Shown here piece by piece: positions 1 through 64,000 of a stretch of 64,000 bases of DNA. The stretch's first letter is position 1, and each line of letters starts with the position of its first letter. The notes beneath the pieces are model-generated. The model did no database searches. It was not told the origin of the DNA and saw only the letters and a program-made list of their open reading frames with translations. The DNA comes from Halobacterium sp. R2-5 (GTDB taxonomy: Archaea; Halobacteriota; Halobacteria; Halobacteriales; Halobacteriaceae): positions 248,001-312,000 of the forward strand of contig NZ_JAANTH010000002.1 in assembly GCF_011734195.1 (NCBI RefSeq). The letters run 5' to 3'. The translations under genes were made by a program, and so were the position numbers.

Positions 1-739
1 GCTGGCGGCGCGTGGACTGGTCGACGTCCGTCTCCGCGAACGCGATGGAGCTGACGCCGCCGACCGCCAGCGTCCGGTTGATGTCGCTGGAGTCCATCGC
101 GTTCTCCGAGACGGTCGTGCCGTCGTACTCGCCCGCTCCCAGCAGCGTCACCACGCGCTTGGCGATCTCGTAGTTCGTGCGCTCGTAGCCGTCCTCGATG
201 GTGTCGCCGCCGTCCTTCCAGGCGTTGTTGTCGAAGACTATCAGGCCGTCAGTCTCCTCGGTGTACGACTGCACGGAGCGAGCGGCGTTCAGCGACGCCC
301 GCCCGCCCTCGTCGCGGCTCGGGAGGATGCCGAGGCCGTAGACCGGTTCGTCGTAGCGGTCGGCGAGGATCTCCGCGAGCACCGGTCCCCCACCGCTGCC
401 CGTGCCGCCGCCGAGGCCGCCGATGACGAGGAACGCGTCGATGTCGTGGAGCGGGACGCTGTCGAGGAAGCGCGCGAGCTCCGGACGGTCCTGCCGTGTC
501 AGCTCCGAGCCGAGCTCGGGGTCGGCGCCCGCGCCGTGGCCCTTCGAGCGCTCGTCGGTCTGCCCGATGAGCACCCGGTTCTGTCGCGGGATGTGCGTGA
601 TCTTCTCCAGGTCGACGCTCGCGGTGTTGACCACCGCGGAGAACCGACAGAGCGACCGGCCCGTCTCCCCCTCGTACTCCACGATTCTGTCGGCGATCTT
701 CCCTCCCGCGTTCCCGAACCCGATTACGGCCAACTTCAT
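1..739 (-). CDS. cetZ: CetZ tubulin-superfamily cell-shape GTPase (partial)
   Basis: This is the N-terminal part (about 246 residues) of a tubulin/FtsZ-superfamily GTPase; the gene runs off the left edge. It begins MKLAVIGFGNAGGKIAD, the haloarchaeal CetZ form of the first nucleotide-binding loop. The tubulin signature loop GGLGGGTGSGGG lies near residues 104-115. CetZ proteins polymerise with GTP at the membrane and control cell shape and motility rather than division. The FtsZ-type start of loop T1 is absent, which favours CetZ over FtsZ. The T7 catalytic loop lies outside the window, so GTPase competence cannot be judged. An AT-rich box about 27 bases upstream suits a leaderless transcript. 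Confidence 0.93.
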   Translation of the reverse strand, partial: MKLAVIGFGNAGGKIADRIVEYEGETGRSLCRFSAVVNTASVDLEKITHIPRQNRVLIGQTDERSKGHGAGADPELGSELTRQDRPELARFLDSVPLHDIDAFLVIGGLGGGTGSGGGPVLAEILADRYDEPVYGLGILPSRDEGGRASLNAARSVQSYTEETDGLIVFDNNAWKDGGDTIEDGYERTNYEIAKRVVTLLGAGEYDGTTVSENAMDSSDINRTLAVGGVSSIAFAETDVDQSTRRQ

Positions 740-763
740 GGGTTCCCACGGGTGGGCACAACC

Positions 764-776
764 TTTTGCTATACAG
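764..776 (-). promoter_or_regulatory. Probable TATA box of cetZ
   Basis: Read on the minus strand this is CACTGTATAGCAA, centred about 28 bases before the cetZ ATG. That is the distance expected if transcription starts at or just before the start codon, as is usual in haloarchaea. Confidence 0.45.
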
Positions 777-800
777 TGACTACCACTACCGTTTGAAGTG

Positions 801-833
801 TAACGACCGTGTAAAAACAGCCTAACGACCGTG
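801..833 (+). repeat. Paired direct repeat TAACGACCGTG between cetZ and the isoaspartyl peptidase gene
   Basis: The 11-base word TAACGACCGTG occurs at 801-811 and again at 823-833, 22 bases apart start to start (about two helical turns). It lies in the only divergent promoter space of this end of the window. It could be a tandem operator for one or both genes; no regulator can be named. Confidence 0.5.
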
Positions 834-896
834 GCCGTCCGGCTCCGTTCCCGCGAAAACCCCACCACTAAGAATTCGGCGCCGGAAGATTCGGTC

Positions 897-1838
897 ATGA
901 ACGTAATCGTACACGGCGGCGCGGGTTCGACCCCGGACGAACCGGTCCCGCGACGGGCGACGCTCGACGAGGCCGCGAACGCGGGCGCCTCCGAGTCCGA
1001 CCCCGTAGACGCAGTCGAGGCCGCGATTCGCGTCCTCGAAGCCGACACGCGGTTCAACGCCGGGACGGGCGGCGCGGTGCAGTCCGACGGCGTGATTCGG
1101 ACCGACGCCGGCGTGATGACCAGCGACCGCGAGGCCGGCGCCGCGGCGTCGATGCCCGGCGTCGAGGCCGCGGTCCCCGTCGCGCGGGCGGTGATGGAGG
1201 AGACGCCCCACGTCCTCCTGAACGGCGTCCACGCCGTCGACTTCGCCGCGGACGTCGGCGTGGACGTGGAGTGCGACCTCTGGAGCGAGGACACCCGACA
1301 GCGCTGGGACGACCTCGACGACCACCCCGAGGGGAGCCCGCTCGACCACCTCGATTGGATTCGCGACAAGTTCGGACAGCGCGTGGCCGAGCGTAGCGAG
1401 GCCACGGAACGAGCGAGCGGCGAAGCCGCGAGCAAGGACCCCGAGGGACGCGCCCGGAAGGACCACGACACGGTCGGTGCCGTGGCGTTCGACGGGGAGA
1501 AACTGGCCGCGGCGACGTCGACGGGCGGCCGCTGGCTCGCGCTCGCGGGCCGCGTCGGCGACGTCCCCCAGATCGGCTCGGGGTTCTACGCCGCGCCCGC
1601 TGGCGCCGCGTCCGCGACGGGCGCCGGCGAGGACATCGCGAAAGCCACGCTGACGCGCCGCGCCGTCCGCCACCTCGAAGACGGGCTGGACGCGCAGGAA
1701 GCCGCCGACCGCGCAATCGCGGAGTTCGGCGAGCTCACCGGGTCGTCGGCGGGCGTCGTCGTGCTCGACAGCGACGGCGGGTTCGGGGAGGCGTTCAACT
1801 CCGAGGAGATGCAGACGGCGAGGGCTCGAATGGAGTGA
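897..1838 (+). CDS. Isoaspartyl peptidase / plant-type L-asparaginase
   Basis: A 313-residue Ntn hydrolase that removes isoaspartyl residues from peptides and hydrolyses asparagine. It is made as a precursor that cleaves itself before the nucleophile threonine. The nucleophile is Thr192 in HDTVGAVAF, and GGTGGAV near residue 60 is also conserved. The ATG at 897 is chosen over an in-frame ATG at 831 because the family starts directly with the strand VIVHGGAG and because CTAAGAA lies about 27 bases upstream. Unusually, residues 162-180 are encoded by a haloarchaeal intergenic hairpin element read in frame. This segment is the linker before Thr192 that is variable in the family, so activity is probably kept. 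Confidence 0.9.
   Translation: MNVIVHGGAGSTPDEPVPRRATLDEAANAGASESDPVDAVEAAIRVLEADTRFNAGTGGAVQSDGVIRTDAGVMTSDREAGAAASMPGVEAAVPVARAVMEETPHVLLNGVHAVDFAADVGVDVECDLWSEDTRQRWDDLDDHPEGSPLDHLDWIRDKFGQRVAERSEATERASGEAASKDPEGRARKDHDTVGAVAFDGEKLAAATSTGGRWLALAGRVGDVPQIGSGFYAAPAGAASATGAGEDIAKATLTRRAVRHLEDGLDAQEAADRAIAEFGELTGSSAGVVVLDSDGGFGEAFNSEEMQTARARME
1382..1429 (+). repeat. Two-hairpin GAGCGTAGCGAG element inside the isoaspartyl peptidase gene
   Basis: CGTGGCC (1382-1388) and GGCCACG (1400-1406) form a perfect 7-base-pair stem with an 11-base loop GAGCGTAGCGA. GAACGAGCGAGCGG (1407-1420) follows, with a second stem GCGGC/GCCGC (1417-1421/1425-1429). The intergenic element at 33747-33802 has the same stem length, the same loop length and the same 14-base word. 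Here it is translated in frame. Confidence 0.75.
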
Positions 1839-2031
1839 GAGCCCTCGGAATCGCGAACGGCGAACGCAGTGGGCCGTGAGCGGCGAGGAAGTGAGCGGAG
1901 CGAACTCCCGCGGAATCAGCGAACGCCGATAGTCCAGTAGCACGCAACCGCTCGGTCGTCGAGCCACGCCAAACCGCCCCAGCGTTCTTAACCGACCGCG
2001 TCGTACGGAGTTGCGACGGTTTCCCGCCACG
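1839..2031. other. Intergenic space rich in GAACGCAGTG/GAAGTGAGC words
   Basis: This 193-base gap contains repeated GAACGCAGTG-, GAAGTGAGCGG- and GGAGCGAAC-type words of the kind found in haloarchaeal intergenic elements. It also holds TTCTTAACC near 1985, a plausible promoter box for the next gene. No reading frame in it looks real. Confidence 0.4.
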
Positions 2032-2586
2032 ATGCCCGAACGCCCCACGTACGACGGTTTCGCGAAGACGTGTCTGCTGGACCCCGAGCAATGCCGCGAG
2101 CGCACGGACGTGCTGTTCCGCGAGGAGACGGAGGTCGTCGACGACCGCGGCGCGTTCAACGGCCACGAGACGTGGGCGGGGACGGCGGCGGTCGCGGTGC
2201 TGAACGACGACGGAGACGTGTTGCTCGTGAACGGGCCGGACGGCTGGCGGCTGCCGGCGACGCCGGTGCGGGCGGGCGACGACTGGGCGGCGGTGGCGCG
2301 CCGCCGGGTCGCCCAGAAGACCGGGTTCGCCGTCGACATCGACCGCGTGGAGCGCGTGCGCCGGACGAGCTACCGGCTCTCGGGGTCGGCGACGCGCCAG
2401 ACAACTGGCTACGACGTGGTGTTCCGCGCGCGGCCGCTCGACGAGCCGACGCGGATGGACTACCTCGAAGCCAGACGAGCCAGCGAGGACGGCGACGAGT
2501 GGGCCGACGACTGGTTCGCGAGCGTGCCCGACGGCGCCGCCGAGGACGCGTTCCGCGGGGACGTCGAGTGGTTCCTCGGGGACTGA
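2032..2586 (+). CDS. Nudix-fold protein with a degenerate Nudix box
   Basis: A 184-residue protein whose middle (about residues 45-140) follows the Nudix fold: WAGTAAVAVLNDDGDVLLV, then a helix and later strands. The catalytic box, normally GX5EX7REUXEEXGU, reads TPVRAGDDWAAVARRRVAQK then TGF. The metal-binding glutamates are replaced (RRVAQKTG instead of REVxEExG). It is therefore probably not an active pyrophosphohydrolase and may bind a nucleotide or serve as a regulator. The ATG at 2032 is preferred to an upstream TTG at 2011. It stands alone between the isoaspartyl peptidase and a small membrane gene; its role is unknown. Confidence 0.7.
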   Translation: MPERPTYDGFAKTCLLDPEQCRERTDVLFREETEVVDDRGAFNGHETWAGTAAVAVLNDDGDVLLVNGPDGWRLPATPVRAGDDWAAVARRRVAQKTGFAVDIDRVERVRRTSYRLSGSATRQTTGYDVVFRARPLDEPTRMDYLEARRASEDGDEWADDWFASVPDGAAEDAFRGDVEWFLGD

Positions 2587-2630
2587 AACCCCGCGGCGGG
2601 ATTTTTCTGTCGGGGCTGCGAGGACGCGGT

Positions 2631-3047
2631 ATGGATTTCCGCCGCCTGCTCGTCGGCCCCCGCCACACCGCCCTCAGCGCCGGGGTCCCCGTCGCCCTCG
2701 CGTCGTTCGCCGCCGCCGCGCTCTCCACGACGCTGATTCTGTCGCGGGCGTCCGGCGGCGGCGTCTACTTCCCCTTCGACGCGGCGCTCGTCGGACTCGC
2801 GGCGAGCGCCGGCTACGCCGCCCGCTACCGCGCCGCCGTCGTCTGTCTCGCAGTCGGCGCCGCGGCGTCGGCCGGCTCGTACGTCGGCTTCCACGCGATC
2901 CGCGGCGACGAGACGGTCGTCGCGGTGCTCGCGCGGATCGCGGGCCGGGCCGACGTGCTCGGGGCCGGTCTCGTGTTCGGCGCAGTGGGCGGTGTCGTCG
3001 GCTTCGTCGTCGGGTACGCCGCCCGGCGCTGGCGGACGGGCGCCTAG
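2631..3047 (+). CDS. Small hypothetical membrane protein
   Basis: A 138-residue protein with about four hydrophobic segments (roughly 14-38, 46-63, 67-88 and 108-131) and an arginine-rich C-terminus (AARRWRTGA), suggesting a cytoplasmic tail. No family is recognised. A T-rich stretch (ATTTTTCTG) lies about 26 bases before the ATG and could be its promoter box. It lies on the same strand as the methionine aminopeptidase gene, 40 bases upstream of it. Alanine/glycine-rich helices are normal for haloarchaeal membrane proteins. Confidence 0.7.
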   Translation: MDFRRLLVGPRHTALSAGVPVALASFAAAALSTTLILSRASGGGVYFPFDAALVGLAASAGYAARYRAAVVCLAVGAAASAGSYVGFHAIRGDETVVAVLARIAGRADVLGAGLVFGAVGGVVGFVVGYAARRWRTGA

Positions 3048-3087
3048 TCCCGCAACCTCTTTCCCGCGTTCGGGCCAAGCCGTTGGT

Positions 3088-3978
3088 ATGGCAGACAGCG
3101 TCGAAGTGGGCTCGGAGGCCTACGAGAAGTACGTCGAGGCCGGCGAGATTCTGACCGAAGTGATGGCGGAGGCCGCCGACCGCGTGGAGGTCGGCGTCAC
3201 GCAGCTGGAGGTCGCGGAGTTCGCCGAGGAGCGCATCCGCGAGCTCGGCGGCGAGCCGGCGTTCCCGGTGAACATCAGCGTCGACGAGGAGGCCAGTCAC
3301 GCGGCGCCTGGCGCCGACGACGACACGGAGTTCGGCGAGGAGATGGTGTGTCTGGACGTCGGCGTGCACGTCGACGGCCACATCGCGGACGCCGCGACCA
3401 CCGTCGACCTCTCCGGGAACCCCGAGCTCGTCGAGGCGGCCGAGGAGGCCCTCGACGCCGCCGTCGACGCCGTCGAACCGGGCGTCCACACGGGCGAAAT
3501 CGGCGCCGAGATCCAGGACGTCATCGAGGCGTACGGCTACAACCCCGTGGTGAACCTGACGGGCCACGGCGTCGACGTCTTCGACGCACACACGGGGCCG
3601 AACGTCCCGAACCGCGCCGTCGACTCCGGCACCGAGCTCGAGGTCGGGGACGTGCTCGCGATCGAGCCGTTCGCGACCGACGGCACGGGGAAGGTCTCGG
3701 AGGGCTCGGACACCGAAATCTACGAGGTCGTCGGCTCCGGGAACGTCCGCGACCGCCGCGCGCGCCAGCTGCTCGACGACCTCGAGGCGTTCGACGGGCT
3801 GCCGTTCGCGGCGCGCTGGGTCGACTCGCCGCGCGCGGAGATGAGTCTGCGGCGCCTGGAGATGGCGGACATCGTGCGGTCGTACCCGGTGCTGAAGGAG
3901 CGCGAGGGCGCGCTCGTCAGCCAGGACGAGCACACGCTCGTCGTCACCGAGGACGGCTGTACGGTGACGACGAACTAG
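3088..3978 (+). CDS. map: Methionine aminopeptidase, type II
   Basis: A 296-residue pita-bread metallopeptidase that removes initiator methionine from new proteins. The dinuclear metal site is complete: Asp90 and Asp101 in CLDVGVHVDGHIADAA, His about 160 in LTGHGVD, Glu about 193 in AIEPFATDG, and Glu about 281 in SQDEHTLVV. The substrate histidine is in SHAAPG. The type II insertion present between the last metal ligands matches archaeal and eukaryotic type II enzymes. The start is MADSVEVGSEAYEKY; an upstream in-frame extension is arginine/serine-rich and unlike the family. Its stop overlaps the convergent zinc-ribbon gene by four bases. Confidence 0.95.
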   Translation: MADSVEVGSEAYEKYVEAGEILTEVMAEAADRVEVGVTQLEVAEFAEERIRELGGEPAFPVNISVDEEASHAAPGADDDTEFGEEMVCLDVGVHVDGHIADAATTVDLSGNPELVEAAEEALDAAVDAVEPGVHTGEIGAEIQDVIEAYGYNPVVNLTGHGVDVFDAHTGPNVPNRAVDSGTELEVGDVLAIEPFATDGTGKVSEGSDTEIYEVVGSGNVRDRRARQLLDDLEAFDGLPFAARWVDSPRAEMSLRRLEMADIVRSYPVLKEREGALVSQDEHTLVVTEDGCTVTTN

Positions 3979-4175
3979 GCGTCGTTCATCCGCTGGGCTC
4001 GCCGGCCGCCGCACTCGCGGCAGGTCGTGACGCGGTAGGGCTCCCGGGAGAATTCGGCGTTCTCTTCGGCGGCGCTCTCCGTCCGGAGTTCGACGGTCAC
4101 CGTGTGCGGGGTCTCCCGCCCGCAGCTCTCGCAGGGCTCCGTCATGCTGTCGGCGTGAGGCGTCTTGCTGGCCAT
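3975..4175 (-). CDS. Small zinc-ribbon protein
   Basis: A 66-residue protein with two zinc knuckles, CESCGRETPH near the start and CRECGGRRAQR near the end, separated by a beta-rich stretch. That is the arrangement of a single zinc beta-ribbon. Haloarchaea carry many such small zinc-finger proteins, mostly of unknown function. The ATG at 4175 is used; a GTG three codons upstream is possible. On the minus strand TTTATTTACG lies about 37 bases upstream. The 3' end overlaps the methionine aminopeptidase stop tail to tail. Confidence 0.8.
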   Translation of the reverse strand: MASKTPHADSMTEPCESCGRETPHTVTVELRTESAAEENAEFSREPYRVTTCRECGGRRAQRMNDA

Positions 4176-4303
4176 CGGAACCACCCGTTTAGATCAACTC
4201 GTTCTAGACGTAAATAAACTCCCGGAGCAGTGAATGTGGACAGTTGACATGGCGGGCGGTACTCACCGAAAAACACCTGTCGCGGGCCGCCGACCGCACC
4301 CAC

Positions 4304-4846
4304 ATGGACCAGGTGTTCGCGCCGTGGCGAATCGAGTGGGTCGAACGCGACGACAAGAACGAGGACGTCGACTGCGTGTTCTGCGAGTACCCCGAGCGGG
4401 GCGACGACCGCGAGCACCTCGTCGTCGCGCGCGCCGAACGCGCGTTCGTGATGCTGAACAACTACCCGTACAGCCCCGGGCACTGCATGGTCATCCCCCA
4501 CGACCACACGGGCGACTACACCGACCTCGACGACGAGACGCTGCTCGACCACGCGCGCCTCAAGCAGGCGACCTTCGACGCCATCGAGGACGCCTTCGGT
4601 CCGGACGGGTTCAACGCCGGCCAGAACCTCGGCGGGGACGCCGCGGGCGGCAGCATCGACGACCACCTCCACACGCACGTCGTCCCGCGGTGGAGCGGCG
4701 ACACGAACTTCATGCCCGTAATCGGCGACACGAAGGTCATCGTGGAAGCCCTCGACGAGTCCTACGACCGCCTGCACGAGGCGTTCGCCGACCACCCCGC
4801 GGCCGTCGAGACCAACGCCGGCGCGCCGAAGCTCGTTTTCGACTGA
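4304..4846 (+). CDS. HIT-family nucleotide hydrolase/phosphorylase
   Basis: A 180-residue histidine-triad protein. The triad DDHLHTHVVPRW carries the HxHxH signature that forms a covalent nucleotidyl intermediate, and CVFC near the N-terminus is the usual structural zinc knuckle of prokaryotic HIT proteins. The preceding segment (FNAGQNLGGDAAGG) is the conserved nucleotide-binding region. The length and N-terminal region resemble actinobacterial Ap4A phosphorylases, so the substrate is probably a dinucleoside polyphosphate or an AMP conjugate. The start is MDQVFAPWRIEWV, matching the family. It is followed 40 bases later by the metal transporter gene. Confidence 0.9.
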   Translation: MDQVFAPWRIEWVERDDKNEDVDCVFCEYPERGDDREHLVVARAERAFVMLNNYPYSPGHCMVIPHDHTGDYTDLDDETLLDHARLKQATFDAIEDAFGPDGFNAGQNLGGDAAGGSIDDHLHTHVVPRWSGDTNFMPVIGDTKVIVEALDESYDRLHEAFADHPAAVETNAGAPKLVFD

Positions 4847-4886
4847 ATCGAAACACCGAACCCCCCGGGCTGGGTAGGGCGGCGTG

Positions 4887-5783
4887 ATGGACCGGAGTTC
4901 GGCGGTCCGGCACGTCGGCGGCGTCGTCTTCGCCGCGAACCTCGTGCTCGTCGTCGCGAAGGCGGGCGTCTGGTGGGCCACCGGGAGCATCGCGGTCGGC
5001 TCCGAGGCAGTCAACAGCCTCGCCGACGTCGCGTACTCGCTGGTCGTCGTCGGCGGCCTCTACCTCACTACGCAGCCGCCGGACTTCGAGCACCCGCACG
5101 GCCACGAGCGCATCGAGCCGTTCGTCTCGCTGTTCGTCGCAGTGGGCGTGCTCGCCGCGGGTGCCGGCGTCATCTGGTCGGCGTCCACGTCGCTGCTCTC
5201 GGGGTCGTACGGCCGCAGCGCCGGCCTCGTGGGCGTCGTTCTGCTCGTCGGAACCGCCCTCGGAAAGTACGCACTCTACCGGTACTGCCTGCGGGCCGCC
5301 CACGACTACCACTCGCCGGCCGTCCACGCCACCGCCCTCGACAACCGCAACGACATCCTCACCGCGAGCGCCGCGCTCGCTGGCGTCCTCGGTTCGGCCG
5401 CCGGCTACCCGATTCTCGACCCGGTGGCGGCGCTCGTGGTCGCGCTCGGCATCCTCTACACGGGCTACGAGATCATCCGCGACAACGTCAACTACCTCGT
5501 CGGCGCGGCGCCGCCCGCGGACCTCCGCGACGAGATTCTCGAACGCGCGCTCGCCCACCCCGACGTGGAGGGCGCCCACGACGTCGTCGCCCACTACGTC
5601 GGCCCCGAGGTCGACGTCAGCCTCCACGTCGAGGTGGAGGGCCAGATGACCCTCCACGAGGTCCACGACATCGAGACCGAGGTCATCGAGTCGGTCCGCG
5701 AGCTGCCGGAGGTCGACGACGTGTTCGTTCACGTCGACCCGAAGGGGCTCGGCGAGTGGAAGGAGGAGCGCCGCGCCCGGTAG
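4887..5783 (+). CDS. Cation diffusion facilitator metal transporter
   Basis: A 298-residue CDF-family exporter with about six transmembrane helices (roughly residues 10-215) and a cytoplasmic C-terminal metal-sensing domain ending in DDVFVHVDP. In helix 2 the metal-site motif reads SEAVNSLADV, keeping one Asp but with Asn in place of the other. In helix 5 HATALDNRND supplies the His and Asp residues. This pattern leaves the metal (zinc, iron or manganese) open. The ATG at 4887 is used rather than the GTG at 4884. A zinc-finger gene follows on the same strand. Confidence 0.9.
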   Translation: MDRSSAVRHVGGVVFAANLVLVVAKAGVWWATGSIAVGSEAVNSLADVAYSLVVVGGLYLTTQPPDFEHPHGHERIEPFVSLFVAVGVLAAGAGVIWSASTSLLSGSYGRSAGLVGVVLLVGTALGKYALYRYCLRAAHDYHSPAVHATALDNRNDILTASAALAGVLGSAAGYPILDPVAALVVALGILYTGYEIIRDNVNYLVGAAPPADLRDEILERALAHPDVEGAHDVVAHYVGPEVDVSLHVEVEGQMTLHEVHDIETEVIESVRELPEVDDVFVHVDPKGLGEWKEERRAR

Positions 5784-5844
5784 CGAGCCGCGAGCGCGCC
5801 GGACGGCAAGAACTTCTATGCCAGTCCGCGACGAACCGTCAGCT

Positions 5845-5991
5845 ATGAGCGAGACGCGCCAGCTCAAGTGCCTGAAGTGCGGCCGCACCGCGGCGCCCGA
5901 CAGCGACTGGGCCTCGGGTACTCACCCGACGCTCGGGTCGATGACGCAGTGCCCGGACTGCGGTAGCACGAACGTCCAGACGAAACGATAG
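5845..5991 (+). CDS. 48-residue zinc-finger protein
   Basis: A very small protein, MSETRQLKCLKCGRT onward, with CLKCG and CPDCG knuckles that would form one zinc site, and a basic end (VQTKR). It resembles the haloarchaeal CPxCG-type zinc-finger microproteins (the HVO_0649-like group), but that assignment is from memory of the motif order. It is on the same strand as the metal transporter, 61 bases downstream. Its function is unknown. Confidence 0.75.
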   Translation: MSETRQLKCLKCGRTAAPDSDWASGTHPTLGSMTQCPDCGSTNVQTKR

Positions 5992-6084
5992 CGCCCGCCG
6001 CCGCCGCGCTGTTCGCCGTCGAGTGGGCAGTGAGAACCGTCACGGACTCGCCAGAAACCGAGGGTTCGGCAGCGTAGCGGCGCC

Positions 6085-7383
6085 TCAGTCCGCGGTCGTG
6101 CTCGCGCGCCCGTCGTCGGCGTCGACCGGCGTCACGGGCTCGCCGAACGCGTAGACGGTCTGGTGGCCGGTGACCTCGACGGTCGCGAAGTCCCCGGGTT
6201 CGAGGCCGTGCTCGCTGGCGTTCTGGACGATGATCTGCCGGTAGGCGTCGTCGTAGCACTTCACGGAGTCGCCGGTCCCCTGCTCGGTGACGAGCACGTC
6301 CCGCTCGGTGCCGACCATCGCCTCGTGGGCGTCGCCGACGACGTCCATCTTCAGGTCGGTCATCGCCTTCGAGCGGTCCTTCTTCGTCTGGCCGCCGAGC
6401 CCCTTCATGTCCGCCGCGTCCGTGCCGGGGCGCTTGGAGAACCGCGTGACGTTGATCTTCTCCGGGCGGGTCTCCCGCAGCAGCGCCATCGACTGCTCGT
6501 GGTCGCGCTCGGTCTCCGTGGGGAAACCGACGATGAAGTCCGTCGACAGCGTCCACTCCTCTAAGTAGTCGTCGAACGTCTCCACGATGTCGACGTACTG
6601 TTCGACCTCGTGCTGGCGGCGCATGTCCGCGAGCACGTCGTCGCTGCCGGACTGCACGGGCGCGTGCAGGAAGTTGTAGATCTCGTCGTGCTCGGCGAAC
6701 ACCGCCGCGAGCTCCTCGCGGATGCCGTGGACGCCGCCGGGGTTGGCCATCCCCACTCTGACGCGGAAGTCGCCCTCGACCTCCGTGGCGATGCGCTCCA
6801 GCAGTTCGGGCAGCTTGCGCTCGCCCTCGTCCCAGCCGTAGACGCCCGTGTCCTGGCCGGTGATGCGAATCTCCTTCGCGCCGGCGTGGACGAGCGCCCG
6901 CGCCTTCTCGACGTTCTCCTCGACGGGCGGGGAGTCCACGCGCCCGGTCGCCTGCTTCGTGATGCAGTACGAGCAGTTGCTCATGCAGCCCCGCGCGATG
7001 GGGAGGATGCCGATGACGCCGTCCAGGATGGGGTCGGCGTCGGGCGTCGTCGTCGGGCACTCGCCGTTCGTCACGGCTTCCGGGACGTCGTCCCAGTGCA
7101 GCACCTGCGCGTCGACGTCCGCGTCGGCGAACTCCTCGCCCTGCGCGAGCGCCATGCAGCCCGTGACGATGAGGTCCGCCGTCTCCTCTTCTAGCTCTTG
7201 GGCCCGCCGGAGCATGTTCCGCTCCGTCTTCTCGACGACCGTACAGGTGTTCAGGATGGCGACGTCCGCGTCGTCGGCCCCGTCGACCTTGTGGTGGCCG
7301 GCGTCGCGGAGGCGCCGCTCGATCTCGCGGCTCTCGCCGCGGTTCGAGGTGCACCCGTACGTCTCGATGTGGTACCGGGCCAT
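6085..7383 (-). CDS. tRNA t6A37 methylthiotransferase (MtaB/CDKAL1 type)
   Basis: A 432-residue radical-SAM enzyme that adds a methylthio group to t6A at position 37 of tRNAs reading ANN codons. The N-terminal domain binds a first Fe-S cluster through Cys11, Cys47 and Cys76. The radical-SAM cluster is on Cys133, Cys137 and Cys140 (GCMSNCSYC). The C-terminus is a TRAM tRNA-binding domain (about 365-430). The archaeal/eukaryotic CDKAL1 subgroup is favoured by the start MARYHIETYGCTSNRGESRE. It is followed by deoC on the same strand upstream, separated by 74 bases, so they may not share a promoter. Confidence 0.93.
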   Translation of the reverse strand: MARYHIETYGCTSNRGESREIERRLRDAGHHKVDGADDADVAILNTCTVVEKTERNMLRRAQELEEETADLIVTGCMALAQGEEFADADVDAQVLHWDDVPEAVTNGECPTTTPDADPILDGVIGILPIARGCMSNCSYCITKQATGRVDSPPVEENVEKARALVHAGAKEIRITGQDTGVYGWDEGERKLPELLERIATEVEGDFRVRVGMANPGGVHGIREELAAVFAEHDEIYNFLHAPVQSGSDDVLADMRRQHEVEQYVDIVETFDDYLEEWTLSTDFIVGFPTETERDHEQSMALLRETRPEKINVTRFSKRPGTDAADMKGLGGQTKKDRSKAMTDLKMDVVGDAHEAMVGTERDVLVTEQGTGDSVKCYDDAYRQIIVQNASEHGLEPGDFATVEVTGHQTVYAFGEPVTPVDADDGRASTTAD

Positions 7384-7457
7384 GCGTTGGTCCAATCCTT
7401 GGCCGCCCGCGGTCAAAAACACGACGATAGCCGTCGGCCGCTCCCGGCGGGCTCTGC

Positions 7458-8096
7458 CTACCCGTCGAACGTCTCCACGATGTTCACGCCCGAGGAGGCA
7501 CCGATGCGCTCGGCCCCCGCGTCGAACATCGCTCGCGCGTCCTCGTAGTCGCCGACGCCGCCGCTGGCCTTCACGGGGAGGTACTCGCTCATCAGCTCCA
7601 CGTCCGGCACCGTCGCGCCGCCGTCCGAGAACCCCGTCGCGGTCTTCACCATGTCCGCGCCGGCGTCCTTCGCGGCCCGGCAGGCGTCGTGTTTCTCCTC
7701 GTCGTCGAGCAGCGGCGTCTCGATGATGACCTTCACCGGGAGCGGCGTGGCGTCCACGACCGCTTCGAGGTCCTCGCGGACGGCGTCGAGGTCGCCGGCC
7801 TTCAGGCGCCCGACGTTCGTCACGACGTCGAGCTCGTCCGCGCCGTCCTCGTGCGCGAGACTGGCCTCACTCGCTTTCGCCTCCGTGGCGTGCTGGCCGT
7901 GCGGGAACCCGACGACGGTCGCGACCGTGAGGTCGTCGGGCGCGTAGCTCCGCACGTCGGCGACGTAACACGGCGGGATGCAGACGTTCAGTCCGTACTC
8001 CGTGGCCTCCTCGACGACGCGCTCGACGTCGGCGGGCGTCGTCGTCGGGCCGAGCACGGTGTGGTCGACGCGCGCGGCGAGCTCCTCGCGATTCAT
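7458..8096 (-). CDS. deoC: Deoxyribose-phosphate aldolase
   Basis: A 212-residue class I aldolase that splits 2-deoxyribose 5-phosphate into acetaldehyde and glyceraldehyde 3-phosphate. The Schiff-base lysine is Lys151 in MVKTATGF, the second lysine is Lys176 in VKASGGVG, and the acidic residue is Asp90 in [10 protein letters not shown]. The start at 8096 is preferred over an in-frame ATG at 8120 because AATATTTTAA lies about 27 bases before it, as expected for a leaderless message. It fits the nucleoside-degradation genes found at 12-16.4 kb, which would handle the ribose side. Confidence 0.95.
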
Positions 8097-8186
8097 GTCG
8101 GAAGAGACGGAGTCTTTCATTAAAATATTGGCGATAAATCCGACCGAGACGCGCTGAATTGACGTTTCTGATAACGCGACCTCAAA

Positions 8187-8194
8187 CCTTAAGT
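8187..8194 (+). promoter_or_regulatory. TATA box of the chemosensory lipoprotein-htr operon
   Basis: CCTTAAGT is centred about 28 bases before the lipoprotein ATG at 8218 and is flanked by purines upstream. It matches the CTTAAG-type haloarchaeal box also seen before 27304 and 28657. Confidence 0.55.
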
Positions 8195-8217
8195 AGGGAA
8201 ATTCGGCTGTCGGTGGT

Positions 8218-9450
8218 ATGCACCAAGTCAGTAGGCGCGGGTGGCTCGCGGCGACCGCCACCGCGCTGACCGGCGGCGCGGGCTGTCTCGGGCTCCGAGA
8301 CGGCGACGACCCCGTGACCGTCGGCTCGTTGCTCCCGCTCTCGGGCGAAGGAATGCTCGGCACGATGGCGTCCCACCACGAGCGCGCCATCGACGCCGCC
8401 GTCGCGGACGTCAACGACGCCGGCGGCGTCCACGGCCGCACCGTCGTCCACGAGGTCGGGGACACCGCCGCCGACCCGGAGACCGCCGGGGAAGCCTACC
8501 AGTCGCTCGTCGACGAGGGCGCCGTCGCGATCGTCGGCGCGGTCCTCAGCAGCGTCACCACGGCGCTCGCCGAACGTCCCGCCGAGGACGGCGTCCTCCT
8601 GCTCAGCCCGTCCAGCACCAGCCCGTCGCTGGCGTCCGCCGGCCGCGGCGAGGACGCCAAGTACTTCGGGCGGACGTGCCCGAACGACCGCCAGCAGGCA
8701 GCCGCGATGGCGAAGATTCTCGACGACCGGCGGTACGCCGACGCCGACGACGCCACCGTGCTCTACGTCGACGACGCGTTCGGGACCGCGCTCGTCGACG
8801 CCGTCACCGAGGCCACGGAGACGGAGATCAGGGCGACCGTCCCGTTCGCGCCCTCGGACCCGGACGCCGGTACCCGCGTCACCGCCGCGACCAGCGGCGG
8901 CCCCGACGCGGTCGTCTTCGTCGGGACGCCCGGTCCCTCTGGCGCGGTGCTGGACGAACTCGTCGCCGCCGACTACAGCGGCGAAGTCGTCGTCAGCGCC
9001 GGGATGTCCGTCGACGCGTCGAACCGTGACTACTCGGGGACGTACACCGCGTCCGTCGCGTCCGCGCGCACTGTCGGCACGCAGCGCCTCGAACGGGACC
9101 TCGTAGACCTCGCGCCGCTGATGGCGTACACGGTCAACGCCTACGACGCCGCGATGCTCGCTTCGCTCGCCGCCGAGCGCGCCGGCGACGTCACCTCGAC
9201 GGCGGCCGCGCAGTCGCTGCGCGCCGTCGCCGGCGGCACCGGCCACTCGGTCACCGTCGGCCAGTTCGACCGGGCGAGCGAGCTGTTCGACGCCGGCCGC
9301 GAGGTGAACTACCGCGGCGCGTCGGGCGCGCTCGACCTCCAGCCCGACCTCGAACCGCTCTCGGCGTACCTCGTCGAGCGCGTGCAGGGCGGCAGCGTCC
9401 AGACACTCGAACTCCTCCAGCGCTCGTACTTCGGGGGTGCGGAGGCGTGA
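8218..9450 (+). CDS. Tat-exported lipoprotein, leucine-binding-protein family (chemosensory receptor)
   Basis: A 410-residue type I periplasmic-binding-fold protein. The signal has the twin arginine motif SRRGWLAAT and a lipobox ending at Cys23 (GGAGC), so it should be Tat-exported and lipid-anchored outside the membrane. The body follows the Leu/Ile/Val-binding pattern: [23 protein letters not shown] and the PSSTSPSLA ligand loop. No ABC permease or ATPase is next to it. Instead its stop overlaps (GTGA) the start of an Htr transducer. This is the layout of the Halobacterium BasB-BasT and CosB-CosT pairs, so it is probably an amino-acid chemoreceptor. The ligand is unknown. Confidence 0.9.
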
Positions 9451-11894
9451 GCGACCGACTCAGCGGCCGCTTCGAGCGCTTCCTGCCCGAGCGCGTGCGC
9501 CGGAGCTACGCGCTGAAGTTCAACGCGCTCCTGCTCGCCGTCGTCCTCGTGCTCGCGGCCGCGGGCGGCGTCGTCCACCTCCAGACCCAGCAGACCGTCG
9601 GCGCGGACACGGAGGCCGACGTCTCCGGCATCGCCGACCAGCAGGCGGCCGCGCTCAACGACTGGGTGAGCCAGAAGAAAGCCACCACGCGGTTCGTCGC
9701 GAACGACCTCGAAGACGACAACCGCAACGTGGAGGCGCGCCTCGAACGCACGTTCGCGACGCTGCCGACGGACGCCCACTCCATCCACTACGTCGACACC
9801 GGCTCGGACACCGTCATCGCGAGCACGGACGACTCGCTGTCCGGGCAGACCGTCGCCGCCGACGAGACGCCGTGGCTGTCCTCGCTGCGGGAGGGCGGCG
9901 ACGGCATCAGCCTCTCGGAGCCGTACGAGGCGGGCGACGAGCCGGTCGTCGCGTTCTCGACGGTGGTCGGGGACTCCGGGCGCGCGGTCGTGCTGACCGC
10001 GTCGCTGGCCGACCGCTCGCAGTCGTTCGAGGTCCCGGAGGCGACCGGCGACGTGAAGGTCGTCGGCGGTGACGGCGACGTCGTCTTCGACAACCGCAAC
10101 CGCGCGCTGCTGGAGCCGTACACGACCAGCGACGGCAGCGTCCCCGAAGGCGTGGAGACCGCGCGCGCTGGGGACACGACGTTCGGCGTCGTGAGCGAGC
10201 GCACGGGCATGGACGACGGCCGGTACGCCACCGCGTACACGCCCGTCGTCGGCACGAACTGGGTGCTCGCGTACCACGTGCCGCGCGGCGACGCGTACGC
10301 GCTCCAGTCGCAGGTCACCCAGAGCGTCGCCGTGCTCGTCGTCATCGCGCTCGTCGGCGTCGCCGCCGTCGGCCTGACCGTCGGCCGCCGCACGTCGAAC
10401 GCGCTCGAAGAGGTCGCCGAGCGCGCGGACGCCATCGCGGCCGGCCGGCTCGACGCCGACCTGCCGGAGACCCGCCGCACCGACGAGGTCGGCCAGCTCG
10501 TCGCGTCGTTCCGCTCGATGCGGTCGTACCTCCGGACGGCAGCCGACCAGGCGGACGCGCTCGCCGCCCAGGAGTTCGACGACGACGTCCTCGACGAGGA
10601 GCTTCCGGGGTCGTTCGGGGAGTCGCTGTCGGAGATGCACGAGCGCCTGGAGACGCTCATCACGGACATCGAGGCCGCGCGCGCCGACGCCGAGCAGACC
10701 CGCGAGGAGGCCGAGCGCCTCAACGAGGAGCTGGAGGCGACCGCGGACGCGTTCAGCGAGGAGATGGCGGCAGCGGCGGACGGCGACCTCACGCGCCGCC
10801 TCGACCCGGACGCCGACAGCGAGTCGATGCAGGCCATCGCGGACTCGTTCAACGAGATGCTCGAAGAGCTCGAGGCGACCATCCGGCGCGTCCGCGACAT
10901 CGCGGACGCCGTCGACGACTCCAGCCGGGACGTCGCGACGAGCGCCGGCGAGATTCGGAACGCCAGCGAGCAGGTCAGCGACAGCGTGCAGGGCATCTCC
11001 GCGAGCGCGGAGACCCAGCGCGAGAACCTCGACGAGGTCGGCGACGAGGTGACGTCGCTGTCCGCGACCGTCGAGGAGATCGCGGCGAGCGCCGACGACG
11101 TCGCCCAGACCGTCGACGAGGCGGCCGCGGAGGGCGAGCGCGGCGCCGAGCAGGCCGAGGCCGCGATGCGCGAGCTCGACCGCATCGAGGCGACCGCCGA
11201 CGACGCCATCGAGCGCGTCGAAGCGCTCGAAGACGCGGTCTCGTCCATCGGCGAGGTGACCGACGTCATCACGGACATCGCCGACCAGACGAACATGCTC
11301 GCGCTGAACGCGAACATCGAGGCGAGCCACGCCGACACCGACGGCGACGGGTTCGCGGTGGTCGCCGACGAGGTCAAGAGCCTCGCGGAGGAGACCAAAG
11401 ACTCCGCCGGGGAGATCGCGGACCTCGTGGAGTCCGTCCGCGAGGAGGTCGACGACACCGTCGAGGACATGCACGAACTCGGCGAGCGCGTGAACACGGG
11501 CAGCGAGACCATCGACGACGCGCTGTCCTCGCTGGACGACATCGTCGAGCGCGTCGAGACCGCGAACGCGAGCGTGCAGTCCATCAACGAGGCGACCGAC
11601 GAGCAGGCCGCCTCCACCGAGGAGGTCGTCACGATGACCGACGAGGTCAAAGACCTCAGTGACCGGACCGCCGAGGAGGCCCAGGACGTCTCCGCGGCCG
11701 CCGAGGAGCAGACCGCCTCCGTCACGCAGGTCGCGGACCGCGCGGGGGACCTCGAAGACCGCGTCGAGGAGCTCAACGGGCTGCTCGCGCAGTTCGACGT
11801 CGAGGGCGGCGACGGCGTCGAGCCGACCGGTACGGCGTCGAGCGGTGATTCGGACGGTCCGGCGGCCGCGCCGGACGGCGGCAGCGACCGGTAG
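9447..11894 (+). CDS. Htr methyl-accepting taxis transducer
   Basis: An 815-residue transducer. Transmembrane helix 1 (about 25-45) is followed by an extracellular sensor domain of about 245 residues, helix 2 (about 293-313), HAMP (about 313-366), a second HAMP-like linker with coiled coil, and the signalling domain. The CheA/CheW-binding tip is IADQTNMLALNANIEASHA near residue 611. The GTG start overlaps the stop of the upstream binding lipoprotein by four bases, giving translational coupling and a physical sensor pair. The C-terminus is a flexible Gly/Asp/Ser tail. It signals to the archaellum through CheA, which is not in the window. Confidence 0.95.
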   Translation: MSDRLSGRFERFLPERVRRSYALKFNALLLAVVLVLAAAGGVVHLQTQQTVGADTEADVSGIADQQAAALNDWVSQKKATTRFVANDLEDDNRNVEARLERTFATLPTDAHSIHYVDTGSDTVIASTDDSLSGQTVAADETPWLSSLREGGDGISLSEPYEAGDEPVVAFSTVVGDSGRAVVLTASLADRSQSFEVPEATGDVKVVGGDGDVVFDNRNRALLEPYTTSDGSVPEGVETARAGDTTFGVVSERTGMDDGRYATAYTPVVGTNWVLAYHVPRGDAYALQSQVTQSVAVLVVIALVGVAAVGLTVGRRTSNALEEVAERADAIAAGRLDADLPETRRTDEVGQLVASFRSMRSYLRTAADQADALAAQEFDDDVLDEELPGSFGESLSEMHERLETLITDIEAARADAEQTREEAERLNEELEATADAFSEEMAAAADGDLTRRLDPDADSESMQAIADSFNEMLEELEATIRRVRDIADAVDDSSRDVATSAGEIRNASEQVSDSVQGISASAETQRENLDEVGDEVTSLSATVEEIAASADDVAQTVDEAAAEGERGAEQAEAAMRELDRIEATADDAIERVEALEDAVSSIGEVTDVITDIADQTNMLALNANIEASHADTDGDGFAVVADEVKSLAEETKDSAGEIADLVESVREEVDDTVEDMHELGERVNTGSETIDDALSSLDDIVERVETANASVQSINEATDEQAASTEEVVTMTDEVKDLSDRTAEEAQDVSAAAEEQTASVTQVADRAGDLEDRVEELNGLLAQFDVEGGDGVEPTGTASSGDSDGPAAAPDGGSDR

Positions 11895-11971
11895 CGGCCG
11901 CCGCTGCGCGCTCGACTCGATTTCGGCCACGTTCGCCAATTCCTTTTACTCCGTGGCGCCTAGTCGCGGCC

Positions 11972-12916
11972 ATGCTCGCACCGCAGGTCGACACCACCGC
12001 CGACGACATCGCGGAGATGGAAGTCCGGGGCGCCGCCACTATCGCGCGCGCCGCCGCGGAGGCGCTGGAGGCGCAGGCTCGCGCCAGCGAGGCGGACACG
12101 CCCGCGGCGTTCCGCGAGGACCTGCGGGCGGCCGCCCGCCGCCTCCGCGACACCCGCCCGACCGCCGTCAGCCTGCCGAACGCGCTGCGGTACGTCCTCA
12201 ACGAAGTGGACGGCGACTCCGTCGAGGAACTCCGGGAGGCGACCGTCGAGGCGTCCCAGCGCTTCCGCGCGCAACTGGAGCGCGCGCAGGACGACCTCGG
12301 CGCCATCGGCGCGAACCGCCTGCGGGACGGCGACACCATCATGACGCACTGCCACTCGACGGACGCGCTGGCGTGCGTCGAGGCCGCCGTCGACGACGGC
12401 AAGGAGATCGAGGCCATCGTCAAGGAGACCCGCCCGCGCAAGCAGGGCCACATCACCGCCAGACAGCTCCGCGAGATGGACGTCCCCGTGACGATGGTCG
12501 TGGACAACGCCGCGCGGCGCTACCTCGACGACGTCGACCACGTGCTCGTGGGCGCGGACTCCATCGCCGCGGACGGCTCCGTCATCAACAAGGTCGGCAC
12601 CAGCATCCTCGCGGTCGCGGCCCGCGAGCGCGGCGTCCCCGTGATGGTCGCCGCGCAGACGCTGAAGCTCCACCCGGACACGCTCACCGGCCACACCGTC
12701 GAGATCGAGATGCGCGACGAGTCCGAGGTGCTCAGCGACGAGGAGCGCGCGGACATCGGCGACGTGACCGTCGAGAACCCCGCGTTCGACGTGACGCCGC
12801 CGCGGTACGTCGACGCCATCGTCACCGAGCGCGGGCAGTTCCCCCCGGAGAGCATCGTCACCCTGATGCGGGAGCTGTACGGCGAGGGCACCAGCGAACC
12901 CTGGGCGGAGGAATAG
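11972..12916 (+). CDS. Ribose-1,5-bisphosphate isomerase
   Basis: A 314-residue eIF2B/MTNA-fold isomerase converting ribose 1,5-bisphosphate to ribulose 1,5-bisphosphate. The catalytic pair known from the Thermococcus enzyme is present: Cys127 in THCHSTDA and Asp196 in VGADSIAADGSVINKVGT. It is distinguished from eIF2B subunits and methylthioribose-1-phosphate isomerase by length and by the THCHSTDA motif. It opens a same-strand cluster that also encodes a PfkB kinase and a nucleoside phosphorylase. Its likely role is nucleoside breakdown through pentose bisphosphates. No RuBisCO gene is in the window, so the fate of the product is not shown here. Confidence 0.9.
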   Translation: MLAPQVDTTADDIAEMEVRGAATIARAAAEALEAQARASEADTPAAFREDLRAAARRLRDTRPTAVSLPNALRYVLNEVDGDSVEELREATVEASQRFRAQLERAQDDLGAIGANRLRDGDTIMTHCHSTDALACVEAAVDDGKEIEAIVKETRPRKQGHITARQLREMDVPVTMVVDNAARRYLDDVDHVLVGADSIAADGSVINKVGTSILAVAARERGVPVMVAAQTLKLHPDTLTGHTVEIEMRDESEVLSDEERADIGDVTVENPAFDVTPPRYVDAIVTERGQFPPESIVTLMRELYGEGTSEPWAEE

Positions 12917-12950
12917 CAAGGTTTTCGAGGCGCGCGGCCACCCACCCGGT

Positions 12951-13769
12951 ATGGTCTTGCCTTCTGGGTTCGCGCTCCCCCCGCTCCCCTATCTCGCGGT
13001 CGTCGCCGCGGCCGTCGCCGCCGTCGGATGGCTGCTCGTCCGCGAGTCGCCGCCGGTGACCGACCGCACCGTGCTCGCGTTCGGCCCGTGGATGGTGCTC
13101 GGGTCGACGCTGTACGTCTGCTTCCAGCTCGGCGTCTTCCCGGACGCCGTCGCTCCTTTCTTCGGTTCGCCCATCGTCTACGCGACGACGTTCGTCGCCG
13201 CTGGCGCGACGTGGCTCGCCGCGCGCCGCACCGACCGGACGCTGCTCGCGCTCGCCGCCGTCGGCACCGCGCTCGCCGTTCTCCCTGCTGCTGCCGCAGT
13301 CAACTACGGGCTCGCGAACGACACGCTGACCCTCGCGTGGCCCCTCGCCGCCGTCGCCGCCGCAGCCATCCTCGGGCACGTCGCGTGGTGGGGCGTCGAA
13401 CGCCTGCGGCCGGACGACGCCGCCATCGTCGGCGCGGCCGGCGCGCTCGCCGTGTTCGGGCACGTCCTCGACGGCACCTCCACCGCGGTCGGCGTGGACG
13501 TCCTCGGGTTCGGCGAGCAGACGCCGCTCTCGGCGGCCATCATGCACGCCGCCGCTGGCCTCCCGACCGAACCCGTGCTCGGCGTCGGCTGGCTGTTCGT
13601 GCTCGTGAAAGTCGCGCTCGCCGCCGGCGTGGTCGTCCTGCTCGCCGAGTACGTCCGCGAGGAGCCCGCCGAAGGTAACCTCCTGCTCGCCGTCGTGACC
13701 GCCGTCGGGCTCGGGCCCGGCGCGCACAACGTCCTGCTGTTCGTCGCCGCGAACCCCGCAGGATTTTAG
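12951..13769 (+). CDS. DUF63 family membrane protein
   Basis: A 272-residue polytopic protein with about seven hydrophobic helices. It has the DUF63 signature stretches GHVLDGTSTAVGVDVLG, ending in GFGEQTPLS, and GLGPGAHNVLLF near the C-terminus. DUF63 proteins are archaeal and have no known function. The His/Asp pair in GHVLDG and the GPGAHN segment could line a membrane active site or channel. It sits 34 bases after the isomerase and 24 bases before the kinase, so it is most likely co-transcribed with nucleoside salvage genes and could be a transporter. Confidence 0.85.
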   Translation: MVLPSGFALPPLPYLAVVAAAVAAVGWLLVRESPPVTDRTVLAFGPWMVLGSTLYVCFQLGVFPDAVAPFFGSPIVYATTFVAAGATWLAARRTDRTLLALAAVGTALAVLPAAAAVNYGLANDTLTLAWPLAAVAAAAILGHVAWWGVERLRPDDAAIVGAAGALAVFGHVLDGTSTAVGVDVLGFGEQTPLSAAIMHAAAGLPTEPVLGVGWLFVLVKVALAAGVVVLLAEYVREEPAEGNLLLAVVTAVGLGPGAHNVLLFVAANPAGF

Positions 13770-13793
13770 CGCGGGCGCACCGACCACCGGGGT

Positions 13794-14684
13794 ATGGTTC
13801 GTGTAGTCGCCGCCGGCCACGTCAACTGGGACGTCACGCTCCGCGTCGACGCCCTCCCGGAGCCGGACGGCGAATCCCGCATCGTCTCCCAGCGCCGCTC
13901 GGGCGGCGGGAGCGCGGCCAACGCCGCGGTCGCGCTCGCCGGCTTCGACGTCGACACCGGGCTCGTGGGGAGCGTCGGGGACGACGAGAACGGGCTGCTC
14001 GCGCGCCGCGAGCTCGACGAGGTCGGCGTCGACCTCGACGGCCTCCGCGTCGTCGAGGACGCCGAGACGAGCGTGAAGTACCTCGTCGTGGACGGCGACG
14101 GCGAAGTGATGGTGCTCGGCAACGACGGCGCCAACGAGGCCGTCCACCCGGCGGACGTCGACGCCGACTACGTCGAGCGCGCCGACCACGTCCACCTCAC
14201 CAGCCAGCGCCCCGAGACCGCCGCGCGCATCGCCGAACTCGCCGACGAGGCCGGCGTCAACGTCTCCTTCGACCCTGGCCGCCGCCTCGACGAGCGCGAC
14301 TTCTCGGCGGCCATCGACCGCACCGACGTGCTCTTCGTCAACGACCGCGAAGCCCTCGAAATCCTGGAGGAGGACGCCACGTACGCCGAGTCGGACGTCG
14401 ACTGCCGCGTCGTCGTCGTGAAGCACGGGTCGGACGGCGCGACCGTCCACACGCCCGACGCCTCCTTCGACCACCCCGGCTTCGACGTCGAACCCGTGGA
14501 CACGACGGGCGCAGGGGACGCGTTCGCCGCCGGGTTCATCGCCGTCCACCTCGACTACCCCGAGGACTACGAGCGCGCCCTGGAGTTCGCGAACGCCTGC
14601 GGCGCGCTCGCCGCGCGCTCCGAGGGCGCCCGTACTGCCCCCTCGTTCCCCGAAGTGGAGGCGTTCCTCGGCGAGCAGTTCTGA
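13794..14684 (+). CDS. PfkB-family kinase, candidate ribose-1-phosphate kinase
   Basis: A 296-residue ribokinase-family sugar/nucleoside kinase. The N-terminal signature GGGSAANAAVALAG (about 37-50) and the C-terminal signature DTTGAGDAF with catalytic Asp about 242 are intact. The family covers many substrates. The neighbours are decisive here: ribose-1,5-bisphosphate isomerase upstream and a nucleoside phosphorylase downstream. A kinase for ribose 1-phosphate would connect these two reactions, as described in the haloarchaeal pentose bisphosphate pathway. That substrate is inferred from context, not from the sequence alone. Confidence 0.87.
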   Translation: MVRVVAAGHVNWDVTLRVDALPEPDGESRIVSQRRSGGGSAANAAVALAGFDVDTGLVGSVGDDENGLLARRELDEVGVDLDGLRVVEDAETSVKYLVVDGDGEVMVLGNDGANEAVHPADVDADYVERADHVHLTSQRPETAARIAELADEAGVNVSFDPGRRLDERDFSAAIDRTDVLFVNDREALEILEEDATYAESDVDCRVVVVKHGSDGATVHTPDASFDHPGFDVEPVDTTGAGDAFAAGFIAVHLDYPEDYERALEFANACGALAARSEGARTAPSFPEVEAFLGEQF

Positions 14685-14720
14685 CCCACGTTTAGGTGGC
14701 TGGCCGCCGTGCTTCGGGAC

Positions 14721-15653
14721 ATGCGACTCCTCGCGGCGTTCCCCGACCGCGTGCTCGCGTACGACGACGGCGGCTTCGCGACCGTCTTCGAGGGCGACGT
14801 GCAGTGTCTCGACGCCGGACCCGCGGGCGTCTACTGCGGCACGGGCGACGGCGTCTACCGGCAGTCAAGCGACCCCGACGACTGGGCGCGCGTCGCGGAC
14901 CTCGGGGACGTGACCGCGGTCGCGAGCAGCGAGTCCGGCGCGTGGGCGGGCACGCAGCCGAGCGCGGTCTGCCACGCGCCCGACGGCGAGACGTTCGAGA
15001 AGTGCGGCGGACTCACGGACCTGCCGTCCAGCGACGACTGGGCGTTCCCGCCGCGGCCCTCGACGCACCACGTGCGGTGGCTCGAACCGACGGGCGAGCG
15101 GCTCTACGTCGCCGTCGAGGCGGGCGCGCTCGTCCGGTCGCCGGACGGCGGGGAGACGTGGCAGGACCGCGTCTCCTCGGGGCCGTACGACACGCACTCG
15201 ATGGCGACCCACGCCGACCGCCCGGACCTCGCGTACTCGGCCGCGGGCGACGGCTTCTACGTCACCGAGGACGGTGGCGACTCCTGGCGCACCGAGGGGG
15301 GTGGACTGGACCGCACGTACTGCTGGAGCGTCGTCTGCGACCCGGGGGACCCCGAGCGCGTGCTCGTCTCCGCCGCGAACGGCCCGCGGAGCGCCCACGA
15401 CGCCGGCACCGCCAGCAGCGCGGTCTTCCGGAAGGACGGCAGCGAGGCCGACTGGGAGCGCTGCGACGACCTCCCGGGGCCGCACGGGCTGCTCGCGGCC
15501 TCGCTCGCCGCAACAGGGCCCGGAGAGGCGGTCGCAGCCACCAACCGCGGACTCTTCCGCACCGACGACTGGGGCGCGTCGTGGACCGAACTCGACACCG
15601 ACTGGCCTGCCGCCCTCGAATCGGAGCGCCCGCGCGGGCTCGCCGTCGCGTGA
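14721..15653 (+). CDS. BNR/beta-propeller repeat protein
   Basis: A 310-residue protein built from propeller blades with Asp-box motifs: SPDGGETW, TEDGGDSW and TDDWGASW. These are the SxDxGxxW turns of sialidase-type and YCF48-type propellers. No signal peptide is visible (MRLLAAFPDRVLAYDDGG), so it is probably cytoplasmic. It lacks sialidase catalytic arginines that could be recognised. It lies 36 bases after the kinase and 59 bases before the nucleoside phosphorylase, suggesting a binding or scaffold role in the same operon. Its function is unknown. Confidence 0.75.
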   Translation: MRLLAAFPDRVLAYDDGGFATVFEGDVQCLDAGPAGVYCGTGDGVYRQSSDPDDWARVADLGDVTAVASSESGAWAGTQPSAVCHAPDGETFEKCGGLTDLPSSDDWAFPPRPSTHHVRWLEPTGERLYVAVEAGALVRSPDGGETWQDRVSSGPYDTHSMATHADRPDLAYSAAGDGFYVTEDGGDSWRTEGGGLDRTYCWSVVCDPGDPERVLVSAANGPRSAHDAGTASSAVFRKDGSEADWERCDDLPGPHGLLAASLAATGPGEAVAATNRGLFRTDDWGASWTELDTDWPAALESERPRGLAVA

Positions 15654-15712
15654 GTCGCGGTGCGCCGACCGCAATCCCCGCTCTTTTTCTCCGCGGGCGC
15701 GAACCCGCTGGC

Positions 15713-16441
15713 ATGGCGAAACAGCCCCACTTGCTCGTCGAGGACGGCGACGTCAACGACATCGCGTTGCTCCCCGGCGACCCCGGCCGCGTCGACCGCA
15801 TCGCCGGCCACTGCGACGACAGCGAGGTCGTCGCGGAGAACCGCGAGTACAAGGTCGTCAACGCCACCTACGACGGCGTCGACCTCACCATCTCCTCGAC
15901 CGGTATCGGCTGTCCCTCGGCGGCCATCGCCGTCGAGGAGCTCTCCCGCGTCGGCGTCGAGACGTTCCTCCGCGTCGGCACCATCGGCGCGCTCCAGGAG
16001 GACATCGAGGTCGGCGACATGATCGTCGCGACCGGCGCCGCCAAGGAGGAGGGCACGAGCAAGCGCTACGAGTCCCCGGTCTACCCCGCCGTTCCGGACT
16101 ACGACGTGCTCACGAGCGTCGTCGACTCCGCCGAGGCCAACGACGAGGAGGTCCACGTCGGCCCCATCGTCAGCGACGACGCGTTCTACAACGAGGACGA
16201 GGACTTCGTCGACGACTGGAACGACGCCGGCCTGCTCGCCGTCGAGATGGAGGCCGCGACCGTGTTCTCGCTGGCGCGCCGGAAGGGCCTCGCCGCGGGC
16301 GCCATCTGCACCGTCGACGGCAACCTCGTCGCCGGCACCCAGAAGGGCGCCGACGGCGACGACGAGCTCCCGGAGAAGGCGAAGAACAACGTCGCGCGCG
16401 CCATCGACATCTCGCTGGACGCCGTGACGCGGCTCGCGTGA
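15713..16441 (+). CDS. Nucleoside phosphorylase (uridine phosphorylase-like, PNP/UDP family)
   Basis: A 242-residue phosphorylase that releases a nucleobase and ribose 1-phosphate. Family features are ALLPGDPGRVDRIA near the start (phosphate-binding glycine/arginine), FLRVGTIGALQEDIEVGD in the middle and the ribose-binding AVEMEAATVFSLA near residue 180. The base specificity cannot be fixed; uridine and guanosine are both plausible for this haloarchaeal group. It is the last gene of the isomerase-DUF63-kinase-propeller cluster and would provide the kinase substrate. The start is MAKQPHLLVEDGDVND. Confidence 0.92.
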   Translation: MAKQPHLLVEDGDVNDIALLPGDPGRVDRIAGHCDDSEVVAENREYKVVNATYDGVDLTISSTGIGCPSAAIAVEELSRVGVETFLRVGTIGALQEDIEVGDMIVATGAAKEEGTSKRYESPVYPAVPDYDVLTSVVDSAEANDEEVHVGPIVSDDAFYNEDEDFVDDWNDAGLLAVEMEAATVFSLARRKGLAAGAICTVDGNLVAGTQKGADGDDELPEKAKNNVARAIDISLDAVTRLA

Positions 16442-16485
16442 GGTAGCCGAAACACCCAACTACCGGGCCCGTCGAGTCGGTGGAC

Positions 16486-17910
16486 ATGTTCTCGGAGTTC
16501 CGGCAGCGACTCGCCGCGGTCCGGCGGCGCGTCTCCCGGTTCGAGCGCCGCGAACTCCGGTCGTTCCGGCGGTGGCTGGAGACCACGAGCAACCTCCTGC
16601 ACGTCTCCGTGCTGCTGTTCGTCCCGCTGCTCGTGGGACTGGTGACGCTGCTCGCGGAGACCGTCGAGGTGGTCTCGTTCCTGCTGTTCCCGCCGCTGGC
16701 GTCCGGGACGTACACGCTGTTCGCGGAGCCGGAGGGCCAGTACTCGGACCCGCAGACGTTCGTCGGCGGGCTGACCGTCGGCGCGCTCTGCGGGTGGGGT
16801 GCCGTCGAACTCACCGCGATCGCGTACGGCGTGCCGACGGGCGAGGTCGGCCTCGACGCGGGCGCCGCCGCGCTCGGCGTGTTCCTCACGGGCGCGGCGA
16901 CGTGGGGGCTGGACCTCGAACTCCCGACGGCGTTCTCGACGGCGCTGCTCGTGCTCGTCACCGGCACCGCGCAGTTCGCGTACGTCGTCGCCGTCGCGCT
17001 GTCGGCGTCGCTCGTCGCGGTCGTGTTCGTGGTGTGGCGCCGCGAGTTCTACGAGGAGCGCGCCCGCTTCCTCTACCGCACGACGGAGGCCGACGACCAC
17101 GTCGTCGTGCCGATGCGCGGGGAGACCGCCGAGCAGGCGTCGATGCTGGGCGCGCGCATCGCGGCCGCCCACGACGCCGGGAAGGTCGTCCTGCTGGACG
17201 TCGTCGACGACGAAGAGATCGCGGCCGCCGAGCGCGAGCACATCGACGACGAAGACGCCACGTCGGAGGCCGAGGAGCGCGCCGCCGACGCCGCCGCGGG
17301 CCGCCTCGAACAGCAGGCCGCGCGCATCGAGACGCGGGTCGGCGTCCCCTGCGACGTCGTGGTCGCGGTCGCCGACGGCAACCACGCGAAGACGGTGCTC
17401 TCGACCGCCGAGGAGGCGAACTGCGACCTCGTCGTGGCGCCGTTCGAGTGCCGCGAGGACGGCACGCTGACGCCGTTCCTCCGGCGCCTGTTCGGCAGCC
17501 GCATCGACGTGGTCGCGCTCCAGTCGGCTGGCGAGCGCACGCGCTGGCGGCGCATCATGGTGCCCGTGCGCAGCGCCTCGGACGTCGCGCACGCGATGCT
17601 GGACTACGCCGAGCGCCTCGCCGGCCGCGGCGGCTCCATCAGCGTCTGCTCGTGTATCGACGCCGAGCGCGAACGCCGCCGCACGGAGTCGATGCTCGCG
17701 AACCTCACGGAGACGGTGGGGACGCGCTGCGAGACGCGGGTCTCGCGGTCCTCCATCGAGTCGTTCGTCGAGCGCAACGACGCCCACTACGACCTCGTCT
17801 TCCTCGGCGCGAGCACCGACCGCTCCGCGGCCTCGAAGTTCCTCTCGCGGCCGACCTACGAGCGCCTCCAGAACCTCGACACGGACATCGCGGTCGTCCA
17901 CACGGCGTGA
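16486..17910 (+). CDS. HPP-type membrane protein fused to two universal stress protein domains
   Basis: A 474-residue protein. The N-terminal third (about 35-185) has several transmembrane helices and the HPP-like stretch FPPLASGTYTLFAEPEGQYS near residue 67. The C-terminal part has two UspA-like Rossmann domains (about 200-345 and 350-474), the second starting IMVPVRSASDVAHAMLDYAE. Usp domains bind ATP or AMP, and HPP proteins are membrane proteins sometimes linked to nitrite transport. The fusion suggests a nucleotide-gated membrane protein. Start choice: ATG at 16486; a GTG at 16480 is possible. Its stop touches the stop of the convergent potassium-channel gene with no spacer. Confidence 0.8.
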   Translation: MFSEFRQRLAAVRRRVSRFERRELRSFRRWLETTSNLLHVSVLLFVPLLVGLVTLLAETVEVVSFLLFPPLASGTYTLFAEPEGQYSDPQTFVGGLTVGALCGWGAVELTAIAYGVPTGEVGLDAGAAALGVFLTGAATWGLDLELPTAFSTALLVLVTGTAQFAYVVAVALSASLVAVVFVVWRREFYEERARFLYRTTEADDHVVVPMRGETAEQASMLGARIAAAHDAGKVVLLDVVDDEEIAAAEREHIDDEDATSEAEERAADAAAGRLEQQAARIETRVGVPCDVVVAVADGNHAKTVLSTAEEANCDLVVAPFECREDGTLTPFLRRLFGSRIDVVALQSAGERTRWRRIMVPVRSASDVAHAMLDYAERLAGRGGSISVCSCIDAERERRRTESMLANLTETVGTRCETRVSRSSIESFVERNDAHYDLVFLGASTDRSAASKFLSRPTYERLQNLDTDIAVVHTA

Positions 17911-19074
17911 CTACTCGTCGCCGAGCACGTCCGCGGCCTCCTGCTCGGCGTCTTTGTCGCCGAGCGCGGAGCGCGCGAGCAGCCGGCCGCCGATGACCGC
18001 GGGGCTGATGACGGTGTCCGCGCCCGCGCGCCGGAGCTTCTGCTCGTTCTCCTGGTCGGTCGCGGCGGCGACCACGTGGACGTCGGCGTGGCTCTCGCGA
18101 ACGGTGAGAATCACGAGCGCGTCCTCGCCGTCGTCGTTGGTCGCCGCGACGACCGCCCGCGCGCGCTCGACGCCGACGCGGTGCATCGCCTGTTCGTCGG
18201 CCGGGTCGCCGACGAACACGTTCACGTCCCGCTCGCGCAGGTGGGAGACGTCCTCGTCGTCGTCGGTCACGACGACGAACTGGCGGTTGCTCGCCGCGAG
18301 TTCGGTCAGAACCGGTTCCGTCAGGTCGCCGTAGCCCGCGACGACCACGTGGCCGTCGAGGGACTCGAGGTCACTCTGTGTCATGCGTCCGAGGGCGCTC
18401 GCGAAGCGCGCTTCGAGGGCGGGGCCGAGCAGCGCCGTGAGCGCGATGGCGAAGCTCGCGGTGCCGAGCACGACCACCGACAGCGAGAACAGCCGCGCCT
18501 CCTGGGTGGTCGGCGTGACGTCGCCGTAGCCGACCGTGCTGGAGGTCACGAGCGTGTAGTAGAACGCGTCCAGCATCGTCGAAACGCTCGTGAACCCGCG
18601 CTCGCCGCGGAGCGCGTACGTCCCGATGGTGCCGTACGTCTGCACGCCGGCGAGCGCCCCGCCGGCCGCGAGCTGGCTCGTCGTCAGCGAAATCGGCTCG
18701 TCGAAGCGGCTGCGCGCGGCCGCGAGCACGGGGAACGCGAGCACGGACAGCGCGACCAGCGGCACCGAGTACGGCGTCGCCTGCACCAGTCCCTGCGCGG
18801 CGGTCACGGGCAGGAGCACGAGCGTCGAGTACCACGCCACGCGGAGCCCGCGGCGCAGGCCGAACGCGCTCATCGCCATCAGGAACCCCGTCAGCGAACC
18901 CGTGAACCCCGCGGTCTGGCTGATTGTGGGCGGGATGTACTGCGCGAACGGCCCGAAGTTCGCGGTCGGGTCGACGATGCCGAGGACGCCGACGCCGACC
19001 GAGAGCGCGGCGACCGCGAGCGTCAGCGCGACGGCCACCCGCCCGGTCACCCGCTGTACGCCCGGCACGTCCAT
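17911..19074 (-). CDS. Potassium channel with RCK (TrkA-N/C) domains
   Basis: A 387-residue protein with about six hydrophobic helices. The pore helix is followed by the selectivity filter TVGYGD at residues 190-195, then a cytoplasmic RCK module with the NAD-binding start HVVVAGYGDL (about 255) and a TrkA-C tail. It should gate potassium flow across the membrane in response to nucleotides or ions. MDVPGVQRVTGR is chosen as start; an upstream in-frame extension is not conserved in character. It is divergent from the TrkA-C membrane protein operon and adjoins an HPP-Usp gene tail to tail. Confidence 0.93.
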   Translation of the reverse strand: MDVPGVQRVTGRVAVALTLAVAALSVGVGVLGIVDPTANFGPFAQYIPPTISQTAGFTGSLTGFLMAMSAFGLRRGLRVAWYSTLVLLPVTAAQGLVQATPYSVPLVALSVLAFPVLAAARSRFDEPISLTTSQLAAGGALAGVQTYGTIGTYALRGERGFTSVSTMLDAFYYTLVTSSTVGYGDVTPTTQEARLFSLSVVVLGTASFAIALTALLGPALEARFASALGRMTQSDLESLDGHVVVAGYGDLTEPVLTELAASNRQFVVVTDDDEDVSHLRERDVNVFVGDPADEQAMHRVGVERARAVVAATNDDGEDALVILTVRESHADVHVVAAATDQENEQKLRRAGADTVISPAVIGGRLLARSALGDKDAEQEAADVLGDE

Positions 19075-19160
19075 GTCACAACGCGCGTAGCCGCCCGCCT
19101 TAACGGCAACGGCACGCACCTGCCGGTATCGTTTTGTCCCGGGCGCGACTGTTCGGGCGT

Positions 19161-20381
19161 ATGACTTCGACTCCCGTGCAGGCGCTGCACGGCATCTACC
19201 TCGGGCTGCTCGCGGGCGTGATTCCCGCGCTCGTGTCGTTCGGGTTCGGGTTCCTCTTCCGGTACGTCACCGGGCTCTCCGTCCCCGCGTTCGGTGTCGT
19301 CGTCCTCGGCGTCGCGCTCGCCGGCGTCAACGGCGGGTTCCTGGCGTTCGCCGACCCCACCATCACGCAGGCCGCGAACTCCACGACGCTCGTGGTCGCG
19401 GTGCTCGTGGTCGCGCTGCTGACGTTCTACACGCACGCCGTCGGCGACCGGCTCGGGTCGACGCTGCCGCGGCGCATCAGCCTCCGGTCGCTGCGCGCCC
19501 GCACCCTCAACGCGGAAGCCATCAAGCTCGTCGGCGGCCGCAACGAGGTCGCCGTGAACGTCGTCGGCGGCGTCCGCGACCTCGAGGGCTACCCGCCGCT
19601 GCCGGAGTCCCTGCGCGTGTCCATCCGGGAGGCCGAGTGGACGTTCCCCGCGGACCTCCCGCTGTCGGAGCTGGAGACGCGGTTCGTCGACCGGCTGCGC
19701 TCGGAGTTCGACGTCCAGGAGGCGTCGGTGTCCGTCGACGAGCACGGCCGCGCGACCGTCGCGGCAGCGCCGCCCGCGGCGGGCGTCTCGAAGCGCACGC
19801 CCGTCGGCCAGCGCGCGGTGTCGGTGTCCGCGCTCGTGCCGACCGGCATCGCGCGCGGCGACGAGGTGACCGTGCTCGCCGGCGAGGACCGCGTCACGGG
19901 CACGGTCGTCTCTGCGAAGTCCGGCAAGAAGTCGTCGGAGACGCCGGCGTCCGCGCCAGCGCCAGCGGCGGAGCCGGACGTCGAGCCGGCGGCGGCGCCC
20001 GCGCCGACGACGACCGGCGGCGAGGGCCGGGTGACCGTCGCCGTCTCGCGGCCGGACGCGGAGACGCTGCTCGCCGCCGACGCCACCCGAATCGTGGTGC
20101 GGGCGCGGGGCACGCGCCGCGAGTACGAACTCCTCGGGCTGCTGCGCCGCGGCGGCCAGCGCGTCCGCCGGCTCACGCTCGGCGCGGACGCGCCGTTCGT
20201 CGGCGCGACGCTCGGCGACGCGAACGTGCGGGACGCGTACGGCGTCGCGGTGCTGGCGGTCCACCACGACGGCTCGTGGACGGTCGCGCCGCTCGGCGAC
20301 GTCGGGCTGTCGGCCGGCGACGACGTGTTCGTCGCGGGGCCGCGCCGCGAGCTCGACGCGTTCGAGGAGGTGGCGGCGTGA
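19161..20381 (+). CDS. Membrane protein with TrkA-C (RCK C) domain, first of a pair
   Basis: A 406-residue protein: three N-terminal transmembrane helices (about 10-95), a cytoplasmic region of ligand-binding character, an Ala/Pro/Glu-rich linker (about 258-290) and a C-terminal TrkA-C-like domain with GADAPFVGATLGDANVRD. It has no TrkA-N Rossmann domain. Haloarchaea annotate such proteins as potassium-transporter-associated. It is coupled by a four-base overlap (GTGA) to a second protein of the same design and is divergent from the potassium channel, so it probably regulates potassium transport. Its direct partner is unknown. Confidence 0.8.
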   Translation: MTSTPVQALHGIYLGLLAGVIPALVSFGFGFLFRYVTGLSVPAFGVVVLGVALAGVNGGFLAFADPTITQAANSTTLVVAVLVVALLTFYTHAVGDRLGSTLPRRISLRSLRARTLNAEAIKLVGGRNEVAVNVVGGVRDLEGYPPLPESLRVSIREAEWTFPADLPLSELETRFVDRLRSEFDVQEASVSVDEHGRATVAAAPPAAGVSKRTPVGQRAVSVSALVPTGIARGDEVTVLAGEDRVTGTVVSAKSGKKSSETPASAPAPAAEPDVEPAAAPAPTTTGGEGRVTVAVSRPDAETLLAADATRIVVRARGTRREYELLGLLRRGGQRVRRLTLGADAPFVGATLGDANVRDAYGVAVLAVHHDGSWTVAPLGDVGLSAGDDVFVAGPRRELDAFEEVAA

Positions 20382-21511
20382 TTCCCGTCTCGATGGTGGA
20401 GCTCGCGGAGGCCGGCGGCGTCCTGCTCGCGGCGGGCGTCGCGGTCGCCGCACTCGCGGCCGCGTTCCGGTGGTACTTCCGCCAGCAGCTCCCCTCCGGG
20501 GTGGCGCTGCTCGTGGACGTCTCCGTGGTGGCGTTCTACCTCAACACGCGCGTCGCGCTCGGGCAGGCGGTCGCCGGCAGCACGGACGCGCTGGCGGTCG
20601 AGGCGGTCGCGTTCAACCTCGCGGTGTTCGGCGGCGCGGTGCTGGTCGCGCCCGCCGCCACCCGCGGCGGCGACCGCCTCGGCGTGCAGGTGCTCGCGGC
20701 GACCGGCGTGCGCGAACTGGAGGGCGACGTCGGCCGGCTCGTGAAGGCCGTCGGGCGCGCGCTGGCCGTCCAGCTCCCCGAGGAGATCGCTGACATCGAA
20801 GGGTACGACCCGGTCGGCGACGACGTGAAGGCCGCCCTCGCGGGGACGACGTTCATCTTCCCGCGCCGGCTCACCGTCGCGGAGCTCCGCGACCGCGTCG
20901 TCACCCGCATCAAAGACGACTACGACGTCGGCTACGTGGACGTCGAGCTCGCCGACGACGGCTCCGTGACCTACCTCGCGCTCGGCAGCCGCACCGCGGG
21001 CATCGGACCGACGCTCCCGCCGGGGACGGCGGCCGTCGCGGTGAACGCGGACCCGCCGAACGCGGCCGGCCCCGGTGACCTCGTGCAGGTGTGGCGGACG
21101 GACGCCGAGCCCGCCGAACGGGTCGCAACCGCGGAGATTCGCGCGACCTGCGAGGACACCGTGACGCTGTCGCTGGACGACCACGACGCCTTCGAGCTGG
21201 CGGGCGGGAGCTACCGGCTGGCGACGCTCCCCTACGAGCCGGGCGCGGACCGCCAGTTCGCGGCGCTGCTGCGCGCCGCCGACGAGACGATGGTCGTCAC
21301 CACCGTGGAGGCGGGCAGCACGCTCGACGGCGGCACCGTCGGGGGCGTCGAGGGGACCGTGGTGGCGGTCCGTTCCGAGAGCAGCGTCGACGCCATCCCG
21401 AGCGCGTCCCGGCCGCTCGCCGCCGGGGACACGCTGTACGTGGTCGCGCGACCGGACGCCTCACGGCGCCTCGACGCCGCTGCGACCGCCGCGGAGGAAG
21501 TCAGCCAGTAG
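20378..21511 (+). CDS. Membrane protein with TrkA-C domain, second of a pair
   Basis: A 377-residue paralogue-like partner of the upstream gene. It begins at a GTG overlapping the upstream stop by four bases. Three transmembrane helices (about 10-90) are followed by a cytoplasmic region containing VRELEGDVGRLVKAVGRAL and a C-terminal TrkA-C-like domain. The two proteins share layout but only distant sequence, so they probably form a hetero-oligomer. The role is inferred as a regulatory subunit of a potassium channel or transporter. Confidence 0.8.
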   Translation: MIPVSMVELAEAGGVLLAAGVAVAALAAAFRWYFRQQLPSGVALLVDVSVVAFYLNTRVALGQAVAGSTDALAVEAVAFNLAVFGGAVLVAPAATRGGDRLGVQVLAATGVRELEGDVGRLVKAVGRALAVQLPEEIADIEGYDPVGDDVKAALAGTTFIFPRRLTVAELRDRVVTRIKDDYDVGYVDVELADDGSVTYLALGSRTAGIGPTLPPGTAAVAVNADPPNAAGPGDLVQVWRTDAEPAERVATAEIRATCEDTVTLSLDDHDAFELAGGSYRLATLPYEPGADRQFAALLRAADETMVVTTVEAGSTLDGGTVGGVEGTVVAVRSESSVDAIPSASRPLAAGDTLYVVARPDASRRLDAAATAAEEVSQ

Positions 21512-21564
21512 CGGGCGCTGCCGAGCCCGTAGCACATATGGGCGGCCGCCGCCGAGGGACGTGC

Positions 21565-21846
21565 ATGGAGTGGAAGCTGTTCGCGGACCTCGCGGAGGTC
21601 GGCGGCGACCGACGGATTACGGTCGACGCCGATGTCGACGCGGGCGCGACCGTCGGCGACGCCCTGGACGCGCTGCTCGCCGACCGCCCCGCGCTCCGGG
21701 ACCGCGTGCTGACCGACGACGGCGACGTTCGCGAGCACATCAACGTCCTGCGGAACGGCCAGAACGTCGCTCACGAGGACGGCCTCGACACCGACCTCGA
21801 CGCGGGCGACGAGCTCGCGATGTTCCCGCCCGTGAGCGGCGGCTGA
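21565..21846 (+). CDS. samp1: SAMP1-like ubiquitin-like protein (MoaD/ThiS family)
   Basis: A 93-residue beta-grasp protein ending in VSGG. The start MEWKLFADLAEV and the end AMFPPVSGG match the pattern of Haloferax volcanii SAMP1 closely. The C-terminal Gly-Gly would be adenylated by an E1-like enzyme and either joined to lysines of target proteins or converted to a thiocarboxylate that supplies sulfur for molybdopterin. It is slightly longer than the 87 residues of SAMP1. It lies downstream of the TrkA-C pair and shares one base (TGATG) with the phosphodiesterase gene. The E1 is not in the window. Confidence 0.93.
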   Translation: MEWKLFADLAEVGGDRRITVDADVDAGATVGDALDALLADRPALRDRVLTDDGDVREHINVLRNGQNVAHEDGLDTDLDAGDELAMFPPVSGG

Positions 21847-22601
21847 TGCGTACCATCGCTCACCGCGGGTTCGCCGGTGTCGCGCCGGAGAACACTGCTG
21901 CCGCGGTCCGCACCGCTCGCGAGCGCGCGGACGGCGTCGAGGTCGACGTCCAGCCCGCGGCCGACGGCACGCCGGTCGTCTTCCACGACCAGCGCCTCGA
22001 CGGCGAGGGCGACTCCCGCGGAATCACCGACGCCGAGGGCTTCGTCTGGGACGCCGACCCCAGGACGCTGGCGGACGCGGACGTGCTCGACAGCGGCGAG
22101 CCCGTCCCCACCTTGTCGACAGTCGCGACCCTCGTGCCCGCGGGCGTGGAGTTCCACGTCGAACTGAAGAACCCCGGAGTGGCGGACGCCCGAATCGGGC
22201 TCTCCGGCCCGGACGCGGCGGCGTGGCGTCCGTTCGTGGAGTCTGTCGCGGACGCGCTCGCGGACTGCGAGGCGCCGGTCGTGCTGTCGTCGTTCTTCGA
22301 CGGCGCGCTCGAAGCCGCGACCGAGGTCCTCCCGGAGACGCCGCGGGCCGCGCTCTGTCTCGACCCCGACCGCGGGCTCACCCGGGCCAGCGAGTTCGAC
22401 TGCCGCGCGCTCCACGCGCCCGTCGACGGCCTCAGCGAGTCCGTCGTCGAGCACGCCCACCGGGACGGCCGCACTGTCAACGCGTGGACCGTCACGGACT
22501 GGCAGGACGCCGTCGCGTGCGCCGACGCCGGCGCGGACGGCGTCATCGCGGACTACCCCGGGGTCGCCGCGTACGCCGGCGGCCCGTCGCGGCTCGCCTG
22601 A
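21846..22601 (+). CDS. Glycerophosphodiester phosphodiesterase
   Basis: A 251-residue TIM-barrel enzyme that splits glycerophosphodiesters from lipid turnover. Diagnostic residues are IAHRGFAG at the start, GVEVDVQPAADG and VFHDQRLDG, giving the metal-binding His, Glu and Asp and the general acid/base histidines. No signal peptide is seen, so it is cytoplasmic. It starts within the stop codon of the SAMP1-like gene (one-base overlap), which indicates co-translation. Its stop adjoins the stop of the convergent RCK gene exactly. Confidence 0.92.
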   Translation: MRTIAHRGFAGVAPENTAAAVRTARERADGVEVDVQPAADGTPVVFHDQRLDGEGDSRGITDAEGFVWDADPRTLADADVLDSGEPVPTLSTVATLVPAGVEFHVELKNPGVADARIGLSGPDAAAWRPFVESVADALADCEAPVVLSSFFDGALEAATEVLPETPRAALCLDPDRGLTRASEFDCRALHAPVDGLSESVVEHAHRDGRTVNAWTVTDWQDAVACADAGADGVIADYPGVAAYAGGPSRLA

Positions 22602-24245
22602 CTACTCGACGGCCTGCTCGAACTCGCGTATCGCGCGGTCGGTGCCCGCGACGAACACCTCGTCGCCGGCCGCGATTTCGGCCGTCCGGTCCGTGTTCAT
22701 CTCGCCGCCGTGGACGACGCCGACGACCGTCCACCCGTGCTCGGGGTCGCTCGCGTCAGCGACCGTCTGCCCCGCGAACGGCGCCGCGTCCGCGCGCACG
22801 AGCCGAATCTGGCCGACAGGGTCCATCACGCGCTCGCCGTGGATTTCCGCGGCGACCAGGCGCGCGCTCACGCGCTGGACCGACAGCACGTAGTCGGCGC
22901 CCGCGCGGAACGCCGCCGACGCCTTCTCCGTGTCCGTCACGCGCGCGAGAATCTCCACGCCCGGGGACAGCGAGCGAGCCATCGCCGTCGTCAGCAGCGC
23001 CGCCGCGTCGCTGTTCACGGTGACGACGAGCGCGGTCGCGTCCTCGATGCCCGCGGCTTCGAGGGTCTCCGGCTCGGTCACGTCGCCGACCACGTCCGGG
23101 TCGTTCGCGGGGGACTGGTCGACGGTCGTCGCCTCCACGCCGTCCGGGAGTGCCTCGACAGCCGCCGTGCCGCCCTCGCCGAGCCCCGCGACGACGACCC
23201 GCGAGTGTTGGCGTCCCCGCGTCGTCTGGACGCCGGAGATTTCGCCGGCGGCCTCGTCGATGACGTCGCTCGGCCCCGCGACGACGAGCACGGTGTTCGG
23301 CGTGAGGCGGTCCTCCGGCGACGGCGGCAACCGCAGTTGGCCGTCGAACCAGCCCGCGACGAGCGTCAGCTCCGGGTGGCGCGCGAGCGGTGACTCCCCG
23401 ACGCTGACGCCGTGCAGCGTGCTGCCGCGGCGGACGAGGATCTCCCGGATGGCCACCTCGCTGCTCGCGTGGTCGCCGACCGAGACGGGGGTCGTCGCCT
23501 TCTCCGCGAGGCGCTGCCCGATGAGCGAGTGCGGCGCGACGCTCCGATCGACGCCGATCTCCGCGAGCGCGGCCTTCTGGCGGGTCGACGGCGTGAAGCT
23601 CACGACGCGGAGACCCTCGTTCAGTTCGAGCGCGGTGAGCACGATGCTCGCGGTCTCGTCGCCGGCGTCCGTGATGAGCACGCTCGCGTCTCTGATGGAC
23701 GCCCGTTCGAGGTCGTCGCCGTCCTCGGGGTCGCCGTTGATGGCCTGGTAGCCGTCGTCGGAGAGCCGCATCGCCTCGTCGTCGTCGGACTCCACGAGCA
23801 CGTAGTCGACGTCGAGGGTTTCCAGTTCGTCGAGCAGCACCTCGGTGTCGTGGCGGTACTCCGCGACGACGACGTGGTCGCGCTTGGGCGTGAGCCTGTC
23901 GTCGAGGTTCATCGGCGTGCGCTCGAACAGCGGGATGACGAGCACGCGCAGCGTCACGAACCCGATGACGACGCCGGACACCTGGATGGTCGCGACGAGG
24001 GCGTTCATCCACGGCGTCTCCCACGGCGAGTCCGCGCCGAACCCCGTCGTCGTCAGCGTCTCGATGACCGTGTTGAACGCCTGGAGCGCCGTCCGCGGCC
24101 GTCCCTCGAGGTTCGCCATCCCCCAGTAGTAGACGGCCGTGAACGTGAGCACGACGGACACGAGACTGACGGCGTACACCACCACCAGCCGCTGGCGCTG
24201 CGTCAGGTCGTCGGGGTCCAGAGAGATGTCGCGGAGTTCCCGCAT
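22602..24245 (-). CDS. Potassium channel-like protein with two RCK modules
   Basis: A 547-residue protein with two N-terminal transmembrane helices (about 18-42 and 78-102) around a pore loop with TTGFGAD at about 66-72, a variant of the potassium filter TVGYGD. Two successive TrkA-N/TrkA-C units follow (about 120-335 and 345-547), the second opening RVVVAGLGEGGTAAV. The Phe and Ala substitutions in the filter may change selectivity. The ATG at 24245 is used; TTG and GTG codons upstream are unlikely. It is convergent with the phosphodiesterase gene and 48 bases from a GNAT gene on the same strand. Confidence 0.88.
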   Translation of the reverse strand: MRELRDISLDPDDLTQRQRLVVVYAVSLVSVVLTFTAVYYWGMANLEGRPRTALQAFNTVIETLTTTGFGADSPWETPWMNALVATIQVSGVVIGFVTLRVLVIPLFERTPMNLDDRLTPKRDHVVVAEYRHDTEVLLDELETLDVDYVLVESDDDEAMRLSDDGYQAINGDPEDGDDLERASIRDASVLITDAGDETASIVLTALELNEGLRVVSFTPSTRQKAALAEIGVDRSVAPHSLIGQRLAEKATTPVSVGDHASSEVAIREILVRRGSTLHGVSVGESPLARHPELTLVAGWFDGQLRLPPSPEDRLTPNTVLVVAGPSDVIDEAAGEISGVQTTRGRQHSRVVVAGLGEGGTAAVEALPDGVEATTVDQSPANDPDVVGDVTEPETLEAAGIEDATALVVTVNSDAAALLTTAMARSLSPGVEILARVTDTEKASAAFRAGADYVLSVQRVSARLVAAEIHGERVMDPVGQIRLVRADAAPFAGQTVADASDPEHGWTVVGVVHGGEMNTDRTAEIAAGDEVFVAGTDRAIREFEQAVE

Positions 24246-24293
24246 TCGGATGTCCGTGGCTACCGCCCCCTCCGTCAAAACGTTTCGCGACGG

Positions 24294-25223
24294 CTACGCC
24301 CGGTAGTCGGCGGTGAGGTCGGCGGCCATCACGAAGTCCGGCTCCTCGCCGATCTCCGTGCGCGTGACCGCGACGTCGCTGACCGCCGCGACGTCCTCGG
24401 GAATCAACACGCGCGTGCGCTCGGCGCCGACGCTCGCGGCGTCCGCGGCAATCGCGTCGAGCAGCGACTCGCAGGCCGGCTGGTCGGCCCACGCGCCGAC
24501 GCCGTACTCCGCCACCGTCTGCTCGGCGTCGTCGTCGTCCTCGCGCTCGAACGTGCGCGAGCGGAACGCGAACCCCCGCGTGCCCGTCGTCTCGTCCTGC
24601 ACGACGACGAGGCCGCCGCGGTCGGCGGCCGCGGCGAGGCGGTCCCGCGTGAGCTCGGCGAGCGCCCACGACTCGTCGGGGTGGAGCGCGAGTCCCCGGA
24701 GGTGGTCGCGAGCGGCGCTGTCCTGCCAGAAGCGCCACGCCGCGTTCGCGTCGCCCGTGATCTCGTGGTTCGCGCTCGCATCGCTGTCCGGCGCGGGGTT
24801 GACCCAGCGGAACTCCGTCGCGGGCGCGAACCCGGTCGCACGAGAGTGCCCGAGCCCCATCACGTTCCACGAGAACACCATGTTGCGCGCGACCGTCGCG
24901 CCCCGCTCGCGCGCCCAGTCGAAGCCCTCGTGGACGAGCTTCGAGCCGACGCCCTGCCCGCGGTAGTCGGGGTTCGTGCGCATCCCCTGCGCCCACGCCT
25001 CGTGCTCGGACAGCAGCACGAACTGCGCGACCGCGGCGACGTCGTCGCCGGTGTCCGCGACGAGCGTGCGCTGGCGCGGCCCGTCGCTGTCCACCCAGTC
25101 CTCGAAGACCTGCGGGATGTAGTCGCCGTCCTCGCGGCGGTCGGCCCACGTGTCGCTGGCGAACGCCACCACGTCGTCGTAGTCTGCGAGCTCCGCGGGG
25201 CGAATCTCGACGCCCCCGCTCAT
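24294..25223 (-). CDS. GNAT-family N-acetyltransferase
   Basis: A 309-residue protein with a GNAT domain in its first half: IRPAELADYDDVVAFA at the start and the acetyl-CoA loop RTNPDYRGQGVGSKLVHEGF near residue 85. The second half (about 170-309) keeps GNAT-like secondary structure but no clear coenzyme-A loop, so it may be a tandem but degenerate copy. The acceptor is unknown. Its ATG overlaps the stop of gatD by four bases (ATGA), so it is translated together with the tRNA amidotransferase subunit. Confidence 0.85.
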   Translation of the reverse strand: MSGGVEIRPAELADYDDVVAFASDTWADRREDGDYIPQVFEDWVDSDGPRQRTLVADTGDDVAAVAQFVLLSEHEAWAQGMRTNPDYRGQGVGSKLVHEGFDWARERGATVARNMVFSWNVMGLGHSRATGFAPATEFRWVNPAPDSDASANHEITGDANAAWRFWQDSAARDHLRGLALHPDESWALAELTRDRLAAAADRGGLVVVQDETTGTRGFAFRSRTFEREDDDDAEQTVAEYGVGAWADQPACESLLDAIAADAASVGAERTRVLIPEDVAAVSDVAVTRTEIGEEPDFVMAADLTADYRA

Positions 25224-26491
25224 TCCCAGGGGACGGAGCGCTCGGTGATTTCGCCCGCGAGCGGCGTGCGCATCGTCTCCGCGGCGTTCTCCGTGTTCGC
25301 GAGCGCCCACATCAGCTTCACCTTCGCGGTGCCGGGGAGCATGTCCTCGCCCTCGACGACGCCCGCGTCGAGGAGGTCGCGGCCCGTGTCGTAGACGCGG
25401 TCGCAGACCCTGCCTTCGAGGCACTGACTGGTCATCACGACCGTCGTGCCGTCCTCGACCAGTTCCTCGATGGTGTCGATGAACTCCGTGTGGACGTGCC
25501 CGAGGCCCGTTCCCTCGATGACGACGCCGGATTTGCCCTCGCAGGCCTCGAAAAACGCGGGGTCCATCCCGGGCGTGAACTTCACGAGTTCGACGTCCGA
25601 GTCGAGGTCCGCGTCGATGTCGAGGTCCGTCTCGCCGCGCTCGTCGTACTCCCCGGTGAACTCGACGCCACGGGAGTCAGCGGTCGCGTCCTCGCTGGCC
25701 TCGTCGTAGTCGACGTAGCCGAGCGGCTCCGCGCCGACGGTCTCGAAGGCGTCGCGGCGGCTCGTGTGGTTCTTCCGGACGCGCGTGCCGCGGTGGAGCG
25801 CACACTTGTCGTCGCTCTCGGAGGCGTGCATGCAGACCATCACCTCGGCGGTGTCGGCCTTCGCGGCCTCCACCGAGCAGACCGCGTTCATCACGTTGTC
25901 CGAGGACGGCCGGTCCGCGGAGCGCTGGCTGCCCGTGAAGACGATGGGTACGGGCGTGTCGAGGACGAACGAGAGCACGCTCGCGGAGTACTGCATCGTG
26001 TCCGTGCCGTGCATCACGACGACGCCGTCCGCGCCGTTCTCGATCTCCTCGTGGACGGCCTCCGCGAGCTCCCGCCAGATCGGCGGCTCCATGTTCTCCG
26101 AGAGGATGTTCGCGACGACGCGCCCGCGGTAGTTCGCGCGGCCCGCGAGGTCCGGCACCGCCCGCAGCACGTCCTCGGCGTCGAACTGCGCGGTGACGGC
26201 GCCGGTCCGGTAGTCCACGGTCGAGGCGATCGTCCCACCAGTAGAGATGAGTGCGATGGTCGGCAGGTCGTCGTCGAACTCCACCTCGGAGGCGGCCTCC
26301 TCCTCGGGCTCGCTCTCGACGTCGTAGACGTCCCGCTCCAGCACTTCCACGTCGGCCGCGTCGCGGTCGACGCCGACGTTGTACCCGGAGTCGAGTTTCA
26401 CGACGAGGTGGTCCGGCTCGGCCGACGGCAGCAGCACGCCCTCGTGGGTCGTGCCGTCCCGCCGGACGCGCACGCGGTCCCCTGTGTTCAT
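25220..26491 (-). CDS. gatD: Glu-tRNA(Gln) amidotransferase subunit D
   Basis: A 423-residue archaeal GatD. A short N-terminal beta domain (about 1-60) precedes an L-asparaginase type I fold with LISTGGTIAS (catalytic Thr about 84) and MHGTDTM (second Thr and Asp). GatD releases ammonia from glutamine or asparagine for GatE, which amidates Glu on tRNA-Gln. GatE is not in the window, so the two subunits are unlinked here. The gene follows a regulator gene on the same strand by 45 bases and overlaps the GNAT gene. Confidence 0.95.
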   Translation of the reverse strand: MNTGDRVRVRRDGTTHEGVLLPSAEPDHLVVKLDSGYNVGVDRDAADVEVLERDVYDVESEPEEEAASEVEFDDDLPTIALISTGGTIASTVDYRTGAVTAQFDAEDVLRAVPDLAGRANYRGRVVANILSENMEPPIWRELAEAVHEEIENGADGVVVMHGTDTMQYSASVLSFVLDTPVPIVFTGSQRSADRPSSDNVMNAVCSVEAAKADTAEVMVCMHASESDDKCALHRGTRVRKNHTSRRDAFETVGAEPLGYVDYDEASEDATADSRGVEFTGEYDERGETDLDIDADLDSDVELVKFTPGMDPAFFEACEGKSGVVIEGTGLGHVHTEFIDTIEELVEDGTTVVMTSQCLEGRVCDRVYDTGRDLLDAGVVEGEDMLPGTAKVKLMWALANTENAAETMRTPLAGEITERSVPWE

Positions 26492-26536
26492 GTCGAGAGG
26501 ATTCCGGACGCGCCGACGAAAAGGTTGCTACTCGGC

Positions 26537-27187
26537 TTACTCGGCGATGCGCCACTCGCCGTCCGTCCGCGTGACGACGTCCTGCTCGCGCAGCGTCTCG
26601 AGGACGCCCTCGACGAGCGGTTCGGGGGCGTCGAGGGTCGCGGCGACCGCGCTCGCGGAGCGCTCGCCGGCCGCCAGCGCCGCGAGCACGTCCGCGTACA
26701 GCCGCTCGTTGCCGTCGCCGACGGCGTCCCCGAGCTGGCCCTGGACGTCAGCGAGCCGGCCCTGCACCCAGCGCTGGGCGAGCGAGAGCTCGCGTTCGAG
26801 GTCCTTGAGCTCCTCGAGCTTCCCCGCGAGGTCCGCGACGTCGTCGTTGCGGTCCTGCTGGATGCGGATCGAGACGTGCTGGCAGCGCGTCAAGTCGAGG
26901 TCCGCGCTCGCGGGGTACGCGGACTTCGCGCCGAAGTCGAACGGCGACAGCCGGACCTCCAGGCGGAGGTTCTCGGCGATGTGGAAGTACTTCCGGCGCT
27001 GGTCGTCGACTTCGGACTCGACGAGCCCGGCGTCCTCCAGCCGCCGGAGGTGGTCGATGACGGCCTTCGGGCTGACACCGAGGTACTCCGATATCTCCGT
27101 GACGTAACAGGGTTTCCGCGCGAGCAGTCGGAGGATGCGTCGCCGGTTCTCGTTCCCGAGTATGTCGAGCAGTGCCCCCGAATCCAT
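26537..27187 (-). CDS. Winged-helix (ArsR-like) transcriptional regulator
   Basis: A 216-residue protein. The N-terminal winged helix (about 1-70) contains ILGNENRRRILRLLA and the recognition helix PKAVIDHLRRLEDAGL. A middle segment includes FHIAENLRLEVRLSPFDFG and a coiled coil (about 115-150), and a second winged-helix-like domain lies at the C-terminus (about 160-216). A dimer is expected. ATG at 27187 is used; GTG at 27193 is possible. It is divergent from a DUF5802 gene and precedes gatD, but no ligand can be proposed. Confidence 0.85.
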   Translation of the reverse strand: MDSGALLDILGNENRRRILRLLARKPCYVTEISEYLGVSPKAVIDHLRRLEDAGLVESEVDDQRRKYFHIAENLRLEVRLSPFDFGAKSAYPASADLDLTRCQHVSIRIQQDRNDDVADLAGKLEELKDLERELSLAQRWVQGRLADVQGQLGDAVGDGNERLYADVLAALAAGERSASAVAATLDAPEPLVEGVLETLREQDVVTRTDGEWRIAE

Positions 27188-27270
27188 CTTCACCCGGAGT
27201 TAGCGGCGAACGCGGATAAGGGTGTCTGCTCTCGGTGAAACTGCGCGACGACTCGGGGGTCCGCCGGAGC

Positions 27271-27278
27271 GCTTAAGT
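27271..27278 (+). promoter_or_regulatory. TATA box of the DUF5802-like gene
   Basis: GCTTAAGT lies about 28 bases before the ATG at 27304, the spacing of a leaderless haloarchaeal promoter. Confidence 0.5.
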
Positions 27279-27303
27279 CCTTCCATGCCAGAGTTTGACA
27301 CAC

Positions 27304-27642
27304 ATGTTCGAGGCATTCTCGAGCGGCTACTACCTCGGACGGCTGTACGTCGAACCGACCGGCGGCGACCGCGCCGTCATCAACAGCCGTCACCACGAGC
27401 GGGTCAACGAGCAGCTGTACGCCAGCGACGAGGGAATCTCCCGGACAGACCTCCCGCTCGTGATGAAGCTCGGCGCGGCCCACCTCCCGGTCCACGGCGG
27501 GGACGACGTGCCCGAGCGCACGCTCGCCGTCCCCGAGTCCGTCATCGAGAACGCCGACGTCGAGAACCCGCCGTCGCTCGAAGAAGTGCTGCTCGCGAAG
27601 CGGGAGCACGCCGCCCGCCTCTTCGACATGGGCGCCGTCTGA
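27304..27642 (+). CDS. Small haloarchaeal protein, probably DUF5802
   Basis: A 112-residue soluble protein, MFEAFSSGYYLGRLYVEP onward, with no membrane segment or metal motif. It resembles proteins annotated as DUF5802 in haloarchaea; that label is from memory. The function is unknown. It lies between a divergent regulator and the Vms1-like gene, 48 bases upstream of the latter. Confidence 0.75.
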   Translation: MFEAFSSGYYLGRLYVEPTGGDRAVINSRHHERVNEQLYASDEGISRTDLPLVMKLGAAHLPVHGGDDVPERTLAVPESVIENADVENPPSLEEVLLAKREHAARLFDMGAV

Positions 27643-27690
27643 CCGCCCCGGTGGGAAACGCCTAAGCGCCCGGGCCGCCGCCATTCGCTC

Positions 27691-28593
27691 ATGCTGGACG
27701 ACCTCCTCGGGCGCACCGACCTCAAGGAGCGCATCGAGGACCTCGAGGACGAGAACGAGTCCCTGCGGAACCGCCTCGACGCCGAGAGCGAGCGCCGCAG
27801 TGAGGCCGTCCGCGACAGGCAGGAAGCCGAGGAGCGCGTCAACGAGCTCGAAGACCGAATCACGGAGCTGGAGGACCGCGTGCGCCGACAGGGCAGCGGC
27901 GACGGCGAGCCGGAGTTCCGGGGGCGCCGGGACCTCCGCGGCGAGCGCCGCGAGCGCGTCGTCGCGCTCCTGGACAGCGTCGAGAGCACCGAGGAGGGCG
28001 TGCTCACGGCGTACGTGCCCGACGACCCGCCCGAGTCCGTCCGCGAAGCGTTCGGCGACCGCGCGCCACTCGTCGAGCGCGCCGCGCCCTGCCTCGTCGT
28101 CCGCGACCCCGAAGGTCTGCTCTCGGCCGCGCTGCGCCCGCCGAACCCGCCGGAAGCGTTCGCGGCGTGGGACTCGACCGTCCAGATGGAGCGCGAGTGG
28201 CTCGCGCCCACGGGCCAATACGCGCTCGCAGTCGTGCGCGCGGACCTGTTCGCGCTGGGCGTGTACGATGCCGATTCTGGCGACGGCCCGCAGCCCGAGC
28301 GCGTCCACTTCGAGGGGTTCACCAGCGACGTGAAGGGCAAGCACTCGAAGGGCGGCTTCTCGCAGGACCGCTTCGAGCGGCGGCGCGAGAGCCAGATTCG
28401 CGAACACCTGGAGAAGTGCCAGCGCGCGCTCGACGGCGTGGACGCCGAGCGCGTGTTCGTCGTCGGCGAGGGGACGCTGCTCGACGAGTTCGACGCCGAC
28501 GCGACGGCCGCCGTGGACGCGACGGGGAAGCCCGAGGCAGCGCTCGACGACGCGCACGACGCGTTCTGGACGGTGCCGCTGTCCCTGTTGTGA
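27691..28593 (+). CDS. Vms1/ANKZF1-like (VLRF1) peptidyl-tRNA hydrolase
   Basis: A 300-residue protein with an N-terminal coiled coil (about 6-70) and a release-factor-like domain. The key stretch KGKHSKGGFSQDRFERRRE (about 217-235) matches the VLRF1 loop, in which a Gln stands where eRF1 has its catalytic GGQ glutamine. In eukaryotes Vms1 cuts nascent chains from tRNA on stalled 60S subunits. A similar rescue role is likely here. The coiled coil may contact the ribosome or a partner. No ribosome-quality-control partner gene is adjacent. Confidence 0.87.
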   Translation: MLDDLLGRTDLKERIEDLEDENESLRNRLDAESERRSEAVRDRQEAEERVNELEDRITELEDRVRRQGSGDGEPEFRGRRDLRGERRERVVALLDSVESTEEGVLTAYVPDDPPESVREAFGDRAPLVERAAPCLVVRDPEGLLSAALRPPNPPEAFAAWDSTVQMEREWLAPTGQYALAVVRADLFALGVYDADSGDGPQPERVHFEGFTSDVKGKHSKGGFSQDRFERRRESQIREHLEKCQRALDGVDAERVFVVGEGTLLDEFDADATAAVDATGKPEAALDDAHDAFWTVPLSLL

Positions 28594-28624
28594 CTGCTCG
28601 CTCGCGCGGTTGCCTCCGGCTTCA

Positions 28625-28634
28625 CGCTTAAGGC
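28625..28634 (+). promoter_or_regulatory. TATA box of the dgcN-dgcA-like pair
   Basis: CGCTTAAGGC is centred about 27 bases before the ATG at 28657. Confidence 0.5.
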
Positions 28635-28656
28635 GGCGGGGGGCCTCCGTCGTCGT

Positions 28657-29670
28657 ATGAACGTCGCACTCCTCGCACACGAGCAGTTCCCCGACCGCGC
28701 GAAGACCGCGGTGGGCGTCCTCCGGTACGCCGACTACGACGTGGTCGCGGTCCTCGACAGGGACAACGACGGCAGCCGCGTCGCCGACCACGTGCCGGAC
28801 GTGCAGGACGCGCCCGTGGTCGCGTCGATGAGCGACGTCGACGAGGACGTGGACGCGCTCGTCATCGGCATCGCGCCCATCGGCGGCGGGTTCGAGGAGT
28901 CGTGGCGGCCGGACGTGCGGAACGCGCTCGAGCGCGGCTGCGACGTCTACTCGGGCCTGCACTACTTCCTCGAAGACGACGAGGAGTTCGCGGCCCTCGC
29001 CGCCGAACACGGCGCCGAACTCTGGGACGTGCGGAAGCCGCCCGCGGACCTCGGCGTCGCGGACGGCGTCGCGGACAGCGTGGACGCCACGGTCGTCACG
29101 ACGGTGGGGACGGACTGCTCGGTCGGGAAGATGACCGCTACGCGGGAACTGTACGAGACCGCCCGCGAGCAGGGGATGGACGCGGCGTTCGTCGCGACCG
29201 GGCAGACCGGCATCCTCATCGAGGGCGAGGGCATCCCAGTCGACCGCGTCGTCTCGGACTTCGCCGCGGGCGCGGTCGAGCAGATGGTCCTCGAAGCGGG
29301 CGCGGACCACGACTACGTCTTCGTGGAGGGACAGGCGAGCATCGTCCACCCCGCGTACTCGGGGGTCACCGCGAGCATCGTCCACGGATCGATGCCCGAC
29401 CACCTCGTGCTCTGCCACGAGGTCGGCCGCGACTCCGTCCACGGCTACGACCAGGAACTCCCGCCAGTCGGCGAGTTCGTGGACCGCTTCGAGGCGTTCG
29501 CCGAACCCGTCGCCGACGCGGACGTGGTCGGCGGCATGCTGAACACGCGCAGCGTCGACAGCGACGACGAGGCCCGCGAGGCAATTGCGGACTTCGCGGA
29601 CGCCATCGACGCGCCCGCCGACGACCCCGTGCGCTTCGACCCCGGGTCGGTGATCGAGGTGATTCGATGA
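28657..29670 (+). CDS. DUF1611 protein, DgcN-like N-acetyltransferase
   Basis: A 337-residue DUF1611 protein. The N-terminal Rossmann-like domain (about 1-130) precedes a P-loop NTPase-like domain with GTDCSVGKMT near residue 152. DUF1611 includes DgcN, which N-acetylates D-glutamate in marine bacteria so that the partner racemase DgcA can convert it to the L form. The next gene is an enolase-superfamily epimerase overlapping by four bases, exactly the DgcN-DgcA order. The D-amino-acid role is therefore inferred from family and pairing. Confidence 0.85.
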   Translation: MNVALLAHEQFPDRAKTAVGVLRYADYDVVAVLDRDNDGSRVADHVPDVQDAPVVASMSDVDEDVDALVIGIAPIGGGFEESWRPDVRNALERGCDVYSGLHYFLEDDEEFAALAAEHGAELWDVRKPPADLGVADGVADSVDATVVTTVGTDCSVGKMTATRELYETAREQGMDAAFVATGQTGILIEGEGIPVDRVVSDFAAGAVEQMVLEAGADHDYVFVEGQASIVHPAYSGVTASIVHGSMPDHLVLCHEVGRDSVHGYDQELPPVGEFVDRFEAFAEPVADADVVGGMLNTRSVDSDDEAREAIADFADAIDAPADDPVRFDPGSVIEVIR

Positions 29671-30701
29671 AGGCGTCCTTCGAGCGCCGCGAGTTCCCGC
29701 TCGAACACCCCTTCACCATCTCGCGGGGCACGCAGCAGACCGCGGGGAACGTCGTCGTGCGCGTCGAGGACGACGACGGCAACGTCGGCGTCGGCGGCGC
29801 CGCACCGTCCCCGCACTACGGGGAGACGGCCGCGACCGTCGAGGCGGTGCTCCCGGACCTGCTCGCGGTCGTCGAGCGCGCCGACGACCCGCACGCGCTC
29901 GCGCGCATCGAGACCGGGATGCGGGAGGTCGTCTCGGACAACCCCGCGGCGCGGGCCGCGGTCAGCATCGCGTGTCACGACCTCGCCGCGAAGCGCGCGG
30001 ACCTGCCGCTGTACCGCTACTGGGGGCTGGACGCCGCGAACAGCCTCGACACCTCCTACACCATCGGCATCGACGACGAGGAGACGATGCGCGAGAAGAC
30101 CGCCGAGGCCGTCGACGCGGGCTACGGCACGCTGAAGGTGAAACTCGGCACGAGCCGGGACGAACAGCTCCTGTCGGCGGTCCGGGAGGCCGCGCCCGAC
30201 GCCACCATCCGCGTGGACGCCAACGAGGCGTGGACGCCGAAGGAGGCCGTCCGGAACATCGAGTGGCTCGCCGACTACGGCGTCGAGTTCGTCGAGCAGC
30301 CCGTCCCCGCGGAGAACCGCGAGGGCCTGAAGTACGTCTACGAGCGCTCCCCGCTCCCGATCGCGGCCGACGAGTCCTGTGTCGTCGCCAGCGACATTCC
30401 GGACATCGCGGACCGTTGTGACATCGCGAACCTGAAGCTGATGAAGACCGGCGGCCTCCGCGAGGCCAAGCGACTGGTTCACGCCGCCCGCGCGCACGGC
30501 CTCGAAGTCATGTGCGGGTGCATGATCGAGTCGAACGCCAGCATCGCGGCGGCCTGCCACCTCGCGCCGCTGCTGGACTACGCCGACCTCGACGGCTCGC
30601 TGCTGCTCGCCGCGGACGACTTCGAGGGCGTTCCGATGCCCGCCGGCCGCGTCGACCTGCAGGCCGTCGACCGGCCCGGCACGGGCGTCCGCGAGGCCTG
30701 A
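29667..30701 (+). CDS. Dipeptide epimerase / DgcA-like N-acyl amino acid racemase (enolase superfamily)
   Basis: A 344-residue muconate-lactonising-subgroup enzyme. The catalytic lysines are in LKVKLG (about 157 and 159). Metal ligands are in RVDANEAW (about 185), VEQPVP (about 210) and AADESC (about 235), and the opposite lysine is in LKLMKTGG (about 259). A lysine on both faces fits a 1,1-proton-transfer racemase. It may epimerise L-Ala-D/L-Glu dipeptides or racemise N-acetyl-D-glutamate; the DUF1611 neighbour favours the latter. Its ATG overlaps the DUF1611 stop (ATGA). Confidence 0.9.
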   Translation: MKASFERREFPLEHPFTISRGTQQTAGNVVVRVEDDDGNVGVGGAAPSPHYGETAATVEAVLPDLLAVVERADDPHALARIETGMREVVSDNPAARAAVSIACHDLAAKRADLPLYRYWGLDAANSLDTSYTIGIDDEETMREKTAEAVDAGYGTLKVKLGTSRDEQLLSAVREAAPDATIRVDANEAWTPKEAVRNIEWLADYGVEFVEQPVPAENREGLKYVYERSPLPIAADESCVVASDIPDIADRCDIANLKLMKTGGLREAKRLVHAARAHGLEVMCGCMIESNASIAAACHLAPLLDYADLDGSLLLAADDFEGVPMPAGRVDLQAVDRPGTGVREA

Positions 30702-30788
30702 CTCCGCGCTTCGATCTTCGGGGCGTGCGGCACGCGGCCGCACCGTCTCAACAGGCTTATGGGTGCCTCCGGGCGAAGGAAAACCCAC

Positions 30789-32711
30789 ATGAGCAGCGTT
30801 ACTGTGACGCTCCCGGACGGCGCCACGCTGGACGTCGACGCCGGGGCGACGGTCGAGGACGTAGCGTACGAAATCGGGCCCGGCCTCGGCCGTGACACAG
30901 TCGCCGGGAAGCTCGACGGCGAACTCGTCGCGAAGGAGGAACCCATCACGGAGGACCGCGAGATCGAGATCGTCACCGAGGGTTCCGACGACTACCTCGA
31001 CGTCCTCCGGCACACGGCCGCGCACGTGCTCGCGCAGGCCCTCGTCCGCCACCACCCCGACGCGAAACTCACCATCGGCCCGTACACCGACGAGGGGTTC
31101 TACTACGACATCGCGGACGTCGAGCTCGACGCCGACGACCTCGAGGAGATTCAGGCAGAAGCCGAGGACATCATCGAGGCGGACTACGACGTCGAGCGCC
31201 TCGAGTACGACCGCGAGGAAGCCGTCGAGAAGTACGAGGACAATCCGTTCAAGCGCGAGATTCTCGACACCGAGGCGGCCGGCGAGGACCCCGTGAGCTT
31301 CTACAAGCAGGACGGCTTCGAGGACCTCTGCCAGGGCCCGCACGTCGACTCCACGGGCGAAATCGGCGGCTTCGAGGTCCTCGAAACCTCGGCGGCGTAC
31401 TGGCGCGGCGACGAGGACCGCGAGACCTTGACTCGGGTGTACGGCACGGCGTTCCCGACCGAGGACGGCCTGGAGGAGTACCTCCAGCGCCGCGAGGAGG
31501 CCAAAGAACGGGACCATCGGAAGCTCGGCTCCGAGATGGACCTGTTCTCCATCCCAGACGTCACGGGCCCCGGCCTCCCGCTGTACCACCCGAACGGGAA
31601 GACCGTGCTGCGGGAGCTCTCGGACTACGTCCACGGGCTCAACCGCGACATGGGCTACGACGAGGTCGAGACCCCGCACCTGTTCCGCACGGAGCTCTGG
31701 AAGCAGTCCGGGCACTACGACAACTACGTCGACGACATGTTCCTCATGGACGTCGACGACGAGGAGTACGGCCTGAAGCCGATGAACTGCCCGGGCCACG
31801 CCACCATCTTCGACCAGTCCTCGTGGAGCTACCGCGACCTCCCCGTTCGGTACTTCGAGGACGGCAAAGTGTACCGCCGCGAGCAGCGCGGCGAGCTCTC
31901 CGGGCTCTCGCGGGTGTGGGCGTTCACCATCGACGACGGCCACGTGTTCGCGCGCGCCGACCAGATCGAGGAGGAGGTCCGGCGCATCATGGACCTCATC
32001 TTCGAGGTGCTGGACACGTTCGACCTCGACTACGAGGTCGCGCTCGCCACGCGCCCCGAGAAGTCCGTCGGCAGCGACGAAATCTGGGAGCAGTCCGAGA
32101 GCCAGCTCCGCGACGTCCTCGACGAGCAGAACGTCGACTACGACCTCGAACCCGGCGACGGCGCGTTCTACGGGCCGAAGATCGACTTCGCGTTCGAGGA
32201 CGCGCTCGGCCGCACGTGGGACGGCCCGACCGTCCAGCTCGACTTCAACATGCCGGACCGCTTCGACCTCGAATACACGGGCTCGGACAACGACGCCCAC
32301 CAGCCGGTGATGATTCACCGCGCGCTCTACGGGAGCTACGAGCGCTTCTTCATGGTGCTCATCGAGCACTACAACGGGAAGTTCCCGACGTGGCTCGCGC
32401 CCGAGCAGGTCCGCATCCTCCCCGTGACCGACGACAACCTCGGGTACGCCCACCGCGTGAAGAACGAACTGGAGGGCTACCGCGTCGAGGTCGAGGACCG
32501 CGACTGGACCGTCGGCCGGAAGATCCAGCAGGCCCACGACGACAACGTCCCCTACATGCTCGTCCTCGGCGACGACGAGGAGGAAGCCGGCACGGTCTCC
32601 GTGCGCGACCGCCAGGAGCGCGAGCGCAACGACGTCGACGTCGACACGTTCGTCGACCACCTCGACAGCGAGGTCGCGGAGAAGCGCACCGAACCGGACT
32701 TCGTCGGGTAA
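30789..32711 (+). CDS. thrS: Threonyl-tRNA synthetase
   Basis: A 640-residue class II synthetase. Order of domains: TGS (about 1-62), editing domain with [11 protein letters not shown] and the LCQGPHVDS Cys/His motif (about 70-240), catalytic core with [19 protein letters not shown], motif 2 [12 protein letters not shown], motif 3, and an anticodon-binding domain (about 535-640). The editing domain is the bacterial/eukaryotic type rather than the D-amino-acid-deacylase type of many archaea. The start [11 protein letters not shown] gives a full TGS domain. GGCTTATGGG lies about 30 bases upstream. It is convergent with pspA. Confidence 0.97.
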
Positions 32712-32747
32712 ACAGCCGACTGCGGGCGCGAGCCCGCCGGTACTCGG

Positions 32748-33647
32748 CTACGCGCGCTCTTCTTCGCGGATGGCGTCGAGCTCTTCGTCGACGCCATCCT
32801 CGTCGCCCTCGCCGACCGCCGGCTCGCCGCTCTTGTCGGCTCGCCCGACTGGGTCCTCGCCGGCGGGCTCGCGGTCGATCTCCGCCACGGCGTTATCGAG
32901 GTCGTGGCCGCCGTCCTCGACTTCGACGTCCACTGGCTCCTCGCGCTCGCCGTCGCCGTCGACGTCCGCGCGGATGGCGTCCAGCTCCGCCTCCACGTCG
33001 TCGCGCTCGCCGTCGAGCTCGCGGTCGATGCGGTCGCGGTCGTCGCCCAGCGGCCCGTCGAGGCTGCCGCGCTCGCTGAGCTCGTCCATCGCCGCCGCGC
33101 GCGCCTCCATCTCCTCGGTCTGGTCGCGGGCGCGCTCGATGGCGCGCGCCACGTCGCCGTTCCCGTCGTCGATGCCCGTGACTGCCTCCGAGACGCGCGT
33201 TCGGGCCTCCGCGGCCTCGTGGCGGGCCTTCATCGTCTCCTTCTTCGTGCGGAACTCCTCGACTTTCGCTTCGAGGTCGTCCTTCTGTCCTTCGAGGTCC
33301 CGCTGGGTCTGTTCGAGGCTCGCGATCTGGTCGTCGATTTCGGCGACCTGGTCGCGCTTGCGCTGTTTCTTCTCGAGGGCGCGCCGCGCGAGGTCGTCCC
33401 GACCCTGCCGGACGGCCTCCCACGCCTGGTCGTCGTGCTTCTCGACGTTCTGCGCGAGGCGCTCGCGCTGGACCTCGAGGCGTTTCTTCTGGGCGGTGAG
33501 GTCGGCCAGCCCCTGCTCGACGTCCCGGAGTTCGTCGCGGAGCCGCTGGTAGGAGTAGTCCAGGGTCTCCGTCGGGTCCTCGGCGGAACTGACGAGGGCG
33601 TTCAGTTTCGACCGGACCGCGTACGAGAGTCGTGATACGATACCCAT
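32748..33647 (-). CDS. PspA/IM30 (ESCRT-III-like) family protein with an acidic tail
   Basis: A 299-residue protein. Residues 1-195 form the long heptad-rich helices of the PspA/IM30 family, beginning MGIVSRLSYAVRSKLNALVS, an amphipathic membrane-binding helix. The last 90 or so residues are a low-complexity Asp/Glu-rich tail with repeats such as DGDGEREEPVDVEVEDGG. Such proteins remodel or stabilise membranes under stress. The tail is beyond the usual family length. The gene is convergent with thrS and divergent from a hydrolase, with a hairpin-rich repeat in its upstream space. Confidence 0.87.
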   Translation of the reverse strand: MGIVSRLSYAVRSKLNALVSSAEDPTETLDYSYQRLRDELRDVEQGLADLTAQKKRLEVQRERLAQNVEKHDDQAWEAVRQGRDDLARRALEKKQRKRDQVAEIDDQIASLEQTQRDLEGQKDDLEAKVEEFRTKKETMKARHEAAEARTRVSEAVTGIDDGNGDVARAIERARDQTEEMEARAAAMDELSERGSLDGPLGDDRDRIDRELDGERDDVEAELDAIRADVDGDGEREEPVDVEVEDGGHDLDNAVAEIDREPAGEDPVGRADKSGEPAVGEGDEDGVDEELDAIREEERA

Positions 33648-33854
33648 ACACACGGATTGGGGCTCGGGACGTAAAACGTTCACCGCGTGCCCGACCGGAG
33701 GGAGGGCACGTTGACGCGAACGGTGAGCGAAGCGAGCCGTGAGCCGCGTGCTCGAACGTAGTGAGAGCACGGAACGAGCGAGCGGGGAACGGAGTGCCCC
33801 GCGCGAAAGACCACAACCACAGCCTACACGACACCCGACGCCGAACCCTCGTCC
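33648..33854. repeat. Intergenic space with a two-hairpin GAACGTAGTGAG element
   Basis: The space between the divergent pspA and hydrolase genes holds GGTGAGCGAAGCGAGCC and then CGTGCTC (33747-33753)/GAGCACG (33765-33771), a 7-base-pair stem with an 11-base loop. GAACGAGCGAGCGG (33772-33785) and a second stem GCGGGG/CCCCGC (33782-33787/33797-33802) follow. The same layout occurs in frame in the isoaspartyl peptidase gene at 1382-1429. Confidence 0.7.
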
Positions 33855-34457
33855 ATGCAACAGGAGACCGTGCTCGTGCCCGGCGGCCGGGACGTGGAAG
33901 CGACTCTCGACTCGCCCGACGGGGGCGCCACGGCGTGCGTCGTGATGTGCCCGCCACACCCCCAGCACCGCGGCCACCGCGGGGACGACCGCCTCGTCGC
34001 CGTCGCCGAGTACCTCGTCGAGCGGGGGGTGGCGGCGCTGCGCTTCGACTACGGCGACTGGGACGAGGGGCTCGGCGAGCGCGAGGACGCCCGGAACGCG
34101 GTGCGGTGGGCGAGCGAGCGCTACGACGACGTGGGCCTGTTCGGGTTCAGCTTCGGCGGGAGTATCGCCGCGCTCGCGGCCGCGAGCGTCGACGCCGACC
34201 TCTGTGCGGTGTCGCTGCTCGCGCCCGCCGCGGAGCTCGAAGCCGGGCTGGACGCCGCGGCCGCGCTCGAAGAGATAGCGGCGCCGCTGCAGGTGGTGTA
34301 CGCGACGCGGGACACGACCGCGGACTGGGAGCCGGTGGTCGAGGCCGCGCGGGGACTGGACTGCGACGTCGTGGAACTGGAAGCAGACCACTTCTTCGTC
34401 GGGCGCACCGACAGCGTCGCCGAGGCCGCCGGGCCGTTCCTCGCGCAGTCCTGCTAG
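33855..34457 (+). CDS. Alpha/beta hydrolase
   Basis: A 200-residue compact alpha/beta hydrolase. The nucleophile elbow is GFSFGG (Ser about 98), the early [13 protein letters not shown] loop would form the oxyanion hole, and ADHFFVG near residue 178 supplies the catalytic histidine; the acid is probably the Asp in ATRDTTADW. It matches the small bacterial/archaeal hydrolase group whose substrates are not known. It has no signal peptide. An inverted repeat separates it from pyrG. Confidence 0.87.
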
Positions 34458-34464
34458 GGCGGAA

Positions 34465-34559
34465 CAAAAACGGTGGCAAGCGCGGGGCCGCTCTCGGCCC
34501 CTGACGGCCCGGGACGTGGCAGCGAGTGGCGGGCCGCGGGCGTCCCGAAACCGTTTTTG
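34465..34559. repeat. Nested inverted repeats between the hydrolase and pyrG
   Basis: CAAAAACGGT (34465-34474) and ACCGTTTTTG (34550-34559) are perfect reverse complements. Inside them GGGGCCG (34484-34490) and CGGCCCC (34495-34501) form a tight hairpin and GGGACG/CGTCCC (34511-34516/34541-34546) a third pair. The right outer arm lies about 27 bases before the pyrG ATG, where its TATA box is expected. The structure could be a terminator, an operator, or both. Confidence 0.6.
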
Positions 34560-34581
34560 CTGCGCCCGCCGGACGGTCAGT

Positions 34582-36222
34582 ATGCCGACGGAGACCGGAT
34601 ACGACCCATCACTGGGCAGCAAGTTCGTGTTCGTCACCGGCGGGGTGATGTCGGGGCTGGGGAAGGGCATCACCGCCGCCAGCCTGGGCCGCCTTCTCTC
34701 GAACGCCGGCTTCGACGTCACGGCCGTCAAAATCGACCCGTACCTGAACGTGGACGCGGGCACCATGAACCCCTACCAGCACGGCGAGGTGTACGTGCTG
34801 AAAGACGGCGGGGAGGTCGACCTCGACCTCGGGAACTACGAGCGGTTCCTCGACGTCGACATGACCTCCGACCACAACGTCACCACGGGCAAGGTCTACC
34901 AGGAAGTCATCGAGCGCGAGCGCGCCGGCGACTACCTCGGGAAGACCGTCCAGATCATCCCGCACGTCACCGACGACATCAAGCGCCGCGTGCGGGAGGC
35001 CGCCGACGGCTCCGACGTCTGCATCGTCGAGGTCGGCGGCACCGTGGGCGACATCGAGGGGATGCCGTACCTCGAAGCCCTCCGGCAGTTCCGCCACGAG
35101 GAGGACGACGAGGACATCCTGTTCGCGCACGTCACGCTCGTCCCGTACTCGAAGACCGGCGAGCAGAAGACCAAGCCCACCCAGCACTCCGTGAAGGAAC
35201 TCCGGTCCATCGGTCTCCAGCCGGACGTCCTCGTGGGGCGCTGCGAGGACGAACTCGACCCGGACGTCAAGGAGAAGATCGCGCTGTTCTGCGACGTCCC
35301 CACGGACGCCGTCTTCTCGAACCCGGACGTCGAGGACGTCTACCGCGTCCCGCTCGTGGTCGAGGAGGAGGGCCTCGACGACTTCGTGATGGACCGTTTC
35401 GACATCGCCGAGGACGCCCTCCCCGAGTCCGAGCGTTCGACCGAGTGGCGGGACCTCGTCACCCGCGAGCGCAGCGGCGAAGTCGACATCGCGCTCGTCG
35501 GGAAGTACGCCCTCGAAGACGCGTACATGAGCATCCACGAGGCGCTCAAGCACGCCGGCCTCGAGCGCGGCGTGGACGTGAACGTTCTCTGGGTGGACTC
35601 GGAGAAGATGAACGACGACCACCGCGAGCGCCTCCGGCAGGCCGACGGCGTCGTCGTCCCCGGCGGCTTCGGCTCCCGCGGGACCGAGGGCAAGATTCGG
35701 GCCATCCAGTACGCCCGCGAGCACGACGTCCCGTTCCTCGGGCTCTGCCTGGGCTTCCAGCTCGCGGTCGTGGAGTACGCCCGGAACGTCCTCGGCTGGG
35801 AGGGCGCTCACTCCGCGGAAATCGACGAGGACACGCCGTACCCCGTCATCGACCTGCTGCCCGAGCAGTACGACCTCGAAGACCTCGGCGGGACGATGCG
35901 GCTGGGCGCCCACGAGACCCAGATTCAGCCCGGGACGCTCGCCCACGACGTGTACGGCGACACCTCGTGTACGGAGCGCCACCGCCACCGCTACGAGGTC
36001 AACCCCGAGTACATCGACGTCCTCACCGAGAACGGCCTGACGTTCTCCGGGGAGGCCGGCAACCGCATGGAGATACTGGAGTACGACGACCACCCGTTCT
36101 TCTTCGGGACGCAGTTCCACCCCGAGTTCCGGTCGCGGCCGACACGCGCGAGCCCGCCGTTCGTCGGGCTGCTCGACGCCGTCCTCGAGGCCACTGACAC
36201 GAAGGCGGAGGTGGTGAACTGA
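34582..36222 (+). CDS. pyrG: CTP synthase
   Basis: A 546-residue enzyme making CTP from UTP, ATP and glutamine. The amidoligase domain (about 1-270) opens [20 protein letters not shown] and contains [16 protein letters not shown]. The class I glutaminase domain (about 295-546) has the nucleophile Cys in LGLCLGFQL near residue 388 and the QFHPEF triad segment. The start [12 protein letters not shown] matches archaeal family members. Its stop shares one base with the guaAb ATG, so CTP and GMP synthesis enzymes are co-translated. Confidence 0.97.
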
Positions 36223-37139
36223 TGGTCGACGTCGAGGAGTTCGTCGCGGACGCCAAGGAAGAAATCCGTGAGGAGCTCGGCGACAGCACCGCCATCATCG
36301 CGCTCTCGGGCGGCGTCGACTCCTCTACGGCCGCCGCGCTGGCGTACGAGGCGGTCGGCGACCAGCTCGTCCCCGTCTACGTCGACACCGGCCTGATGCG
36401 GAAGGGCGAGACCGACGAAATTCGGGAGGTCTTCGACTACATGGACAGCCTCCGCGTCGTCGAGGCCCAGGACCGTTTCTTCGACGAACTCGCGGGCGTC
36501 ACGGACCCCGAGGAGAAGCGCCACGTCATCGGCGAGCAGTTCATCCGGGAGTTCGAGACGGTCGCCGACGAGGTCGACGCCGACTACCTCGTGCAGGGTA
36601 CCATCTACCCGGACCGCATCGAGAGCGAGGGCACCATCAAGAGCCACCACAACGTCGGCGGGTTGCCCGAGCGCGTCGGCTTCGAGGGCATCGTCGAACC
36701 GATGCGGGACCTCTACAAGGACGAGGTCCGGGAGGTCGCGCGCCACCTCGACCTCGAGGAGATCATCAGCGAGCGCATGCCGTTCCCCGGCCCCGGCCTC
36801 GCCGTGCGCGTCATCGGCGAAGCCACGCCGGCGAAGGTCGAGGTCGCCCGCGAGGCGACCGCGGTCGTCGAGGAGGAACTCGAGGAGTACGACCCGTGGC
36901 AGGCGTTCGCCGCCGTCCTCGGGAAAGCGACGGGCGTGAAGGGCGACAACCGCGTGCACGGCTACGTCGTCGCCGTCCGCTCGGTCGAATCCCGTGACGG
37001 GATGACCGCCCGCGCCCAGGAACTGGAGTGGGAGACCCTCCAGCGCCTGCAGTCCCGCATCGCGGGGACCATCGACAACGTCTCCCGCGTCGTCTACGAC
37101 GTCACCCACAAGCCACCCGCGACAATCGAGTACGAATGA
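36222..37139 (+). CDS. guaAb: GMP synthase subunit B (PP-loop ATPase subunit)
   Basis: A 305-residue archaeal GMP synthetase synthase subunit. The PP-loop is [15 protein letters not shown] (about 27-41), and the C-terminal dimerisation domain contains [16 protein letters not shown]. It adenylates XMP and aminates it using ammonia from the separate glutaminase subunit GuaAa, which is not in this window. It starts within the pyrG stop and its own stop overlaps the next small gene by four bases, so the three form one operon. Confidence 0.97.
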
Positions 37140-37462
37140 AGGCAATCGTCGTCGGTCCCGACCGCGGCATCGTCGACGCCCTCGAAGCCGAGGGCGTGGC
37201 AGTCACCAGCATCGAGGGCGTCGCGTCCGGCGAACGGCTCGAAGACGCCGGCGTCGCGGACGCCGACCTGCTGGTCATCACGGACGCCGCCGAGGCCACC
37301 GCCATCCCCGTCGCTCGCGAGCAGAACGAGGCCCTGAAAATCGTCGCGTACACGCCCGACTCGATGCCCGAGTTCGTGAAGGGCGTCCTCGACCTCGCCG
37401 TCGACCCCGCGCTGCTCGGGGCGGAGACGGTCGCCGAGGAACTCGTCGGACCCGACAGCTAA
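37136..37462 (+). CDS. Small Rossmann-like protein of the pyrG-guaAb operon
   Basis: A 108-residue protein with alternating strands and helices, [20 protein letters not shown] onward, like the first half of a TrkA-N or receiver fold but without a clear GxGxxG or phosphoacceptor pocket. It appears to be the DUF7126-type small protein often found beside CTP or GMP synthetase genes in haloarchaea (label from memory). The four-base overlap with guaAb implies coupled synthesis and a possible accessory role in nucleotide synthesis. Confidence 0.75.
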
Positions 37463-37487
37463 GGGCTTCCGCGGTCTCCGTTCTGGC

Positions 37488-37805
37488 GTGTCACTCGACC
37501 GCTACCCCGACCTCGCGCCCGACGCGGGAGAGGTCGTCACGGAGGAGCTGTACTACTCGCCGGACGAACTCGTGAAGGCGTTCGCGCTCGGCCCCGGCGC
37601 CGAGGTCGAACCCCACGAGCACGGCGACCAGACGAACACCTTCCACGTGCTGGAGGGCGAACTCGTCGTCGTGCAGGGCGACAGCGAGGAGACCGTAGAC
37701 GCTCCGGGCGTGGTCGTCCACGAGCGCGGCGTCGCCCACGGCGCGAGAAACGAGAGCGACGACGTCGCGGTGTTCACGGCGACGATGGCGCCGATGGAGT
37801 CATAG
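37488..37805 (+). CDS. Cupin-domain protein
   Basis: A 105-residue single-domain cupin starting at GTG. Cupin motif 1 is PHEHGDQTNTFHVLEGE (His, His and Glu metal ligands) and motif 2 includes PGVVVHERGVAHGARN, giving a third histidine. Such small cupins act as dioxygenases, isomerases or sensors; no substrate can be assigned. It lies 25 bases after the small Rossmann gene and its end overlaps the convergent zinc-finger gene by six bases. Confidence 0.85.
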   Translation: MSLDRYPDLAPDAGEVVTEELYYSPDELVKAFALGPGAEVEPHEHGDQTNTFHVLEGELVVVQGDSEETVDAPGVVVHERGVAHGARNESDDVAVFTATMAPMES

Positions 37806-38036
37806 CGAGAGCGCGACCGGCCGGCCGGGCCGCTTGCCCTCGCCGTCGACGGCCGCGGAGTGGGGGCTGACGTGCTCCCAGCAGACGAACTTCTCGACGC
37901 TGCCGGGCTCGTAGAGGAAGTAGTCCGCGGGCTTCGAGCAGAGCGCACAGTCCGGGTCGCCGTCCGCTGCCTCGATAGCCGCCGACAGCGCGGCCTCCGG
38001 GCTCGCAGCGCGGTCATCACCGCTCGAAGCACCCAT
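37800..38036 (-). CDS. Small zinc-binding protein
   Basis: A 78-residue protein with CALC and CWEHVSPH separated by about 15 residues, a plausible CxxC/CxxH zinc site. The N-terminal third is alanine/aspartate-rich and probably disordered. AATTTAAACG on the minus strand lies about 28 bases before the ATG. The function is unknown; it is one of several small haloarchaeal zinc proteins in this window. Confidence 0.7.
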   Translation of the reverse strand: MGASSGDDRAASPEAALSAAIEAADGDPDCALCSKPADYFLYEPGSVEKFVCWEHVSPHSAAVDGEGKRPGRPVALSL

Positions 38037-38080
38037 ACCCGAGAGAATACGCCGCTCTCCCGTTTAAATTGTCGGCCGAT

Positions 38081-38785
38081 TCAGGGCGCCAGGCGCTCCA
38101 AGACCGGAATCTCCTCGCGCCGCTCGTCGCTCACCGCGTCCCACTCGATTCCCTCGGGTTTCTCTGCGGGAGCGTCGGTGTCGACGACGCGCTCGGGCGT
38201 GACGACGTAGTCCATCGGCACGTCGTGGTCGCTCGTCGGAATCTCGTCGTCGACGACCTGGCGCTCGTGGACGGTCGTCACCGTCGTCGTGTCGTCACCC
38301 ACGCGGTCGAACTCGCGGAGCAGCGCGAACTCCAGGTCGCTGTACCCCTCGCCCTTGCCGACGCGCTCGCCGCGCTCCGTGACCGCGACGCTCCCCGAGA
38401 CGATGAGGTCGACGGGCTCGACGTCCTCGGGTCCCACTGCGGTTCCGTGCTCGCCGATGCCGCTGACCGTCGTGGCGTCGTCGACGTCCGCGACCTCCGC
38501 GGGGTCGAGGCGGAGGAAGCACTCCTCGTCGCGCAGCCGCGGCACCGCGACGTACACCGTCTTCCCCGCGCGCAGCGCCGCCCGACGCACCGGCAACTGC
38601 GGGGCGTCCGGGTTCGCCTTCACCACGTCGGCGGCCGCCCACGCGTCCGTCTCGGCGAGCCGGTCGGCGGCGTCGCTCGCGCCCGCGAAGTTCGGGATGC
38701 GGCCGTGCGGCGGGAACGGGAAGCGCGCCTCGCCGCTGTCTTCGAGGTCGTCCCAGACGCGCTCGCGGAGCTCCTGCTTGTCCAT
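38081..38785 (-). CDS. 5-formyltetrahydrofolate cyclo-ligase family protein
   Basis: A 234-residue protein of the MTHFS fold. GKGEGYSDLEFALLREF is the conserved ATP/folate-binding segment, and the N-terminal MDKQELRERVWDDLED matches the archaeal members. The enzyme converts 5-formyl-tetrahydrofolate to methenyl-tetrahydrofolate. In archaea the exact pterin substrate is not always known, so a broader role is possible. It is divergent from the MDR oxidoreductase and lies beside a zinc-finger gene. Confidence 0.87.
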   Translation of the reverse strand: MDKQELRERVWDDLEDSGEARFPFPPHGRIPNFAGASDAADRLAETDAWAAADVVKANPDAPQLPVRRAALRAGKTVYVAVPRLRDEECFLRLDPAEVADVDDATTVSGIGEHGTAVGPEDVEPVDLIVSGSVAVTERGERVGKGEGYSDLEFALLREFDRVGDDTTTVTTVHERQVVDDEIPTSDHDVPMDYVVTPERVVDTDAPAEKPEGIEWDAVSDERREEIPVLERLAP

Positions 38786-38903
38786 GCGTGGGCGTGCGCG
38801 CCGACGGGACGTGAATCCACGGTCCCGCGATCCGGAAACGCGTGCTGCCGCCCGTGTGCCTTTCCCCGTGCCCGCCGTCGTTGTCGACGTGACCGACTCG
38901 CAG

Positions 38904-39890
38904 ATGACCGCGCACGTGATCGAGGAGTACGGCTCGCCGGACGTCTTCGAGGAGACGACCGTCGAAACCCCCGAGCCCGGGCCCGAGGAGGTCCGCGTCG
39001 AGGTCGCGGCGACTAGCCTCAACCCCGTCGACTACAAGATTCGACGCGGCGACATTCCCGACTTCACGCCGCCGTTCCCCGCGACCCTGCACTGCGACGT
39101 CGCGGGGGTCGTGGACGCCGTCGGCGACGACGTCGAGGCCTTCGAGCCGGGCGACGAAGTGTACGGGATGCCGGGCGGCGCGGGCCGACAGGGCGCGCTC
39201 GCGGACTACGTCGTCGGGCACGCCGACACGTTCGCGCCCGCTCCCGACGCCATTCCGCTGGAGGACGCCGCGGCGCTCCCCGTCGTCTCGACCACCGCTC
39301 TGGAGATGCTCACCGACAAAGCCGACGTGGGTGACGGCGACGAGCTGCTCGTCTACGGCGCCAGCGGCGGCGTCGGCCACATCGGCGTCCAGCTCGCCGC
39401 GAACCTCGGTGCGACGGTCACCGCGACCGGTTCGACCGCCGAGAAGCGCGACCTCGCTAGCGACCTCGGCGCCGACGCCACCGTCGACTACACGACCACT
39501 GACGTCGCCGACTACACGGCCGAGTACGCCACCGGCGCCGGCTTCGATGTGGTGTTCGACCCCGTCGGCGACGACCACATCCAGACGGCCTTCGACGCGG
39601 TGCGGCCGTTCGGGACGGTCGTCACCACCGAGTCCAGTTCCACGCAGGACCTCTCCGCGATGCACGCCAACTCCCTCGAACTCGGCGTCGTGCTCGTCAT
39701 TCTCCCCGTGCTGCTCGGCGAACGACAGGAGCGAATCGGAGAGGAACTCCGCGAAATCGCTTCGCTCGTCGACGACGGCGTGGTCGAGCCCGTCGTCTCG
39801 GAGTACTTCACGTTCGACGAGGTCGCCGAGGCCCACCGCCGCGGCGAAGCCGGCGACTTCCACGGCAAGCTCGTGCTCACCCGCGAGTAG
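38904..39890 (+). CDS. NADP-dependent quinone oxidoreductase-like MDR protein
   Basis: A 328-residue medium-chain dehydrogenase/reductase without zinc ligands. The cofactor loop YGASGGVGHIGVQLA is near residue 150, and LNPVDYKIRRGD and GVVDAVGDDVEAFEPGDEVYG are the conserved catalytic-domain stretches. It is probably NADPH-dependent and acts on quinones or enones. ATG at 38904 is used; an in-frame GTG at 38889 is possible. A GC hairpin follows its stop by 31 bases. Confidence 0.88.
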   Translation: MTAHVIEEYGSPDVFEETTVETPEPGPEEVRVEVAATSLNPVDYKIRRGDIPDFTPPFPATLHCDVAGVVDAVGDDVEAFEPGDEVYGMPGGAGRQGALADYVVGHADTFAPAPDAIPLEDAAALPVVSTTALEMLTDKADVGDGDELLVYGASGGVGHIGVQLAANLGATVTATGSTAEKRDLASDLGADATVDYTTTDVADYTAEYATGAGFDVVFDPVGDDHIQTAFDAVRPFGTVVTTESSSTQDLSAMHANSLELGVVLVILPVLLGERQERIGEELREIASLVDDGVVEPVVSEYFTFDEVAEAHRRGEAGDFHGKLVLTRE

Positions 39891-39920
39891 CCCGGCGGCG
39901 CGCGACGCGCGCAACGACCC

Positions 39921-39948
39921 GCGACCCCGGAACCCACTCCGGGGTCGC
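39921..39948. terminator. Perfect 10-base-pair GC hairpin after the oxidoreductase gene
   Basis: GCGACCCCGG (39921-39930) and CCGGGGTCGC (39939-39948) are exact reverse complements around an 8-base loop AACCCACT. It lies 31 bases after the stop at 39890. There is no T-tract directly after it, so it may stabilise the 3' end or be a protein site rather than a classical terminator. Confidence 0.5.
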
Positions 39949-39969
39949 CCCGCGGCGGGTGAACTGACG

Positions 39970-39989
39970 CTTAATTCGGCTTAATTCGG
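39970..39989 (+). repeat. Tandem repeat of CTTAATTCGG
   Basis: CTTAATTCGG occurs twice in a row. Each copy resembles a haloarchaeal TATA box with its following bases. It lies about 90 bases before the secreted-protein ATG at 40071, farther than usual, so it may drive a message with a leader or be an operator. Confidence 0.5.
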
Positions 39990-40070
39990 GTTCAGACGGC
40001 CTATCGAGCCGGAAATTCGAGTTCAGCGCTACCCCGGTTGAAGTGGGTGGCGGGCCGAGAAGCGACTGCG

Positions 40071-40601
40071 ATGAACGCACGCAAACTGCTCACGCTGGCC
40101 GTCGCGGCGACCGTCCTCGTCGGCGGCGTCGCTGCGGTCGGCGCGGCGACCCCCGGCAACGCACCGACAGACGAAGCACCCGACGAAGCGAACGGGAGCG
40201 CACCCGACGACGCCGACGACGCCGAAGCCGACGACGACGCGGACGAGTCGGACGTGAACGAGACTGACACCGACGAGAACGAGTCCGCTGGCCCGCCTAG
40301 CGACGTCGGCCCCGCTGCGAACGCGTCGGAGCACGCCGAAAACGCGTCCGACGCGGCCGGCGAGCGCGGCCCGCCGACCGACCTCCCGGAGCAGGTCCCG
40401 GAGCACGTCTCCTCGATTCACGACGAGATCCAGTCGTTCCTCGGCGGTGAGGTCGACGACCTCGGGAACGCGCTGAGCGGCCTGCTCGGTGACGACGGCG
40501 ACACCGACGACAGCGACGACGCGGTCGAGAACGAGACCGCGACGAACGAGACCACGACCGACGAGAACGCGTCCGCGAGCTCGCTCGCGCCCGTCGCGTA
40601 A
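40071..40601 (+). CDS. Secreted acidic low-complexity protein rich in N-glycosylation sequons
   Basis: A 176-residue protein with a Sec-type signal (MNARKLLTLAVAATVLVGGV, about 1-26) and a mature part dominated by Asp, Glu, Ala, Asn and Thr. At least eight NxS/T sequons are present (for example NGS, NET, NES, NAS). A short more ordered segment, EHVSSIHDEIQSFLGGEVDD, lies near residues 114-133. No lipobox or C-terminal anchor is evident. The family is unknown; an extracellular or S-layer-associated glycoprotein is a reasonable guess. A T-rich stretch follows the stop. Confidence 0.75.
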   Translation: MNARKLLTLAVAATVLVGGVAAVGAATPGNAPTDEAPDEANGSAPDDADDAEADDDADESDVNETDTDENESAGPPSDVGPAANASEHAENASDAAGERGPPTDLPEQVPEHVSSIHDEIQSFLGGEVDDLGNALSGLLGDDGDTDDSDDAVENETATNETTTDENASASSLAPVA

Positions 40602-40619
40602 CGCTTCCGTAGCGTCGCT

Positions 40620-40630
40620 CCGTTCTTTTC
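40620..40630 (+). terminator. T-rich 3' end of the secreted-protein gene
   Basis: CGTTCTTTTCC about 20 bases after the stop at 40601 is the kind of pyrimidine run at which archaeal polymerase terminates. Confidence 0.35.
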
Positions 40631-40657
40631 CGGTGACTCCGACGCGTAGCGGCCGCG

Positions 40658-41284
40658 CTACCGATCGCGGCTCGCGAGCCCGACGAGGTGGCCGATTTCG
40701 GGGACGACCACCTGCTCGCTGCCGAGCCGCGCGGCGTTCTCGCTGCCCGGCAGGCAGAACACGAGCACGCCGTCGGTGACGCCCGCGGTCGCCCGCGTGG
40801 CGACCACCTTCTCCCCGATCTCCTCGTAGGAGCGCCGGCGGAACAGCTCGCCGAACCCGGGGAGCTCCTTGTTGAACAGCGGCTCGGCGGCGTCGACGGT
40901 GACGTCGTCTGGCGTGACGCCCGTGCCGCCGGTGGTGACGACGACGTCGACGTCGTCGCGGCTCGCGAGGTTGTCGATGCCGGACTGCACGCGGTCGTAG
41001 CTGTCCCGCACGAGCTCCCGCGTGACGACCTCGTGGCCGTCGGCCTCGAACGCCTCGGCGATGGCGTCGCCAGCCGGGTCGTCGTCCAGCGAGCGCGACG
41101 TCGACACTGTCAGTATCGCGAGGCCGACCCGGTCGACGTCGTGATGGTGGTGGTCGTGGTCGTCCGCGTGCTCGTGCTCGTCGCCGTGTGCTTCGTCCTT
41201 GGCTGGTTCCCCGTCGGCGTCGTCTGCGGGCTCTTCGTCGGGTTCGTCGTCCCGCCGGGTCTCTCGGGATTGGAAGTCGACCAT
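40658..41284 (-). CDS. moaB: MoaB/Mog-family molybdopterin protein with a His-rich N-terminal extension
   Basis: A 208-residue protein. Residues about 54-208 are the MoaB/MogA fold, with [20 protein letters not shown] (molybdopterin-binding GGTG loop) and [16 protein letters not shown]. It adenylates molybdopterin or inserts metal during cofactor assembly. Residues 1-52 are an added acidic arm ending [16 protein letters not shown], a probable metal-binding stretch absent from ordinary MoaB. The window also encodes a tungstate/molybdate transporter and a MoaD-like SAMP, but not next to this gene. Confidence 0.88.
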
Positions 41285-41356
41285 GCTTGGACTTCTCGCG
41301 CCGCGGGGAAAAGCGTGGACCCCACAGTTTTGGTCGGCGCCCGCGAGTGCTCGGGT

Positions 41357-42403
41357 ATGCAGGCAGTTCAGTTCGCGGGCCACGGCGGCACCGAGGTCGT
41401 CGAGTACGGCGAGGTTCCGGACCCCGAGGTCGGGCGGGACGAGGCGCTCGTGGACGTGAAGGCGGGCGCGCTCAACCACCTCGACGTGTGGACGCGCCGC
41501 GGGATGCCTCAACTCGACCTGGCGATGCCCCACGTGCCGGGCAGCGACGCGGCGGGCGTGGTCGTCGAGACGGGCGAGGACGTCACGCGCTTCGAGGAGG
41601 GCGACCGGGTCGCGGTCTCCGCGGGCGTCTCCTGCGGGGACTGCGAGTTCTGCCGGGACGGCGACTACCCGCTCTGTTCGTCGTTCCACATCATCGGCGA
41701 GCACGTCCCGGGCGTCCACAGCGAGTACGCCGCGGTCCCCGAGGACAACCTCGTCCCCGTCCCCGAGGGCGTCGGTTGGGAGACGGCCGCGGCCGCGCCG
41801 CTGGTCTTCCAGACGGCGTGGCGGATGCTGCACACGCGCGCCGACATCGAAGCCGGCGAGAAAGTGCTCGTGCTCGGCGCCAGCGGCGGCGTCGGCCACG
41901 CGGCCGTCCAGATCGCCGCTCACGCGGGCGCGGAGGTGTACGCGACCGCGAGCAGCGCGGAGAAGCTCCGGTACGCCGAGGAGATCGGCGCCGACCACGC
42001 CATCGACTACGAGACCGAGAACTTCGCCGACGAGGTTCGCGCGCACACCGGCAAGCGCGGCGTGGACGTCGTCGTCGACCACGTGGGAGAGGCGACGTGG
42101 GGGGACTCGCTGCGATCGCTCGCGAAGGGCGGCCGGCTCGTCACCTGCGGCGCGACCACGGGCGGGCGTCCGGAGACGCACGTCCAGCGGCTGTTCTGGA
42201 ACCAGCTCTCCGTGCTCGGTTCCACGATGGCGACGCCGGGGGAGGTCGACGACGTGCTCTCGCTGGTCTGGGACGGCACGTTCGACGTCCGGATTCGGGA
42301 GACGCTCCCGATGAGCGAGACTGGACGCGCCCACGAACTACTGGAGAACCGGGAGGGCTTTGGGAAGGTAGTGGTAACTCCCGACAGCGAACGCCAATGG
42401 TGA
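41357..42403 (+). CDS. Zinc-binding MDR alcohol dehydrogenase-like protein
   Basis: A 348-residue medium-chain dehydrogenase. The structural zinc lobe is CGDCEFCRDGDYPLC (about 94-108), the catalytic-domain segment LNHLDVWTRRGMP replaces the usual catalytic Cys by Asp, and the cofactor loop GASGGVGHAAVQ is near residue 172. With the structural but perhaps not the catalytic zinc site, it may be a quinone-reductase-like enzyme. Substrate unknown. The next gene begins inside its last codons. Confidence 0.87.
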   Translation: MQAVQFAGHGGTEVVEYGEVPDPEVGRDEALVDVKAGALNHLDVWTRRGMPQLDLAMPHVPGSDAAGVVVETGEDVTRFEEGDRVAVSAGVSCGDCEFCRDGDYPLCSSFHIIGEHVPGVHSEYAAVPEDNLVPVPEGVGWETAAAAPLVFQTAWRMLHTRADIEAGEKVLVLGASGGVGHAAVQIAAHAGAEVYATASSAEKLRYAEEIGADHAIDYETENFADEVRAHTGKRGVDVVVDHVGEATWGDSLRSLAKGGRLVTCGATTGGRPETHVQRLFWNQLSVLGSTMATPGEVDDVLSLVWDGTFDVRIRETLPMSETGRAHELLENREGFGKVVVTPDSERQW

Positions 42404-42636
42404 CCCACGACCCCCGCGAGGACTACGACGACGCCGAGGCCGGGATGAGTGAGCGCGCGCAGTGGCTGGTCGTCGCGGCGCTGGTCGTCTCCGGGCTGCT
42501 CGCGCCGCTGTACCTCTACGTCGTCGGACCGGGAACGTTCGGACTCAGCTACCGGGACACGTACCTCGCGGTGCCGATGATTCCCGCGATTCTGCTCGGC
42601 GCCATCGGCGTCTGGACGGCGGTCCGCGGCCGCTAG
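42397..42636 (+). CDS. Small two-helix membrane protein
   Basis: A 79-residue protein with an acidic start (THDPREDYDDAEAG) and two transmembrane helices (about 24-45 and 57-76). It begins seven bases before the end of the MDR gene, so the two are co-translated. Its 3' end overlaps the convergent tenA by four bases. No family is recognised. Confidence 0.75.
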   Translation: MVTHDPREDYDDAEAGMSERAQWLVVAALVVSGLLAPLYLYVVGPGTFGLSYRDTYLAVPMIPAILLGAIGVWTAVRGR

Positions 42637-43325
42637 TCGGCGTCCGCGGCGGTCCGCTGGTGCGGCGTCACGTCCCACTGCTCTCGCGTGTACGCCATCT
42701 CCCAGAAGTCGTGTTCTAGCTGCGCGCTCCGGTGGAACGCCGCGCGCATGTCCTCGCGGGCGCCCGGGCGCTCGTCGGCGAGGTCGTCGACGAGTTCGCG
42801 CATCCACGAGACGGTCTCTCGGAAGGTGTCGCTGGTGTACTTCTCGACGAACGGCGTGTAGCGGTGCTCGCCGTCCGCGAGCTCGGCCATGTGGTCGGCG
42901 ACGTCGAGGTAGCCCTGCCCACAGGGGTAGACCGCCGCGGCGACGGTCGCGAGGCCGCCCTCGCGGGCGGCCCGCACGAGGTGGTCGGTGTACGCCTGGC
43001 AGGTCGGCGCCTTCTCGGCGCCTTCGAGGTCCGCCGGGGTGAGCCCGTACTCCTCGGCGAACGACCGGTGGAGGTCCATCTCGTCGGCGAGGATGCGGTG
43101 GGCGGTCTCCGCGAGCCGCGCGGTCCGTTCTTCGCCGTCGGCGCTCGCGGCCGCCAGCGAGAACACGTCCGCGTAGTCCAGCAGGTAGCGGTAGTCCTGC
43201 TCGACCCAGTGCCGGAACGCCGCGGCGTCGAGCGTGCCGGCCGCGAGCTCGGTGACGAACGGGTGGTCGTACTGGGCTTCCCAGACCGATTCCGCCTCCG
43301 CGAGCAGCGTGTCGCTGAACGGCAT
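42633..43325 (-). CDS. tenA: TenA-family aminopyrimidine hydrolase (thiaminase II)
   Basis: A 230-residue all-helical TenA protein. Cys135 in VYPCGQGY is the nucleophile at the same position as in the Bacillus enzyme. Asp44 and Tyr47 (EQDYRYLLDY) and the C-terminal Glu region (LEHDFWEMAY) complete the site, so it belongs to the cysteine-containing TenA_C class. It salvages thiamin pyrimidine from degraded thiamin. TTATTTC on the minus strand lies about 27 bases before the ATG. The upstream gene on the same strand is a JAMM protease. Confidence 0.92.
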   Translation of the reverse strand: MPFSDTLLAEAESVWEAQYDHPFVTELAAGTLDAAAFRHWVEQDYRYLLDYADVFSLAAASADGEERTARLAETAHRILADEMDLHRSFAEEYGLTPADLEGAEKAPTCQAYTDHLVRAAREGGLATVAAAVYPCGQGYLDVADHMAELADGEHRYTPFVEKYTSDTFRETVSWMRELVDDLADERPGAREDMRAAFHRSAQLEHDFWEMAYTREQWDVTPHQRTAADAD

Positions 43326-43369
43326 ACCCGAAGTGGAACGCCCACCGAGAAATAACTTAGTGGTACAAC

Positions 43370-43786
43370 CTACTTATTACCGAGGCGGACGGCCTCGGGC
43401 TCGAAGCGCTCGCCGGTCCACGTCCACGCGTCCAGAATCGGCGGGCGCGCGGCCAGCGACGCGAGCACGTAGACGTACCCCGGCCACGACGCCCGCTCGC
43501 GGTCGGTGTCGCTCATGTGTGCGGGGCCCGCGGGGTGCGAGTGGTAGAAACCGACGACTTCGCGCCCCGTCGCCGCCGCTTCGTCGAAGACCGCCAGCGT
43601 CGCCTCCGGGTCGAGTTCGTAGGTCACGCGCGACGCTTCCGCGACGTTCGGCACGCGGCGCGCGGTCGTCGCGATCACCTCGTCTCCGTCCCGGCGACCG
43701 AGCAGCGCGCCGCAGGCCTCCCGGGGCGCGTCCGCTCGCGCGTGGTCGAGCACCGCGTCGTAGGCCGCCCGTCGGAGTTCGAGCAC
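43370..43786 (-). CDS. JAMM/MPN+ metalloprotease, candidate desampylase
   Basis: A 138-residue JAB1/MPN/Mov34 protein starting at GTG. The zinc motif is complete: Glu23 in REACGALLG, then HSHPAGPAHMSDTD with His82, His84, Ser92 and Asp95 (HxHx7Sx2D). The size and motif match the haloarchaeal HvJAMM1-type isopeptidase that removes SAMPs from targets and cleaves linear SAMP fusions. A SAMP1-like gene lies 22 kb away. The GTG at 43786 is the only start that preserves the domain without a long unrelated extension. It is followed by tenA 44 bases later. Confidence 0.9.
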   Translation of the reverse strand: MLELRRAAYDAVLDHARADAPREACGALLGRRDGDEVIATTARRVPNVAEASRVTYELDPEATLAVFDEAAATGREVVGFYHSHPAGPAHMSDTDRERASWPGYVYVLASLAARPPILDAWTWTGERFEPEAVRLGNK

Positions 43787-43833
43787 GGCCGTGTTTGGGA
43801 GCGCTCCCGGAAAAATCCGCCCGACGGCTCGCG

Positions 43834-44457
43834 CTACTCGCGGGCGCCGTCCGGCACGGGGTCGGCGTCGCCCTCGAAGTCTCGGCGCATCGCGATCTCG
43901 AACCACGGGCAGAGCCGGAGCTGGCGGTAGTACCGCGGATTCTCGTAGAGGTCCTCGTAGTCCGCCCAGAGGATGCCGCCGACTTCGTCGGGGTCCGGGT
44001 CGAGGCTCGTGTCCGAGAGCGTCGCGACGAGCACCGCGCAGACCTCCCACTCGACGCCCTCGTCGAGGTAGTGGCGCTTGTACTCGAAGCGGTCCGTGAC
44101 CTCCAGGTCGTCGTACTGGTCGGGCGTGATGCCGAGCTCCTCTTCGAGGCGCTCGCGGGTGGCCTCCTTCTGGCTCTGGCCCTCGACGGGGTGGCTGGCG
44201 ACGGTGCCGTCCCAGTGGGTGTCCCAGAGGCGCTTGCGGGCGGCGCGCTGGGCGAGCAGCACGCGGCCGTCCTCGTCGAACAGCAGGCACGTGAACGCGC
44301 GGTGGCGGATGCCGTCGCCCGTGTGGGCGTCGAGGCGGTTCACCGGACCTTCCTCCTCGTCGTACGCGTCGACGGCGACGACGTCCTGTTCGGCGTTCTC
44401 CGCAGCCTCGTCCGTGCGCGTGGACTCGACGGGCACGTCGGGCCCTGAATCGCTCAT
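43834..44457 (-). CDS. Nudix protein of the type 1 IPP isomerase group lacking the catalytic Cys
   Basis: A 207-residue protein. Residues 50-190 align in order with type 1 isopentenyl-diphosphate isomerase: HRAFTCLLFDEDGRVLLAQR, the Nudix helix and VEWEVC with Glu138 at the place of the catalytic glutamate (Glu116 in E. coli). The catalytic Cys67 position (SVCGHP in E. coli) is Ala87 here (TVASHP). The first 45 residues are an acidic disordered arm. It may still be an isomerase by another mechanism or act as a Nudix hydrolase. GCTATTTACC lies about 27 bases before the ATG. Confidence 0.85.
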   Translation of the reverse strand: MSDSGPDVPVESTRTDEAAENAEQDVVAVDAYDEEEGPVNRLDAHTGDGIRHRAFTCLLFDEDGRVLLAQRAARKRLWDTHWDGTVASHPVEGQSQKEATRERLEEELGITPDQYDDLEVTDRFEYKRHYLDEGVEWEVCAVLVATLSDTSLDPDPDEVGGILWADYEDLYENPRYYRQLRLCPWFEIAMRRDFEGDADPVPDGARE

Positions 44458-44505
44458 GGCGCCAACGACGGGGACGTGGGTAAATAGCGCTTCGACTCGG
44501 CGCGG

Positions 44506-44919
44506 TCAGCCCATCTTCTCGTCGAGGATGAGCCGGGTCTTCGTGGAGACGACCTCCTCCTGCTCGCGGGCCTTCGAGACGAGCTGGTTGACGCCGCCGG
44601 TGTCGGTGGCGTCGACGACGAGCACGATGTCGTCCTCGCCGGACACCTGCCAGACGAAGTCCACGGGCTCCCAGTCGACCATGCGGTCGCCGACCTCGTG
44701 GGTGTCGACGTCCATCGCCACGCCGATCTCGATCATCGCCTTCACGTTGCCCGTGGAGGTGGTGACGGTGAACCGTTCGATGACGCCGTCCTCGACGAGG
44801 CTGTCGACGCGGTTGCGGACGGTGCCCTCGCTGACGCCGATGTCGTCGGCGATCTCCGTGTACGGGGTGCGGGCGTCCCGTCGGAGCGCGTCGAGGATGC
44901 GCCGGTCGATGTCGTCCAT
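44506..44919 (-). CDS. Lrp/AsnC-family transcriptional regulator
   Basis: A 137-residue regulator. The helix-turn-helix (about 4-55) includes DRRILDALRRDARTPYTEIA and the recognition helix SEGTVRNRVDSLV. The RAM ligand-binding domain occupies about 65-135. It is divergent from carA across a 97-base space holding palindromic sequences, so it may regulate carA and itself in response to an amino acid. CCTTTTTG on the minus strand lies about 27 bases before its ATG. Confidence 0.93.
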   Translation of the reverse strand: MDDIDRRILDALRRDARTPYTEIADDIGVSEGTVRNRVDSLVEDGVIERFTVTTSTGNVKAMIEIGVAMDVDTHEVGDRMVDWEPVDFVWQVSGEDDIVLVVDATDTGGVNQLVSKAREQEEVVSTKTRLILDEKMG

Positions 44920-44949
44920 ACCCCGGATTCACCCCCTCGCACAAAAAGG

Positions 44950-44990
44950 ATTTCGAAAATCGTAACCTCGCTACGAAAGCAAGGTTTATA
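44950..44990. promoter_or_regulatory. Operator/promoter region between lrp and carA
   Basis: GATTTCGAAAATC (44950-44962) is a dyad with GATTT/AAATC arms. AACCTCGC (44964-44971) and GCAAGGTT (44979-44986) are near-perfect inverted arms around CTACGAAA. The carA TATA box GGTTTATA (44983-44990) overlaps the second arm and lies about 29 bases before its ATG. A protein bound here would block carA initiation. Confidence 0.55.
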
Positions 44991-45016
44991 CTCCGGTAGT
45001 GCGTTTGAATCTCGTA

Positions 45017-46075
45017 ATGTCGGACGCCTACCTCGCGTTAGAGACCGGCGACGTGGTCGAAGCCAACGCCCGTGCCTCCGGGCAGGCGCGAGGCGAACTC
45101 GTGTTCACCACCGCGTACACCGGATACGAGGAGAGCCTCACGGACCCGTCCTACGAGGCGCAAGTGCTCACCTTCGCGTACCCCCTCATCGGGAACTACG
45201 GCGTCCGAGAAGAACGCTTCGAGTCGGACCGCGTCCACCCCAGCGCCGTCGTCGCCCGCGAGCTCACCGACGACGTCGCCGAGTGGCTCCAGGACGAGGG
45301 CGTCCCCGCCGTCGACGGCCTCGACACCCGCGACCTCGTCCTCGACATCCGCGAGGGCGGCGCGATGAAGGTCGGCATCGCTGCCGGCCCCGACGCCACC
45401 CCCGAGGACGCCCGCGCGCAACTGGAGGACTGCCCGCACATGAGCGACCTCACGGACATCGGCAGCCGCGTCAGCGTCGACGAGCCCGAGGTCCACGGCG
45501 AGGGCGACGTCGACGTCGCGCTCGTCGACTGCGGCGCGAAGGGCTCCATCGTCTCCTCGCTGGTCGACCGCGGCGCTACCGTCCACGTCCTCCCCTACGA
45601 CACCACGCCCGCGGAGCTCGCGGCCGTCGACCCGGACGTGCTGTTCATCTCGAACGGCCCCGGCGACCCCGCGAACTTCGAGGCCGCCGAACAGCTCGTC
45701 TCCGAGTTCGTCGGCGACCTCCCGGTCGCGGGCATCTGCCTCGGCCAGCAGGTCGTCGCCCGCGCGCTCGGCGGCACCACCGAGAAGATGGACTTCGGCC
45801 ACCGCGGCGTCAACCAGCCCGTCCTCGACTACGACTCCGGGCGCGTCGTGATGACCACACAGAACCACGGCTACACGGTCGCCGAGCCCGGCGACCTCGA
45901 GGTCACGCAGATCAACGTCAACGACGACACCCCGGAGGGCCTCGACTCCGAGGAACTGGACGTCGTCACGCGCCAGTACCACCCCGAGGCCAACCCCGGC
46001 CCGCACGACAGCCTCGACTTCTTCGACGACGTGCTCGCGCTGGCCTCAAGCCGCACGCCGGTCACGGCCGACTAG
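45017..46075 (+). CDS. carA: Carbamoyl-phosphate synthase small subunit
   Basis: A 352-residue glutaminase subunit that feeds ammonia to CarB for carbamoyl phosphate (arginine and pyrimidine synthesis). The N-terminal CarA domain has GELVFTTAYTGYEESLTDP, and the class I amidotransferase domain has the nucleophile in GICLGQQ (Cys about 240) and the YHPEANPGPHD triad segment. The ATG at 45017 follows a TATA box by 29 bases. carB lies on the other strand 1.3 kb downstream, so the two subunits are not co-transcribed. Confidence 0.97.
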   Translation: MSDAYLALETGDVVEANARASGQARGELVFTTAYTGYEESLTDPSYEAQVLTFAYPLIGNYGVREERFESDRVHPSAVVARELTDDVAEWLQDEGVPAVDGLDTRDLVLDIREGGAMKVGIAAGPDATPEDARAQLEDCPHMSDLTDIGSRVSVDEPEVHGEGDVDVALVDCGAKGSIVSSLVDRGATVHVLPYDTTPAELAAVDPDVLFISNGPGDPANFEAAEQLVSEFVGDLPVAGICLGQQVVARALGGTTEKMDFGHRGVNQPVLDYDSGRVVMTTQNHGYTVAEPGDLEVTQINVNDDTPEGLDSEELDVVTRQYHPEANPGPHDSLDFFDDVLALASSRTPVTAD

Positions 46076-46604
46076 GGAAGTTCAGTTCTTCGTCCGCGAG
46101 CCCGCGGAACTGCGTCATCGCCTGGTCGCCGAGCACGCCCTCGGCGGTCGCCAGCACCGTTCGCGCGTTCCGCCCGCGGGTCGCGCCCACGAGCGTGTCT
46201 AGCAGCCGGAACAGCCGCTCGCTGGAGACGTACATCGACAGCACGCCGAGGCTGTCGACGGCCACCCAGCCCTCGCCCGGCTCGACGTGCTGGAACGCCT
46301 TCGAGAACTGGATGCTCACGCCCGTCAGGTCGCTCGGGCTGACGCGGTCGGTCACCCACAGCGGGCCGTCGTAGTTTACCTCCGTCCCCGTCACGGGGAC
46401 GACGCCGACCCGCCGCGGGTCGCCGCCGCGGGCTTCGACTGCGCGTTCGAGCTTCCTCAGGTTGCCGTCGGTCGTCACCAGCAGGAGGTTCTCGAACGCT
46501 TCCGCGGGCAGCACGTCGACGACGCGGTCGCCGCTGGGCTGCACGCAGAGCGCGACCTCGCCGGCCGCTAGCTCGACCGCCTGCGTGTCGACCTCAGCGG
46601 TCAC
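46062..46604 (-). CDS. RecA/KaiC-like protein without a Walker A motif (haloarchaeal HTR-like/DUF7504 type)
   Basis: A 180-residue protein starting at GTG. Its strand-helix order, NLLLVTTDGNLRKLERAV, VSIQFSKAF and GWVAVDSLGVLSMYVSSERL, resembles the core of KaiC-like ATPases, but the N-terminal P-loop is missing (ALCVQPSGDRVVDVLP instead). It is therefore probably not an ATPase. Haloarchaeal relatives are annotated as HTR-like or DUF7504 proteins (from memory). It overlaps the upstream membrane gene by 11 bases and carA convergently by 14. Confidence 0.75.
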   Translation of the reverse strand: MTAEVDTQAVELAAGEVALCVQPSGDRVVDVLPAEAFENLLLVTTDGNLRKLERAVEARGGDPRRVGVVPVTGTEVNYDGPLWVTDRVSPSDLTGVSIQFSKAFQHVEPGEGWVAVDSLGVLSMYVSSERLFRLLDTLVGATRGRNARTVLATAEGVLGDQAMTQFRGLADEELNFPSRP

Positions 46605-46938
46605 GCTCGAACCCTCCGACGAACTCGTCGGTCTCTATTTCCGCGCCGTCGCCGCGCCCGAACGTCACGAACTCGCGGGCGAACCGCCACGTCGCCGCTA
46701 CGCTCACGAGCGCGCTGGTCGCGTACACGACGTACGCCACCACCTCCACCGCGGCGCCCGCCACGTCGAGGTCGACGAGCAACTCGAGCACCGATCCCGC
46801 CATCAGGCAGGCCAGCGCGGCGACCAGCAGGAGCACGCCGTCGCGGTAGAGGACGTTCCGCGAGTACGCGACCACGGGGTACGTGAACCCCGCGCAGAGC
46901 ACGACCAGCACCGCGACCTCCAGCACCCACGCGGTCAT
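46594..46938 (-). CDS. Small membrane protein of the KaiC-like module
   Basis: A 114-residue protein with three hydrophobic helices (about 4-24, 34-55 and 60-85) and a charged C-terminal tail (GRGDGAEIETDEF). It lies five bases after another small membrane gene and overlaps the RecA-like gene, so all three form a tight operon. No known family is recognised. A membrane platform for the RecA-like protein is possible. Confidence 0.72.
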   Translation of the reverse strand: MTAWVLEVAVLVVLCAGFTYPVVAYSRNVLYRDGVLLLVAALACLMAGSVLELLVDLDVAGAAVEVVAYVVYATSALVSVAATWRFAREFVTFGRGDGAEIETDEFVGGFERDR

Positions 46939-46943
46939 CGCGG

Positions 46944-47261
46944 TCACCGGCCGACCACCCGCCGTTCGGTCACGAGCGCCACGAAGCGCCAGCAGGCGAC
47001 GGCGATGGCGACGATCGCGATCGCCCACAGCGCGAGCGCGACCTGGCCGCCGTCCGCGGGCGTCGCGGGATGCAAGGTCGCGCCCGTCGAGACGGTCATC
47101 GCGCCGAAGACGACCGGCAGCGGCGCGATTGCGCGCCCCCACTCGGTCCCCGCGAACCCCACGGCTGCGATGGTCGCGAACGTGCACGCCACCGCGCTCG
47201 CGGCGAACGTGAGGATGTTGAGCGCTATCGTGGCGTGCGACGCCCACGTCGGCAGTGCCAT
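46944..47261 (-). CDS. Small membrane protein, first gene of the KaiC-like module
   Basis: A 105-residue protein with three hydrophobic helices (about 10-35, 44-62 and 75-97) and a basic end (ERRVVGR). It is the first gene of the three-gene unit between carA and carB. It could be a paralogue of the next gene by size and helix number, but similarity is weak. Function unknown. Confidence 0.72.
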   Translation of the reverse strand: MALPTWASHATIALNILTFAASAVACTFATIAAVGFAGTEWGRAIAPLPVVFGAMTVSTGATLHPATPADGGQVALALWAIAIVAIAVACWRFVALVTERRVVGR

Positions 47262-47374
47262 GCTCGTCCGCCAGATAACGTCGGGGTCACTAAGCAGTTG
47301 GGACGCGTCTGACGCCTCTCAGCGTACTGAAAGAACGGTGTTGAGAGAGCTAGCGCGAGCGCGGAGCCGCGGCC

Positions 47375-50300
47375 TCAGCCCCAGCGCTCGTCGCGAATCG
47401 GGCGCTCGCCGACCGGCATCACGTCGAGGTCGTCGCCCTCGTGGGCGAGGCCTTCGAGGGTCGCCTCCGCGCTCTCGACCGTCGAGAGGTACGGGACTTC
47501 TTCTTCGACGGCCGTCCGCAGCGACTCCTCGTCGCGGGAGACGACGAAGTCGACGTCACCTTTGCGAATCGCCGCCGGGACGTCGTCGAACGTCTCCACG
47601 TCGAAGTACTCCTCGAAGCCGTCGACGGGTAGGTCGACGACGGCAGTGCCACCGATTTCGGGGTCGTTGCCGGCGGCGCGCTGGGCCTTCCAGTACGCCA
47701 GCCCCGGGTCGGCGGCCGTGCCCATCACTTCGCCCGTGGACTTCATCTCCGGGCCGAGGCGGGGGTCCGAGCCCGGCAGGCGGTCGAACGGCAGCACGAC
47801 CTCCTTGACGCTGTACTGCTCGGGGACGCCCTCGCTGACGTCGAGGTCGGCCAGCGAGTCGCCGGCCATCACCTTCGCCGCGAGCTTCGCGATGGGGACG
47901 CCGGTCGCCTTCGAGACGAACGGAACAGTCCGGGACGAGCGCGGGTTCGCCTCGAGGACGTACACCTCGCCGTCCTGCACGGCGAGCTGGACGTTCAGCA
48001 GGCCGACGGTGTCCAGCGCGGTGGCGATGTCCTCGGTGACCTCGCGCACGCGGCCGAGCGTGTCGTCGTCCAGCGAGCGCGGCGGAATCACGCACGCCGA
48101 GTCCCCGGAGTGGACGCCCGCGCTCTCGACGTGCTCCATCACGCCGCCGATGAGGACGTCCTCGCCGTCGGAGACGGCGTCGACGTCGAGCTCGACGGCG
48201 TCCGCGAGGAACTCGTCGACGAGGATGGGCTTGTCCGGGCTCACGCGGACGGCCTCCTCCATGTAGTGTTTGAGTTCGTCGTCGTCGTGGACGACGTCCA
48301 TCGCGCGCCCGCCGAGCACGTAGCTCGGGCGGACCAGCACCGGGTAGCCGATGTCGTGCGCGAGGTCGAGGGCTTCCTCCTCGCTAGTCGCGGAGCCGCC
48401 GTCCGGCTGGCTGATGCCGAGTTCGTCCATCAGGACGTTGAAGCGGTCGCGGTCCTCCGCGAGGTCCATCGCGTTCACGCTCGTCCCCAGGATTTCCGCG
48501 TCGAGCCCGCGGCGCTCGATCTCGGCCTCCAGGGGGTCCGCGACGTTCACGGACGTCTGGCCGCCGAACTGCACCATCACGCCGTCCGCGTCCGTGGCCT
48601 CGACGACGTCCGCGACCTCCTCGGCCGTGATGGGGTCGAAGAACAGGCCGTCGCTGGTGTCGTAGTCGGTGGAGACGGTCTCGGGGTTGTTGTTCACGAC
48701 GTGGGCCTCGATGCCCTGCTCGCGGAGCGCGCGCACCGCGTGCACCGAGCAGTAGTCGAACTCCACGCCCTGCCCGATGCGGATGGGGCCGCCGCCGACG
48801 ACGACCACGGAGTCGACGTCCGTGTCCACGCGCAGTTCGCCCGCGGCCGCGTCGCCCTTCAGCGGGCCGCTGAACCACTCGGGCCGGCGCGACGAGTAGT
48901 AGTACGGCGTCTGCGCCGCGAACTCGCCCGCGCACGTGTCCACCTGCTTGTACGAGCGACCGGGCACGGACTCCTCGACGTCCGTGACGCTCGCGCCCGC
49001 GCCGTCGGGCGTCAGTTCGTCCTCGGAGTCGTCGGCGGCCGCCGGCAGCCAGGACGCGTTCGCGTCCTCGAACCCGTCGCCCGCGATCGCCGAAATCTCG
49101 TGGTTCGTGAAGCCCGCCGACGCTGCGGCCGTGAAGTCGCCCTCGCTGGCGGCCTCCGCCGCTTCGGCGACGTTCTGGAAGCGCTCTAGGTACCACTCGC
49201 GGAAGTTCGTGAAGTCGTTGACCTCCTCGACCGTGTACCCGCGGTCGAACGCCTCGAACACCGCGTACGGGCGGTCCGGCGTCGGCGTCTCCAGGTAGTC
49301 GGCTTCGAGCTCTGCGTCGCCGACCTCGCTCCAGTCGATGTCCGGGTCGTACTCCGAGGAGCGCAGCGCCTTCAGCAGGCTCTCCTCGAACGTCCGCCCG
49401 ATGGCCATCGCCTCCCCCGTGGACTTCATCGCGGTGCCGAGCTCGAAGTCCACCTCGGGGAACTTGTCCTTCGGCCAGCGCGGCACCTTCGTCACCACGT
49501 AGTCGATGGCGGGCTCGAAGGCCGCCGTGGTCTCGCCCGTGATCTCGTTCTCGATCTCGTGGAGGCGCTTGCCGAGCGCGACCTTCGCGGTCACGCGGGC
49601 GATGGGGTAGCCGGTCGCCTTCGACGCCAGCGCCGACGAGCGCGACACGCGCGGGTTGACCTCGACGACGCGGTACTCGCCGCCGGGCGTGCCGTCGTCG
49701 CGCCACGCGAACTGGATGTTACAGCCGCCCTGAATGCCGAGGTCGCGGATGACTTCGAGCGCGACGTCGCGCATCTCCTGGTGGCCGTCGTCCGGGATGA
49801 CCTGGCTCGGCGTGACGACCGTGGACTCCCCGGTGTGGATGCCCATCGGGTCGATGTTCTCCATGTTGCAGATGATGATACACGAGTCGTCGGCGTCGCG
49901 CATCACCTCGTACTCCAGTTCCACCCAGCCCTCGATGGACTCCGTGACGAGCACTTCGTCGTTCCGGGAGAGACGCAGGCCCTTCCGTACGCGGGCGACG
50001 AGTTCGTCCATGTCGTCGACCACGCCGGAACCGCTCCCGCCGAGCGTGTACGTCGTGCGCGCGATGACCGGCAGCCCGCCGACTTCCTCGGCGGCGGCCT
50101 CGACGCGCTCGCGCAGCGCGTCCTCGTCGAAGTCCTCGACGGACTCGCCTTCGTCCAGCGTAATCGTCGTCGACGCCGGAACTGGTTCGCCGAGGTTCTC
50201 CATGCGCTGGCGGAACAGGTCGCGGTCCTCGGTCGCGTAGATCGTGTCCAGGGGCGTCCCCATCACGTCGACGTCGTACTCGTCGAGGACGCCCTCTTCG

Positions 50301-50605
50301 CCGAGCTCGGCGGTGACGTTCAGGCCGGTCTGGCCGCCCAGCCCCGCGATGACGCCGTCCGGGTTCTCCTTCCGGATGACTTCGGCGATGGCGTCGGTCG
50401 TGATGGGCTCGATGTACACCGCGTCGGCCATCTCCGGGTCGGTCATGATGGTCGCGGGGTTGGAGTTGACGAGCACGACTCGCACCCCCTCCTCCTGGAG
50501 CGCGCGGCAGGCCTGCGCGCCGGAGTAGTCGAACTCGGCTGCTTGTCCGATCTGGATGGGACCGCTCCCGATGAGCAGTACCGTGCGGTCGTCGTGCTCG
50601 CTCAT
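47375..50605 (-). CDS. carB: Carbamoyl-phosphate synthase large subunit
   Basis: A 1076-residue enzyme with two ATP-grasp halves. The first opens VLLIGSGPIQIGQAAEFDYS and the second (about residue 600) VVVVGGGPIRIGQGVEFDYC. Each half phosphorylates bicarbonate or carbamate, and the C-terminal domain (about 930-1076) is allosteric. A linker around 505-545 is rich in acidic and alanine residues, longer than in bacteria. GCTTATTACG lies about 31 bases before the ATG on the minus strand. The upstream space holds a perfect TACGAA palindrome. Confidence 0.97.
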   Translation of the reverse strand: MSEHDDRTVLLIGSGPIQIGQAAEFDYSGAQACRALQEEGVRVVLVNSNPATIMTDPEMADAVYIEPITTDAIAEVIRKENPDGVIAGLGGQTGLNVTAELGEEGVLDEYDVDVMGTPLDTIYATEDRDLFRQRMENLGEPVPASTTITLDEGESVEDFDEDALRERVEAAAEEVGGLPVIARTTYTLGGSGSGVVDDMDELVARVRKGLRLSRNDEVLVTESIEGWVELEYEVMRDADDSCIIICNMENIDPMGIHTGESTVVTPSQVIPDDGHQEMRDVALEVIRDLGIQGGCNIQFAWRDDGTPGGEYRVVEVNPRVSRSSALASKATGYPIARVTAKVALGKRLHEIENEITGETTAAFEPAIDYVVTKVPRWPKDKFPEVDFELGTAMKSTGEAMAIGRTFEESLLKALRSSEYDPDIDWSEVGDAELEADYLETPTPDRPYAVFEAFDRGYTVEEVNDFTNFREWYLERFQNVAEAAEAASEGDFTAAASAGFTNHEISAIAGDGFEDANASWLPAAADDSEDELTPDGAGASVTDVEESVPGRSYKQVDTCAGEFAAQTPYYYSSRRPEWFSGPLKGDAAAGELRVDTDVDSVVVVGGGPIRIGQGVEFDYCSVHAVRALREQGIEAHVVNNNPETVSTDYDTSDGLFFDPITAEEVADVVEATDADGVMVQFGGQTSVNVADPLEAEIERRGLDAEILGTSVNAMDLAEDRDRFNVLMDELGISQPDGGSATSEEEALDLAHDIGYPVLVRPSYVLGGRAMDVVHDDDELKHYMEEAVRVSPDKPILVDEFLADAVELDVDAVSDGEDVLIGGVMEHVESAGVHSGDSACVIPPRSLDDDTLGRVREVTEDIATALDTVGLLNVQLAVQDGEVYVLEANPRSSRTVPFVSKATGVPIAKLAAKVMAGDSLADLDVSEGVPEQYSVKEVVLPFDRLPGSDPRLGPEMKSTGEVMGTAADPGLAYWKAQRAAGNDPEIGGTAVVDLPVDGFEEYFDVETFDDVPAAIRKGDVDFVVSRDEESLRTAVEEEVPYLSTVESAEATLEGLAHEGDDLDVMPVGERPIRDERWG

Positions 50606-50630
50606 TGCTACTCGTGTGGAGTTCGCCCAT

Positions 50631-50685
50631 CGTAATAAGCTCCGCGGAACTGTGCGACTCTCGGAACTGAGTTACGAACTTCGTA
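50631..50685. promoter_or_regulatory. carB promoter box and a perfect TACGAACTTCGTA palindrome
   Basis: On the minus strand GCTTATTACG (50631-50640) is the probable carB TATA box. TACGAA-C-TTCGTA (50673-50685) is an exact dyad about 35 bases further upstream. The half-site TACGAA also occurs in the lrp-carA space at 44972-44977, so the two carbamoyl-phosphate synthase genes may share a regulator. Confidence 0.5.
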
Positions 50686-50815
50686 GAATCTCGTGCGGTC
50701 GCGCTGCGCGCCGAGCGCCCGCTCAGCGCTGCCGGCGCCCGCGACGTGGGCCTGACACGCAACTGGTCTCCGACTTGCCGGTGCGCTTTTTCGCCGTCGA
50801 CGACTCTGTGTGGAC

Positions 50816-51256
50816 ATGGCTACCGCCGACACCGACGACTTCGACATCGACGAGTTCGACGCTCAGAACCTCCCGGACTCCGTCGACCAGGCCGCCGTCA
50901 AGCGGATGCGAGCGGTCGCGTGGGCGCTCGACGACGCCATCCCCGTCCCCGGCACGAACTACAAGATCGGCATCGACCCCATCGTCGGCATCCTCCCCGT
51001 CGGCGGCGACGCCGCGACGGGCCTCGTCTCCCTCTACATCGTCGCTGAATCAGCGCGCCTCGGCGTCCCCCGAGAGAAGCTCGTCGCCATGCTCGTCAAC
51101 ATCGCCATCGACGTCGGCGCCGGCTCCGTCCCCGTCCTCGGCGACTTCTTCGACGCCACCTGGAAGGCGAACACCCGGAACTTCAAAATCGCCGTCGAGG
51201 AGCTCGACGACGCCGCCCCCGCCGACTCCGGCGGGACGGAAATCACTATCGAGTAA
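50816..51256 (+). CDS. DUF4112 domain protein
   Basis: A 146-residue protein. The DUF4112 core is visible as IGIDPIVGILPVGGDAATG and NIAIDVGAGSVPVLGDFFDATWKAN, each a hydrophobic stretch that may insert in or lie on the membrane. The first 30 residues are acidic. The ATG at 50816 is used rather than the GTG at 50810. It is divergent from carB and convergent with a DUF5815 gene. Function unknown. Confidence 0.88.
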   Translation: MATADTDDFDIDEFDAQNLPDSVDQAAVKRMRAVAWALDDAIPVPGTNYKIGIDPIVGILPVGGDAATGLVSLYIVAESARLGVPREKLVAMLVNIAIDVGAGSVPVLGDFFDATWKANTRNFKIAVEELDDAAPADSGGTEITIE

Positions 51257-51391
51257 TCCGGCGAACGGTCCCACCACGCCCGCTACGCGGGTGTGTCGTA
51301 CTCGTCCTCGAAGTTCCGGCGGACTCGACGAGTCCGCCGGCGTCCCGTTCGCTGCACTCACGGGACTCCCGAGGGATTTCGAGGACGACAC
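51257..51391. repeat. Palindromic element inserted at the end of the DUF5815 gene
   Basis: CCGGCGGACTCG and CGAGTCCGCCGG (51316-51340) form a perfect 25-base palindrome with a single central base. GTGTCGTACTCGTCCTCGAA occurs both at 51293-51312 and at 51402-51421, the latter inside the DUF5815 coding end. On the minus strand the outer copy encodes NFEDEYDTPA followed by its own stop. GGGATTTCGAGGACGACAC (51373-51391) is also an inverted copy of 51402-51426 apart from six extra bases. The layout suggests element insertion with duplication of the gene tail. Confidence 0.65.
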
Positions 51392-51937
51392 TCACGCAGG
51401 CGTGTCGTACTCGTCCTCGAAATCCCGCTGCGCGCGGTACGCGTCCACGAACTCCGCCACGTCGAACTCCTGCATCTGTGCTTCGAACTCCGAAGCCGTG
51501 CCGTCGTCCTCGGCGTGGCTCACCGCGTGGTCCATCAGCTCCACGACCAGCTCGACCACTACCTCGTGGAGCTCGCGGGCGTCCATGTCCGTCACCCACA
51601 TGAGCGCGTACCCGACGCTCCCGTTCTCACTCTGGTCGACGGCCTCCACGGACTCCGGCAGCTGCTCCATCACCGCCCCCAGCAGGTGCGGCGTCCCGAA
51701 CTCCTCGAACTCGTCCTCGGGCGCCGGCGTCACCGCCTCCTTCAACACCGCGACGATATCCTCCGGCACGAACCGCGACGGCGGATGCATGTCCATCACC
51801 ACCGCGTGCGTCTCCCCGCACGAGCACTCGTACTCCCGCATCCCCATGTCGAAGTCCTTCACGTGCGCCTCCTCCCCGCAGGGCAGCTCCACCCACCCGT
51901 CGTCGTCCTCGGCGCCCGGAACGCGCGGCTCGGTCAT
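51392..51937 (-). CDS. DUF5815-like zinc-knuckle protein
   Basis: A 181-residue protein with VELPCGEEAHVKDF and ECSCGETHAVVMDMHPPSRF near the N-terminus, giving Cys and His residues for one metal site. A helical body with many Glu and Val residues follows. It resembles haloarchaeal DUF5815 proteins (label from memory). It ends FEDEYDTPA; a second copy of this ending lies downstream beyond a palindromic element, so the 3' end has been rearranged. Function unknown. Confidence 0.8.
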   Translation of the reverse strand: MTEPRVPGAEDDDGWVELPCGEEAHVKDFDMGMREYECSCGETHAVVMDMHPPSRFVPEDIVAVLKEAVTPAPEDEFEEFGTPHLLGAVMEQLPESVEAVDQSENGSVGYALMWVTDMDARELHEVVVELVVELMDHAVSHAEDDGTASEFEAQMQEFDVAEFVDAYRAQRDFEDEYDTPA

Positions 51938-52285
51938 TGCCCCTCGGTTCGGCCGGCGTCCGGTTAAGCCCCGCGAACGCCGCCGGTCAGAGGAGACTTT
52001 CCGCCCCTCATTGGAATGGGGGCCAACGAGAACGTCCAGAAAGCCCCGGCGCGGTCGACTCGGGGCCTCGCTGCGCTCCTCGGGTCGCTTCGCTCCCTGC
52101 GGTGCTTGCGTCGTCCGCCTTCGTCGACCACGCCGCCCCTTTCAGTCCCGGAAGACTCACTGCGTTCGTCTTCCGACCCTCGCGAACGCGCAGCGTTCGC
52201 TCAGCCCACCCGTCGCCGGCTGGTCAGTTCGTGTAGCGCGTTTCCAGGCCGAATCTTCATGTCGGCAGTCCGTGTCTGGGCGGCT
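51938..52285. repeat. 348-base gene-free space with a probable dispersed haloarchaeal intergenic element
   Basis: The space holds a hairpin CCCCTCATT/AATGGGGGC (52004-52023). CAGAAAGCCCC and a GCCCCG/CGGGGC stem (52043-52048/52061-52066) follow, and then runs of GCTGCGCTCC, GCTTCGCTCC and TGCGGTGCTTGCGTCGTCC up to CCCCTTTCAG near 52145. This composition and order are typical of elements scattered between haloarchaeal genes. No credible coding frame is seen. An ATG at 52259 could extend the next gene. Confidence 0.5.
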
Positions 52286-53185
52286 ATGGCCGCCATCGAA
52301 CTCCGGGACCTCACGAAGCAGTACGGGGACCTCGTCGCCGTCGACGACGTCTCCTTGGAGATCCGGGACGGCGAAGTGTTCGGTTTCCTCGGGCCGAACG
52401 GCGCCGGCAAGACCACGGTGCTCCGCACGCTCCTCGGGATGCAGGCGCCGACCGCCGGCGGCGTCTCTATTCTCGGCTACGACACGACCGTCGAGAGCGA
52501 GCGCCTCGACGCGCTCGCGGACACCGGCTTCCTCCCGAGCGACCCCCAGTTCGACGAGCAAGCGACCGGCCGCGCGGTGCTGGACCTCCACGAGTCACTG
52601 AAGGGCGGGAGCCGCCGCAGCGACCTCCTCGAGCAGTTCGAACCGCCGCTCGACCGCCCGATACGCGAGTACTCCACGGGGAACGTCCAGAAGCTCGGCA
52701 TCGTGCAGGCGTTCATGCACGACCCCGACGTCGCTGTGCTCGACGAACCCACGTCCGGGCTGGACCCGCTGTTGCAGGACCGCTTCAACGAGTTCGTGCG
52801 CGAAGAGCGCGCTCGCGGCGTCACCGTCCTGTTCTCCAGTCACGTGCTCAGCGAAGTCCGGCGCATCTGCGACCGCGTCGGCGTGCTCCGCGGCGGCGAA
52901 CTCGTCGCCGTCGAGGACGTCGAGACCCTGCTCGACCGCAGCGGGAAGCTCGTCCGCGCTCGCGTCGACGGCGAGCTGCCGCCGGACGCCTTCGACATCT
53001 CCGGTGCGTCCGATATCACCAGACGCTCAGTCGACGGCGCGACCCGGGTGTCGTTCACGTTCACGGGCGACGTGGACGCGCTCGTGGACGAACTCGACCG
53101 CTACCCGCTGCAGGAGCTCGACGTCGAGGAAGCCCCGCTGGAGGACGTCTTCCTCGACTTCTACGGGGGTGGTGAGGATGCTTGA
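52286..53185 (+). CDS. ABC transporter ATP-binding protein (ABC-2 type)
   Basis: A 299-residue ATPase. Walker A is GPNGAGKTT (about 40-48), the signature is YSTGNVQKLGI (a variant of LSGGQ, with STGN), Walker B is VAVLDEPTSGLDP, and the switch His is in SSHVLSE. The C-terminal 80 residues are the accessory domain typical of ABC-2 exporters. The variant signature still has the essential Ser and Gly. MAAIELRDLTKQYG is the chosen start. The membrane subunit gene begins eight bases before its end. Confidence 0.93.
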   Translation: MAAIELRDLTKQYGDLVAVDDVSLEIRDGEVFGFLGPNGAGKTTVLRTLLGMQAPTAGGVSILGYDTTVESERLDALADTGFLPSDPQFDEQATGRAVLDLHESLKGGSRRSDLLEQFEPPLDRPIREYSTGNVQKLGIVQAFMHDPDVAVLDEPTSGLDPLLQDRFNEFVREERARGVTVLFSSHVLSEVRRICDRVGVLRGGELVAVEDVETLLDRSGKLVRARVDGELPPDAFDISGASDITRRSVDGATRVSFTFTGDVDALVDELDRYPLQELDVEEAPLEDVFLDFYGGGEDA

Positions 53186-53966
53186 GCTCGCGGCGTACGG
53201 CGTCCGCCGGCGCGTGAAGGGCGCGCTCGCGCTCGCAGTCGGCCTCTCGGCGTTCAGTGCGATGTACGCGGCGTTCTTCCCGTCGCTGACCGGGAACCTC
53301 GACCTCGACTCGTACGTCGAGGCGCTCCCGCCCGCGTTCGTGGAGGCGTTCGGGCTGCGCGCGTTCAACACCATCGAGGGATTCCTCGCGACCGAACTCT
53401 ACCAGTTCGCGTGGGTCATCCTCCTCGGGCTCTACCTCGCGTACAGCGCCGCCTCCCTGATTTCGGGCGACGTCGAGAGCGGCCGGATGGACGTGTTGCT
53501 GTCGCTGCCGGTCTCGCGCGCCCGCCTCGTCGCCGAGCAGTTCCTCTCCCTCGTTCCCGGCATCCTCCTCGTCAACGTCGTCGTCGCCGCGGTCACCTGG
53601 GTCGCCACCCGCGCCATCGGCTACCCAATCGGGACCGTCGACCTCGTCGTCGTCCACTCGCTCTCGCTCCCGTACCTCTTCGCGTGCGCGGCAGTCGGGC
53701 TGGCGTTCAGCGTGCTCGCCGACCGCGAGAGCGTCGCCCAGCGCGCCGCGATGGCGACCGTGTTCGGGCTGTTCCTGCTGGAGTCCGTCGTCGCGAGCAC
53801 GGACTACGCGTGGGTCGGCGCCGTCGCCCCGATGCGGTACTTCGACCCCACCGCGATTCTCGTCGACGGCACCTACGACCTCGCGGGCGCCGCCATCCTC
53901 GTCGGCGCGACGCTGCTGCTCGTCGTCGCCAGCCAGCTGTACTTCCGTCGGAAGGACGTGAACTAA
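53178..53966 (+). CDS. ABC-2 type transporter permease
   Basis: A 262-residue membrane subunit with six helices (about 18-40, 72-95, 115-140, 145-165, 180-200 and 236-256). The segment LISGDVESGRMDVLLSLPVSR is the conserved coupling-helix region of ABC-2 permeases. It overlaps the ATPase gene by eight bases and forms an exporter with it. The cargo is unknown. The base composition drops sharply just after its stop codon, at the start of an AT-rich segment. Confidence 0.92.
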   Translation: MLELAAYGVRRRVKGALALAVGLSAFSAMYAAFFPSLTGNLDLDSYVEALPPAFVEAFGLRAFNTIEGFLATELYQFAWVILLGLYLAYSAASLISGDVESGRMDVLLSLPVSRARLVAEQFLSLVPGILLVNVVVAAVTWVATRAIGYPIGTVDLVVVHSLSLPYLFACAAVGLAFSVLADRESVAQRAAMATVFGLFLLESVVASTDYAWVGAVAPMRYFDPTAILVDGTYDLAGAAILVGATLLLVVASQLYFRRKDVN

Positions 53967-54599
53967 TGTTCTCGTATTTTGCAATTTCCTAACCTCCACA
54001 CATATTGAAGGGGAAAGGTTGGTCATGACGAAGATATGGACGATGACCGACTGGAATTACTATTGACAGAGTATGAGCAAAGCGGTGAGGAATACCGCGT
54101 CCGCCATCAATCGCTTCAAAATTCATACTACCTTTTTGTAATCGGTCTATCAGCATTCGGTATTGCGGCAATCAACTCGCTTGATAGCCTAGTCAAGCTT
54201 GGGCTGTTATTCTCACTTGGAAGTATAGCGTCGTTTGTACTGGGGTTCGCGATAATAACTCACTTCGTAGAACGACAATCCGCGGGGGTACTCCGAACAA
54301 GAGCGGAGCAGGCAATTGAGGAATATACCAATCCCGAAGTTAACCACCGCTTGAATATCCAAAGGCCACTATCTATTCAGTATCACATGATTGGACAAAA
54401 GGTGTATATGGACGATTCTGGCCACCTTGCTTTTCGAGATAGAGATTTTAGCATACTGTTCACTCGACCGGATTTTTCTGCTAAGTCTCTTGGACAAGGG
54501 ATTATTGTTTTATCCATTTTACAGGCGATAGTCGGAATGTTTCTTTTGGGTAGTATTTTCACTATCTGACGAGAATAATTTGGAATCTAGAACTTAGTT
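53961..54599. other. AT-rich segment bounded by an imperfect inverted repeat
   Basis: From about 53967 to about 54620 the sequence is far richer in A and T than everything around it. AACTAATGTTCT (53961-53972) and AGAACTTAGTT (54589-54599) are reverse complements apart from one extra base. The left copy includes the stop codon of the permease gene. The segment holds one gene and looks horizontally acquired. No recombinase is present. Confidence 0.5.
54036..54569 (+). CDS. AT-rich three-helix membrane protein of foreign origin
   Basis: A 177-residue protein. A hydrophilic start with EYEQSGEEYRVRHQSLQN is followed by two adjacent helices (about 30-47 and 52-75), a cytoplasmic-type loop of about 75 residues and a third helix (about 152-175). 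The layout, a short helix then paired membrane helices, recalls SLATT- or RipA-type membrane effectors, but no motif confirms this. Codon use is full of A/T third bases, unlike any neighbour, and lysine, isoleucine and asparagine are more frequent. Probably a recent arrival from a virus, plasmid or different host. Confidence 0.75.
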   Translation: MDDDRLELLLTEYEQSGEEYRVRHQSLQNSYYLFVIGLSAFGIAAINSLDSLVKLGLLFSLGSIASFVLGFAIITHFVERQSAGVLRTRAEQAIEEYTNPEVNHRLNIQRPLSIQYHMIGQKVYMDDSGHLAFRDRDFSILFTRPDFSAKSLGQGIIVLSILQAIVGMFLLGSIFTI

Positions 54600-54635
54600 G
54601 GAAGTGGTTATTGGAGTGAGCATCCGCGAGCGAGC

Positions 54636-54786
54636 GGCTTGAAAAGCCCGAGTGACGCGGTTCACCGCGCGACCGTAGGGAGCGCGGGCCGACGACTGAG
54701 GGACGCGAAGCGGACCGAAGGAGGAGTGCTTTTTCCGCAAGTTTTTGCCGAGGGGCGCCGTAGGCGCCCCGCAGCGCAAAAAGTGC
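54636..54786. repeat. Probable dispersed haloarchaeal intergenic element with hairpins
   Basis: The stretch runs GAGCGAGCGGCTTGAAAAGC through a CGCGGT/ACCGCG hairpin, GACGCGAAGCGGACCG, GGAGTGCTTTTTCC and GTTTTTGCCG. It ends with a perfect hairpin GGGGCGCC/GGCGCCCC (54752-54759/54763-54770) and GCGCAAAAAGTGCC. The pattern is typical of haloarchaeal intergenic repeats. It marks the right-hand border of the AT-rich segment. On the minus strand its last part gives the T-run at the end of the next gene. Confidence 0.5.
54779..54784 (-). terminator. T-run downstream of the DUF7124-like gene
   Basis: On the minus strand CACTTTTTGCG follows the stop of the gene ending at 54791 by about seven bases, then a strong GC hairpin. 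A pyrimidine run directly after the stop is a likely archaeal termination site. Confidence 0.4.
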
Positions 54787-54790
54787 CTGT

Positions 54791-55210
54791 TTAGGGCCAG
54801 TCGTCCCGTACTTCGGCTTCGTCTTCGGGTTCGTCGTCGGTGTCGCTGGCGAGTTCCCAGTCGGCCTTCTCGGCGGCGTCCTCTAAGGGGAGGTACTCCC
54901 AGCCGACCTCGTCGGCGAGCGCGCGGTCGTCGTCGTCGACGCCGATGAAGACGTGGCGTTCGGTGTCGAACTGGCGTTTGACGGATTCGAGGCTCTCCTC
55001 GCGGCCCTTCGGACCGGAGAAGAAGTCCTGGCGGATGCGGCGTTTCCGGGTGAAGTTGGTGACGACGTACGTGGGTTCGTCGGAGACGACGCCGACGTAC
55101 TCGGTCCACTGCCGCGCGCCCGCGAACGCGCTCCCGGGTTTCGCGAGTTCCTGGAGCGCGGACAGCTCGAACGCGAGGGTCATGTCCGTGCTCCCGCCGG
55201 ATTGGCTCAT
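54791..55210 (-). CDS. Haloarchaeal conserved protein, probably DUF7124
   Basis: A 139-residue soluble protein, beginning MSQSGGSTDMTLAFELSALQ, with a central mixed alpha/beta region (WTEYVGVVSDEPTYVVTNFT) and a very acidic end. No catalytic motif is seen. The name is from memory of similar haloarchaeal proteins. It faces the AT-rich segment with its 3' end and lies 52 bases after another small haloarchaeal gene on the same strand. Confidence 0.75.
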   Translation of the reverse strand: MSQSGGSTDMTLAFELSALQELAKPGSAFAGARQWTEYVGVVSDEPTYVVTNFTRKRRIRQDFFSGPKGREESLESVKRQFDTERHVFIGVDDDDRALADEVGWEYLPLEDAAEKADWELASDTDDEPEDEAEVRDDWP

Positions 55211-55262
55211 GGCGGAACGTCGGACGCGAACGGGAAAAACGGCTTCGGTCGCGGCGCGGGCG

Positions 55263-55484
55263 CTACTGGGCGATGTCGAGGCGGTAGTAGCCGGTGAAGC
55301 GGACGACTTCGCCGTCCGAGAGGTCGTCGGCGACGTCCTCCGGGATTGTGACGCCGTCGCCGTCGACGGCGTCCGGGAGGACGGCCTGTGCGCGGTCGTG
55401 GAGCTCGTCGTAGTCTCGGACCGCCTCTTCGACGGTCGTCGGTGGGGTCTCGGTTGCTCGTAGCTTCGGGTTCAATGTGCTCAC
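55263..55484 (-). CDS. Small haloarchaeal protein of unknown function
   Basis: A 73-residue acidic protein, VSTLNPKLRATETPPTTVEE onward, ending GEVVRFTGYYRLDIAQ. The C-terminal part looks like a small beta domain. The GTG at 55484 is chosen because GCATAAGTTGG lies about 28 bases before it on the minus strand, giving a leaderless message; a TTG at 55508 would add eight residues. No family is recognised. Confidence 0.65.
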   Translation of the reverse strand: MSTLNPKLRATETPPTTVEEAVRDYDELHDRAQAVLPDAVDGDGVTIPEDVADDLSDGEVVRFTGYYRLDIAQ

Positions 55485-55599
55485 CGGCAGTACCGTGTGC
55501 CGTGCCAACTTATGCCACGGAAGTTGATAAGGGTGACGGCAGTCCGGGTCGCTACGGCGGCTGAAAGAAGCGAGTCCGCGAAGAGTCCAAAAACGCGCG

Positions 55600-56853
55600 T
55601 TACTGCTCCTGCGGGATCGCGAGCTCGTCGATCTCGAAGTTCTCCTGGAGGAGGACGTCCTGCTGGTCGGCGACGACCGCCTCGTCCTTGATGAGCTTCT
55701 TGTACTTCGACTGCGGCGCGAGGTTCCCGATGAGCACGCCGCCGATGAGCTTGCCGTCCTTGAACGTCAGGCGGCGCCACTCGTCGTCGCCGTACTTGCG
55801 CTCGCACTCCTCGTCGCCCATCGTCGGGAAGCCAAAGGAGAGGAACGGGAAGTCGAAGTGCGTGATCGAGTACGAGGACACCCAGCGGAACGGCTCGACG
55901 TCGACGTCGTGGCCACTGTCCGCGAGCATCGTCTTGCCGGCGAGGGCGCCCTGCTGTTTCGCGGAGCCCCACGAGCCGTTCTGCGCGCGCTGGTCCATGA
56001 TGGTGTCCCAGTACTGCGTGATGTCGCCCGCGGCGTAGATGTCCTCCGCCTCGGTGCGCATGTACTCGTCGACGTGGACGCCGTCGTCGATGGTGACCTC
56101 GGTGTCCTGGAGGATTTCGACGTTGAAGTCGAGGCCGATGGCGACGCCGACGAACTCCGACTCGTGGCGCTCGCCGTTCCCGTCGACGGTGGCGACGACT
56201 TTGCCGTCGTCGTCGACTTCGAAGCGGTCGGCGCCGGACTCGAAGACGGGCTCGACGCCCTTCTCGCGGAGGCCCTCGTGGATGATCTCCGCGCCCTCCG
56301 AACTGAGCGCGTACCGCCACCAGCGGTCGCCGCGCATCAGGTACTTCGCGTCGACGTCCTGCCCGCCGCAGATGGCCGCGAGGTCGATACCCAGCAGACC
56401 CGCGCCGACGACGACGCCGGTATCGGCTTCCTCGGCGTGCTCGCGAATCTTCCGCGCGTCCTGGAACGTCCAGAAGTGGTGGACGCCCTCCGCGTCGGAG
56501 TTCTCCACGGGGAGCTGGTTCGGCGTGCCGCCCGCCGCGACCAGCAGCTTGTCGTAGCTGATCTCGTCGCCCTCGTGGGTCTCGACGGTGTGAGCGTCGG
56601 GGTCGACGTCCGTGACTAGCGTGTTCAGCTGGAGGTCGATGTTGCGGTCGTCGTACCAGTCGGTCTCGTGGATGCTGATCGGGGCCTCCGGCAGCTTCCC
56701 CTTCGCGAACTCCTTGATGAGAATCCGGTTGTAGAGGGCCTCGCCCTCGTCTGTGACGACGGTGACGTCGGCGTCGGGGGACTCCTCGCGGATAGCTTCG
56801 GCGGCGGAACTGCCCGCGATACCGTCGCCGATTATCACGTAGGACTCGCTCAT
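55600..56853 (-). CDS. NAD(P)/FAD-dependent pyridine nucleotide-disulfide-type oxidoreductase
   Basis: A 417-residue flavoprotein. The FAD-binding start is YVIIGDGIAGSSAAEAIRE, the NAD(P)-binding loop is GVVVGAGLLGIDLAAI near residue 148, and the second FAD motif is DIYAAGDITQYWD near residue 280. There is no CxxxxC redox disulfide, so it resembles ferredoxin/rubredoxin reductases or nitrite-reductase-like flavoproteins. Electron partner unknown. It starts with MSESYVIIGDG and is divergent from a DUF6149-like gene. Confidence 0.9.
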   Translation of the reverse strand: MSESYVIIGDGIAGSSAAEAIREESPDADVTVVTDEGEALYNRILIKEFAKGKLPEAPISIHETDWYDDRNIDLQLNTLVTDVDPDAHTVETHEGDEISYDKLLVAAGGTPNQLPVENSDAEGVHHFWTFQDARKIREHAEEADTGVVVGAGLLGIDLAAICGGQDVDAKYLMRGDRWWRYALSSEGAEIIHEGLREKGVEPVFESGADRFEVDDDGKVVATVDGNGERHESEFVGVAIGLDFNVEILQDTEVTIDDGVHVDEYMRTEAEDIYAAGDITQYWDTIMDQRAQNGSWGSAKQQGALAGKTMLADSGHDVDVEPFRWVSSYSITHFDFPFLSFGFPTMGDEECERKYGDDEWRRLTFKDGKLIGGVLIGNLAPQSKYKKLIKDEAVVADQQDVLLQENFEIDELAIPQEQ

Positions 56854-57046
56854 GCTCGGAGTGACGCTTTCCGGGTTAAAGTGGATTGCTATCTCCTCGG
56901 CCCGGCGAGACCGGTATCGAGCGGCGTGAGCGCCCGTGCGCCCGCTGGTGGCGCTGTCCGTCACGTTCTCGGCGCTCCGAGCGTCGGCTTCGCCCGGCGG
57001 TGCACTCGCCGGCGCCTTCTTTAGTCCCGCGTCCGTACGCCGGTGC

Positions 57047-57619
57047 ATGAAACTCCACCAGAACGTCCGGCACTTCGCGTCGCGGAAGGCCCTGGAGCTG
57101 CCCGGGGTGCGTTCGGTCGCGAAGAAGGGGCTGGTCGACCTCCACGTCCGTATCTTCTCGGGGAAAGCCGACGAGGCCCGCCGCGAAGAGCGCGAACCCC
57201 ACTTGGAGGACTTCTTCGACGCGACGATGGACATGTACCTCGCCGCCCTCCAGGAGGGCTACTCGGAGGCCGAGGCCCGCGAGACGACGCACATCGTCGC
57301 GAACTTCGACTTCTACAACCACGGCTGGGCGGAGATGATGGAGTTCCCGCCGAGCGAACTCTCCGACCACTACGAGCGCTACGAGACGTTCTTCGACGCC
57401 CACGGCGTCAGCGTCGACGACCCGCTCGGCGAGTTCCGGCCCGCGGGCGGCGTCGCCGACGCCCCCGCGACCCCGGAGCGCCTCGACGAAGCCGACTTCG
57501 AGCACACGGAGGGCGGCTACGCCGACGACGTCTACGTCGAAACCGAGGACGGCGAGATCCAGCGCGGCGACATCGAGGAGCCCGAGGACGTCGACCCGTC
57601 GAAGAGCCCCGGGACGTAG
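57047..57619 (+). CDS. Conserved haloarchaeal protein, probably DUF6149
   Basis: A 190-residue soluble protein. The first 130 residues are mainly helical and contain DFFDATMDMYLAALQEGYSEAEARE, and the last 50 are acidic and probably disordered (DVYVETEDGEIQRGDIEEPE). It resembles haloarchaeal DUF6149 proteins (label from memory). No active-site residues can be proposed. It is convergent with the amine-oxidase-like gene, three bases apart. Confidence 0.75.
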   Translation: MKLHQNVRHFASRKALELPGVRSVAKKGLVDLHVRIFSGKADEARREEREPHLEDFFDATMDMYLAALQEGYSEAEARETTHIVANFDFYNHGWAEMMEFPPSELSDHYERYETFFDAHGVSVDDPLGEFRPAGGVADAPATPERLDEADFEHTEGGYADDVYVETEDGEIQRGDIEEPEDVDPSKSPGT

Positions 57620-57622
57620 ACG

Positions 57623-58954
57623 CTACTTCTCGCCAGCAATCCTGTCCGCGCACTCGTACCCGGCGACGATGCCGCCGTTGAGCGAGCGCTCGGGGTACTG
57701 CGCGCGCGACGCCATCCCCGCGTAGTAGACGCCGTCCGCGACCTCGCTGTCGAGGTGGTAGGGTATCACCATGTCGAGGTAGCCGCGCTCGTAGACGGGC
57801 GCCGTCCGTGGGTTGCGCGCGGTCGAAACCCAGTTCACGTGCGAGCGGTCGAACTCGGGGAAGAGGTCCTCGATGCCGTCGAGCCAGTGCTCGGCGACCT
57901 CGTCGTCGCTCATCTGCCAGACCGGGTCCTCGGGGCTCTGGATGTACTTCGGGACGTACAGGAGGTGTTCGCCGCCGTAGCGCTCCGGGGGCACGAAGTT
58001 CGTGTGCTCGATGAGCGCGCCGAACGGCGCGTCGTCGGCGATGTTCAGCCAGTACGTGTCCGTCAGCGACCGGTCCATGCTGACGACCGAGCAGACCGTC
58101 CCCTGGAACGTAATCGAACACTCGTAGCCGGTCAGGGATTCGAGGACGTTCGGCATCGCGGCGACGACGACGGCGTCGGCGTCCACCGTCTCGACGCGCG
58201 TGAAGCCGTCGTCGGTGTCGCCGTGCTCGACAGTCACCGACTGGAGTTCGCCGTCTGCGAGCCCGACGTTCGTCACGCGGGCGTTCGTGTCGATGTGCTC
58301 GCGGCCGACGTCCTCGACGAGCGCGTCGTTCAGCCGGCCGAACCCGCCGTCGAGGTAGCCCAGCGGCTCGCCGCGGCGGAGGTCGCGCTCGCCGCGGAAC
58401 TTGATGCGGCCGAGCAGCCACGCCGCCGAGACGTCTTCCATGCGCTCGCCGAACTTCGCTTCGAGGAGGGGTTCGAAGAACGACTCGTAGACGTTCCGCG
58501 TGGTGTGCTCGACGCAGAACTCCCGCACCGGGACGTCCTCGAAGTCCTCGAGGTCGTCGTACGTGTCGAACTTCGGGAGTCCGCTGCGGACGTCGACGTC
58601 GAGGGTGAGCATCCCGAGTCGGAACGTGTCGTAGAGGCTCAGCGGCGGGAACGCCAGAATCTCCCAGGGCTTGTCCATCGGGTGGACGGTGCCGTCGACG
58701 TAGTAGGCGTTCTTCCCGATGGGCCACTGGAGGTCCTCGCGGAGGCCCAGCTCGTCCAGCAGGTCGACGATGGTCTCCTCGCTGGCGGAGAGGTGGTGGT
58801 AGAACGTCTCGATGGGGTCGCCGGCGGTCTCCGTGGTCGCCGCGAGGCCGCCCACCCGGTCGGCGGCCTCGAAGACGCGCACGTCGTGGCCGTGGCTCTG
58901 CAGTCGGCGTGCGGCCGCCAGCCCCGCGATGCCGCCCCCGACGATGGCAATCAT
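57623..58954 (-). CDS. FAD-dependent amine-oxidase/protoporphyrinogen-oxidase-like protein
   Basis: A 443-residue flavoprotein with the FAD motif IAIVGGGIAGLAAARRLQSHG and the following GG doublet in DRVGGLAAT. The middle contains FEPLLEAKFGERMEDVSAAW, a pattern of the UDP-galactopyranose mutase/protoporphyrinogen-oxidase-like family, and the C-terminal flavin contact is VYYAGMASRAQYPERSLNGG. Haloarchaeal relatives are annotated only as NAD(P)/FAD oxidoreductases. A role in sugar or lipid metabolism is possible. It is divergent from thrB. Confidence 0.88.
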   Translation of the reverse strand: MIAIVGGGIAGLAAARRLQSHGHDVRVFEAADRVGGLAATTETAGDPIETFYHHLSASEETIVDLLDELGLREDLQWPIGKNAYYVDGTVHPMDKPWEILAFPPLSLYDTFRLGMLTLDVDVRSGLPKFDTYDDLEDFEDVPVREFCVEHTTRNVYESFFEPLLEAKFGERMEDVSAAWLLGRIKFRGERDLRRGEPLGYLDGGFGRLNDALVEDVGREHIDTNARVTNVGLADGELQSVTVEHGDTDDGFTRVETVDADAVVVAAMPNVLESLTGYECSITFQGTVCSVVSMDRSLTDTYWLNIADDAPFGALIEHTNFVPPERYGGEHLLYVPKYIQSPEDPVWQMSDDEVAEHWLDGIEDLFPEFDRSHVNWVSTARNPRTAPVYERGYLDMVIPYHLDSEVADGVYYAGMASRAQYPERSLNGGIVAGYECADRIAGEK

Positions 58955-59046
58955 GCCCGGAGTTCGGTCGCGGCTCCGGGTTAACGTTGTGGTCGGCCGG
59001 CAGCGAGTCCGCTACGCTTTTGCGCCGGCCCGCGCAACGGTCGGCC

Positions 59047-59922
59047 ATGATTGCCGTCCGGGCGCCGGCGACGAGCGCGAACCTCGGCAGCGGCTTCGAC
59101 GTCTTCGGCGTGGCGCTCGACCGGCCCGCGGACGTCGTGCGCGTCGAGCGGGCCGACGAGACGACGATCGAGCTGACCGGGATGGGCGCGGACTTCATCC
59201 CCGAGTCGCCGATGGACAACACCGCGGGCGTCGTCGCGAACGAGCTCGACGCGCCCGCGCACATCCGCATCGACAAGGGCGTGCGGCCGTCCTCGGGGCT
59301 GGGGTCGTCGGCCGCGAGCGCCGCGGGCGCCGCGGTCGCGCTCGCCGAACTGTACGACCGCGACCTCTCCCGGGAGGAACTCGTCCGGGTGGCCGCGGAG
59401 GGCGAGGCCGCCGTCTCGGGGGACGCGCACGCGGACAACGTCGCACCCGCCATCCTCGGCGGGTTCACGGTCGTCCGCGACGACGGCATCGAGCGCGTCG
59501 CCGCGGACCTCTCGCTGGTCGTCTGTCTCCCGGACATCGTCGTCTCGACGCGGGACGCCCGCGGCGTCGTCCCCGAGTCCGCGGCGATGGACGACGTCGT
59601 GGACACGGTCGGGTCGGCGGCGACGCTCGCCATCGGGATGTGCCGGAACGACCCCGAGCGGGTCGGCCGCGGGCTGGAGGAGCACCTCGTGACGCCCGCA
59701 CGAGCGAAGCTCATCGACGGCTACGAGCAGGCCTGCGAGGCCGCCCGCGAGGCGGGCGCGACGGGCGTCACGGTCAGCGGCGCCGGCCCCGCCGTTCTCG
59801 CGGTCTGTCGGGACACCGATCAGCGCGACGTCGCCAGTGCGCTCGTCGACGGTTTCGAGGCCGACGGCGTCGACGCCACCGCGTACCGCTCACGGGTCGG
59901 CGACGGCGCGACGATTCTCTGA
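59047..59922 (+). CDS. thrB: Homoserine kinase
   Basis: A 291-residue GHMP kinase that phosphorylates L-homoserine for threonine synthesis. It starts VRAPATSANLGSGFDVFGVAL, the ThrB signature, has the ATP-binding PSSGLGSSAASAAGAAVALA (about 81-100), and the C-terminal motif GVTVSGAGPAVLAV. The family length of about 290-310 fits. thrC is not in the window. The gene is followed by the tungstate/molybdate transporter operon after a 114-base space. Confidence 0.96.
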   Translation: MIAVRAPATSANLGSGFDVFGVALDRPADVVRVERADETTIELTGMGADFIPESPMDNTAGVVANELDAPAHIRIDKGVRPSSGLGSSAASAAGAAVALAELYDRDLSREELVRVAAEGEAAVSGDAHADNVAPAILGGFTVVRDDGIERVAADLSLVVCLPDIVVSTRDARGVVPESAAMDDVVDTVGSAATLAIGMCRNDPERVGRGLEEHLVTPARAKLIDGYEQACEAAREAGATGVTVSGAGPAVLAVCRDTDQRDVASALVDGFEADGVDATAYRSRVGDGATIL

Positions 59923-59973
59923 CCGGCCGGCGTACCCGCTCGCGTTCACTCTCGTTCACGCTTCGAGAGTTCT

Positions 59974-60011
59974 GTTACTACTAGTGGTTACGCTCGTCGA
60001 GTAACACTTTT
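59974..60011 (+). promoter_or_regulatory. Probable operator and promoter of the tup operon
   Basis: GTTAC (59974-59978), GTTAC (59987-59991) and GTAAC (60001-60005) recur at 13-14-base spacing. AGTGGTTAC (59983-59991) and GTAACACTT (60001-60009) form near-perfect inverted arms. The right arm overlaps the AT-rich box ACACTTTT about 27 bases before the ATG at 60037, so a bound repressor would cover the promoter. Confidence 0.55.
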
Positions 60012-60036
60012 GGGGGACGCGCCCACCGATGTATCT

Positions 60037-60963
60037 ATGGGAATACAACGCCGAGAGCTCCTCGCGGCGCTCGGCACTGGCGCCGCAACGGGGCTCGCGG
60101 GCTGTTCGAGCGTCCTCGGTAGCGACGAAGGCGAGCCGGTGGTCGCCGGCGAGACGCTCACGCTCACCACGACCACGAGCACGTACGACACGGGACTCCT
60201 CGACGCGCTGAACGCGCCGTTCGAGGACATGTACGGCGTCACCGTCGACTCCGTCGCACAGGGCACCGGCCAGGCGCTCGAGACCGCCCGGAACGGCGAC
60301 TCGGACGTCATCATGGTGCACGCGCGGTCGCTCGAAGACGAGTTCATGCGGAACGGGCACGGCGTCAACCGCCGCGACCTGATGTTCAACGACTTCGTCG
60401 TCGTCGGCCCCTCGGCGGACCCCGCGGGTATCGAGGGGATGGAGTCGGCGGCCGACGCGTTCGCGACCATCGCCGACGCCGAGGCGCAGTTCGTCTCCCG
60501 CGGCGACAGCTCCGGGACGCACACCAAGGAGCTCGCCATCTGGTCGGAAGCCGGCGTCGAGCCCGGCGGCGACTGGTACCAGGAGACCGGACAGGGGATG
60601 GGCGCGGTGCTCAACATCGCCAACGAGCAGGGCGGGTACACCCTCGCCGACCGCGGCACCTTCCTCTCCCAGCAGTCCGAGGTCGGCCTCACGATTCTCG
60701 TGCAGGGTCCCATCGAGGGCGGCCCGGAGCTGCTCTCGAACCCCTACGGCATCCTCGCCGCCAACCCCGCGCGCCACGAGGACGCCAACTACGACCTCGC
60801 GATGGCGTACATCGGGTACGTCACGAGCCCGCGGGGCCAGCAGGTCATCGAGGACTACACCGCGAACGGCGAGCAGCTGTTCTACCCGCGCGCGCTCTCG
60901 GAGGACCCGGACTTCCAGCAGTACGTCCCCGAGGGCTGGAGTGCTGACGAGTCCAAGGAGTGA
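60037..60963 (+). CDS. tupA: Tungstate/molybdate ABC transporter, substrate-binding lipoprotein
   Basis: A 308-residue oxyanion-binding protein. The signal has a twin arginine ([10 protein letters not shown]) and lipobox ending at Cys23 (GLAGC), so it is Tat-exported and lipid-anchored. [35 protein letters not shown] and [16 protein letters not shown] are the TupA-type oxyanion-binding segments, distinct from ModA. It heads a three-gene operon with permease and ATPase. Its product should supply tungstate or molybdate for pterin-dependent enzymes. Confidence 0.93.
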
Positions 60964-60965
60964 AG

Positions 60966-61730
60966 ATGGTCGCAGCACTGGCTGGAGTCGTGCCGCTCGT
61001 CGACGCGCTCGCCGCGCAGGCGACAGCCGGTCCGCTGCTCGTCGGCTTCCCCTTCGAGTCGCAGTACGTCGCGAGCATCATCTACGTCTCGCTGTACGTC
61101 AGCGTGTTCGCGGTCTGTCTCAGCACGCTCGTCAGCGTCCCCGTCGCCTTACTCGTCGGCTTCACCGACTTCCCCGGCAAGCGCCTCGTCAAGGCCGCCA
61201 TCAACACGGGCATGGGGTTCCCGAGCGTCGTCGTCGGCCTAGTCGTGCTGTTCGCGGTCTCGAACCAGGGGCCGCTCGGCGAACTTGACCTCGTGTTCAC
61301 GAAGGAGGCGATGATCGTGTCGCAGTTCGTGCTCGCCACGCCCCCCATCACCGGCATCGCGCTCGCCGCCGTCACGAGCGTCCAGGCCGACGTCCGGGAC
61401 GCCGCGTTCGCGCTCGGCGGTACCCGGCTGGACGTCGCGCTCGCCGTCGTGAAGGAGGCCCGCTACGGCATCGCGACCGCGGTGCTCGCGGGGTTCGGGC
61501 GCGCCATCAGCGAGGTCGGCTCCGTGCTCATCGTCGGCGGCAACATCGCCGGGACGGACGGCGTCTCGAAGACGCGCACGCTCACCACCGCCGTCCAGCT
61601 GGAAGCCCGGCAGGGCCGCTACGAGACCGCGCTCGTGCTCGGCGCGGTGCTGGTCGCGCTCGTGCTCGTCGTGAACGCCGTCGTCGTCCGCCTCGGCGAC
61701 AGCGGCGTCGGCGGAGGTGGGCTACGGTGA
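60966..61730 (+). CDS. tupB: Tungstate/molybdate ABC transporter permease
   Basis: A 254-residue permease with about six helices and the inner-membrane coupling loop [20 protein letters not shown] (about 138-157), near the EAA-type interface of ModB/TupB proteins. ATG at 60966 is used; a GTG at 60960 overlaps the tupA stop by four bases and is equally plausible. Its stop overlaps the ATPase GTG (GTGA). The pair makes the membrane part of the oxyanion importer. Confidence 0.92.
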
Positions 61731-62500
61731 CTCTCGAGGCGCTCGGCGTCACGCACGCCTACGACGACGCCGGCGAGCCCGTGTTCCGGGACGTCACGCT
61801 GTCCGTCGACTCCGGCGAAGTCGTCGCCGTCATCGGCCCCTCCGGCGTCGGGAAGACGACGCTGCTGCGCTTGCTCTCGCTGTTCTCCGAGCCCGACGAC
61901 GGCCGGGTCGCCCTCGGCGGCACGGACGCGTGGGACGTCCCCGAGCGCGAGCGACTCGCCCTCCGGCGGCGCGTCGGCGTCGTCTTCCAGCAGGCCAGCC
62001 TCTTCGACTCCTCGGTCGCGCGCAACGTCGAGTACGGCCTGCGCGTGCGGCGGTCGTGGCGCGAGCGCGTCCGCGACGAGTTCCGCTCGCTCGCCGGCCG
62101 CGCCGACACCCCCGAGGCCGTCACGGACGCCCTCGACGCCGTCGGCCTCGCGGACTACGCCGACGAGCCCACGGACTCGCTGTCGGGCGGCGAAGCCCAG
62201 CGCGTCGCGTTCGCCCGCGCACTCGCCTACGACCCCTCGTTCCTCCTCCTGGACGAGCCGACCTCGGACCTCGATCCGCGGAACACCGCCGTCATCGAGG
62301 ACGCCGTCGCGGAGGCCGCGGACCGCGGCATCGGCGTCGTCGCCGCCACCCACGACATGCACCAGGCCGAACGCATCGCGGACCGCGTCGCGGTGCTCCT
62401 CGACGACAGCGTCATCGAGGTCGGGCCGGCCGACCGCGTCTTCGAGGACCCGCGCGACGAGCGCGCGCGGAAGTTCATCGACGGCGAACTCGTGTACTAG
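61727..62500 (+). CDS. tupC: Tungstate/molybdate ABC transporter ATP-binding protein
   Basis: A 257-residue ATPase with a GTG start overlapping tupB. Walker A is GPSGVGKTT (about 36-44), Q-loop [10 protein letters not shown], signature [15 protein letters not shown], Walker [14 protein letters not shown] and switch His in ATHDMHQ. No C-terminal oxyanion-sensing domain like that of ModC is present, consistent with TupC. It ends 96 bases before the convergent leuB. Confidence 0.93.
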
Positions 62501-62596
62501 CCACGCAGCGATCTCCTGTCGAACTGTCAAGCGACGCGGGCGACGTAGCCGCGGCTGAACGACGGAACGAGCGGGGAAAAGCCGCGCTGGCGCGCG

Positions 62597-63586
62597 TTAC
62601 AGGCGGTCGATAATCGCGTCGCCGACCTGCTCGGTGGTGGCGTCGCCGCCGAGGTCGGGCGTCCGCGGGCCGTCCGCGAGCACGCCCTCGACGGCGTCGC
62701 GGACGCGCTGGCCGTCCTCGTCGTAGCCGAGGAACTCCAGCAGCATCGCCGCCGACAGCACGGTCGCGCCGGGGTTCGCGACGCCCTGGCCGGCGATGTC
62801 CGGCGCGGTGCCGTGGACCGGCTCGAACAGCCCGCGCTCGTGGCCGACGTTCGCGGACGGCAGCAGCCCGAGGCCGCCGACGAGGCCCGCGGCGAGGTCC
62901 GAGAGCACGTCGCCCGCGAGGTTCGGGCAGACGACGACGTCGTACTCGTCCGGATAGAGGGGGAGCCGCGTCGCGAACGCGTCCATCAGCTCCTCGTCCG
63001 TGTCGACGCCCTGTTCGTCGGCGACCGAGAGCACGTCCTCGCGGAAGCGGCCGTCTGTCTCCCGCATCACGTTCGCCTTGTGGACGACCGTGAAGCCGTC
63101 CGTCCCGTCGGGGCCGCGGCCGTCCTCGACGAACTCGCAGGCGAACTCCGCGAGCTGTCGGGAGGCGGACGTGGTGACGACCCGGGTGAGCGTCGAGAGG
63201 TCGTCGCTCAGGCGGTCCTCGTGGCCCGAGTAGACGCCCTCCGTGTTCTCCCGGAGGAAGACGACGTCGGTCTCCGGGCGGAGCGCGTCCACGCCCGGGT
63301 ACGCGCGGGCGGGGCGGATGTTCACGAACGAGTCGACCGCCGAGCGCAGCGGCAGGATGACGTCCGCGGCGGTCTCGCCGGCGGCGCCGAACAGCGTCGC
63401 GTCCGCGGCTTCGACCGCCGCCCGCGTCTCCGCTGGCAGCGGCGTGCCGGTCTCCTCTTTCACCGCGTCGCCGGCGTCGGCGTGCACGAACTCGAAATCC
63501 CCGACCGCACCGAGGACGTCCACCGCGACGGGGACGACTTCCTGTCCGATGCCGTCGCCGGGGATGACCGCTATCTCCTCAGACAT
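62597..63586 (-). CDS. leuB: 3-isopropylmalate dehydrogenase
   Basis: A 329-residue decarboxylating dehydrogenase of leucine synthesis. [19 protein letters not shown] is the N-terminal cofactor loop, [12 protein letters not shown] and the Arg/Lys/Asp active-site stretch [20 protein letters not shown] are conserved, and [19 protein letters not shown] precedes the C-terminus. The related isocitrate and homoisocitrate dehydrogenases share these motifs, but adjacency to leuD supports the leucine pathway. Its ATG overlaps the leuD stop by eight bases. Confidence 0.94.
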
Positions 63587-64000
63587 CCGTGTAGGGGAGA
63601 CTCTCGGCGGTTTCGCGCACGGTGTCGGCGTTCGCGCCCATCAGCGCGGTCGTGTCCCAGACGCCGTCGACGAGCGCGCGCCGCTGCGCGTCGTCGACCT
63701 CCGCGTCGATGACGGTGTCGCCGTACCGGACTTCCTCGTTCACGACGTCGACGTCGATCTCCTCGTCGGGGTGCTCGTCGATGTAGTCCTGCAGGGCTTC
63801 GACGTCCTCCTGCGAGGCGGTGACCGTGGGGATGCCGAGCGCGAGGCAGTTGCCCGCGAAAATCTCGGCGAACGACTCGCCGACGATGGCGTCGATTCCC
63901 CACCGCATCAGCGCCTGCGGCGCGTGCTCCCGGGAGGAGCCGCAGCCGAAGTTCGCGTTCACCGCGAGCACGGACGCCCCCTGGAAGTGGTCCTCGTTGA
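63579..64000 (-). CDS. leuD: 3-isopropylmalate dehydratase small subunit (partial)
   Basis: The C-terminal 140 or so residues of LeuD; the gene runs off the right edge. [20 protein letters not shown] is the conserved swivelling-domain signature of the aconitase-family small subunit. It works with the Fe-S large subunit LeuC to interconvert 2- and 3-isopropylmalate. The overlap with leuB shows a leuCDB-type operon. The start codon and leuC are outside the window. Confidence 0.95.

Follow-up and report, generated by a model that had tools for sequence, protein, structure and literature searches.

A 109-bp hairpin unit that repeats the end of a DUF5815 gene in Halobacterium and probably occupies a recombinase attachment site

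In Halobacterium sp. R2-5, the end of a DUF5815 gene is followed by a 109-bp unit composed of a second copy of the gene's tail, an inverted copy of the same tail, and two hairpins. We consider it probable that the unit is a non-autonomous insert at the attachment site of a tyrosine recombinase, and that the gene was rebuilt by the incoming core. The proposal is drawn from the sequence of the window (the whole 64-kb stretch of DNA that was analysed) and from comparison with other haloarchaeal genomes. By anatomy, the unit groups with a larger set of hairpin units that lie behind tRNA genes; the grouping is architectural and does not imply common descent.

The coordinates of the features are collected in Table 1. 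The last ~30 nt of the DUF5815 gene, which has orthologues in 91 of 98 relatives, form the inner tail and at the same time copy 1 of the putative attachment site, and this inner tail matches the 27-nt core around the integrase element of Halobacterium sp. KA-4. A preliminary description of the locus had taken the inner copy for the real coding end, and the Pfam assignment (PF19132, E 6e-77) agrees. The outer copy does read NFEDEYDTPA followed by a stop codon on the minus strand, as that description had it. The 20-base direct repeat that it reported is exact (51293-51312 and 51402-51421), and the similarity extends over 34 nt at 88% identity (51285-51318 and 51394-51427). The two tails differ at 5 of 31 nt in this genome and at 1-2 of 31 nt in relatives. 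The stop codon is located within the duplicated core, an arrangement best read as the means by which the gene stays intact.

Between the two tails, the unit can fold back on itself. The inverted arm, which had been described as an inverted copy of the coding end serving as a second arm, is complementary to 51411-51426 of the inner tail at 16 of 16 positions, and pairs less well with the outer tail. The perfect 25-base palindrome previously placed between the tails is present as hairpin 3, with 12-bp arms and a 1-nt centre. The unit is non-coding and carries no integrase gene of its own.

Table 1. Features of the DUF5815 locus in the window, and of related loci in this and other genomes.
Feature	Position	Strand	Details
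DUF4112 gene, convergent neighbour of DUF5815	50819..51256	+	PF13430, E 1.8e-33
Whole 109-bp inserted unit (putative)	51285..51393	.	one tail copy, inverted arm and two hairpins; start-to-start spacing 109
Outer tail, att-like core copy 2, reads NFEDEYDTPA-stop	51285..51318	-	direct repeat D1
Hairpin 3, 25-nt palindrome	51316..51340	-	9 shared pairs, 100% paired in 4 species
Hairpin 2, GTCCCGT...ACGGGAC	51342..51366	-	7 pairs, 100% paired in 4 species, one compensatory pair
Inverted tail copy	51373..51388	-	I1 and I2; kept in 4 species
Inner tail, att-like core copy 1, stop codon at its 3' end	51394..51427	-	direct repeat D1
DUF5815 gene, intact	51392..51937	-	ORF of 181 aa; Pfam PF19132, E 6.4e-77
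KA-4 integrated element, 4.67 kb, plasmid- or virus-like	L256 634-5277		between two tail copies
Example tRNA units, own genome	L080 12608-12950; L066 14740-14960; L069 7640-7860; L063 12035-12240		
Citrate synthase double tail	L066 11414-11721 (G000:C2:71414-71721)		also in G002 and G012
~60-kb stretch	G000:C2:525381-585141 (partly L085-L088)		two SNJ2-type integrase genes near right end
SNJ2-type integrase genes of the ~60-kb stretch	L088 8723-9727 and 11925-12878		

The two-tail structure is not due to chance. The tail pair is the best direct repeat at 30-400 nt spacing in the window, with a score of 22, and 0 of 30 order-2 Markov sequences contain a repeat pair with a score of even 18. The palindrome is the only one in the window with arms of at least 12; palindromes of that size occur in 4 of 20 Markov sequences, so that the palindrome alone is less striking. 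The preliminary description had proposed to search for it elsewhere in the genome; it is not a dispersed repeat, as the best other matches in the genome are weak and partial. Folded as single-stranded DNA, the region has a z score of -6.75, and two orthologous regions have z scores of -3.9 and -3.2.

The DUF5815 locus was oriented in 12 congeners. Two tails are found in the R2-5 genome and in three other Halobacterium species (G010, G002, and G012). In Halobacterium sp. CBA1126 (G009), a single tail is followed directly by the carB upstream region and the 109-bp unit is absent, which is the empty site that the preliminary description had proposed to look for in relatives. One tail is also found in G006, G008, G003, G007, and others. 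The sequence past the outer tail of the two-tail species is homologous to that past the single tail of CBA1126 and past attR of KA-4. Because the flanks align, the extra DNA counts as inserted when compared with the CBA1126 allele, or was lost there, and the earlier picture of an insertion that leaves the gene intact holds in this comparison; gain and loss look alike here, because the genomes stand for species and not for populations. As to gene order, DUF4112 lies between DUF5815 and carB in the window, and carB comes directly after DUF5815 in G010, G002, G012, CBA1126, and KA-4.

The stem sequences of the hairpins vary among the four two-tail species and their pairing is kept, with 96% of cells paired over the whole structure vs 35-51% in slid controls. 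Five pairs are changed on both sides, compared with 1.9 expected from shuffles (0 of 500 shuffles as high), and in hairpin 3 three pairs are changed in this way. Coming from only four sequences, the compensatory changes may count as modest evidence. In addition, the two tails inside one genome are alike and share species-specific endings (GCCGGCGTAGCGGGGT in both copies in G002, GCCCGCGTRAGTGTCGT in G010), which suggests that the copies still recombine, through conversion or reinsertion. In a tree of DUF5815, the two-tail species fall into more than one clade, although the forks are weak, and KA-4 is placed beside two of them with moderate support. An old insertion with later losses is thus no less possible than recent mobility.

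In Halobacterium sp. KA-4 (G004), the DUF5815 tail is found again 4671 nt downstream (27 nt, 85% identical). The element between the two copies consists of AT-rich DNA with a DUF1424 Rep gene, a gene for a zinc-ribbon protein, and a gene for an SNJ2-type tyrosine integrase. The integrase gene adjoins the outer tail, and the integrase is 37% identical to that of SNJ2 over 93% and ~40% identical to that of HRPV-9; SNJ2 and other pleolipoviruses supply its relatives, at 37-40%. Beyond the outer tail, ordinary chromosomal sequence follows. Since KA-4 carries an integrase element between two tails, the DUF5815 gene end can be regarded as an integrase attachment site, and the mini-unit and the integrase element appear to be alternative occupants of one site. 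The KA-4 element sits at the end of a protein-coding gene, not at a tRNA. No hairpin of the unit type is present at the KA-4 att site, and no plasmid match to the DUF5815 locus was found.

Three marks of an attachment site are found at the DUF5815 locus: a direct repeat of the gene end with the gene restored, an empty allele in a relative, and use of the site by an integrase-encoding element. A fourth, an integrase encoded by the element itself, is lacking in the unit, so our claim is limited to a non-autonomous occupant. In the mechanism we propose, an integrase acting in trans would insert the unit by recombination within the core ...TACGACACGCCCGCGTA..., and the incoming copy would supply the stop codon and so rebuild the gene. 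What is conserved would be the hairpins with the inverted tail, and not a gene. Folded recombination sites are used in integrons and CTX-type phages, and by analogy the hairpin would most likely help the unit to act as a recombination substrate.

The preliminary description had suggested a small non-autonomous element with duplication of the target. The insert stands, but duplication of the transposase type does not; an att core used in site-specific recombination fits the locus, and we prefer it because the repeat is ~30-40 bp long, ends the coding frame, and lies in the same place as the integrase element of KA-4. Mobilisation of a MITE or IS fragment by a transposase, with a target-site duplication of 20-34 bp, would account for direct repeats around a palindromic core. 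However, usual IS target duplications do not reach the length of this repeat, whose copies moreover differ, and the internal sequence has no repeats elsewhere in the genome, all of which makes this origin very improbable. It is rather unlikely that the unit is a relic, in which a full-size integrative element between the tails was deleted to a stub and the tails are the old attL and attR. The same site does hold a full-size element in KA-4, and some integrated elements are known to lack an integrase gene (PMC8371274), but the supposed stub has nearly the same length in four species, where its hairpin set is kept by compensatory changes, and known SNJ2-type att ends have no such hairpin. Nor would random deletion give the one conserved structure that the tRNA units share across the order.

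The strong hairpins between the convergent DUF5815 and DUF4112 genes could also belong to a functional RNA or a bidirectional terminator, the tails having arisen by local tandem duplication or template switching. Template switching produces inverted copies, and hairpin correction may keep palindromes perfect. However, a terminator scan of the unit finds no terminator-like T-run. Moreover, carB runs in the same direction in G010, G002, and G012, where the unit is still present, and CBA1126 is without the unit. This origin, which leaves the coincidence with an integrase site and the copying by tRNA units of their own tRNA 3' end without explanation, is in our view unlikely.

Units of a similar plan are found behind tRNA genes, and these are probably a bigger finding than the DUF5815 unit. 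A scan of the R2-5 genome for close direct repeats, covering 464 kb and later ~1.65 Mb, read in stretches, gives cases with inverted arms mainly at tRNA 3' ends, at citrate synthase, and at the DUF5815 locus, together with ordinary coding repeats. At least 18 of the 41 tRNA genes have a second 3' end downstream (threshold of at least 14 of 20 nt), and in nearly all 18 cases this second end is the 3' arm of a long hairpin. The order within a unit is inverted T-arm, AGTCGC, GC hairpin, CGTCT, and T-arm plus acceptor strand. At citrate synthase, an 84-nt copy of the coding end, 94% identical and open to the stop codon, is located 224 nt downstream with hairpins between, and in each species the tails show concerted evolution.

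To describe the tRNA units we use a covariance model, R2, whose structure was read from individual folds; it replaced an earlier model, R1, which was dropped for its poor automatic structure (12 pairs). R2 units are found in 13 of 13 Halobacterium genomes, with 2-34 in each, and in 97 of 116 haloarchaeal genomes, representing 41 of 48 genera. In a 148-genome sample of the phylum, all 22 genomes with matches belong to the same order and none was found outside it. Fifty of the 53 checked units are downstream of a tRNA on the same strand, in arrays of up to four. The tails of 50 units at other loci are 87% identical to their own tRNA vs 61% to other isotypes. In the A3 alignment of these units, 17 of 23 pairs show changes on both sides (192 cells vs 60 in shuffles), including 10 of 12 pairs in helix 1, with the reservation that the alignment was fitted to the model, so that pair percentages lean towards it, and that double changes in the T-arm follow isotype. 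A search of Rfam with eight tRNA-unit loci returns tRNAs only at the gathering score. R2 has no match at 51285-51427, and because the model does not recognise the DUF5815 hairpins, we do not file the DUF5815 unit in the R2 family and take the resemblance as one of architecture.

Integrase genes lie near some of the tRNA units. In the R2-5 genome, a tRNA gene (C2:525307-525381) is ~60 kb away from a unit that ends in the tail of this tRNA (C2:585122), and one of the two integrase genes in the stretch between directly precedes a further tail fragment. An integrase gene is also found directly beside tRNA-tail units at L183 (G011) and L194 (G006). The integration sites of known SNJ2-type viruses are tRNA 3' ends, and the cores measure 13-15 bp (PMC7911831; PMC8371274); the annotated attP of these viruses agrees with such ends and cores. 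The R2 hairpin has no match in five SNJ2-type virus genomes, and the idea that it is an ordinary SNJ2 attP was dropped for this reason. Because KA-4 and isolated SNJ2-type viruses have no hairpin at their att sites, the hairpin is tied to the integrase only by position and shared sites. Seven viral contigs with an inverted T-arm pair have perfect palindromes, but R2 scores them weakly on either strand and those checked have no tRNA alongside, and we judge them unrelated.

A wider and more doubtful proposal is that haloarchaea possess an integron-like system whose anchors are tRNA 3' ends and, in a few cases, protein-gene ends. In it, tyrosine recombinases that use folded single-stranded DNA would add minimal cassettes head to tail, each with a hairpin site at its end that copies the tail of its host gene, and the DUF5815 unit would be a protein-gene example. 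In the literature searched, accounts of tRNA-tail arrays in haloarchaea are confined to classical proviruses, SMR/PATE/MITE elements, and tRNA processing, many subscription papers lying outside the search.

Three further repeats were noted. In one (L063 13880-14060), a low-molecular-weight-phosphatase/ArsC-like gene has a doubled start. The upstream version, an in-frame ATG with ..AFVCVQN, is followed by an inverted copy and a hairpin, and the real gene start comes 89 nt later. Another is an intergenic pair of 64-nt GC-rich repeats, 111 nt apart, with GAACGG..GTGAGCCG motifs (L076 9911-10130), resembling the GC-rich palindromic repeats common in haloarchaea. The third (L160 10322-10620; G000:C1:290322-290620) is a tandem array of 63-nt exact repeats with ~132 nt spacing and AGTGAGGTTCGATGCCCTTAAGTAATAACGGG.

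If our reading of the DUF5815 unit is true, archaeal integrase attachment sites harbour a hidden class of gene-less mini-elements, which would account for the spare copies just downstream of several tRNA and protein gene ends. Such spare copies matter for the annotation of islands and pseudo-tRNAs. A large share of the tRNA genes of Halobacteria is followed by a conserved hairpin array, which Rfam lacks for the eight loci searched and which was not found in the literature consulted. With this array described, the spread of such units and the possible role of folded DNA as their recombination substrate become testable questions.

The DUF5815 unit resembles several known kinds of element. It is short, non-coding, and palindromic, like MITEs, but differs from them in having no dispersed copies in its own genome and no short target duplication of fixed length, and no link to the ends of a transposon was found. 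SMR-A of Haloquadratum is likewise ~110 bp long, non-coding, and haloarchaeal, with inverted repeats and a mobilisation that is unexplained (PMC3119063). SMR-A elements, however, do not duplicate their target, use IS605/PATE palindromes as insertion sites, and show high similarity within a type (PMC3119063), whereas the DUF5815 unit has a long tail copy and each unit carries the tail of its own gene. SNJ2-type (betapleolipovirus) elements share with the unit insertion at a 3' gene end and restoration of the gene by a short direct repeat. The known SNJ2-type viruses use tRNA 3' ends with 13-15-bp cores and have no hairpin in attP; the unit in the window has no integrase and is only 109 bp long.

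In the attC site of integrons, an inverted core comes first, then a variable hairpin, then a direct core. The tRNA units and the DUF5815 unit differ from integrons in that they have no cassette ORFs, their anchor is a tRNA or a gene end, and their core copies the host gene; moreover, the only integrases seen are of the SNJ2 type. We draw the resemblance without claiming membership. In layout, however, both kinds of unit have the same succession as attC, with an inverted core, a hairpin, and a direct core at the unit end. As in integron arrays, the tRNA units stand head to tail behind a fixed anchor, here the tRNA, and their structure is conserved more than their sequence.
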